Source: an uncultured Bacteroidales bacterium
GTDB taxonomy: Bacteria; Bacteroidota; Bacteroidia; Bacteroidales; JAUNSR01
DNA length: 37,147 nucleotides
Reading direction: 5' to 3'
Assembly: GCA_947074145.1 (NCBI GenBank)
Contig: CAMTOJ010000037.1
Span: 1 to 37,147 of the forward strand
In this document: in pieces, positions 1 through 37,147 of the stretch
How positions within the stretch are numbered: position 1 is the first letter of the stretch
How the letters are laid out: each line of letters opens with the position of its first letter
Notes under the pieces: generated by a model
Told to the model about the DNA's origin: nothing
What the model saw: only the letters and a program-made list of their open reading frames with translations
Database searches by the model: none
Made by a program: the position numbers and the translations under genes

Positions 1-104
1 ACTCCTATACCGCTTTGTTCTATTTCTTGAACTATTGATAACTTAAAAGGCATAGAGTAATCTTTCTGACTTCGTTTAATGTACTGTGATTCTGTCTGTT
101 TCAT
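1..104 (-). CDS. IS3-family transposase OrfA (partial, N-terminus only)
   Basis: Thirty-four codons are visible, starting MKQTESQYIKRSQKDYS and followed by a stretch rich in hydrophobic residues that runs off the window at position 1. This start resembles the N-terminus of IS3-group OrfA proteins of Bacteroidetes, which bind the IS ends through a helix-turn-helix and are normally joined to the OrfB integrase by programmed frameshifting. The helix-turn-helix itself lies beyond the edge, so the assignment rests on the N-terminal similarity and on the adjoining inverted repeat. It cannot be told whether the element is intact. Confidence 0.55.
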   Translation of the reverse strand, partial: MKQTESQYIKRSQKDYSMPFKLSIVQEIEQSGIG

Positions 105-145
105 TTCGTTACTTTTTTAGTGTAACGCTATTTTAGGACTAGACA
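1..145 (-). mobile_element. End of an IS3-type insertion sequence, truncated by the window edge
   Basis: The minus strand has a sequence starting TGTCTAGTCCTAAAATAGCG at position 145, followed within about 40 bases by the start of a transposase reading frame at 104. A terminal inverted repeat beginning TGT just ahead of the first transposase gene is the usual layout of an IS3-family element, so the element boundary is placed at 145. The other end, the second reading frame and any target-site duplication lie outside the window. The boundary is inferred from this layout; only one end is visible. Confidence 0.6.
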
Positions 146-159
146 TGATATAAAAATAA

Positions 160-190
160 AAAAACGGACCCTTTGAGAAGTCCGTTTTTT
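160..190 (-). terminator. Rho-independent terminator of pta-ackA
   Basis: A 10-bp perfect stem, AAAAACGGAC with GTCCGTTTTT (160-169 and 180-189), is flanked by A and T runs. It lies 32 bases past the ackA stop and 15 bases before the inferred IS boundary. The symmetry would let it stop transcription from both sides. Confidence 0.85.
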
Positions 191-221
191 TATTTTCAAT
201 TATATATAATTTAATTTCAAA

Positions 222-1427
222 TTATTTCAACTGTGATACGATTTCCTGAGTATCAAGTGCAATCATAATCTCCTCATCTGTAGGTATAACCAACACTTTT
301 ACTTTTGAATCCGGTTTGCTGATAATAGCTTCTTCCCCTCTTAGGCGATCGTTCTTTTCAACATCAAATTCAACACCCATATATTCCATATCTTCACATA
401 CGGTTTTACGAGTTACCCATTGATTTTCTCCTACACCTCCGGTAAACACGATGATATCAACACCACCCATAGCAGCTGCATATTCACCGATATATTTTTT
501 GATTCTATAGTCGTACATTGCAAGAGTAAGAATTGCTCTTTCGTTTCCTTCTAAAGTACCGTTTTCTATATCTCTCATATCAGACGACATTTCAGAAACA
601 CCAAGAACACCACTCTCTTTATTTACAAGATTTGACATTCCTTCGGCGCTAAGACCCTCTTTTTCCATTATATAAGCAAGAGCTCCTGCATCAACATCAC
701 CTGAACGAGTTCCCATCATTAGTCCTTCAACCGGAGTGAATCCCATAGATGTATCTACAGATTTTCCGTATTTAACAGCTGTGATTGATCCTCCGTTACC
801 AATATGGCAAGTAATAATTTTTTGTTGTGTCATATCCACTCCAAGGAAGTCACATACTCTTTGAGAAACATAGCGGTGGCTTGTTCCGTGGAATCCATAA
901 CGGCGAACACCATATTTTTCATACATTTTGTATGGAAGAGCATACATGAAAGCCTCTGCAGGCATTGTCTGGTGGAAAGCTGTATCGAATACTGCAACCT
1001 GTGGTTTACCCGGAATGATTGCTTCAATTGCTTTGATACCTGCAATGTTTGGTGGATTATGAAGAGGTGCCAATGGAATACATTCTACTATTTTCTGTAG
1101 TACTTCGTTTGTAATAAGAACGCTGCTGTTAAATTTGTCTCCTCCATGAACTACACGATGACCGATAGCATCAATTTCAGAAAGCGATTCTACACAACCG
1201 TATTCTTTACTAACAAGAGTTTTAAGAATAAAATCAATAGCTTCCTTATGATCAGGCATAGCGTGTTCCAAAACTACTTTTTTACCGTCGTTGTCAGTAA
1301 ACTTAAGGAAAGCTCCGTAAAGTCCGATTTTTTCCACACCACCTTGAGCAAGAGTGATCTTGTTAGTCATAGACATCAATTTGTACTTCACAGAAGAACT
1401 ACCGCAGTTTAATACTAAGATTTTCAT
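222..1427 (-). CDS. ackA: Acetate kinase
   Basis: Cytoplasmic acetate kinase (401 residues, full family length) makes ATP and acetate from acetyl phosphate and ADP. All signatures of the ASKHA kinase family are present: the N-terminal phosphate motif VLNCGSSSVKYKL, HRVVHGG with Arg91, FDTAFHQTMP with Asp148, GFHGTSHRYV with His180, the GTRSGDVDAG loop with Arg241, and the C-terminal TDEE segment with Glu385. These positions match the catalytic residues known from the Methanosarcina enzyme almost number for number. The gene follows pta with a 120-base gap and ends at a strong terminator, so the pair probably forms one acetate-producing operon. Nothing unusual was seen in the sequence. Confidence 0.97.
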   Translation of the reverse strand: MKILVLNCGSSSVKYKLMSMTNKITLAQGGVEKIGLYGAFLKFTDNDGKKVVLEHAMPDHKEAIDFILKTLVSKEYGCVESLSEIDAIGHRVVHGGDKFNSSVLITNEVLQKIVECIPLAPLHNPPNIAGIKAIEAIIPGKPQVAVFDTAFHQTMPAEAFMYALPYKMYEKYGVRRYGFHGTSHRYVSQRVCDFLGVDMTQQKIITCHIGNGGSITAVKYGKSVDTSMGFTPVEGLMMGTRSGDVDAGALAYIMEKEGLSAEGMSNLVNKESGVLGVSEMSSDMRDIENGTLEGNERAILTLAMYDYRIKKYIGEYAAAMGGVDIIVFTGGVGENQWVTRKTVCEDMEYMGVEFDVEKNDRLRGEEAIISKPDSKVKVLVIPTDEEIMIALDTQEIVSQLK

Positions 1428-1547
1428 ATAGATGATTGTATTTATTGGCTTATGAGTCTTTTAAAACTCAATAAAAAATATTTATTTGTAAACGTTTGTA
1501 GATCGGGATTGTTTAAAATCACGATTTGGCAGGGTGAGTTATTAATA

Positions 1548-2555
1548 TTACGCTTTTATAGCGATAGCTTGATTAGCTGTAATAGTAACAACTTTATAAA
1601 TATCATCAACCGAACATCCTCTTGACAAGTCATTGATAGGAGCTGCTATTCCCTGAAGTATAGGGCCTACTGCTGTTGCTCCGGCAAGACGTTGAACAAG
1701 TTTATATGCTATATTCCCGGCTTCAAGAGAAGGGAAAACCAATACGTTAGCTTTTCCGGCAACATCACTTCCCGGTGCTTTACTTGCTCCTACAGAAGGT
1801 ACAATAGCCGCATCAGCCTGAAGTTCTCCTTCAATCATTAATGATGGATCCATTTCTTTTGCAAGTTTTGTAGCCTCAACAACTTTGTCAACCATTTCAT
1901 GTTTAGCACTTCCTTTTGTAGAAAAGCTCAACATTGCAACTTTAGGTTCGATTCCTGCAAGTCCTTTTGCTGTTCTTGCTGTTGAAACTGCAATTTGTGC
2001 AAGTTCCTGTGCATTTGGATTAGGATTAACCGCACAATCGGCAAATACCATAAGTCCGCTATCTCCGTATGATTTATCAGGCATAAACATCAAAAATGCT
2101 CCTGATACAACACTGATTCCAGGTGCAGTCTTCACAATCTGGAAAGCAGGTCTAAGAACATCTCCTGTTGTATTTGCAGCTCCCGCAACTTCACCATCTG
2201 CATCTCCGTTCTTAATCATAAGACATCCAAGATAAAGAGGGTTTTCAACCAGTTTTTCAGCCTGTTCAATTGTCATTCCTTTGCTTTTTCTCAATTCGAA
2301 AAGAAGATTTGTATAAACTTCTTTTTTCTCATTGCATTTAGGATCTACAACTGTAGCCTTAGCAAGATTGGCAAGATTGTTTTCTTGCGCGAATTTTGAA
2401 ACTATTGCAGGATCTCCAATAAGAATAAGATCTGCTAGACCATCTGCCAAGATAACATCGGCAGCTCTCATAGTTCTTTCTTCTGTTCCTTCAGGAAGGA
2501 CAATGCGCTGCTTGTTTGCTTTGGCACGCGCAATAAACTGGTTCATTAAGTCCAT
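1548..2555 (-). CDS. pta: Phosphate acetyltransferase
   Basis: This enzyme converts acetyl-CoA and phosphate to acetyl phosphate and CoA, feeding AckA downstream. At 335 residues it is the short, single-domain form that lacks the N-terminal DRTGG and AAA-like regulatory domains of the enterobacterial enzyme. Family motifs include VLPEGTEERTMRAA at the N-terminus, a Gly/Ala-rich middle (GAANTTGDVLRP) and the C-terminal active-site region LAGATAVGPILQGIAAPIND followed by SRGC, where Ser311 and Arg312 correspond to the CoA-site Ser/Arg pair. It is the first gene of the pta-ackA pair, preceded by a 499-base AT-rich gap with a possible promoter at 2639-2646. Confidence 0.96.
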   Translation of the reverse strand: MDLMNQFIARAKANKQRIVLPEGTEERTMRAADVILADGLADLILIGDPAIVSKFAQENNLANLAKATVVDPKCNEKKEVYTNLLFELRKSKGMTIEQAEKLVENPLYLGCLMIKNGDADGEVAGAANTTGDVLRPAFQIVKTAPGISVVSGAFLMFMPDKSYGDSGLMVFADCAVNPNPNAQELAQIAVSTARTAKGLAGIEPKVAMLSFSTKGSAKHEMVDKVVEATKLAKEMDPSLMIEGELQADAAIVPSVGASKAPGSDVAGKANVLVFPSLEAGNIAYKLVQRLAGATAVGPILQGIAAPINDLSRGCSVDDIYKVVTITANQAIAIKA

Positions 2556-2638
2556 AACGGAGTATATTTAATGGAATTTGGTTTGCTTGAATTGTTAATT
2601 GATTTGCTTATAGAGCTATCATTTTTACATTTTCGATA

Positions 2639-2646
2639 CAAAAATA
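2639..2646 (-). promoter_or_regulatory. Possible -7 box of the pta-ackA promoter
   Basis: The minus-strand sequence TATTTTTG fits the Bacteroidetes -7 consensus TAnnTTTG and would give a leader of about 75 bases before pta. The matching -33 TTTG element is poor, and such boxes arise by chance in AT-rich DNA. Confidence 0.35.
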
Positions 2647-2978
2647 TAAATAATTGCAATATAGAGATAGCAATTGAACTATTTTTTTTGCTATTTATAT
2701 ATTACAAAAATGAATTAATAAGTTTTTTAGTATCCCTATGTGTATTTATTAAATTTTTATTCATTTCTCTAATTATATATTCGAGTCGTGTTTTATATTG
2801 CTGAATAAGAATGAGTGTTGATATTGCTGATTTTTATTCTATCTGTATTATCTGTAGTTTATTCAATTTAGGCTCCCAAATCTATACTACTCATACTATA
2901 TGTTTGGCTTTTTTTTAGATAATCTCTTCTTTAATATTACCCAAAATCCTCATCGGTAATTCAATATTACTATTACAA

Positions 2979-3018
2979 AGAATCCCCAAAAGCATCTATT
3001 TAAGCTTTTGAGGATTCT
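2979..3018 (-). terminator. Probable terminator of waaA
   Basis: A 15-bp stem with one mismatch (2979-2993 with 3004-3018; the right arm begins GCTTTTGAGGATTCT) encloses a 10-base loop and lies 37 bases past the waaA stop. The T run after it on the minus strand is short and broken, so termination may be inefficient. Confidence 0.65.
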
Positions 3019-3054
3019 ATTGGAATATTTATTCTTTATCTAAATCTCTATTTT

Positions 3055-4320
3055 TCAGGTATTCGTTTCAAAAATCTTATTGATAACAATATCTGCTGCT
3101 CCTGAATTATTTTTGACATAATTTCCGGCATTATTTCCGGAGTTTTCTAAAAATTGATGATCAGATGTGAGTTTATTCATCAATTGATCATATTCTTGTT
3201 TATCATTAATTGCAAAGCCCCCTTTTGCTTCTATTATTTTGACAGCTTCATAGAACTTATGATAATTAGGGCCGAATATGACAGGTATGTTATAAACGGC
3301 AGCTTCAAGTATATTATGTATTCCTACTCCAAAACCTCCACCGATATATGCGCATTCTCCATATTTGTATACAGAAGAAAGAAGACCTATACAGTCTATT
3401 ATCAAAACATCATATTTTGATAGATCGACCGTTCCTTTTTTGGTTATCTTATTTGATTCTGTTATCTCAGAATATCTAATATAATTTCTTTTTAGTTTTG
3501 AAATTATATTTTCAATATGATCTTTATGAATTTCATGTGGTGCAATTATTGTCTTTATCTGTTGATTAGTATTTAGATAATCAATAATTATATCTTCATC
3601 TTTAGGCCAAGAACTACCTGCAACAAGTGTAAAGGATGATGATGCGACAAATTCTTCAACCACAGGTAATACTTTCGATTCTTCTGCTATCTCTATAACT
3701 CTGTCGAATCTTGTGTCTCCGCTAATACTTACATTTGACAACCCAAGACCTTCAAGAAGCTTAAATGATGTTTCATTCTGAACGAAGATATGCTTATAGA
3801 ATGGAAGAAGTTTACGAAAAAAAGCTCCATAACTCTTGAAAAAAACCTGACTTGGACGAAATATAGCAGAGATAAGATAAACAGGAATATTTCGTGATTT
3901 TAATTCAAAAAGATAATTTGCCCAAAATTCATATTTTATGAAGAATGTCATCTTTGGATTTACGAGATCCAGAAATCTCTTTACTAATGACAATTTATCA
4001 AAAGGTAGATAACATATATAATCGGCATATTTGTAATCTTTTCTAACCTCATATCCTGAAGGTGAAAAGAATGTCAATAATATCTTATATTGTGGATATT
4101 GTTTCTTTATTCTTTCTATCAAAGGTCTTCCTTGCTCAAACTCCCCTAATGAAGCGGCATGAATCCAAATAACAGAGTCGTTGGATGATATTCTGCTTTT
4201 AAGATAATTAAAAACATCCTTGTGCCCATCTATCATCAGTCGGGCTTTAGGATTTTTGTTAGCGGCAATACTCACTGCTAATGAGTATATCTCAATTCCT
4301 GCACTATATAAGTTTCTCAT
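3055..4320 (-). CDS. waaA: 3-deoxy-D-manno-octulosonic acid (Kdo) transferase
   Basis: WaaA (KdtA), a GT30 family inner-membrane enzyme, adds Kdo from CMP-Kdo to lipid IVA, the step joining lipid A to the LPS core. The 421-residue protein has the N-terminal hydrophobic start, the HAASLGEFEQGRPLIE motif with Glu60 in the position of the catalytic base, PKMTFFIKYEFWANY, and the C-terminal nucleotide-sugar site YIGGGFGVGIHNILEAAVY followed by PVIFGPNYHKF. Length and motif order fit the family. It is separated from its neighbours by about 290 and 500 bases and has its own terminator, so it is probably transcribed alone. How many Kdo units it adds cannot be read from sequence. Confidence 0.95.
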   Translation of the reverse strand: MRNLYSAGIEIYSLAVSIAANKNPKARLMIDGHKDVFNYLKSRISSNDSVIWIHAASLGEFEQGRPLIERIKKQYPQYKILLTFFSPSGYEVRKDYKYADYICYLPFDKLSLVKRFLDLVNPKMTFFIKYEFWANYLFELKSRNIPVYLISAIFRPSQVFFKSYGAFFRKLLPFYKHIFVQNETSFKLLEGLGLSNVSISGDTRFDRVIEIAEESKVLPVVEEFVASSSFTLVAGSSWPKDEDIIIDYLNTNQQIKTIIAPHEIHKDHIENIISKLKRNYIRYSEITESNKITKKGTVDLSKYDVLIIDCIGLLSSVYKYGECAYIGGGFGVGIHNILEAAVYNIPVIFGPNYHKFYEAVKIIEAKGGFAINDKQEYDQLMNKLTSDHQFLENSGNNAGNYVKNNSGAADIVINKIFETNT

Positions 4321-4559
4321 AAATATGGTAAAACTTCAATTATAGAATTCATCCTGTTAATATTTTAAATTGATCTGAAAAACAGACATTTAAACATTAT
4401 ACATTATATAAGTAAAACTCTAATTTAATAAAATTGTTCAGTCACACTTTCTTTATACTTCTTATATTTTTCTTAAAAAGAAGAATTCTATTTTTACTTA
4501 TTCTTTTATATTCTCTGATACTAATCTTTACAGATCAAAATCATTATTTTAATTCATTT

Positions 4560-4618
4560 ATGATCTTAACGATCAATATCAAACTTTTATTTTTTTCTTA
4601 AAATGATCTTATTGATCA
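4560..4618. repeat. Two copies of a short TGATC-n5-GATCA palindrome
   Basis: TGATCTTAACGATCA and TGATCTTATTGATCA occur about 42 bases apart at the 3' end of the beta-barrel gene at 4609; the second copy overlaps its last codons and stop. Each is an inverted repeat with a 5-base spacer. The second could act as a weak terminator, since it is followed on the minus strand by TTTTAAG and an A-rich run. The function is uncertain. Confidence 0.35.
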
Positions 4619-5694
4619 TTACCAATCTTTTTATTTTTCTTCTTAAAAGAATCTTTTCCGACATTAAGACTGACTACTAGCTGTTGTTGATATTGTACCC
4701 TTCCATCAGCTACATGAATATTAAATAATGCCTTTATTCCTACAGGGCTTTTTCTGAATAATCTGTAATAGATATCAGTTCTACTATAAGTAGATGCTTG
4801 ATAAAAAGGATCGGAATTATGCAAAGACGCTCCATATTTATAAAATAATGACAATTGATTGTCTCCCGCATAAAAAGTCTGATGAAGCCCCAATCCTTTC
4901 CATTCAATATCAAATTCGGCAAGAAAACCTACCGGTTTATGCCATACTTCCATTCCTCTGTCTCTATTCATTGAAATAAGAGCTCCGGCCTGAAATTGTA
5001 ATGAATCGAATACGGGTGTTAGTTCTGCAAAATTGACTCCCAAATACGGATTAGCCATTATATTATCTACTACATTATATCCCTCACTGTTAAGAGGTTT
5101 TGCATAATGATTAACAAGCAGATTCCAACCGGCAAAAAGAAGATTATGATAATAAAAACGACCGTTAGAGACAATAGAAAACATTTCTCTTTGATCAATA
5201 CCCTGCTTTCCTCTCCAATCTATATATGCTTCCGCATAACCATTGCTTCTTATATATTGAAATAAAGCTCCCTGAATTAAAGGATTTGCAAATAATAATG
5301 AATCATAAAGTATTGCATTGGGTAATTCCTGTGTCAGAAGAGTACGGGGAAATGATCCGAACGTCATTTTAAAAGGTTTTGTATCATATCTGTAATACAA
5401 AACATACTTAACCTTTTCATAATCCTTCTCGCCAAATTCATCTCGCCATGAGATACCAGCCATAACACTGCTGTTCTCATAAACCTTAAAACCTATTTCC
5501 GGTGTTATTCTCGCTCCGAAAATTGTTTGTGGCACTTGATGGGGAGCTTTGAATTCACGATTATCAAAAAGTCCGTAAAAATCAACATCCCACAAGAAAT
5601 TATCTTTCCAGCTAAATCCGGAATCTTGTGCCCAGCAAGTCACAATATTCATAAGGAAAACCGATAAAAGAAATGCTTTTTTTATGAATTTCAT
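4609..5694 (-). CDS. Secreted outer-membrane beta-barrel-like protein of unknown function
   Basis: The 361-residue product starts with a signal peptide, MKFIKKAFLLSVFLMNIVTC followed by WAQ, giving a likely cleavage at AQ|D as is common in Bacteroidetes. The rest is rich in aromatic residues and alternating hydrophobic/polar stretches (for example WDVDFYGLFDNREF, TPEIGFKVYENSSVMAGIS, VKYVLYYRYDTKPFKMTFG), the pattern of a transmembrane beta-barrel. There are no Cys clusters or catalytic motifs I recognise. It lies downstream of gltX but is separated from it by a terminator, so it is probably its own unit. A substrate or partner cannot be named; the outer-membrane location is inferred from composition and signal peptide only. 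Confidence 0.75.
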   Translation of the reverse strand: MKFIKKAFLLSVFLMNIVTCWAQDSGFSWKDNFLWDVDFYGLFDNREFKAPHQVPQTIFGARITPEIGFKVYENSSVMAGISWRDEFGEKDYEKVKYVLYYRYDTKPFKMTFGSFPRTLLTQELPNAILYDSLLFANPLIQGALFQYIRSNGYAEAYIDWRGKQGIDQREMFSIVSNGRFYYHNLLFAGWNLLVNHYAKPLNSEGYNVVDNIMANPYLGVNFAELTPVFDSLQFQAGALISMNRDRGMEVWHKPVGFLAEFDIEWKGLGLHQTFYAGDNQLSLFYKYGASLHNSDPFYQASTYSRTDIYYRLFRKSPVGIKALFNIHVADGRVQYQQQLVVSLNVGKDSFKKKNKKIGNDQ

Positions 5695-5713
5695 TATATG
5701 GCATTTTAAGGAA

Positions 5714-5762
5714 AAACATTCCGTCAGATGTCTGATTTACCATAACATCTTCTGGAATGTTT
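5714..5762 (-). terminator. Rho-independent terminator of gltX
   Basis: The stem AAACATTCC/GGAATGTTT (9 bp), a 3-base internal loop, then AGATGT/ACATCT (6 bp) is followed by TTTTTCC on the minus strand. It starts 11 bases past the gltX stop and separates gltX from the beta-barrel gene. Confidence 0.75.
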
Positions 5763-5772
5763 AATATTTTTA

Positions 5773-7284
5773 TTAAGATAATGCAACGATTGCGTTATTT
5801 ATTCTTCTTAATGTTTCTTCTTTTCCAAGAATTTCAGTTATATCAAAAATATGGGGACCTTTTCCCTCTCCAACAAGTGCTAATCGAAAAGCATTCATTA
5901 TGTTACCAAGATGATAACCGTTCTCTTCAATCCAATTTTTCACAATAGCTTCAGTATTTTCAGATGAAAAATTTTCCACTCCGCTAAGCACAGCCATCAG
6001 TTGAGTCATCATATCTGCTGAATCTTCTTTCCAACGTTTTTTGCGTGTTTTTTCATCGTAAGATGTCGGCGCCACAAAGAAAAATGAAGATTGATCCCAT
6101 AGTTCTTTTACAAAAGAAACACGTTCCTTTACCAATGAAATTATTTTTACTATTGTTTCTCTTGGAGCTGACACACTTTTTTCAGCAAGTATAGGCTCAA
6201 ACATCTCTGCCAATACCTCATTGGAGGTTGATTGAATATATTTATGATTAAACCATTTACCTTTTTCATAATCAAATTTTGCACCGCTTTTACTGCAATG
6301 TACCAAAGAGAAAAGATTGATTAATTCATCCATATTCATTATTTCCTGATTGTTACCCGGATTCCATCCAAGTAGCGCAAGGAAATTGATTACAGCTTCA
6401 GGAAGATAACCTGCTTCACGGTAACCGGATGAAAGATCTCCTGTTTTAGGATCAATCCATTCAAGAGGGAAAACCGGAAAACCTAATCTGTCACCATCCC
6501 TTTTACTTAATTTTCCGTTTCCATCAGGTTTTAATAATAGAGGAAGATGCGCAAATTCAGGAGCCTGCCAATCAAATGCTCTATAAAGGAGCACATGCAA
6601 AGGTGCGGAAGGAAGCCATTCCTCTCCTCTAATGACATGAGTTACCTCCATCAAATGATCATCAACAATATTTGCCAAGTGATAAGTAGGCAATTCGTCA
6701 GCTGATTTATATAGAACTTTATCATCAAGAATAGAAGAGTTGATTACAACTTCTCCTCTGATAAGGTCATTAACAATAACATTTTCATCAGGCTCTATCT
6801 TGATTCTTACAACATATTGATTTCCGTTATTTATAAGCTCATCCACTTCCTCTTTTGAAAGTGTAAGAGAGTTTCTCATCCCAAGACGAGTAGATGCATC
6901 ATACTGAAAATTTTGTATCTCCGCTCTTTTTGCATCAAGCTCTTCTGGTGTATCAAAAGCGATGTAAGCCTTACTTGCATCAAGCAGTTGATTTACATAT
7001 CCTTTATAGATATCTCTTCTTTCAGATTGGCGATAAGGTCCATAGTTTCCACCATAACGAACACCTTCATCAAATTTAATACCCAGCCATTCCAACGATT
7101 CAATAATATAATCTTCTGCACCGGGCACATATCTATTTGAGTCTGTATCCTCAATACGAAGAATCATATCACCGCCATTCTGTTTGGCAAACAGGTAGTT
7201 ATATAATGCCGTACGTACGCCACCAATATGAAGAGGTCCTGTCGGACTCGGAGCAAAACGTACTCTTACTTTTTTTTCTGACAT
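5773..7284 (-). CDS. gltX: Glutamyl-tRNA synthetase
   Basis: This class I aminoacyl-tRNA synthetase charges tRNA-Glu with glutamate in the cytoplasm. The HIGH-type motif is [10 protein letters not shown] at residues 13-22, and the KMSKS-type motif is KLSKR at about 258-262 inside [16 protein letters not shown]; the C-terminal half is the anticodon-binding helical region. The reading frame is open up to an ATG at 7320, but the start at 7284 ([14 protein letters not shown], 503 residues) is preferred. It gives the usual N-terminus of the family, and a TAATTTTG -7 box at 7325-7318 overlaps the upstream ATG, so transcription would start after it. The gene has its own terminator and is likely monocistronic. 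Confidence 0.96.
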
Positions 7285-7598
7285 CTTTTTAGTTGGTTTT
7301 TCTAATTTTTTAAGGGGCAAAATTACAGGTTTTTCTAAATTAAAAAGAGTATTTGAAGGAAATGTTGATTTTAGACATCAATATTTTTTCATTTTCACAC
7401 ATTGAACTCTTTATTACTCAAACATTTATACCATTTTAGTCTTTTATACTAAAATTATAAGCCGTACATGAATATATGAGTTAATTATCAGAGAAAACTA
7501 ACGTGTGAATGCTATAATCTTTTAATTACCAAAACACAATTCTAAATCATTCGTAAAGCAAATATTATTGCACTAATATTATAATTAAGATAAGTAAT
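7285..7598. other. Intergenic region between xseB and gltX
   Basis: About 310 bases of AT-rich DNA. It holds the likely gltX -7 box (7318-7325) and two weak hairpins downstream of xseB: ATTTTAGT/ACTAAAAT (7433-7455) and AATATTA/TAATATT (7561-7580). Neither has a clear T tract in the direction of xseB transcription. No reading frame of interest was seen. Confidence 0.5.
7318..7325 (-). promoter_or_regulatory. Probable -7 box of gltX promoter
   Basis: The minus-strand TAATTTTG matches TAnnTTTG. Transcription would start near 7311, about 27 bases before the ATG at 7284 and downstream of the alternative ATG at 7320, which supports the shorter start. Confidence 0.4.
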
Positions 7599-7799
7599 TT
7601 ATTCAATCTCTTCAAGTAGTTTTTTCAACTCCTCATCTGTCTTATAAAGCTTCTCTTTACATAATCTCAATAGCTCTACCGATCTTGCAGTATATTCTCT
7701 TAGTTTATCTATTTCGCAATCATTACTTTGAAGCTTTGTTACTATCTCTTCAAGTTCGCTAACTGCTTCATCATAACTTTTCTCCTTAATCTTGGCCAT
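7599..7799 (-). CDS. xseB: Exodeoxyribonuclease VII small subunit
   Basis: A 66-residue, highly charged helical protein with the XseB pattern: MAKIKEKSYDEAVSELEEIV followed by a second helix ending KTDEELKKLLEEIE. Several copies of this small subunit pack on one XseA subunit to form exonuclease VII, which degrades single-stranded DNA from both ends. The length is typical. It lies 57 bases downstream of xseA, in the usual order, and is the last gene of a minus-strand run that starts near 15616. Identification rests on family pattern plus the partner next door. Confidence 0.92.
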   Translation of the reverse strand: MAKIKEKSYDEAVSELEEIVTKLQSNDCEIDKLREYTARSVELLRLCKEKLYKTDEELKKLLEEIE

Positions 7800-7856
7800 A
7801 TGACAATATATTTTAAATTTTCTTTATTATTATATTTATATCATTTCTCTAAAATA

Positions 7857-9326
7857 TCAGAACAATTTCTCTGTATCTATATTTTTTACAACAGACTCAA
7901 CACTTCCATTTTCGAAGACTGTCATTATCTTATCACCCTTATTTAGATCTGAAACATCTTTCATTACCTTTCCATTTTTCAAAGTCATGCTATAACCTTT
8001 CTTCAATATATTTTCAGGAGAAGCAAGAGCAACTATTTTTGTCATATTCTCAAGTTTTTCAACCTCTCTGCTCATTCTAATATTTATCGCATTTTTTATC
8101 CGCTCCTCAACATAACTCAATTTTAGATTCTGAGTTTGTAGTTTATTACTAATGAGATTAGGAATTCTGCTTCCTTGTATATTCAATCGGTTTTTTTCAT
8201 AAGTGATACGACGATTAACAAGATTAGCTACAGAATTATTTAGATTATCCAGTTTATTTTTTTCATTGTTTATTCTGGATTGGGATATAAATTTAATATC
8301 GGAAGAGAGACCCTGAATTATATTTTTTTCCTCTAATAATCTGTTATTAACTATAAGAGGTATTTTTTCGGAAAATGATCTAAGCTTCTTTTGTTCATTT
8401 TCAATAAGAAAAGAAACTCGGTTACGAATACTAATCTCAATATCTGTCAGTATATCCTCTTGGATCTGATTATTGGAGATTAGAAATTCAGCTGCAGCTG
8501 TCGGTGTTTTAACTCTCGTATGGGCCACAACATCAAGTACGGTCTCATCCCTTTCATGACCTATCCCTACGATAACGGGGATAGGGAATTGCGTTATATT
8601 AAGAGCAAGATCATAACTATTAAAACTATTCAGTTCTGAGGTCGCACCTCCACCCCTTATTATCACAACTACATCAAAAAGTTCAATATTAGCGTATATT
8701 CTATCAAGTGCTGAAATAATACTTTTCTCTACATTTGCACCCTGCATAATAGCAGGAAAAAGAGCTGTGTAAAAAATGAATTTTTGTTCATTATTATCAA
8801 GTTGATTCATAAAATCCTCATAACCTGCTGCTGTTGCAGATGATATAACAGCGATTCTATTCACAACTTCAGGCATCTCAAGTTCCTTGTTCATTTCAAG
8901 TATTCCCTCATTCTGAAGACGAGCTATAATCTCATTCCTCAGTTTCGCCATATCTCCTATGGTATAATCGGGATCTATATCGTTTATGGTCAGAGAATAT
9001 CCATATAATTCATGAAACTCTACACTTACCTCAACCAAGACATTAATACCTCGTTCAAAACGCACACCCGTCTGCGATTCGAAATATGATCTCATCAATA
9101 GCCATCTGTTTGCCCAGATTTGACCTCTTGCTTTTGCTATTATCTGATTTGTTCGTTTATCCTTCTCGACAAACTCTACATAACAATGACCGGAATAATT
9201 TTCTCTTACTTCACTAAGTTCCGCCCGAATCCAATATCGATTCGGAAAACATGTCTTAATTGCATTTTTTACAATTGCATTAAGTTCAAATAACGAAAAT
9301 TCTTCTTTTGATATTTCTTCGGACAT
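7857..9326 (-). CDS. xseA: Exodeoxyribonuclease VII large subunit
   Basis: The catalytic subunit of exonuclease VII, 489 residues. It has an N-terminal OB-fold (about residues 10-110, with IRAELSEVRENYSGHCYVEF), a catalytic domain containing AVISSATAAGYEDFMNQL, VVIIRGGGATSELNSFN and GIGHERDETVLDVVAHTRV, then a long coiled-coil region (about 290-430) where XseB binds, and the short C-terminal segment LKKGYSMTLKNGKVM. All signature motifs and the order fit the family. It is followed by xseB and preceded at 37 bases by a secreted protease gene, a placement that probably reflects shared transcription and not shared function. Confidence 0.96.
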   Translation of the reverse strand: MSEEISKEEFSLFELNAIVKNAIKTCFPNRYWIRAELSEVRENYSGHCYVEFVEKDKRTNQIIAKARGQIWANRWLLMRSYFESQTGVRFERGINVLVEVSVEFHELYGYSLTINDIDPDYTIGDMAKLRNEIIARLQNEGILEMNKELEMPEVVNRIAVISSATAAGYEDFMNQLDNNEQKFIFYTALFPAIMQGANVEKSIISALDRIYANIELFDVVVIIRGGGATSELNSFNSYDLALNITQFPIPVIVGIGHERDETVLDVVAHTRVKTPTAAAEFLISNNQIQEDILTDIEISIRNRVSFLIENEQKKLRSFSEKIPLIVNNRLLEEKNIIQGLSSDIKFISQSRINNEKNKLDNLNNSVANLVNRRITYEKNRLNIQGSRIPNLISNKLQTQNLKLSYVEERIKNAINIRMSREVEKLENMTKIVALASPENILKKGYSMTLKNGKVMKDVSDLNKGDKIMTVFENGSVESVVKNIDTEKLF

Positions 9327-9363
9327 ACCGGGATTTAAAATTGATGAATCCTAAATTATTTGA

Positions 9364-10953
9364 TTATTTCTCAACTCTTATAAGTTTAGGATATTTTTGT
9401 TCCGAAATTAATACATTTATTACATAAAACCCCGGAGTAAGAGTATCAAGTGACAATTCATTCTCTCCTTTAAAAATAAGATCTTTCATCACAATCTGAC
9501 CTGAGGTAGAAACTACATATACAGGAAATTTATTTTCAAGATTCTCTTTTATTGATATATTCCATAAGTTATCACCTTTATAATTATATTCCACCGGACA
9601 AGAAACTGGCTTATCGTCCAATTCAGTCGGAAATTTGAAAAAAACGTTCGGAATACCATATCCTATAAGAATATCCGGTTTTGAGAATTTCGAACTATTG
9701 ACAATCATTAAGTTCTTTATCTCTTTTGGTGTTAGTGTTGGAAATGCTTGCATAAGACAGGCAGCCAAACCACATATTATAGGAGTTGAAAAAGATGTTC
9801 CAAGCCCCTGAACAAGATTTCCATTCTCATTACAGATCCAAGTATCTCTTCCCATTCCAACTAATTCGGGCTTTACTATATTTTCGGTCACATATCCCAC
9901 TCCTGAGAAAATTGAATAAAGAGAATCGGAATTAACCGATCCAACAGTAACAACATCAGGATTATCTGCAGGGAAATTTATTCGTTTCCATAATTTCATC
10001 CCTTCATTTCCCGCACTGCAAAAAACAAGAATTCCTCGAGATGAAGCTATCCCGGCACCTTGAGAAATAAAAGCTGTTTTACCATCAAGATCTGAATGTG
10101 AATAATTCATCGAACTATCGTCAAAATGGAAATAACCCAAAGAACTATTGATTATATCCACTCCAAGGCTATCGGCGTACTCTGCTCCTGCAATCCAATA
10201 ATCCTCCTCAATCGGAAATTCAGAGGTATCATCTTCGGTTCTGATTAAAACATAATTTGCATCGGGGGCTGAACCAGAAAATTCTCCGTCATCTTTATAC
10301 GACAAAACTGATAAAACCTGTGTCCCATGAATATTTGTTGAATAGAATTCAGAAGCTTTAGGAACTATCATATCTCTATAAGTTATGATATTTTTATTGA
10401 TCACATCAATCTTATCAGTATTCTTAAATCCTGCATCGATCAAAGCAATTGTTATACCGGCGCCCCTATAACCTTCTGCATGCAGCATATGTGCATTATG
10501 CATTTTTAATTGATGATACTTATCTGTTTCAACCGAATTTTGCGAAGTCAAAGAAATATCATTATAATCGTTGTTCTGTACAACTTTGGTTTCCTCCTTC
10601 TTATACCATACTTTTTGAAATTTCTTTATGAACTGGTATCTGAGCAAAGATAAAGACTTGTCTTCTTGCGATTCTATTACGATTGTATTCATCCATTTAG
10701 ACTTTGTTATGATAGTAAATCCATCATTTACCAAAGCATCAATATAACTCTGTTCAATAGGATAATCATTAAAATCAATAGGGATATCCAATTTAGCTCT
10801 CCTCTGCAGAGATTTTTCAGACAAGAAAGAATCCGGGGAAATAAAACGCATATTGGGTTTATCACTTAAAAAAACCCTAAATCGATATTGATCAGCTTTT
10901 AACGAAAAAGTGATTGAAAATGTAATAAAAATTAGTAATAAAAATCTCCTCAT
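9364..10953 (-). CDS. Subtilisin-like (S8) serine protease with T9SS sorting domain
   Basis: A secreted protease of 529 residues from the chosen start MRRFLLLIFITFSITFSLKA, a signal peptide. An upstream in-frame ATG at 10995 would place 14 extra residues before it. The inner ATG is preferred because it opens the signal peptide and has a GGAGG motif (complement at 10961-10965) at proper distance, a rare Shine-Dalgarno site in this window. The catalytic triad is Asp173 (IALIDAG), His209 (IHGTQV) and Ser387 (GLGTSFSTP), with the oxyanion Asn316 (SAGNEG). An N-terminal region of about 150 residues may act as a propeptide. The last 70 residues (STSGQIVMKDL ... LTPGFYVINV ... YPKLIRVEK) form a type A T9SS sorting domain, so export to the cell surface or medium is inferred. 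The substrate is unknown. Confidence 0.88.
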   Translation of the reverse strand: MRRFLLLIFITFSITFSLKADQYRFRVFLSDKPNMRFISPDSFLSEKSLQRRAKLDIPIDFNDYPIEQSYIDALVNDGFTIITKSKWMNTIVIESQEDKSLSLLRYQFIKKFQKVWYKKEETKVVQNNDYNDISLTSQNSVETDKYHQLKMHNAHMLHAEGYRGAGITIALIDAGFKNTDKIDVINKNIITYRDMIVPKASEFYSTNIHGTQVLSVLSYKDDGEFSGSAPDANYVLIRTEDDTSEFPIEEDYWIAGAEYADSLGVDIINSSLGYFHFDDSSMNYSHSDLDGKTAFISQGAGIASSRGILVFCSAGNEGMKLWKRINFPADNPDVVTVGSVNSDSLYSIFSGVGYVTENIVKPELVGMGRDTWICNENGNLVQGLGTSFSTPIICGLAACLMQAFPTLTPKEIKNLMIVNSSKFSKPDILIGYGIPNVFFKFPTELDDKPVSCPVEYNYKGDNLWNISIKENLENKFPVYVVSTSGQIVMKDLIFKGENELSLDTLTPGFYVINVLISEQKYPKLIRVEK

Positions 10954-10960
10954 GATAAGT

Positions 10961-10965
10961 CCTCC
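10961..10965 (-). promoter_or_regulatory. Shine-Dalgarno-like GGAGG before the S8 protease
   Basis: GGAGG lies 7 bases before the ATG at 10953. Such sites are uncommon in Bacteroidetes, and this one decides the start codon of the protease gene. Confidence 0.5.
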
Positions 10966-11033
10966 ACGTTGTATAGATTTAAGTACATTGTTCAAATTCT
11001 GAATGGCTCTTATTCATGGTAAATTCTGTTCAG

Positions 11034-12155
11034 CTATCTGTTTTTTAGTTTTCTTATCTCCCTTTTGTCGGCAATAATACCTCCGGCTATAACACTGTCT
11101 TCAAGATATATTACGCCAGACTGCCCGGGTGTTATTGCTGATGCCATATCAGATAGCTTAATATACAAATAATTTTCATTTACCTCTATACATTTTACTA
11201 TTAAATTTTCACTTCTATATCTAATCTTTATGGATAATCTTTTCGAATCCGGATTATTTTCAGCATAATTTTCCAACAATTCCTTATTTACAATATTAAT
11301 ATCCTTCAAAATCACAACATCATCAAGAAGCTCATCCTGAAAACCAAGACGAATAGTATTTTTCTTAGCATTTATATTCACTACAAATGCAGGCCTTCCC
11401 AAAGCAATACCAAGTCCCTTACGTTGACCAATAGTATAAAAAGGAAAACCCTTATGTTCTCCAAGTTTCTTCCCCGTATTATCTACAAAATATCCATTTC
11501 CTATCTTTTCATCAATGTCCGGTATCTGTTCTTTTAAAAAATCCCTGTAATCGCCATCAATAAAGCAGACTTCCATGCTCTCCTTCTTTTTTACTTTCTC
11601 TTCATAACCTTTTGAGAGAACATACTCTTTTATAACCTCTTTAGTCATACCGCCAAGAGGGAAAAGTGTCTTAGACAACTCTTTTTGGCCTAATCGCCAT
11701 AAAAAATATGATTGATCTTTTTTTGAATCAATTCCTTTTTTCAAAAAATATACGTCGCCGATTTTTTCTATTCTGGCATAATGCCCCGTAGCTACATAAT
11801 CACAATTATATTTCTCGGCACTCTCAAGTAAAAATCTCCATTTGAAAAACAGGTTACACATAACACACGGATTTGGTGTATGACCTGCCAGGTATTCATC
11901 AACGAAATTCGCTATAACATTATCTTTAAATTCATCACGCAAATCCACAGTATGATGTTCGATACCTAATTTGGTTGCAAGAGCACGAGCTTCAAGCACA
12001 TGATTAGGTTCTTGATTTCCATCTAAGAACTGTGATGGCAAATCATGCACACGCATAGTCGCACCTATCACTTCATATCCTCTGTCGAGAAGCATCATAC
12101 AAACAGCCGAACTGTCAATACCACCACTCATCCCAACAAGTACCCTTTTTGCCAT
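11034..12155 (-). CDS. mnmA: tRNA-specific 2-thiouridylase MnmA
   Basis: MnmA puts sulfur on U34 of the Lys, Glu and Gln tRNAs. The 373-residue protein has the PP-loop GMSGGIDSSAV (residues 8-18) that adenylates the tRNA, the catalytic Cys100 in PNPCVMCN and the persulfide-accepting Cys197 in MEVCFIDGD, and the C-terminal beta-barrel with PGQSGVIYLEDSVIAGG. Two Cys residues (97 and 100) occur in the first catalytic loop. It lies between a glycosyltransferase gene (76 bases upstream) and the S8 protease gene, all on the minus strand. Many Bacteroidetes carry two MnmA copies, so this may not be the only one. Confidence 0.95.
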   Translation of the reverse strand: MAKRVLVGMSGGIDSSAVCMMLLDRGYEVIGATMRVHDLPSQFLDGNQEPNHVLEARALATKLGIEHHTVDLRDEFKDNVIANFVDEYLAGHTPNPCVMCNLFFKWRFLLESAEKYNCDYVATGHYARIEKIGDVYFLKKGIDSKKDQSYFLWRLGQKELSKTLFPLGGMTKEVIKEYVLSKGYEEKVKKKESMEVCFIDGDYRDFLKEQIPDIDEKIGNGYFVDNTGKKLGEHKGFPFYTIGQRKGLGIALGRPAFVVNINAKKNTIRLGFQDELLDDVVILKDINIVNKELLENYAENNPDSKRLSIKIRYRSENLIVKCIEVNENYLYIKLSDMASAITPGQSGVIYLEDSVIAGGIIADKREIRKLKNR

Positions 12156-12231
12156 AATTATGATTAATTTTTTATTTGGATATATACTATTAAAATATCT
12201 AATTCAGTAATCACAAGTAATCAACTTCTGA

Positions 12232-13251
12232 TCACTTCAAATCTGAAAAAGTTTTTCGACCATTAAAGTAATAACACTTCAATATTGATCTATTGCAATG
12301 TTTCATATCGGAAATTATATCTTTCTTTTCAGTAATATCAACTTCAATTTTATAATATTTTTTTATCATATCCGAAGCATCTTTATGAGCATCAATAATA
12401 GAGAGTACATTTTTTACCTTCCCCGACATAAAAAAGTTGATTGCGGCTAACCCGTCAAGCATTTTTCTAAAGAAAATAACTTTATCTCGTTTCTGTCTCG
12501 GTAAATTCTTATACAACATCAAGATATTATTTCTGAAGTTAAGATACACTTTTCGCGGATTTTCAGTATCCAAAGTAGCACCTCCCAAATGATAAACCTT
12601 ACTTTGAGGAACGCAATATATCTTTTTTCCGGCTAATAAATAGCGCCAACAAAGATCAATCTCTTCCATATGCGCAAAGAAACGTGAATCAAGTCCTCCT
12701 GCTTCAATATAATCTTTTGTTCTTGTAAAAAATGCGGCTCCGCTTGCCCAAAAGATCTCAATGGGAACATCATACTGACCCTCATCTTTTTCTATTGTCG
12801 AGAATATCCTGCCACGACAATACGGATAACCATGCTTATCTATAAACCCGCCGGCTGCGCCCGCATGTTCAAAACAATCTTTATTTCTTAATGACAATAT
12901 CTTTGGCTGAATAGCCGACACTTGCGGGTTCTCTTCAGCGAAGGCAATTAAAGGTTCAAGCCAACCCTTCGTTACCTCTACATCCGAATTTAAAAGCACT
13001 ACATAGGGAGTATGAATCCTCTTCATAGCACGATTATAACCTTCGGCAAAACCATAATTTTCCTTCAATGCAATAATCTTAACATCAGGAAACTTCTCTG
13101 CCAATAAATTCAATGAATCATCATCAGAACCGTTATCGGCAACAAAAACATCCGAGTCTTCGGTTATTGAATATTTACAAACCGAAGGCATATATTTTTC
13201 CAACAGATCTCGTCCGTTCCAATTCAATATTACTACCGAAACTTTTTTCAT
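12232..13251 (-). CDS. Glycosyltransferase family 2, rhamnosyltransferase-like
   Basis: A 339-residue GT-A fold glycosyltransferase without a signal peptide, so cytoplasmic or membrane-peripheral. It begins MKKVSVVILNWNGRDLLEKY, then has VADNGSDDDS, ENYGFAEGYNRAMKRI and the nucleotide-sugar/metal site VLLNSDVEV. The later motif ASGAAFFTRTKDYIEAGGLD followed by HMEEIDLCWR is typical of the WcaA/rhamnosyl-type GT2 group acting in LPS O-antigen or exopolysaccharide assembly. Donor and acceptor cannot be read from the sequence. It lies alone, away from a polysaccharide cluster, 52 bases downstream of the antiporter gene and 76 upstream of mnmA, in a run of same-strand genes. Confidence 0.87.
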   Translation of the reverse strand: MKKVSVVILNWNGRDLLEKYMPSVCKYSITEDSDVFVADNGSDDDSLNLLAEKFPDVKIIALKENYGFAEGYNRAMKRIHTPYVVLLNSDVEVTKGWLEPLIAFAEENPQVSAIQPKILSLRNKDCFEHAGAAGGFIDKHGYPYCRGRIFSTIEKDEGQYDVPIEIFWASGAAFFTRTKDYIEAGGLDSRFFAHMEEIDLCWRYLLAGKKIYCVPQSKVYHLGGATLDTENPRKVYLNFRNNILMLYKNLPRQKRDKVIFFRKMLDGLAAINFFMSGKVKNVLSIIDAHKDASDMIKKYYKIEVDITEKKDIISDMKHCNRSILKCYYFNGRKTFSDLK

Positions 13252-13303
13252 TAATCTTCTCGGTTAAGTTATCAATAAAGATCATTCACATAATAAAAAT
13301 GAT

Positions 13304-15616
13304 CTATTCATTTATAAACCACTCATCACTATTATTCTCATCAATGGTATCCTGTATTTCCGGTTCAACCTCTTCAAGTAATGACTCCAGTTTATCTCTC
13401 TCGCCGGCTACCCAAACAATATCCCCTTCATTAAACCTTACTGAAGGTTCCGGGTTCATCAACATTCCGGTTACTCGCTCTATACCGATAACAAGACATC
13501 GTCCTTTATCTCTGATTCCGGAAGTTGCAATTGATTTTCCAATAAAATAAGAGTTCTCACCAATAAAAAATTGTTCAACACTCATCTCTTTATTATCATC
13601 CTTACGATTCTCAGTAATACGTTTTCTATCATCTAGAAACTCTCTAAACCTTGTAATCTGTTTATCCGTACCTGCAATAATTATCTTATCATAAGGATAA
13701 AGTTTCTCATTACCTCCGGGGATATTTATGCTTATTTCACCGCGAACTATCTTAACTACATTTACACCTGAATTTTGTCTGAAGTTTAACTCACTAAGTC
13801 TTTTTCCTATACTTAAAGAATCAGGAGCTACAATAAAATCTGCAAGGTGAATATCCTTTGCTTTTAAGCTTTTTACTACATGATTTCTTATCAGAGCCTT
13901 TTTCTCTTTTTCCTCTTCTCTTGCCGTCAGATTCCTTAAAAAATGTCTCTCAAGCTGAATAGATTGCATCTTTATCCATTTTGAATATATATAGATCACA
14001 ATAATGACTACTGATATAAGTATAACAATTGCAGTAGTAAGATTCAAGAAACGAGAAACGATAAACATCACAAAACCAAGACATAATAATATTCTTACTA
14101 TGATCAATCCTACAAGCGATCCTTTATTAAACCTATTATCATTCCAAAGCTCTACAAATTCTGCAGAATGATTTTTCTTCATCATTATCGCTCTTAGAAA
14201 AGGAGAAATCAACAACAATATTATTACCAGCGAAAGAATCTCTCCTTTAGCTCCGGGCATCACTGATATTATTTTAGGTGATACATAGTTGAAATATAGA
14301 AAAGTTATAAATGCTGCTGTTATCCCATAAATTGCTACGATACGCAACAATGCTTTCAATAATCTATTCCATGTAGTCTGATGACTTATAGAGTTAAATC
14401 CCGAGGCATATTTATCAAGGAAATTTCTCATTTTAGGTGGCATCTTACGCTGTACCCATATATCGGTAGGTTCTGCCAAACGAATCATATATGGTGTAAT
14501 AAAGGTTGTCACAACCGATACTGCCACTACTACCGGATAAAGAAAAGGATCAATCACCTTTAAGCTCATCCCAAGAGATGCTATAATAAAAGCAAACTCT
14601 CCTATCTGCATAAGAGAAAATCCACTCTGAATAGCAATCCTTGTTGGTTGTCCGGAAATAAGTACACCAAGTGAAGCAAATATCATCTGCCCTATCATTA
14701 CTACTAATGTTATCACTAATACCGGCACCCAATATTGAGCAAGAAGTGAGGGATCTATCATCATCCCGACCGACACAAAAAATATCGCTCCGAAAAGATC
14801 TTTTACAGGTTTTATGAGTTTGTCAATATTTTCGGCTTCAACTGTTTCTGCAAGTATCGATCCCATTACGAAAGCTCCAAGCGCTGCCGAGAATCCCGAT
14901 ACAGAGGCAAGAACAACCATACCCAGACATAGTCCTAATGATACCAGTAGAAATGTTTCATCATTAAGATATTTCTTTATACGCTTTAGAAATGTAGGAA
15001 TAAGGAATATACCTGCCACAAACCATATAAGAAGATAAGAGATCAATTTTACTATAGATGCAACCATCTCTCCCCCCTCAAAACTTCTTTTTATGGCTAC
15101 CGTTGATAAAAGCACCATTAGAACAACGGCAAGAAGATCCTCAACAATAAGTATTCCGAATACAACATTGGCAAAACGATGATTCCTCAGCCCCATATCA
15201 TCAAGAGCCTTGAATACAATAGTAGTAGACGACATAGCTATCATACCGCCCAAAAACATAGAGTTCATCGTACCCCAACCTAAAGTCATCCCCGTCAGAA
15301 AACCGGTACTCATCATTCCCGTCACTATCGTCAATGCGCCTATAAAGGAGGTGGGACCCATAGATAGTAGCTTCTTAAAACTAAACTCCAACCCCAATGC
15401 AAAGAGAAGAAATATAACTCCTATCTCTCCCCAAAGTTGTATGCTCGCGGCATCTGCAACAAGGGAATGTTTAAAAAGGTTTGGTCCCGCTATTAATCCT
15501 GCAACGATATAACCCAAAACCAGTGGTTGCTTCAGCAATTTAAATATCAAAGATATTATAGCTGCCGATATCAATATAACTGCAAGATCCTGAATTAAGA
15601 CGGGCAAATGATTCAT
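13304..15616 (-). CDS. Kef-type monovalent cation:proton antiporter (CPA2) with two TrkA-C domains
   Basis: A 770-residue inner-membrane protein. Residues about 5-385 hold the 12-13 helices of a Na+/H+ exchanger fold (start VLGYIVAGLIAGP; GEIGVIFLLFALGLEFSFKK; STTIVFKAL; FVSVGMMIDPSLL), exchanging K+ or Na+ for H+. A second hydrophobic region (about 415-555) has roughly four more helices. The soluble C-terminus contains two TrkA-C (RCK_C) domains, about 590-665 (VAPDSLSIGKRLSELNFRQN, DKIIIAGTDKQI) and 680-755 (YFIGKSIATSGIRDKG, DIVWVAGERDKLESLL). The nucleotide-binding TrkA-N domain of KefB/KefC is missing, so gating by NADH or glutathione adducts is unlikely. A TrkA-C ligand could regulate it. 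The ion is not determined. Confidence 0.9.
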   Translation of the reverse strand: MNHLPVLIQDLAVILISAAIISLIFKLLKQPLVLGYIVAGLIAGPNLFKHSLVADAASIQLWGEIGVIFLLFALGLEFSFKKLLSMGPTSFIGALTIVTGMMSTGFLTGMTLGWGTMNSMFLGGMIAMSSTTIVFKALDDMGLRNHRFANVVFGILIVEDLLAVVLMVLLSTVAIKRSFEGGEMVASIVKLISYLLIWFVAGIFLIPTFLKRIKKYLNDETFLLVSLGLCLGMVVLASVSGFSAALGAFVMGSILAETVEAENIDKLIKPVKDLFGAIFFVSVGMMIDPSLLAQYWVPVLVITLVVMIGQMIFASLGVLISGQPTRIAIQSGFSLMQIGEFAFIIASLGMSLKVIDPFLYPVVVAVSVVTTFITPYMIRLAEPTDIWVQRKMPPKMRNFLDKYASGFNSISHQTTWNRLLKALLRIVAIYGITAAFITFLYFNYVSPKIISVMPGAKGEILSLVIILLLISPFLRAIMMKKNHSAEFVELWNDNRFNKGSLVGLIIVRILLCLGFVMFIVSRFLNLTTAIVILISVVIIVIYIYSKWIKMQSIQLERHFLRNLTAREEEKEKKALIRNHVVKSLKAKDIHLADFIVAPDSLSIGKRLSELNFRQNSGVNVVKIVRGEISINIPGGNEKLYPYDKIIIAGTDKQITRFREFLDDRKRITENRKDDNKEMSVEQFFIGENSYFIGKSIATSGIRDKGRCLVIGIERVTGMLMNPEPSVRFNEGDIVWVAGERDKLESLLEEVEPEIQDTIDENNSDEWFINE

Positions 15617-15796
15617 AAATATTTTTTATTATTCTCTCTGTAAAATTAATAAATCTTTATCAGTAGTCTAACCGGTGTATAAGATTTATGCCATTAATGA
15701 TAGCTTTCTTTATATGCAAATGAGAAATTAAGTCATAATTTAAAATCTTATAATGCCCTTAAATTTAAATTGGTTCACCTCAAATGGTATAAATAA

Positions 15797-15827
15797 AAAA
15801 ATCGCAAAGTTAAACTCTGCGATTTTT
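15797..15827 (-). terminator. Terminator of the lipid A decoration operon
   Basis: A 10-bp stem AAAAATCGCA/TGCGATTTTT with an 11-base loop, flanked by A and T runs. It lies 32 bases past the stop of the epimerase gene and separates that operon from the antiporter run. Confidence 0.85.
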
Positions 15828-15858
15828 CGGCTTGTATATTAAATATATTTTCTAAATT

Positions 15859-16881
15859 TCAAATCAAATGATTCCAGTTTTCAAACCATTCATAAGTGTT
15901 TTTTACCCCTGTTTTGATAGATGTACAAGGTGAATATCCATAATCATTCAATAGCCTTGTTGTATCTGCATAAGTACATACAACGTCACCTTTCTGCATC
16001 TCTACAAAATCATATTCGAACTTTCGACCCGAACACGACTCTATACATTTTATAAAATCCATCAATTCTATCGATGTTGAATTTCCGATATTATAAATCT
16101 TATGAGGAACTCCTTCTATTTTGGTTTTCCCCTCAACGACCTTAGTAATTCCTGTAACTATATCATCAATATAAGTAAAATCTCTTCTCATATCTCCGTT
16201 ATTAAATACACGGATAGTATCTCCTGACATATTTGCTTTCATAAACAAAAAAGGCGCCATATCAGGTCTTCCCCACGGTCCATAAACAGTGAAAAACCGC
16301 AATGCCGTAGTTGGTAAATTATAAAGTTTACTATATGAAAAAGCCATTAACTCATTTGCTTTCTTAGTAGCAGCATATAAACTGACAGGTGAATCGGTTT
16401 TATCACTCTCTTTAAAAGGAACCGAATCATTCATACCGTAAACACTACTTGAACTGGCATATATAAGGTGAGAAATACTATTGTTTCTACAGGCCTCCAG
16501 CACATTCATAAAACCCATCAAATTGCTTTCAGCATAAGAAAAAGGATTTGTTATCGAATTCCTTACACCTGCTTGCGCAGCCAGATTACAAACAATATCA
16601 AATTTCTCTTTCTCAAATAATTGAGGAAGAAATTCACGATCGGTTATATCCGATTTATAGAACTTATATAGGGGATATTTACCGCTTAAAGCAGCCATAT
16701 TATCATTTATATCATCTTTCTTAACGCCACATAAATGCTCAAGTCTGCCATATTTAAGGTTTACATTATAATAGTCATTTATATTATCAAGACCTACAAC
16801 TTCGAATCCCTTCTCGAGCAATGCCTTCGACAAATAAGAACCTATAAACCCGGCTGCTCCGGTTACCAATATTTTACTCAT
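15859..16881 (-). CDS. NAD-dependent epimerase, UDP-glucuronate 4-epimerase-like
   Basis: A 340-residue extended short-chain dehydrogenase. It shows the NAD site GAAGFIG (residues 8-14), LDNINDYYNVNLKYGRL, the catalytic region YASSSSVYG and the Tyr169-x3-Lys173 pair (YAATKKAN), plus RFFTVYGPWGRPDMAPF and DGD-type ends. The combination LDNINDYY(n)VNLKYGRL is characteristic of the UDP-glucuronate/UDP-galacturonate 4-epimerase branch, not of GalE. It would supply UDP-GalA. It overlaps the preceding LAB_N gene by 4 bases and is the last gene before a terminator. The context suggests that the uronic acid donor it makes is used by the two glycosyltransferases upstream. A UDP-GlcNAc/GalNAc 4-epimerase role is a less likely alternative. 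Confidence 0.85.
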   Translation of the reverse strand: MSKILVTGAAGFIGSYLSKALLEKGFEVVGLDNINDYYNVNLKYGRLEHLCGVKKDDINDNMAALSGKYPLYKFYKSDITDREFLPQLFEKEKFDIVCNLAAQAGVRNSITNPFSYAESNLMGFMNVLEACRNNSISHLIYASSSSVYGMNDSVPFKESDKTDSPVSLYAATKKANELMAFSYSKLYNLPTTALRFFTVYGPWGRPDMAPFLFMKANMSGDTIRVFNNGDMRRDFTYIDDIVTGITKVVEGKTKIEGVPHKIYNIGNSTSIELMDFIKCIESCSGRKFEYDFVEMQKGDVVCTYADTTRLLNDYGYSPCTSIKTGVKNTYEWFENWNHLI

Positions 16882-17513
16882 AACGAACTTTTTGTTTTTT
16901 CACTCTTCCTGCCAATCATCAAATTTCTTATATACGATACAAAACCGAAAGATTGACCAAGAATTAAAATCGGGTCTTTTACCATAGCCCCATAGCTCAC
17001 AATTATCATTGACCCGGTCAAACTTATCCACCAGAAGGTAGGAGGCAAAACCGATTCATTTTCTTTTTTGGAATATATCCATTGATATATAAACCTGAAG
17101 GTGAATATTATTTGACCGATAGATCCATATACCAACAAAATTAGAGGAATATTCTCATTATTAAACAGATTGAAAAAAAATGTCGGAGATTCATTTATTC
17201 TTAAAAATATAGCCAATAACGGAATACTTATTAACCCATATCTCAAAATAACATTCTGTTTATCCCATAACCCCTTTAACCTCAGATTTCCTATATAAAT
17301 ATAATATGCTATAAATTGACCTAATATTATAGAGAAGTCATTCTTCAGACATCCGTAGATTACCATAGCCATCGATCCACAAAGGCTGAATACCCAAAAC
17401 AAAGTATTGGATATCACCCTCTTGTTTTTTTCAGAAACAAACCACTGCACTATTATCCTTGCTGAAAAAAACAGCTGTGCCAAAAGGCCTATTCCTATTA
17501 TCAGAAAACTCAT
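16878..17513 (-). CDS. Membrane protein with two lipid A biosynthesis N-terminal (LAB_N) domains
   Basis: A 211-residue integral membrane protein built from two copies of the LAB_N module. Each copy has the pattern Q(x)FF/FTxRxxxQW ... S ... FWxxSLxGSMxxxxYG: FFSARIIVQWFVSEKNKR with LFWVFSLCGSMAMVIYG (about 8-58) and IFTFRFIYQWIYSKKEN with FWWISLTGSMIIVSYG (about 135-180). LAB_N modules often sit beside ArnC/ArnT-type genes, and they are thought to help move or present polyprenyl-linked sugars, though no enzyme activity is established. The gene overlaps both its neighbours by 4 bases, which implies translational coupling. There is no catalytic domain attached. Confidence 0.85.
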   Translation of the reverse strand: MSFLIIGIGLLAQLFFSARIIVQWFVSEKNKRVISNTLFWVFSLCGSMAMVIYGCLKNDFSIILGQFIAYYIYIGNLRLKGLWDKQNVILRYGLISIPLLAIFLRINESPTFFFNLFNNENIPLILLVYGSIGQIIFTFRFIYQWIYSKKENESVLPPTFWWISLTGSMIIVSYGAMVKDPILILGQSFGFVSYIRNLMIGRKSEKTKSSL

Positions 17514-18241
17514 AAATTATTTTCTTCTATATTATAGTTGATATATCTTGTCGCCATCCATCTGTAAGCAAAACAATCTTTAAAAGGGGAAATAAGCCTA
17601 TTCCAAAGAGTATATTTCGACACTCCCGCCTCACGTGGATAGTGTCTTACGGGAGTTTCGTAAAACTTACCACCCTCCTGAAGTTTTATCAAAGCAGGCA
17701 AAAATCTATGCATTCCGGTAAAAAATGGGATCCTTTTAGCATAAGATGTATTTATAATCTTCAAAGGGCAACCCGTGTCGGTAGCTCCGTCATTTGTCAT
17801 CATTCTTCTGAAAGAATTGGCAAATTTCGACTGAAAACGCTTGAACGATGAATCTTTTCGTTGAGCTCTTATTCCCATTACTAAAGGATACTCAGATGAA
17901 TGTTCAAGTAAAAGATTAAAATCCCTAACATCTGTCTGCATATCGGCATCCATATAGCCCACCAATTCAGATTGAGCAACATCGATACCCGCTTTTATTG
18001 CAGCCGAAAGACCACGATTTCTATCAAAGTTTATATAATATAAGTCAGATTCATTCTGGCATGCATCTTGTATTAGTTCAAGACTTTTGTCTTTTGAACC
18101 ATCATTTACAAACAATACACATGCTGCGACATTGCATGTCGGAAGGAAGGATGTCATAGTCTTTCTCAGACGTTCCATATTATCCTCCTCATTATAAATA
18201 GGAATTATTATTGTTAGTTTATAATTTGCTGTTTTATTCAT
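17510..18241 (-). CDS. ArnC/DPM1-like polyprenyl-phosphate glycosyltransferase
   Basis: A 243-residue GT2 enzyme expected to move a sugar from a nucleotide donor to undecaprenyl phosphate on the cytoplasmic face. Motifs: IIIPIYNEEDN near the N-terminus, FVNDGSKDKS, NRGLSAAIKAGIDVA, the DxD-like YMDADMQTD, and the C-terminal basic segment VRHYPREAGVSKY with the family Arg/Lys residues. Unlike ArnC it has no C-terminal pair of membrane helices; it ends after an amphipathic stretch, which resembles the shorter DPM1-type enzymes. It overlaps the ArnT-like gene upstream and the LAB_N gene downstream by 4 bases each. Donor identity is inferred from the epimerase gene (UDP-GalA or UDP-GlcA), not from residues seen here. 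Confidence 0.85.
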   Translation of the reverse strand: MNKTANYKLTIIIPIYNEEDNMERLRKTMTSFLPTCNVAACVLFVNDGSKDKSLELIQDACQNESDLYYINFDRNRGLSAAIKAGIDVAQSELVGYMDADMQTDVRDFNLLLEHSSEYPLVMGIRAQRKDSSFKRFQSKFANSFRRMMTNDGATDTGCPLKIINTSYAKRIPFFTGMHRFLPALIKLQEGGKFYETPVRHYPREAGVSKYTLWNRLISPFKDCFAYRWMATRYINYNIEENNL

Positions 18242-19875
18242 TTTTCTGTTATTAACGTTACATTATAGATAAACAGATCTGAATATCTTTTATTCTTTTT
18301 ACTTCTTCTGTTATCATCATACATATCAATATGCTTTAGGTTCACTTTTTCCAAAAATTCTGCCGGCATCTCATTTTCAATATTCGAATGAGAGAGAACA
18401 ACCATTGGTAAAGAACACATCAATAAAGAATCATTTGAATAATCAATCGGTTTTATTGTTCGATGAGCAGCATAAACAAGTTCAATTCTTAACTCCTCAT
18501 TTTTATTATGATAAAACTGAATATTTTTCAATTCCTCAATTCCTCGCGTTTTAGCAATACTGTTCATCTCAGGATTATTGATCATATATTTAAGCGAAGG
18601 CATCCCGAAAATCTCTATCACTAAAAACAAAACCGAAACGCATATAATGAAATTCACAGGTTTGTTTTTAAAGGCGGATTTAAAAATAAAAACCGACACT
18701 AAAGTAGTTACGATACTTATAATAATGGCAGAAACAACTGATATATACCCTTGACTGAATATAAATTTATATCCTAATACAGGAATGACCATAATTATTA
18801 CAGCCGGTAATATGGTGTTTATTTTAAATAAAATATTATCTGCTTTACTTTGTTTATTTTCAGCAAAACGTCTCGCCCATTCAACAACAAAATTCCCCAT
18901 AAGCATTGATGCCGGGATCAAAACGGGAAAGAGATAACGCATCTTTTTTTCCGGAAACAACGACAATAAAACCACTGTTGATAAAGTCCAAACCAATAAA
19001 AAAAGATTCTTTTTATCCACTTTTTCCTTTATTTTCATAAAAGAAAAACCGATAGATGTTAAAAGCAAAATTGCCCAAATCCCGGACTCAAGGAAAAAGC
19101 TCCAGTAATAATACCATGGTCTTACATTTCGATTTACCCAAGCTGACGACTCTTTATTGGCAACATACGACATCTCTTCATGATGCATAAGATAAATATA
19201 GAGATACCACCAAGACGATACCACTACGCAGACCCCTAACATCAACAGCACTTTATTGAGTTTTCCTCTGTATGAAGGTCGCAATACACATAAGGCTGCA
19301 ATAAGAAAAGGTAAAAGCAAGGCAAAGAAAGATACAGGACCCTTACTCATAAATGAAAAACCTAAAAACAAACCTGATAAAGAAGCGTTTGTCCATTGTT
19401 TTTCATTTTCAAACAGAAGTCGATAAAGGTAATATATTCCTCCAAGCATAAATGCATGACAATAGATATCCCATGAGGCGGTTCGTCCCATTAAAACTGC
19501 ATTATATGATGTGCAGAATATTAAAACGGAGATCCATGACATCAAACGGTTCTTAAAAGCTCTATCCATCAAGAGAAACAAAAACACAATAAGCATCACT
19601 GCCGCAAGACCGGCCATTGCTCTCTGAAGAAATATTGAATCGGGAGAGATTACCTCTGCTAAAGCCGTTAACCAGGTTGGTAAGGGTGGCTTTTCCAATC
19701 TCAATTCTCCGTTCATCGTTGTAACAATCCAATTGTTATCATATACCATCTCTCTTGCAGTAATTATATTACGCGATTCCATGATATCGGGAACAAACGT
19801 GTCATTATTTACGATAAACGTAACAATACCTATCAATATTAATATTAAATATTGATATGAGTTTTTTAAGTTCAT
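18238..19875 (-). CDS. ArnT/PMT-family membrane glycosyltransferase
   Basis: A 545-residue polytopic membrane protein (about 12 helices) of the GT39/GT83 superfamily, whose members take sugars from polyprenyl phosphate on the periplasmic side. The first periplasmic loop has the ArnT-like signature DIMESRNIITAREMVYDNNW followed by NGELRLEKPPLPTWL, with an acidic residue in the catalytic position. The C-terminal soluble part (about 440-545) is short. The gene is the first of a four-gene overlapping operon with an ArnC-like enzyme, a LAB_N protein and an epimerase. Together this points to modification of lipid A or LPS core with a uronic acid or other sugar. A promoter box TAAATTTG lies at 20048-20041. 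Confidence 0.85.
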   Translation of the reverse strand: MNLKNSYQYLILILIGIVTFIVNNDTFVPDIMESRNIITAREMVYDNNWIVTTMNGELRLEKPPLPTWLTALAEVISPDSIFLQRAMAGLAAVMLIVFLFLLMDRAFKNRLMSWISVLIFCTSYNAVLMGRTASWDIYCHAFMLGGIYYLYRLLFENEKQWTNASLSGLFLGFSFMSKGPVSFFALLLPFLIAALCVLRPSYRGKLNKVLLMLGVCVVVSSWWYLYIYLMHHEEMSYVANKESSAWVNRNVRPWYYYWSFFLESGIWAILLLTSIGFSFMKIKEKVDKKNLFLLVWTLSTVVLLSLFPEKKMRYLFPVLIPASMLMGNFVVEWARRFAENKQSKADNILFKINTILPAVIIMVIPVLGYKFIFSQGYISVVSAIIISIVTTLVSVFIFKSAFKNKPVNFIICVSVLFLVIEIFGMPSLKYMINNPEMNSIAKTRGIEELKNIQFYHNKNEELRIELVYAAHRTIKPIDYSNDSLLMCSLPMVVLSHSNIENEMPAEFLEKVNLKHIDMYDDNRRSKKNKRYSDLFIYNVTLITEK

Positions 19876-20040
19876 AAAATTATTTTTTCACAATAAATTA
19901 TCCGGAAATAAAACAGAACACCACAGTAAATTAAAAACGGCACAAGGAATTTCTCTGCAAATATTTCACATTAGAAATTTAGGTCATCATCATTAATATA
20001 TTTCCTTATGACTAATGAACTCATTATCCCCCGAATTTTG

Positions 20041-20048
20041 CAAATTTA
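20041..20048 (-). promoter_or_regulatory. Probable -7 box for the ArnT-like operon
   Basis: The minus-strand TAAATTTG is a full match to TAnnTTTG just downstream of the preceding gene's terminator. No good TTTG -33 box was seen 19-21 bases away. Confidence 0.4.
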
Positions 20049-20062
20049 TGAATTAATATAAT

Positions 20063-20116
20063 AAAACCCATTGAGAGAATTAAATATGTACATTTAATTC
20101 AATCAATGGGCTTTTT
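20063..20116 (-). terminator. Terminator of the alcohol dehydrogenase operon
   Basis: CCCATTGA/TCAATGGG (8 bp), a 2-by-2 internal loop, then GAATTAAAT/ATTTAATTC (9 bp) with a 6-base loop. T runs occur on both strands (CTTTTT on plus, TTTTATT on minus), so it may act in both directions. It lies 83 bases past the stop of the dehydrogenase gene. Confidence 0.75.
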
Positions 20117-20198
20117 ATCTCGGTCAACGATTGTTTTTTTTAGTCAAATCGTTTTTTCTTCTTTTACAGAAACGAATATTTGTGGATTCTAAACTTTT

Positions 20199-21350
20199 CT
20201 ATTTCACAAATTGTAATATTTCTCTGATCTTATCAGGAGTAATATTTCTATTCTCTCCAAGTATGAAATTTTTATCGGCAAAACGTCGAGCCACCTCTTC
20301 TATTGTATCCTCTCCGATATTATAGTCTGAGAGACGAATCTTAACACCTAATGATTTGAAAAAATCAGCAGTCATAGAGAGTGCTTTCTCTATTTTTTCA
20401 TCATCAGTTCCCTCTGTAATATTAAATACTCTCTCAGCGTATTGAGTCAGTTTAGCTCTCTTATCATCTTTCATAACATTTGCAACTCCGGGATAAACAA
20501 TTGCAAGAGTCACTCCATGATCCAAACCATGAAGAGCGGTAAGTTCCTGACCAATCATATGAGTTGCCCAATCGGTAACGACTCCCATTGCAATAAATCC
20601 GTTAAGTGCCATTGTTGCAGAATACATAAAATTGGCACAAGAATCATAATCTGTCTGATTTGCCATAAGTTTCGGAGCCACATCAAGCAAAGTTTTCAAT
20701 ATTCCCTCTGCCCAATAATCCTGAACCTCGGCTTTATTGTCGTATGTCAAATATTGTTCCACTACATGAATATAAGTATCAATCACACCGTTGGCAATCT
20801 GTTTTTTAGGTAATGAATATATTGCGGTAGGGTCAAGTATTGAAAATTGCGGGAAACAAGCGTCATTGAAAAAGAATAGCTTTTGTTTAAATTCTCTTCT
20901 TGAAATTACAGAACCGTTGTTCATTTCTGATCCCGTTGCAGGAATAGTTAGAACGGTAGCTAAAGGTAAGGCATCACCCGTAGCAAGAGGTTTTTCAAGG
21001 AAATCCCAAGGTTCACCATCCCACTTTAGAGCTGTAGCGATAAACTTCGTTCCGTCGATCACCGATCCTCCACCTACGGCAAGAAGAAAATCTATTTTTT
21101 TCTCCTTACATTCCTTTACACACCTCATCAATGTTTCATATTCCGGATTCGGCTCTATTCCTCCAAACTCTGTTACATTATGATTTTTCAATGCTTCTTT
21201 CACCTGATCATAAATACCGTTTTTAAATATAGATCCTCCACCGTAAGTGATCATAATATTTTTTTCTGCAGGTATTAGTGTTGCCAATTGGGCTATCTGT
21301 CCTTTTCCGAATACAAGTTTCGTAGGATTTTGAAATATAAAATTATTCAT
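20199..21350 (-). CDS. Iron-containing, NADPH-dependent alcohol dehydrogenase (YqhD/BDH-like)
   Basis: A cytoplasmic group III alcohol dehydrogenase of 383 residues that reduces aldehydes (or oxidises alcohols), probably with NADP(H). The cofactor site has GGGS at residues 37-40 as in E. coli YqhD, and GGGSVIDGTKFIA. The four metal ligands are all present at a constant offset of -3 from YqhD: Asp191, His195 (IDTYIHVVEQ), His264 (DWATHMIGQ) and His278 (HGLDHGV). It lies 19 bases downstream of the lipoprotein hydrolase gene and is probably co-transcribed with it. The physiological role is likely detoxification of short or lipid-derived aldehydes, but the substrate is not shown by sequence. Confidence 0.93.
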   Translation of the reverse strand: MNNFIFQNPTKLVFGKGQIAQLATLIPAEKNIMITYGGGSIFKNGIYDQVKEALKNHNVTEFGGIEPNPEYETLMRCVKECKEKKIDFLLAVGGGSVIDGTKFIATALKWDGEPWDFLEKPLATGDALPLATVLTIPATGSEMNNGSVISRREFKQKLFFFNDACFPQFSILDPTAIYSLPKKQIANGVIDTYIHVVEQYLTYDNKAEVQDYWAEGILKTLLDVAPKLMANQTDYDSCANFMYSATMALNGFIAMGVVTDWATHMIGQELTALHGLDHGVTLAIVYPGVANVMKDDKRAKLTQYAERVFNITEGTDDEKIEKALSMTADFFKSLGVKIRLSDYNIGEDTIEEVARRFADKNFILGENRNITPDKIREILQFVK

Positions 21351-21369
21351 CTGTTTACTTTATTAGAAT

Positions 21370-22413
21370 TTAATTTTTAAAACTATCTATAAAAAACGAC
21401 TCTATCTTATTGTAAGGTATAATTCCTGCTTTATCATCATAAAGATCAACATGTGAAGCGCCCTCTATAATCAATAATTCTTTATTATCACCCTGGAGTT
21501 TCTTAAATGCATCTTCACTGAAATAACGGGAATGTGCATTCTCTCCATGTATCATAAGAACAGCACTTCTTATTTCATCACTATATGAAAGCAGTGGCAT
21601 ATTGATAAAAGATAATGATGATGTTATATTCCATCCGTCGTTTGAATTAAGTGAACGCGAATGATAACCACGGTCGGTCTTATAATAATCATAATAATCT
21701 TTCACAAATTGCGGAGCATCAGCAGGAAGAGGATCAACAACGCCACCACCTCGAGTATAAGTTCCGTTTTTTGCATCAATCGTACGCTGAGCATTTAGCT
21801 GTTTACGAAGTTCGTATCTCGCATTCTCATCCATAGAGTCATTATATCCGTTTGCATTAACCCTACTCATATCATACATAGTAACGGTGACCGTTCCCTT
21901 TATTCTTGTATCAATTGCTGCAGCATTAAGAGCCATTCCACCCCATCCGCAAATACCGATTATACCTATCTCGTCAGGATTTACATCTTTTCTGGTTAAA
22001 AGATAATCAATAGCTGCGGAAAAATCTTCAGTATTTATATCAGGCGAAGCAACGTAGCGCGGTTCACCCCCACTCTCTCCCGTATATGAAGGATCAAAAG
22101 CTAATGTTATGAATCCATGTTCTGCCATTGTTTGCGCATAAACACCCGAAGTTTGTTCCTTTACTGCTCCAAAAGGTCCGCTCACTGCAATGGCGGGATA
22201 TTTTTCACTACTTTTTCCTTTAGGAATATAAAGATCGCCTACCAAGGTGATACCATAACGGTTTTTAAACTCCACTTTCTTTTTTTCTATCTTATCACTT
22301 AAAGAAAAAGTATATTCCTCTTTTTCATTCATTGTATTTTCTGTTTTTGTATTACATCCGGTTACTAAAAACAATACAAACATTGACATTGTTAAAAACA
22401 GCTTACTTCTCAT
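21370..22413 (-). CDS. Lipoprotein alpha/beta-hydrolase with Trp in the nucleophile position
   Basis: A 347-residue lipoprotein: the signal sequence MRSKLFLTMSMFVLFLVTGC ends in a lipobox with Cys20, so it is anchored in the periplasm or outer membrane. The rest is an alpha/beta-hydrolase of the YcjY/dienelactone-hydrolase-like group. The nucleophile elbow reads GICGWGGMA: where related enzymes have GICGSGG, residue 157 is Trp. The back part keeps the His loop (IEGASHVDLYD) and an acid-bearing loop MIHGENAHSRYF. Either the protein is catalytically inactive or it uses another residue such as Cys155. It is the first gene of a pair with a YqhD-like dehydrogenase, 19 bases downstream. Confidence 0.85.
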   Translation of the reverse strand: MRSKLFLTMSMFVLFLVTGCNTKTENTMNEKEEYTFSLSDKIEKKKVEFKNRYGITLVGDLYIPKGKSSEKYPAIAVSGPFGAVKEQTSGVYAQTMAEHGFITLAFDPSYTGESGGEPRYVASPDINTEDFSAAIDYLLTRKDVNPDEIGIIGICGWGGMALNAAAIDTRIKGTVTVTMYDMSRVNANGYNDSMDENARYELRKQLNAQRTIDAKNGTYTRGGGVVDPLPADAPQFVKDYYDYYKTDRGYHSRSLNSNDGWNITSSLSFINMPLLSYSDEIRSAVLMIHGENAHSRYFSEDAFKKLQGDNKELLIIEGASHVDLYDDKAGIIPYNKIESFFIDSFKN

Positions 22414-22515
22414 ATCTAATTATTAATTAGGTTATATAGTATTTATTGAGATCATTTTAGATCGTGGAGATAGTTATCTACAATCACTATCTTTTTTAAA
22501 ATGATTTTCATAATA

Positions 22516-22523
22516 CAAAATTA
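22516..22523 (-). promoter_or_regulatory. Possible -7 box of the hydrolase-dehydrogenase operon
   Basis: The minus-strand TAATTTTG fits TAnnTTTG and lies about 100 bases before the hydrolase start. The only CAAA complement upstream, at 22550-22553, is spaced too far (26 bases) for a standard -33 box. Confidence 0.35.
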
Positions 22524-22641
22524 TCATTGATTAGATTATAAATTGTATACAAATTACGTTGATACTTAACCTTTTTACTGAATATGGGGAATAAATATCA
22601 AAATCGTTAAACCACACTATAAAAATCATTTCGTCTTTGAG

Positions 22642-22741
22642 GTTTTCGCTGCTCCTTGCTAGTTATCAACTGATAAGACGCTAGTTATCAGTTGATAATT
22701 TGCTAGTTATCAGTTGATAACTAGCAAGGAGCAGCGAAAAC
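22642..22741. repeat. Perfect 35-bp inverted repeat with an internal third copy of its core
   Basis: Positions 22642-22676 are the exact reverse complement of 22707-22741 (the right arm ends GATAACTAGCAAGGAGCAGC and then GAAAAC). The 30-base loop has another copy of the core CTAGTTATCAGTTGATAA. The core TTATCAACTGATAA and its complement are present three times. The outer part of the arms is much richer in G+C than the surroundings. As RNA it would form a long hairpin. It lies between divergent promoters, not at a gene end, so it is not an ordinary terminator. Confidence 0.9.
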
Positions 22742-22864
22742 ACTTTGGAGATTAAAAAAAAGATGTTCCTTTTATATGCAAGAAGGATTAAAAAAATTAT
22801 CAAAACCTATGCAAAACAATATATTTAAGTTTAATTTGAAATAGAAAGAAATAGTATCGGGAAT

Positions 22865-23701
22865 ATGGATTGTAAAAAGCAAAAAATGGCTATCGGTGTA
22901 TTTGACTCGGGTTATGGAGGTCTTACAATACTTGATAAAATCAGGCAAAATATGCCTGAATACGACTATATATATTATGGAGATAATGCTCGAGCTCCTT
23001 ATGGGAGTCGTTCCTTTGAAGTTGTGTATCAATTTACACTTCAGGCAGTAAAACGACTCTTTGATATGGGTTGCCCTCTCGTGATATTAGCATGTAATAC
23101 TGCTTCGGCAAAAGCTTTACGTTCAATACAGCAAAAAGATCTTCCACATATTGATCCCACTAAAAGGGTCCTTGGTATAATACGTCCAACTGTAGAGGTG
23201 ATTGATACCATAACAAAAAACAATCATGTGGGCATTTTCGGCACACCGGGTACTGTGGCCTCAGGCTCATATCCTCTTGAAATTGCAAAAATATCTCCCG
23301 ATATACAAGTATCTTCCGAAGCGTGTCCTATGTGGGTTCCGATTGTGGAAAACAATGAAGCCAACGGTGAGGGTGCTGACTATTTTATTAAAAAGAATAT
23401 AGATTCTCTTCTTGAAAAAGATCCGTTGATTGATACTGTGATTTTAGGGTGTACCCATTACCCATTATTATATAATAAGATAAGAAATTATCTTCCGGAT
23501 AACGTAAATATTATATCTCAGGGAGATATCGTAGCAAAGAGTCTGAAAGATTATCTTTCAAGACACCCCGAAATTGATAGCAGATTATCAAAAAACGGAA
23601 AATGTTTCTTCTACTCTACCGAATCAAAAGACAAATTTAAAGAGGTGGCGTCTGTATTTCTAAATGATGAAATAGATGCACATCAGCTATCCGTAGAATA
23701 A
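22865..23701 (+). CDS. murI: Glutamate racemase
   Basis: MurI converts L-glutamate to D-glutamate for peptidoglycan synthesis, acting in the cytoplasm without a cofactor. The 278-residue protein has GVFDSGYGGLTIL with Asp14 and Ser15, YYGDNARAPYGSRS, the first catalytic Cys77 (ILACNTASA) and the second, Cys196, in VILGCTHYPLL with His198. Length and spacing of the two Cys halves match the family. It is the only plus-strand gene between 1 and 31281 and stands alone, with a hairpin shortly after its stop. Regulation is not evident apart from the large inverted repeat in its upstream region. Confidence 0.96.
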   Translation: MDCKKQKMAIGVFDSGYGGLTILDKIRQNMPEYDYIYYGDNARAPYGSRSFEVVYQFTLQAVKRLFDMGCPLVILACNTASAKALRSIQQKDLPHIDPTKRVLGIIRPTVEVIDTITKNNHVGIFGTPGTVASGSYPLEIAKISPDIQVSSEACPMWVPIVENNEANGEGADYFIKKNIDSLLEKDPLIDTVILGCTHYPLLYNKIRNYLPDNVNIISQGDIVAKSLKDYLSRHPEIDSRLSKNGKCFFYSTESKDKFKEVASVFLNDEIDAHQLSVE

Positions 23702-23705
23702 AAAA

Positions 23706-23732
23706 GGGTATGACATCCCATTTGTCATACCC
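23706..23732 (-). terminator. Hairpin after murI with T run on the minus strand
   Basis: A 10-bp perfect stem GGGTATGACA/TGTCATACCC with a 7-base loop. The minus strand continues TTTTTT, the plus strand does not have a T tract. It would therefore stop transcripts arriving from the PoxB-like gene side, and protect murI from antisense transcription; it could also stabilise the murI 3' end. Confidence 0.6.
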
Positions 23733-23857
23733 CGTAACAGGTTTAGTAATAGTTCTTAAGCATTCAAAATATACATATTAAGATTTAGGTTAATCTATTT
23801 GTAGAAATTATATTATAACAAACTTTCCTATTTAAACCATTATTTTTTTCAATCCTT

Positions 23858-23895
23858 GATAACATATTTATAGTTATCCTATGATGAGATAGGAT
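23858..23895 (+). terminator. Overlapping hairpins, possible murI terminator
   Basis: GATAAC (23858-23863) pairs with GTTATC (23873-23878), and ATCCTAT (23876-23882) pairs with ATAGGAT (23889-23895); the two share bases, so only one can form at a time. The second is followed on plus by TGATTTTT, as in a weak terminator. It sits about 175 bases past murI. Confidence 0.35.
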
Positions 23896-24392
23896 TGATT
23901 TTTCGTGCAACCTTAATCGATTTACAATAAAGATTAAAATCATTATTCTCATTAAGAGAGAAAAGCCATCAATAACTTTATATAATTTTTATCTAACATA
24001 TCAATCGTCTTGTTTATTTAATACTTACAAAATAAACGAGATGGTTAACTTTTATAAACACATATATATTCTTAAACAGTGCAAATATAATCGTTTGATT
24101 AAAAATATTATAATTGTTAACCTTTTTTAATTACATTGCATTACTTAATATTTCAAAAACCACTACATTTGTTAACGTAAATAACACTTCAGCCTGTTAA
24201 CATTATGGAAATTGAATAAAATAAAATTCAAGTTTGATGGTGATTAACATTAAATAGAAAGAGAATTTAAATAAAAAGAAGAGGTTAATAAATATCCATT
24301 TTATAAGAGTAATGGATTGAAAATAACTAAGGATTAACGTGATAAATATAAAAAATATAGAATATTAGAGAATACCTTCAAAAACAATCATA

Positions 24393-24585
24393 TTACCTAT
24401 CAATGTACGCATTCTGGTCGATCCTTTTGATGCTCCTGCGGGAAACATCAAAATAAGATACTTACTAATTCACACCTAATCCCCCATACGGCGTGATGAT
24501 GAAGTTTCACTTTGAGAAAAATTCTCAATAAGGCAATCACCAAAACAAGGGCTGAAATAAAAATCAGCCCGACATTGATAGGTAA
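24393..24585. ncRNA. Structured non-coding RNA candidate (193 nt, closed by a 14-bp stem)
   Basis: TTACCTATCAATGT (24393-24406) pairs perfectly with ACATTGATAGGTAA (24572-24585), closing a domain with four internal hairpins. These are TTTTGATG/CATCAAAA (24425-24453, with an inner TCC/GGA and UGCG tetraloop), TTGAGAA/TTCTCAA (24512-24528) nested in GTGAT/ATCAC (24493-24540), and GGGCTGA/TCAGCCC (24549-24570). It does not encode a protein and is not upstream of any gene, so it is unlikely to be a riboswitch. Strand is unresolved: on minus a TTTTT run follows shortly after the domain, and TAATCTTC at 24601-24594 may be a -7 box. Families to compare are 6S RNA and the Bacteroidales-1 RNA; I could not match it by eye. 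Confidence 0.6.
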
Positions 24586-24687
24586 CTTGTATTGAAGATT
24601 AAATGAAAATCAGAGAATTAGAACAATTATTTCTCTTATAATATTCAATAAGCTTATTTAATTTACGATTAAAAATAAAATCTGTTT

Positions 24688-26415
24688 TTAACGTTGTCTG
24701 ATATTTGTTATTGCTTCCTCTAAAAGCTTTTCATAATCGCCATGCTCTGCAAGCTTAAAAGCATATTCAGTGAAATGACCAGCCATTTGAGCAGTGATTT
24801 GAGGTGGCATAATCAATGAATATGGATCAACCACAACATCAACCAATACAGCGCCTTCATATGCCATTGCCTCCTCTATTGCCGGAATCAATTGTGAAAC
24901 TTTATCAACTCTGATCCCTTTTATACCTATGCTTTGTGCAACTGCGGCAAAATCGGGATTTACAAGATTGGTAAATGAGGGTAATAAACCATCGCCTTTC
25001 ATCTCCATTGCCACAAAATCAAGACAGGAATTGTTGAAAACAAAGATCTTCGGATTTAATTTCTCTTGTACAACAGTTAAAAGCTCACCCATTAACATGG
25101 AAATTCCACCGTCACCACACATTGCAATAACAGGTTTATCGGGATTAGTGGTCTTTAAACCTATCGTTGTTGGTAGAGCGGCAGCCATTGTGCCATGAAG
25201 TGAAGATGTAAAGAAACGACGCTTGCCGAAAGATTTCACATATCTTGCAGTAAAAGCCCATGGAGTCCCCATATCGGCTGTAAACCATGCATCATGCGGC
25301 GCTTTGCTACATATGGCATTGGCAAGATTTTCAGGGAATATCTTATGTTCTGAATCTTCCGATTGAATTGTTAGTTTATGTAGTCTTTCTAATGCAACAT
25401 TATATTTACCAACGCACTTATCGGCAAAACTACTATCGGCTTTCTCTTTGACAAGTGCAAAAAGTGCCTCAATCGTATTACCTATATCACCTACAACTCC
25501 AAGTGTTATATTATGTCGTCGTGATAGATTTTCACCTGCAATATCAATCTGCACTATTGGTACATTATCAGGATAACCATCAGGAAAAGCAAATCCGCAA
25601 CCCAGAACAAGTAGCAAATCAGCATTATGGAGAGTATAAACTGCCGCACTATTGCCAAGCATACCATTCATTCCCACCGGGTAGGGTGAATCAGAATCGA
25701 ACAACTCCTTTCCGATTGATGACCATGCAATAGGTGCTTTTATTTTCTTTGAAAATTCTTTTACCAATCTCTCTCCTCCCCGACAACCGAAACCTGCAAA
25801 TATTGCTACTTTTTTTACCGAATTTATATAATCGGCTATAAGTTTAAGCTCCTCATGTGAAGGTGTAATAACAGGATCGGGATAAAAAGGTAGATATTTT
25901 ATCTCTTTGTCTTCAACCTGTTCTACAGTTACTTCTGATGGGAGAATCAATACCGAAACACCTTTACGTGATATTGCAGTTTGCATAGCTATCCCAAGTA
26001 TACGAGGAAGTTGATCTGCACTTCTGACATATTCACAAAACACAGAACAGCCCAGAAATAGATTACGTGTCTCTATCTCCTGTACATAGCGAGTGCCGAT
26101 CTGGGAACGATGAATTTCTGTTGCAATAGCCAGAACCGGAACTGAGTTTCTATTTGCTTCATAAAGTCCGTTCACAAGATGCAAAGATCCGGGACCGCAA
26201 GAACCGATACATGTCGCAAGTTTGCCGGTTGCTGCAGCCTCCGCTCCTGCTGCTATGGCAGCACTCTCTTCATGACGAGTATGTACAAATCGAATCTTAC
26301 TTTTGCTTATAGCATTTGTAATGAAATTGGCAGAATCTCCGGTAATCCCATAAATACGTTCGACATTTGCCTTTTCAAGAGTTTCGACAAGTTGCTTTGC
26401 AACATTATTTTTCAT
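24688..26415 (-). CDS. poxB: Thiamine-diphosphate pyruvate oxidase / pyruvate:quinone dehydrogenase (PoxB-like)
   Basis: A 575-residue flavin/ThDP enzyme with the full three-domain order: PYR domain (1-170) with Glu50 in HTRHEESAA and the GPGSLHLVNGLYEANRN segment, central FAD domain (190-320), and PP domain with MCGDGGISMLMGELLTVVQE (GDGG at 434-437) and the NN that ends the ThDP motif at 461-462. Order and length match E. coli PoxB, which oxidises pyruvate to acetate and CO2 and passes electrons to quinone at the membrane. The alternative is an H2O2-forming pyruvate oxidase, which makes acetyl phosphate. The C-terminus (residues 546-575) is amphipathic, as required for the membrane-attached form. 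It starts its own unit and ends towards the RNA candidate region. Confidence 0.88.
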   Translation of the reverse strand: MKNNVAKQLVETLEKANVERIYGITGDSANFITNAISKSKIRFVHTRHEESAAIAAGAEAAATGKLATCIGSCGPGSLHLVNGLYEANRNSVPVLAIATEIHRSQIGTRYVQEIETRNLFLGCSVFCEYVRSADQLPRILGIAMQTAISRKGVSVLILPSEVTVEQVEDKEIKYLPFYPDPVITPSHEELKLIADYINSVKKVAIFAGFGCRGGERLVKEFSKKIKAPIAWSSIGKELFDSDSPYPVGMNGMLGNSAAVYTLHNADLLLVLGCGFAFPDGYPDNVPIVQIDIAGENLSRRHNITLGVVGDIGNTIEALFALVKEKADSSFADKCVGKYNVALERLHKLTIQSEDSEHKIFPENLANAICSKAPHDAWFTADMGTPWAFTARYVKSFGKRRFFTSSLHGTMAAALPTTIGLKTTNPDKPVIAMCGDGGISMLMGELLTVVQEKLNPKIFVFNNSCLDFVAMEMKGDGLLPSFTNLVNPDFAAVAQSIGIKGIRVDKVSQLIPAIEEAMAYEGAVLVDVVVDPYSLIMPPQITAQMAGHFTEYAFKLAEHGDYEKLLEEAITNIRQR

Positions 26416-26596
26416 AACAGGTTTATTTTAAACTGTTTCACTCGTCAAATGAGAAATAGTATTTAATAGAGGAAACAAATAAAAATGATATTTTTATGTG
26501 AGAACATCAATAGTAAGCTGTAGGTTCGTTTTTAGATAATATTGAAGGTTTTATATCTTTTTATTACGAAAATTTTATTTTTAAATAGGAAATAAA

Positions 26597-26634
26597 AAAA
26601 GAGCATTATGAATCTTAATTCATAATGCTCTTTT
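26597..26634 (-). terminator. Terminator of the aminopeptidase P / carbonic-anhydrase-like operon
   Basis: A 17-bp perfect stem AAAAGAGCATTATGAAT/ATTCATAATGCTCTTTT with a 4-base loop and a seven-T run on the minus strand. It lies 26 bases past the stop of the gamma carbonic anhydrase-like gene. Confidence 0.9.
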
Positions 26635-26660
26635 ATATATATATTATTTATTTGTGGCAA

Positions 26661-27200
26661 TTATTCTTTCTCTGATTTACAATCTTCATCCTTATACCAT
26701 TGAGAATACATCAGATAATTTTTTGCAATTTTCTGATTCATCTCCATTGCTTTTTCAGGTTCTACCTTTTTAATGAATTTAGCAGGAGCGCCTCCGTAAA
26801 GCGCGCCCGGTTCAATTTTGGTATTACTTAATACAACGGATCCCGCAGCAACGATTGCACCCTCTCCTACGACTACACCATCAAGGATTACAGCGCCCAT
26901 GCCAATAAGCGCTCCGTCTTCTATTTTGGCACCATGCACCGTTACATTATGACCGATAGAAACATCGTTGCCTATCTCAATTGTTGATTTCTGATAAAGA
27001 GTGTGAAGCACTGATCCATCCTGGATATTCACACGATTGCCGATTCTGATACTATTGACATCACCGCGAAGCACTGTAGAGAACCAAATGCTGCATTGAT
27101 CACCTATCACGACATCTCCTATGATTACTGCATTGTCGGCAAGATAACAATCTTCACCTATCACCGGAGTGAATCCTCGAACCGATTTTATAATAGCCAT
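26661..27200 (-). CDS. Gamma-carbonic-anhydrase-like hexapeptide-repeat protein
   Basis: A 179-residue left-handed beta-helix protein of the YrdA/PaaY/CaiE group. The hexapeptide pattern runs from about residue 12 to 130 (VIGEDCYLADNAVIIGDVVI and onward). The three metal-binding His residues of gamma-class enzymes are all present: His66 (SVLHTLY), His84 and His89 (IGHNVTVHG). Arg45 and Asp47 (LRGDVN) and Gln60/Asp61 (NIQDGS) correspond to the conserved residues of the family. Members bind zinc or iron, but many have no measurable carbonic anhydrase activity, so the reaction stays open. It begins 13 bases after the aminopeptidase P gene and is followed by a strong terminator. Confidence 0.88.
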   Translation of the reverse strand: MAIIKSVRGFTPVIGEDCYLADNAVIIGDVVIGDQCSIWFSTVLRGDVNSIRIGNRVNIQDGSVLHTLYQKSTIEIGNDVSIGHNVTVHGAKIEDGALIGMGAVILDGVVVGEGAIVAAGSVVLSNTKIEPGALYGGAPAKFIKKVEPEKAMEMNQKIAKNYLMYSQWYKDEDCKSEKE

Positions 27201-27213
27201 AATTTTTATGTTT

Positions 27214-29013
27214 TTATTGTATTATTGGTTTTGTTTTCTCTTTTAACCACTCTTTTTCCTGCTCATCAAGACGGGACTCAAGTTTATCATAAACCATTTT
27301 ATGATAATCATTTAACCAATCAATCTCCTCTTTTGAAAGCAATGATATATCGAGTCCGTTTTTATCGAAATGACAAAGAGTCAAAGGTTCGAATTTATAG
27401 AATTTCCCAAATTCGCCGCATAAAGAGGGATCCTCAATAACGACAATCTGATTTTCATGACGAATACCAAACTTATCTGTAAGATAAAGTCCGGGCTCTA
27501 TTGTATTTACCATTCCCGGTTGGATAGTAACAGGATTATGTTGGGTACGTATACTCTGAGGGCCTTCATGTACATTAAGACAATGACCTGTGCCGTGTCC
27601 GGTACCATGAAGATAGTTCAATCCATTTTCCCACATAGCTTTTCTTGCAAGAATATCTATCTGATCACCTCTTGTTCCTTCAGGGAAAACAGCTTTTGAA
27701 AGCCCTATATGTCCCTTTAGGACAAGAGTAAAGCATCTTTTTTCCTCTTCTGTTGGAGTTCCCAAGGCTGTAGTTCTTGTAATATCAGTCGTACCGTCAA
27801 AATATTGTGCACCCGAATCGATAAGAAGTATTCCGTCGTTTGCGACTGTAAGATTGCTGTCTTCATTTGCACAATAATGGCACATTGCGGCATGTGCTTT
27901 ATATCCGCAGATAGTGTTGAAGCTATTACCAATGCAACCCTCTTGCGCTTCTCTTAGTTCTGTAAGTTTATCCGCTATGGAAAGTTCGGTAACAATACCT
28001 TTATCAATACTATCTTCAAGCCAGCGATAGAATTTCACAAGAGCTACACCATCTTTAATCATTGCTTTGCGGAAACCTTCAACTTCAGTGCTATTTTTCA
28101 GACTTTTCATCAAAGGAACCGGCGAAGGACAATGAACTTTAGTAACTTCATTATTGACAGCAGAGTCGATAAGAGAATTAACTCTGACAGGATCAATAAG
28201 TATCGTAGTATCTTTATTTATATTATTAAGAAAGGAAAGAACATTTGTATATGGTGAAACAATGATATTATTTTGAGTCAGGTATTCTGAAACCTCTGAT
28301 GTTATCTTTTCAGGATCAACAAAAAGTACACGCTGATCTTCCGAAACATAAAGATATGAGGTAACAACAGGGTTACATTCGACATCCGTACCACGTATGT
28401 TAAGTGTCCACGCAATATCATCGAGAGTACTAATCACAGTTGCATTAGCCTCATGTTTTCCAATCTCTTCAATTATTCTCCTACATTTGGAATCGGCTGA
28501 TTCACCACTGAACTCTTCAGGAAACACAAAAGCCGGATCGGTAGGGATAGAGGGACGATTTGCCCAGATAATATCGAATGGACGAAAATCGTTTACTAAT
28601 TCAATCCCATGTTTAGAGAAATAATTCCTATAATTTTTTGCTGCATTAACCGAGAATAATGCCCCATCGATAGCAACGCGATCGCCCGGTTTAAGATTTT
28701 TAGCTATCTCCTCCTCAATAGAAGGTGTTTCTGAAAGCATCTCTTTATAAAAACGCATCGTAGAACCTTCAAGCTGTTCGGGAGCCTGAATAAAATATCG
28801 CGAATCACTCCAAAGTCCACTCCAGTTCAGAGCAACAACAACTTTTCCTGCAGAACCAGTAAAGCCGGAAATCCATTCACGACATTTCCAATGTTTTGCT
28901 ACATATTCGCTCATATGGGCATCGTCGGTCGGGATTATCATCGCCGATATATTATGTTTGCTCATTTGCTCTCTTAAAGCGGCAAGACGAGCGGGGATTT
29001 TGTTTTCTTCCAT
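27214..29013 (-). CDS. Xaa-Pro aminopeptidase (aminopeptidase P, M24B)
   Basis: A cytoplasmic metallopeptidase of 599 residues that releases the N-terminal residue before proline. It has two N-terminal creatinase-like domains and the C-terminal pita-bread domain with all five metal ligands: Asp399 (LIDSGAQYFDG), Asp410 (TTDITRT), His473 (HGTGHGTGH), Glu506 (NTIEPGLYL) and Glu520 (IRHENQIVV). An upstream ATG at 29055 would add 14 residues. The start at 29013 (MEENKIPARLAALREQM) is preferred because it gives the standard N-terminus of the large bacterial form. A TAAATTTG box at 29088-29081 gives a 60-base leader. It is followed at 200 bases-free spacing, 13 bases, by the beta-helix gene, so both share a transcript. 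Confidence 0.94.
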   Translation of the reverse strand: MEENKIPARLAALREQMSKHNISAMIIPTDDAHMSEYVAKHWKCREWISGFTGSAGKVVVALNWSGLWSDSRYFIQAPEQLEGSTMRFYKEMLSETPSIEEEIAKNLKPGDRVAIDGALFSVNAAKNYRNYFSKHGIELVNDFRPFDIIWANRPSIPTDPAFVFPEEFSGESADSKCRRIIEEIGKHEANATVISTLDDIAWTLNIRGTDVECNPVVTSYLYVSEDQRVLFVDPEKITSEVSEYLTQNNIIVSPYTNVLSFLNNINKDTTILIDPVRVNSLIDSAVNNEVTKVHCPSPVPLMKSLKNSTEVEGFRKAMIKDGVALVKFYRWLEDSIDKGIVTELSIADKLTELREAQEGCIGNSFNTICGYKAHAAMCHYCANEDSNLTVANDGILLIDSGAQYFDGTTDITRTTALGTPTEEEKRCFTLVLKGHIGLSKAVFPEGTRGDQIDILARKAMWENGLNYLHGTGHGTGHCLNVHEGPQSIRTQHNPVTIQPGMVNTIEPGLYLTDKFGIRHENQIVVIEDPSLCGEFGKFYKFEPLTLCHFDKNGLDISLLSKEEIDWLNDYHKMVYDKLESRLDEQEKEWLKEKTKPIIQ

Positions 29014-29080
29014 AATCAGTGTATAAGTTTTCAGTTTATCTAATAAAAATGACAAACTGTTTTAGTGTTAACATTCATGG

Positions 29081-29088
29081 CAAATTTA
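29081..29088 (-). promoter_or_regulatory. Probable -7 box for aminopeptidase P
   Basis: The minus-strand TAAATTTG is a full match to TAnnTTTG. A start near 29074 would give a 60-base leader to the ATG at 29013. The -33 box is not clear. Confidence 0.4.
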
Positions 29089-29179
29089 AAATATATTTCC
29101 TAAAATTATTTCCGAACTATTATTTTAAATATATTGATTTTGAATTAAATCCATAATAAAAAAATTCAGACACAAAAAA

Positions 29180-29218
29180 TCCGAAATCATGCTTTGTTTA
29201 TCATCATGATTCCGGATA
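29180..29218 (-). terminator. Terminator of katA
   Basis: A 13-bp stem with one mismatch (29180-29192 with 29206-29218; right arm CATGATTCCGGAT) and a TTTTTT run on the minus strand. It lies about 250 bases past the catalase stop, so the katA message would have a long 3' untranslated end. Confidence 0.75.
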
Positions 29219-29468
29219 CTTTTATGTAATTATAAAATGTCTTATCTTTTCAATATTTTCTTTTTGCAACCATCTCTTCTCTCATACCGGTTATTATCAG
29301 AAGAGTATAATTAATGAATATTATTTTCATATCATTATCAAAATCCTTTATTGTAAAGATATATATACCGGTTCCTTTTCTGCTTAGTTTATTTCGTTTT
29401 CTTTTGATTTATAATATAACCTATTTTTTTCGATGTTCTATTTTAGTTTAATATAACCAAAACGATAC

Positions 29469-30950
29469 TTAGTAATCGAATTTAAGTCCCATCGCAACTC
29501 TCTTTGCCAGATTAATATCTGCTTTAGCAAATACATCCAGTTGCCTTTTTATTATTTCATCTCTTTTATCTGTATTTATCTGTCCCATTGTATTCACAAG
29601 AACTTCGATAAGCTGATCACGCTGATCATCATTCATAACATCTCTGAAAAGTATTCCGGGTTGTGTATAAAAATCTTCATCTTTCTCTCCTCCGTTTCTG
29701 TCATAGAAGTCAGCAATTGCCACATCTATGGGTTGGCAAGGAAGTTTGTATGTCGGATCGCGATAAATATCATCAAAACTATTTGGATAATAATTTGGTG
29801 AAGAGCCGCCGTTGTCACTACAGTTCATTGCACCATCTCTTTGATAATCATTGACGTTAGTAATTGGTCGGTTTACCGGAAGCATTTCGAAGTTGGCTCC
29901 AAGACGATAACGATGAGCATCCTGATATGCAAAAAGACGTCCCTGAAGCATCTTATCGGGAGAGTAAGAAATACCATCAACAAAATTACTTGGAGCAAAA
30001 GCAGCTTGTTCTACTGTAGCAAAATAATTATCAGGTATTCTGTTAAGAGTCATAACTCCAACTTCAATCAAAGGAAACTCATTGTGAGGCCAGACCTTAG
30101 TAACATCGAAGGGATTAAATTTAAAATTGTCTGCTTGTTCTTTGGTCATAACCTGAATCTTAAGAGTCCAACTTGGGAAATCACCTTTTTCTATTGCATT
30201 AACAAGATCTCGCTGACACCAATTAGGATCTTTACCGGACATCAATGTAGCATCGTCATTTCTAAAACATTTTATACCTTGATTAGTAAGAAAATGAAAC
30301 TTTACCCAAACCACTTCATCTTTATCATTTATCATCGAATATGTATGACTTCCGAATCCATGCATATTACGATATGTATATGGAATTCCTCTGTCACTCA
30401 TAAGAATCATAACCTGATGCAGACTCTCAGGATTAAGACTCCAAAAATCCCAAGCCATCGTCATATCAGGACAATTTGTCTTCGGATCTCTTTTTTGAGT
30501 ATGAATAAAGTCAGGAAATTTCTTTGCATCTTTTATAAAGAACACAGGAGTATTATTGCCAACCAAATCCCAGTTTCCATTATCAGTATAAAACTTCACA
30601 GCAAAGCCTCTTGGGTCTCTAACGGTATCGGCACTTCCGCGCTCACCACCCACGGTGCTGAAACGAATAAATAGATCTGTTTCTTTTCCAATTTCATTAA
30701 AAAGAGAAGCTCTGGCATATTTGGTAATATCATTTGTCACTTTGAATACACCGAAAGCGCCACTACCCTTGGCATGGACAACTCTTTCAGGTATTCTTTC
30801 ACGATTGAAATGGCCTAATTTTTCTATAAGAAACCCATCTTGTAAAAGAACCGGACCGTGAGGTCCTACTGTTTGTGAATCTTCATATGCCGGCACAGGA
30901 GCTCCTGCGGCATTGGTAATAATATTAAGGTTTTTGTCTTTCTCTTCCAT
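29469..30950 (-). CDS. katA: Heme catalase, small-subunit type
   Basis: A 493-residue monofunctional catalase that splits hydrogen peroxide to water and oxygen. The distal catalytic His59 is in RVVHAKGSGAFG, Asn132 in LVGNNTP, and the heme-ligand Tyr342 in GRLFAYQDAHRYRLG. Other family landmarks are RFSTVGGERGSADTVRDPRG and HGFGSHTYS. The length is that of clade 3 (small-subunit, NADPH-binding) catalases. There is no signal peptide. The gene is divergent from the kdu operon and its 331-base upstream region has no clear TAnnTTTG box; regulation by OxyR is expected from other Bacteroidetes but not visible here. Together with the PoxB-like oxidase it suggests exposure to oxygen. Confidence 0.96.
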   Translation of the reverse strand: MEEKDKNLNIITNAAGAPVPAYEDSQTVGPHGPVLLQDGFLIEKLGHFNRERIPERVVHAKGSGAFGVFKVTNDITKYARASLFNEIGKETDLFIRFSTVGGERGSADTVRDPRGFAVKFYTDNGNWDLVGNNTPVFFIKDAKKFPDFIHTQKRDPKTNCPDMTMAWDFWSLNPESLHQVMILMSDRGIPYTYRNMHGFGSHTYSMINDKDEVVWVKFHFLTNQGIKCFRNDDATLMSGKDPNWCQRDLVNAIEKGDFPSWTLKIQVMTKEQADNFKFNPFDVTKVWPHNEFPLIEVGVMTLNRIPDNYFATVEQAAFAPSNFVDGISYSPDKMLQGRLFAYQDAHRYRLGANFEMLPVNRPITNVNDYQRDGAMNCSDNGGSSPNYYPNSFDDIYRDPTYKLPCQPIDVAIADFYDRNGGEKDEDFYTQPGILFRDVMNDDQRDQLIEVLVNTMGQINTDKRDEIIKRQLDVFAKADINLAKRVAMGLKFDY

Positions 30951-31082
30951 AACATTTTGATTATCAATAATAGAGAAACAAGATGTTTTTTTATATTGTT
31001 TATTCTGAACAATGTCAATTAATTATGATTAACAATGATTTGAATTATGATTAAATGAAAATAGTATTTATATCTCCATCAT

Positions 31083-31101
31083 TATACCAATATAGGGTAT
31101 A
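31083..31101. promoter_or_regulatory. Inverted repeat TATACC-n7-GGTATA, possible operator
   Basis: A 6-bp perfect inverted repeat with a 7-base spacer about 100 bases before the kduD start of transcription. It could serve either divergent gene. Confidence 0.25.
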
Positions 31102-31150
31102 GTAATTAGCAAATTAAGGACTTTGATTTAATTAAATAAATTCTTAAAAA

Positions 31151-31167
31151 TGCATGAATACTATGCA
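31151..31167. promoter_or_regulatory. Inverted repeat TGCAT-n7-ATGCA, possible operator of the kdu operon
   Basis: A 5-bp perfect inverted repeat ending 16 bases before the kduD -7 box, thus covering the -33 region. That position suits a repressor or an activator overlapping the polymerase site. Confidence 0.3.
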
Positions 31168-31191
31168 GTTAATCTTTTTTTTTTAAATTTG
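31162..31191 (+). promoter_or_regulatory. Probable promoter of the kdu operon
   Basis: The -7 box TAAATTTG (31184-31191) is a full match to TAnnTTTG. TATG at 31162-31165, 18 bases before it, is the nearest approximation of a -33 TTTG. Transcription would start near 31198, giving an 84-base leader. Confidence 0.45.
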
Positions 31192-31281
31192 CGTAAACAC
31201 AATTTATATTATATCTGATTCTGAAGATTACACAACTATAAATCGAATCATGAATATTTTATTAACGCAATATTAAACAAA

Positions 31282-32076
31282 ATGGTAAATTTTTCTCTTC
31301 AGGGCAAAATCGCCCTAGTTACCGGAGCTTCTTACGGAATTGGCTTCGCAATCGCAACATCACTTGCTGATGCCGGTGCAACAATCGTTTTTAATGACAT
31401 TAATCAAGAGTTGGTAGACAAAGGTCTTGCAGCTTATGCAGAACAAAACATCAAAGCTCACGGATATGTGTGCGACGTTACTAATGAAGAGCAAGTTAAT
31501 GCTTTTATCGCGCAGGTAGCGAAAGAGGTTGGTGAGGTTGATATTCTTGTAAACAATGCAGGTATTATCAAACGTGTACCAATGCACGAAATGAGTGCTG
31601 CAGAATTCCGTCAGGTTATAGATATTGATCTTAACGGACCTTTTATCATGTCTAAAGCGGTTATTCCTGCTATGATGAAAAAACGTGCAGGTAAAATCAT
31701 TAACATCTGTTCTATGATGTCAGAACTTGGTCGCGAAACAGTTTCCGCTTATGCAGCTGCAAAAGGTGGACTAAAAATGCTTACTCGTAACATCGCATCT
31801 GAGTATGGAGAATATAATATCCAATGTAATGGTATCGGACCGGGATATATAGCAACTCCTCAAACGGCTCCTCTTCGCGAAAAACAAGCTGATGGTAAGC
31901 CTCATCCTTTCGATTCATTTATTATTGCAAAAACTCCTGCAGCTCGCTGGGGTAATCCTGAAGATTTGGCCGGACCGGCAGTATTTCTTGCTTCTGAAGC
32001 ATCTAATTTTGTAAACGGCCATGTACTTTATGTTGACGGTGGTATACTGGCTTATATCGGTAAACAACCTAAATAA
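31282..32076 (+). CDS. kduD: 2-dehydro-3-deoxy-D-gluconate 5-dehydrogenase (KduD), short-chain dehydrogenase
   Basis: A 264-residue classical SDR, cytoplasmic (no signal peptide). Cofactor site TGASYGIG (residues 14-21), NNAG (91-94), and the Ser144/Tyr157/Lys161 catalytic set (NICSMMS, SAYAAAKGG) are present, with FVNGHVLYVDGGILAYIG at the C-terminus. KduD interconverts 3-deoxy-D-glycero-2,5-hexodiulosonate and 2-keto-3-deoxygluconate in the breakdown of unsaturated uronates from pectin, alginate or glycosaminoglycans. Such proteins are often annotated as gluconate 5-dehydrogenase; the kduI gene in the same operon favours the KduD role. It begins a three-gene operon with only 6 bases to the permease gene. 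Confidence 0.9.
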   Translation: MVNFSLQGKIALVTGASYGIGFAIATSLADAGATIVFNDINQELVDKGLAAYAEQNIKAHGYVCDVTNEEQVNAFIAQVAKEVGEVDILVNNAGIIKRVPMHEMSAAEFRQVIDIDLNGPFIMSKAVIPAMMKKRAGKIINICSMMSELGRETVSAYAAAKGGLKMLTRNIASEYGEYNIQCNGIGPGYIATPQTAPLREKQADGKPHPFDSFIIAKTPAARWGNPEDLAGPAVFLASEASNFVNGHVLYVDGGILAYIGKQPK

Positions 32077-32082
32077 TAATTG

Positions 32083-33498
32083 ATGGAAACTTTTAATATA
32101 TTCACTTATATCATTAAACTCGGAGCAAGTGTGATGATGCCTATCATCTTCACAATTCTTGGAGTAATACTTCTTATAAAACCCAGCAAAGCGCTTCATT
32201 CCGGACTTCTTGTAGGTGTAGGTTTCGTTGGTCTTTCTGTAATTACTGCTCTTTTGACCAGTACATTAGGACCGGCTCTTACCGAGGTTGTAAAAATATA
32301 TGATCTTAAACTTGAAATCTTTGATATGGGATGGCCTGCAGCAGCTTCTGTTGCATATAATACGGCTGTAGGTGCATTCATAATACCTGTCTGTCTTGGA
32401 GTTAATCTGATTATGCTTCTGACAAAAACGACTCGTACGGTGAATATCGATCTATGGAACTATTGGCATTTCGCTTTTATCGGAGCTCTTGTTTTCTTTG
32501 CATCAGATAGTCTTATGTGGGGATTCTTTGCAGCTATCATATGTTATATCATAACACTTGTAATGGCTGACTTAACTGCAAAAAAGTTTCAGGATTTCTA
32601 TGAAGATATGGATGGTATCTCAATACCTCAGCCATTCTGCCAGGGATTCGTACCTTTTGCACTTGTGATTAATAAAGCGCTTGACATGATACCGGGATTC
32701 AGTAAACTTAATATTGATTCGGAAGGTCTTAAAAAGAAATTCGGAATCATGGGTGAACCTCTTTTCCTTGGTGTTATAGTGGGTTGCGGTATTGGTATTC
32801 TTGCTCGTTATGATGTTGCCGGTGTTCTTGGCGCAGGTGTTAAAATGGGAGCTGTAATGGAGTTAATACCTCGCATCACTCGTCTTTTCATTGAAGGTCT
32901 TATGCCAATATCACAAGCAACAAAAGAACTTATCGCAAAAAAATTCAAAAATGCTAAAGGTCTTAATATCGGTATGAGTCCGGCACTTGTAATCGGACAC
33001 CCTACTACTCTTGTAGTATCTCTTATTCTTATACCTGTGGTACTTTTCCTTTCGGTTGTTCTTCCGGGAAATAAATTCCTTCCGCTCGCATCTCTTGCCG
33101 GAATGTTTTATCTTTTCCCATTAGTACTACCTATCACAAAGGGAAATGTATTAAAGACTATAATCATAGGATTTGTTTCACTTCTTGTGGGTCTGTTTTT
33201 TGTTACAAATCTTGCGCCATCGTTTACGCTTGCAGCGCATGATGTTTTTGAACAAACAGGTGATGCGGCTGTGAAAGTGCCTGAAGGTTTTGAAGCCGGA
33301 GCTCTTGACTTTGCGTCAAGTATCTTTGCATGGGTTATATTCCATCTTACTCATTCATTTAAAATAGTAGGACCACTTATCCTTAGTGCAATTGCTCTTG
33401 GTATGATGTATTTCAACAGACGCATGATTTTGAAAGATAATCAAGAGGCAGTTGAAATTTCAGAAGCAGATGATATTGATAATATTCAAAAGGCATAA
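32083..33498 (+). CDS. Galactitol-type PTS EIIC (GatC-like) permease, without PTS partners
   Basis: A 471-residue polytopic membrane protein with clear GatC family pattern: KLGASVMMPIIFTILGVILL, SGLLVGVGFVGLS, TLGPALTEV, IFDMGWPAAASVAY, NVDLWNYWHF-like NIDLWNYWHFAFIGAL, KKFGIMGEPLFLGVIVGCG, GILARYDVAGVLGAGVKMGAVM, and GMSPALVIGHPTT. About ten helices are evident. In E. coli, GatC works with GatA (EIIA) and GatB (EIIB) and a PEP-dependent phosphorelay. No gatA, gatB, ptsI or ptsH is in this window. A TTG at 32080 in the same frame could be read as an earlier start; the ATG at 32083 is preferred. It is probably a non-PTS transporter for the uronate intermediate handled by KduD and KduI. Confidence 0.88.
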   Translation: METFNIFTYIIKLGASVMMPIIFTILGVILLIKPSKALHSGLLVGVGFVGLSVITALLTSTLGPALTEVVKIYDLKLEIFDMGWPAAASVAYNTAVGAFIIPVCLGVNLIMLLTKTTRTVNIDLWNYWHFAFIGALVFFASDSLMWGFFAAIICYIITLVMADLTAKKFQDFYEDMDGISIPQPFCQGFVPFALVINKALDMIPGFSKLNIDSEGLKKKFGIMGEPLFLGVIVGCGIGILARYDVAGVLGAGVKMGAVMELIPRITRLFIEGLMPISQATKELIAKKFKNAKGLNIGMSPALVIGHPTTLVVSLILIPVVLFLSVVLPGNKFLPLASLAGMFYLFPLVLPITKGNVLKTIIIGFVSLLVGLFFVTNLAPSFTLAAHDVFEQTGDAAVKVPEGFEAGALDFASSIFAWVIFHLTHSFKIVGPLILSAIALGMMYFNRRMILKDNQEAVEISEADDIDNIQKA

Positions 33499-33528
33499 AT
33501 CAAAAAAATATTTTAATCTTTTTATATA

Positions 33529-34437
33529 ATGAAAATAACAAATAAAGGGCTAACCATAGCTCTATTATTAGCTAGTACAACTTTGAGTATGGCACAAAAA
33601 AATAATTATGAAGTTAGATATGCGGCTAATCCTGTAGATGCTAAAAGTTATGATACAGAGAGATTACGTAAAGATTTCCTTATAGAAAATATTTTTGTTA
33701 ATAATGAAATCAATATGGTATATTCAATGTATGATAGATTTATCATAGGTGGAGCTGCTCCGGTTTCAGAGACTCTTAAACTTGAAGCTATTGATCCGTT
33801 GAAAGCTAAAAATTTCCTTGAACGCAGAGAACTTGGTATCATCAATGTTGGTGGTGAAGGTGAAGTGAAAGTTGGAAACAAAACTTACAAACTTGGAAAT
33901 CAGGAAGCTCTTTACGTTGGTAGCGGAGAACATGAAGTAGAATTCAAATCTTCGAATCCTTCTTCTCCTGCTCTTTTCTATTTCAACTCTGCCCCTGCTC
34001 ATAAGTCTTATCCTGTGAAAAAAATCACAAAGAAAGAGGCTAATATTATTAATGCAGGATCTCTTGAAGAATCGAATGCACGTACAATCAATCAGCTTAT
34101 CGTGAATAAGATTGTTCCGGGATGTCAGCTTCAGATGGGACTTACAGAACTTAAACCGGGTAGCGTTTGGAACACTATGCCTTCACATACTCACGATCGT
34201 CGTATGGAAGCTTATTTCTATTTCAACGTTCCTGAAAGTCAATCTGTATGTCACTTTATGGGTGAACCGGATGAGACTCGTCACATCTGGGTTAAAAACA
34301 ATCAGGCTGTAATCTCTCCTGAATGGTCGGTACATTGTGGAGCAGGTACATCAAACTATACTTTCATTTGGGGTATGGCAGGTGAAAATCTTGATTACAA
34401 TGATATGGACAAACATGCTCCTGACGGTCTTAAATAA
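33529..34437 (+). CDS. kduI: 5-keto-4-deoxyuronate isomerase (KduI) with signal peptide, predicted periplasmic
   Basis: A zinc-dependent cupin isomerase (302 residues; the usual length is about 278) that converts 4-deoxy-L-threo-5-hexosulose uronate to 3-deoxy-D-glycero-2,5-hexodiulosonate. The zinc ligands are His220, His222, Glu227 ([14 protein letters not shown]) and His269 (SPEWSVHCG), each exactly 24 above E. coli His196, His198, Glu203 and His245. The extra residues are an N-terminal signal peptide, [20 protein letters not shown] then MAQ, with likely cleavage at AQ; the mature protein starts near residue 23. The extension replaces nothing in the family fold. It is the third gene of the operon, 30 bases after the permease, and ends at a strong terminator. 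Family identity is very secure; periplasmic location is inferred from the signal peptide. Confidence 0.93.
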
Positions 34438-34459
34438 TTTATAAGATCTTATAAAATAT

Positions 34460-34506
34460 AAAAGAACCATGATGTTTAGATATTATCTAACATCATGGTT
34501 CTTTTT
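34460..34506 (+). terminator. Terminator of the kdu operon
   Basis: A long stem AAAGAACCATGATGTT/AACATCATGGTTCTTT, extended by AGATA/TATCT across one bulged T, followed by TTTTTG on plus. It lies 22 bases past the kduI stop. Confidence 0.9.
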
Positions 34507-34595
34507 GCTTTTAGATTAAGAATGCAACAAAACAATGATTACTAATTAACAAATAGACCATAAAACTAACTTTTTGCTATTTCGATAATATTTTT

Positions 34596-34631
34596 TTGTC
34601 GTTTAGACAATTTATTTTGTTGTTTAGACAA
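34596..34631. promoter_or_regulatory. Two tandem operator-like palindromes
   Basis: TTGTCGTTTAGACAA (34596-34610) and TTGTTGTTTAGACAA (34617-34631) are near-identical 15-mers. The first is a perfect inverted repeat TTGTC-n5-GACAA, the second has one mismatch. The repeat-to-repeat distance is 21 bases, two helical turns, which would put two regulator dimers on the same face. A weak -7 box TACTTTTA follows at 34654-34661, and the start codon of the next gene is at 34685. Confidence 0.5.
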
Positions 34632-34684
34632 CTCATTAAGTTATAACCAATAATACTTTTACGCCTTAAATTTAAGTAAAAGTT

Positions 34685-36982
34685 ATGAAAAGAAATTTAC
34701 AGTTATTAAGGGTGGCACTAATGTGCTTTTTATTCTCTTCGTCATACATTAAGGCGGAAGCTCCGTTCGGAGAGAATCTTCTCATCAATCCATCATGTGA
34801 CAACGAGGATTTTGAAGGATGGATAGTTAACAATAAAGATTTGTGGAATGTTGACAATGGGAGTTGGGCTAGTAGTCACGATATCAGCATTATGTATCAA
34901 ACAATAGACTTGAAAACAAAAGGTTTTACTGACGATGATTTAAATTCCGAGAATCTATATATAACCGCATCAGGACGGGCCAAAGGTCCATGGTCAGGCG
35001 AATCTTATATTGGGATAATAAGAATATATGTCAAATTAGAGGACAATGATAGAAATGAATTATCAACAATTCCACTTTGTGATTTAACATATAAAGAAAA
35101 AAATATAGAATGGGCAACTTACCTGAAGCAGATCAAATTCGTCGAAAACACTAAATATATAACCTTTACAGCAGAAGGTAAAGACTGCAAGTATTGGGAA
35201 GGACATTACGGTCCGTTATTTGATGATTTCAACATAACTATTAACACTAAAGAGGAAGAATTTAAATATACTATTAATGAGTATACTGATGAATACGGAA
35301 TAGTCTATTCCCCAAATGTCACAACAGGTGATGAAACAGTATTCACTGCCGGAGTATCAACTATCAAAGCAGGTGAAAAGGTTTATCTTGATTTTAAACA
35401 TCCGGACAATAGACCTGAACCTGTTTCATATACGATTTCTGCCGCTAATGGTGATTATATTACTATAAATGAAGATAACTCATTTATAATGCCGTACAGC
35501 AATGTAGAATTTACCAATGTTATTGGTTCTATAGGTGGTAAAATTACTTTAGGTGAGATGAAAAACGGTTCTTTTAGCGTAGATAAATTAAATGCGTTTG
35601 AAGGAGAATCAGTTCAAGTGACAATCACTCCAAACGAAGATTATGACGTCGAACAAATTATTATAAAAGGAGACAATGAAGAGATTGAAATATCCGAAGA
35701 TTTGAGTTTTATTGCCGGTAAATATAAGAACACAACTGTTGATGTCAAATTCATAAAAAAATCAAACATTGATATAATTTGTTCCAAATCGGATAATGGA
35801 ACAGTTTCCACAGATAAAACAATTGCTAATTCAGGTGAATTAATCACTTTGACCATTCTTCCCGATGAAAATTATGAATTAAAAAATTTATCTGTAACAT
35901 CTAACGAAAAAAATATTACAGTGACTGATAATACATTTATAATGCCAAAAGGAGAAGATGTCAAAATTTCGGCAGAGTTTGAAAGAGTTTATAATTATCA
36001 GATAATTTGTACGGAGGTTGAAAACGGAACTGTTTCAATAGACACAGAGATAAGTAGTGATGACATTAAAATTACAATTTCAGCTATACCTGATGAGGTA
36101 TATTTTTTAGAAAGTTATGAAATTGACATTAATGAATCGAATAATTTAAAGATAGACAATAAATCTACGATTTCAGTAAATATTTCAAAATCAGATAAAA
36201 TTGTTATAACTCCTAAATTCAAAAAATCTCATAGCGTAACAGAAGAAACCCCATTCTTTGAAGGTTTTGAAAACGGTTATACATCAAATTCGAAAATAGC
36301 TGTTGTATCGAATTGGTACGCAGAATCAATACTCGGAAATAATTGTTGGATAGCGAATAATAAAAATGTAGACTACAACCGAGGTGCAAGAACGGGAGAC
36401 TTCAATGCTATCTTGGCAGATGGAACTATTTATTGGATTTACTATCCTTTATATCTTACTAAAGATAAAATATATGAATTTGAGATGTATGCAAGACAGA
36501 ATTTGGAAGATAAAACTACAGCGAATATAACTGTATGCATCGGTTCTGATGCAAATTCAGAACAAATGACAGAAACAATAGTGACTGAAACAGGAGTGAC
36601 AGACGGAGATTATCAAAGACTCGCAAATTCATATACCGCGAATCGGACAGGTGTTCATTTTCTTGGAATAAAAAGCTATGTGGCTGTGCATTCTGATTCA
36701 CACATCATGTCCATCGATGATATCTCAATGAAATTACCTAATACAGAAGATCCTCTTGAGATAAACGAAGCAAATGAAACAAAAAATAGTATAAATGTAA
36801 AAGGAAATATAATAACTATTAAAGCTCAAAATAATAACCCTAAAATAATATTGTATGATATTACAGGTAAAATAATTATTAATGAAGTTTCTCAAGATAA
36901 TACCTGGACAAGTAAACCTCTCTCTTCCGGAATATATATTATCAGCATAGATAATATGGTGCAGAAGTTGGTAATAGAATAG
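34685..36982 (+). CDS. T9SS-exported surface protein with jelly-roll domains and InlB-like repeats
   Basis: A 765-residue secreted protein. Order: signal peptide 1-24 (MKRNLQLLRVALMCFLFSSS then YIKA); jelly-roll/carbohydrate-binding-like domain 27-188 (ENLLINPSCDNEDFEGW); four beta repeats of about 75 residues, 195-280, 284-357, 362-434 and 437-512, resembling divergent InlB B-repeats, marked by NGTVSxD and PxxxYxLxxxxV patterns and ending in MPxGEDVKISAEF or similar; second jelly-roll-like domain 522-684 (FFEGFENGY, YEFEMYARQ); and a C-terminal T9SS type A sorting domain, 700-765 (IILYDITGKIIINEV, LSSGIYIISID, QKLVIE). No enzyme motif was found. It is a likely adhesin or glycan-binding surface protein. 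It follows the kdu terminator and has its own upstream palindromes. Confidence 0.85.
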   Translation: MKRNLQLLRVALMCFLFSSSYIKAEAPFGENLLINPSCDNEDFEGWIVNNKDLWNVDNGSWASSHDISIMYQTIDLKTKGFTDDDLNSENLYITASGRAKGPWSGESYIGIIRIYVKLEDNDRNELSTIPLCDLTYKEKNIEWATYLKQIKFVENTKYITFTAEGKDCKYWEGHYGPLFDDFNITINTKEEEFKYTINEYTDEYGIVYSPNVTTGDETVFTAGVSTIKAGEKVYLDFKHPDNRPEPVSYTISAANGDYITINEDNSFIMPYSNVEFTNVIGSIGGKITLGEMKNGSFSVDKLNAFEGESVQVTITPNEDYDVEQIIIKGDNEEIEISEDLSFIAGKYKNTTVDVKFIKKSNIDIICSKSDNGTVSTDKTIANSGELITLTILPDENYELKNLSVTSNEKNITVTDNTFIMPKGEDVKISAEFERVYNYQIICTEVENGTVSIDTEISSDDIKITISAIPDEVYFLESYEIDINESNNLKIDNKSTISVNISKSDKIVITPKFKKSHSVTEETPFFEGFENGYTSNSKIAVVSNWYAESILGNNCWIANNKNVDYNRGARTGDFNAILADGTIYWIYYPLYLTKDKIYEFEMYARQNLEDKTTANITVCIGSDANSEQMTETIVTETGVTDGDYQRLANSYTANRTGVHFLGIKSYVAVHSDSHIMSIDDISMKLPNTEDPLEINEANETKNSINVKGNIITIKAQNNNPKIILYDITGKIIINEVSQDNTWTSKPLSSGIYIISIDNMVQKLVIE

Positions 36983-37038
36983 TTTAGATATTTAAAATAA
37001 ATACAAGAATATTATTGTTGGTAAACCATGATATTCTT

Positions 37039-37084
37039 AAGAAGGTATGTCATAATAAAGTTTGACATACCTTCTTATTTTTTT
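37039..37084 (+). terminator. Terminator of the T9SS surface protein gene
   Basis: A 14-bp perfect stem AAGAAGGTATGTCA/TGACATACCTTCTT (37039-37052 and 37063-37076) is followed by ATTTTTTT. It lies 57 bases past the stop. Confidence 0.9.
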
Positions 37085-37147
37085 AACTTTAGATAGTCAA
37101 TCCTTAAAAAGGCAATATTAAAAATTAGATCCATGATAGATTACTCT

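Follow-up and report, generated by a model that had tools for sequence, protein, structure and literature searches.

A discrete element of 193 bp, at positions 24393–24585, lies between the convergent genes murI and a poxB-like gene in the window analyzed here (37,147 nucleotides of DNA from an uncultured Bacteroidales bacterium). The element has a strong, non-chance fold and is present as a single copy in its own genome, which is estimated to be 95% complete. We consider it real but unplaced: it is either an RNA specific to this lineage or what remains of a tiny mobile element. The original prediction had described an orphan structured RNA; the element is indeed orphan, discrete, and structured beyond chance, while its RNA nature is a prediction. 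The features referred to below are as follows.

24393 to 24585, no strand assigned: the structured element as a whole, 193 bp with 38.9% GC (surrounding gap, ~20% GC)
22865 to 23701, plus strand: murI (glutamate racemase), convergent neighbor
24688 to 26415, minus strand: poxB-like (pyruvate dehydrogenase/oxidase) gene; the element starts 102 nt past its stop codon on the minus strand
24393 to 24406, no strand assigned: one arm of P1, the closing stem and terminal inverted repeat, TTACCTATCAATGT
24572 to 24585, no strand assigned: other arm of P1, ACATTGATAGGTAA
24549 to 24570, minus strand: hairpin P2, GGGCTGA-8 nt-TCAGCCC, 7 bp perfect, with TTGTTTTGG next on the minus strand
24411 to 24546, minus strand: long-range helix P3 of the minus-strand fold (24530–24546 with 24411–24426), enclosing P4 to P7
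24512 to 24528, no strand assigned: hairpin P4, TTGAGAA/TTCTCAA, 7 bp perfect
24470 to 24496, minus strand: hairpin P5, TCACGCC/GGTGTGA, 7 bp with one G-U on the minus strand
24425 to 24453, no strand assigned: hairpin P7, core TTTTGATG/CATCAAAA, 8 bp perfect
24164 to 24171, plus strand: TACATTTG, a weak feature that matches TAnnTTTG, the -7 motif of Bacteroidetes, for which chance alone predicts about one match per kb

The element differs sharply in composition from the gap that contains it. This gap covers 986 bp (23702–24687) and has approximately 20% GC outside the element, with 20.2% in the 193 bp to the left and 18.6% in the 102 bp to the right. The GC content of the element (0.389) is close to that of the neighboring genes (0.40 and 0.37). 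A maximal-scoring-segment calculation, which was blind to the fold, placed the top G+C-rich segment of the gap at 24396–24582, with edges no more than three bases inside those of the 14-bp inverted repeat. Composition, with a sharp boundary at the inverted repeat, and structure thus agree on the boundaries, which we interpret as marking one discrete element. As had been proposed from its position between convergent gene ends, the element is the leader of neither flanking gene.

The predicted architecture is that of a closed, branched domain. The perfect 14-bp closing stem that was originally reported is present, with 165 nt between its arms, and on the minus strand P1 can be extended to CAAU/AUUG with UUUUU immediately after. 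Read 5' to 3' on this strand, the order is P1, P2, and then P3, which holds P4, P5, weaker stems, and P7. Of four inner hairpins described as perfect, three are (7–8 bp), whereas P5 is near-perfect, as its G-U pair on the minus strand is an A/C mismatch on the plus strand. P1, P2, P4, and the core of P7 are strand-symmetric Watson-Crick stems.

The complete fold is not a product of chance. Folding energies were -58.6 on the plus strand (z -6.7) and -71.6 on the minus strand (z -6.8) relative to 3000 dinucleotide shuffles; on neither strand did any shuffle (0/3000) fold as stably as the element, as would be expected of a structured noncoding RNA. The interior without the closing arms had z-scores of -4.2 (plus) and -4.5 (minus), matched by 1/3000 and 2/3000 shuffles, and the folding tool's own test, with flanks included, gave -7.5 (plus) and -6.9 (minus). 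The claim that the pairing is far beyond chance holds for the whole fold but is too strong for the 14-bp repeat, which is by itself only moderately surprising in 37 kb: repeats of this length within 250 nt occurred in 3 of 60 Markov sequences of window length and in 4 of 2000 of gap length.

The window holds other sites with predicted structure. Upstream of murI, a nearly perfect 100-bp palindrome (22642–22741), with 49-nt arms that are 90% complementary, consists of three 22-bp units (CTAGTTATCAGTTGATAA...); its fold (z -14.8) is much stronger than that of the element, and it was not found in plasmids (blastn) or in the other loci examined. In a hairpin just after murI (23705–23733; GGGGTATGACA...TGTCATACCCTTTTTT), the T-run is on the minus strand, so the hairpin would stop minus-strand transcripts of the gap, not murI. 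Unusually low folding energy was also found at 34321–34520, where a short-range inverted repeat of at least 14 bp (~34460–34505) follows a gene end and is probably a terminator.

The element did not match known RNA families. No Rfam 15 family reached the gathering threshold, and at E up to 10, there were only chance-level matches to unrelated families (snoRNA-like, Plasmodium, and thermometer; E 0.6–9.5). The suggested identity with 6S or Bacteroidales-1 RNA is therefore not supported by covariance-model search, and both families were absent even from the low-threshold matches. Likewise, tmRNA, RNase P, and SRP, which had been proposed for checking, gave no gathering-threshold match, and ARAGORN found no tRNA or tmRNA.

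Searches for relatives were also negative across the collections used. Four congeners contained no homolog by blastn or by R1, a single-sequence covariance model. Among 393 genomes of the order, blastn gave only 22–41-bp matches and R1 only fragments of 13.8–15 bits, with matches of 14–15 bits spanning ~45 nt. For the class, 395 genomes were searched by blastn alone, which gave three matches of 29–45 bp, all within open coding frames. There was no homolog in the plasmid and phage collections, and viral and GTDB genome scans returned chance matches only. The model scans of many genomes combined stricter filters with a loose first look, itself described only in outline, so a strongly diverged homolog could be missed. 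Viral pattern matches were rejected because, apart from the motif used for the search and short chance matches, they had nothing in common with the element, and paired terminal repeats in six unrelated bacteria shared only the searched 10-mers. The weak blastn matches (22–46 bp) that were examined closely sit in unrelated genes, which we take by eye to encode an Rnf-like membrane protein, a threonine-dehydrogenase-like epimerase, and an ABC transporter. The murI-poxB junction is absent from the congeners examined, and no syntenic locus was found in them; in the nearest, MurI is 85% identical but has different neighbors. No similar structure was seen downstream of two poxB homologs (45%–46% identity).

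Congeners lack a close ortholog of the poxB-like gene (best, 42% identity), and a search of 386 genomes of the order gave only two strong matches (45%–46%). This distribution suggests lateral gain of the gene at this locus.

Our tentative first choice, somewhat short of an even chance, is that the poxB-like gene carries in its 3' region, most likely on the minus strand, a structured RNA that is single-copy and specific to this lineage. We infer its transcription, strand, and function, and three features lead us to rank it first: the GC island, the branched fold, and the hints as to the strand. The original prediction did not consider this minus-strand 3'-UTR position. Structured noncoding RNAs have been found by the signal of GC-rich islands in AT-rich intergenic DNA (PMC6429828). 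On the minus strand, the element would form the 3' region of the poxB-like transcript, and read-through from the gene would produce a domain closed by P1 and holding P2, P3, P4, P5, and P7. Such a domain may shield or terminate the 3' end of the mRNA, P2 being the most likely hairpin for termination; alternatively, it may be processed into a small RNA derived from the 3'-UTR. Past the poxB stop codon, the first terminator-like site is formed by P2 and its T-rich tail, and the scanned region has two such sites versus 0.2 expected. However, if P2 were a terminator, transcripts from poxB would stop before most of the element. Additionally, a functional RNA class usually has some homologs, and none were found for this element.

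Differences between the strands mildly favor the minus strand as the RNA strand. Its minimum free energy fold has 72 pairs, 7 of them G-U (10%), a usual share for real RNA. In comparison, the plus-strand fold has 0 G-U in 60 pairs, which was seen in 1% of shuffles and would be odd for an RNA. Mean G-U shares in shuffles were 8.6% (plus) and 18.4% (minus), and G-U pairs were depleted relative to shuffles on both strands. The minus strand is G/T-rich, which biases this argument, and we therefore count it as a mild hint only. In a DNA palindrome, the two strands would be equal in this respect. By z-score, both strands of the element fold about equally well, a point against the RNA reading.

Close behind the RNA reading is a MITE-type relic, also absent from the original prediction, which fits several features and which we regard as possible at well under an even chance. 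In this case, a small element like ERIC, NEMIS, or RUP in kind, with 14-bp terminal inverted repeats next to TA, would have inserted in AT-rich intergenic DNA, and the fold would be a by-product of palindromic DNA. Bacterial MITEs are described as elements of less than 200 bp that have TA at each end, carry a terminal inverted repeat, and give rise to highly paired transcripts (PMC2229807). The element has terminal inverted repeats, TA at its termini (T-TA-CCTATC...GATAGG-TA-A), and a size below 200 bp, although TA flanks are common by chance in this region and a TA duplication is indistinguishable from the palindrome itself. The sharp composition boundary at the repeat, the strand symmetry of the main stems (P1, P2, P4, and the P7 core), the rarity of G-U on both strands, and the absence from congeners are also consistent with a mobile origin. 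However, MITEs occur as multiple dispersed copies, whereas only one copy was found here in a genome estimated at 95% complete, with no paired terminal repeat elsewhere in it. Only two sites other than the two arms matched the repeat with one mismatch, and these were on different contigs; at up to two mismatches, there were 56 sites versus 49 for a control pattern. Scans for repeat pairs in viral and genome collections gave only unrelated chance pairs, and MITEs are described as A+T-rich repeats, while this element is GC-richer than its surroundings.

It is improbable that the element is a trans-acting small RNA, of one strand or the other, transcribed independently from its own promoter. The free-standing fold in a long gap and the perfect match to TAnnTTTG at 24164 (plus strand) are consistent with such an RNA, but the motif occurs at chance level and lies ~220 nt upstream of the element. 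Moreover, the minus strand has no TAnnTTTG from 24300 to 25200, no plus-strand terminator follows the element, and the plus-strand fold lacks G-U pairs entirely.

A decayed coding fragment with fortuitous pairing is disfavored as less probable still: the GC content equals that of neighboring genes, a frame on the minus strand stays open over 53 codons, and weak DNA matches elsewhere fall in coding genes, but the frames tested have no Pfam or NCBIfam match, pattern plus tblastn searches found no relative in genome or viral collections and one plasmid match (E = 8), the weak matches (22–46 bp) lie in unrelated genes at the level expected from ~800 genomes, and a fold too strong for chance would be left unexplained. 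A plus-frame peptide, DAPAGNIKIR, that resembled a threonine-dehydrogenase-like epimerase was dropped, as a per-genome E of 5e-4 is close to chance when ~395 genomes are searched, Pfam gave nothing, and the similarity ends after 10 residues.

A bolder version of the reading as a structured RNA acting from the poxB 3' region is that Bacteroidales harbor a new class of multi-branched RNA, narrow in its distribution, of which this element would be the first member known. We consider this version unlikely. Judging from the method of PMC6429828, GC-based and fold-based scans of AT-rich genomes can be expected to yield single orphan structured islands, and a claim for a new RNA class therefore cannot be made for a lone element. 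If the element is transcribed, it would be an orphan RNA as large and complex as those usually confined to conserved classes, and it would serve as a test case for the origin of lineage-specific structured RNAs. If a mobile relic, it would show such elements imitating noncoding RNA genes in GC-based and fold-based scans.

Several known systems resemble the element in part. 6S RNA and Bacteroidales-1 RNA are similar to it in length, but neither gave an Rfam match. In retron msr-msd RNA, a ~13-nt inverted repeat closes a ~170-nt region, a likeness that we treat as a lead only; here, too, Rfam gave no match, and no reverse transcriptase was recognized among the window's larger ORFs, which were read by eye. 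MITEs (ERIC, NEMIS/Correia, and RUP) share a length below 200 bp, terminal inverted repeats, TA ends, and strong pairing on both strands, whereas the element is single-copy, GC-richer, and multi-branched rather than one long stem-loop, with no donor transposon found. Noncoding RNA candidates from GC-rich intergenic regions share the GC island, the long AT-rich intergenic region, and strong predicted structure, although the named classes are backed by numerous representatives and by covariation and the element is one sequence (PMC6429828). Finally, although the element is predicted to be a large multi-branched domain, it resembles 3'-UTR structured elements and 3'-UTR-derived small RNAs in lying 102 nt past a stop codon on the minus strand and in having a terminator-like hairpin at its start.
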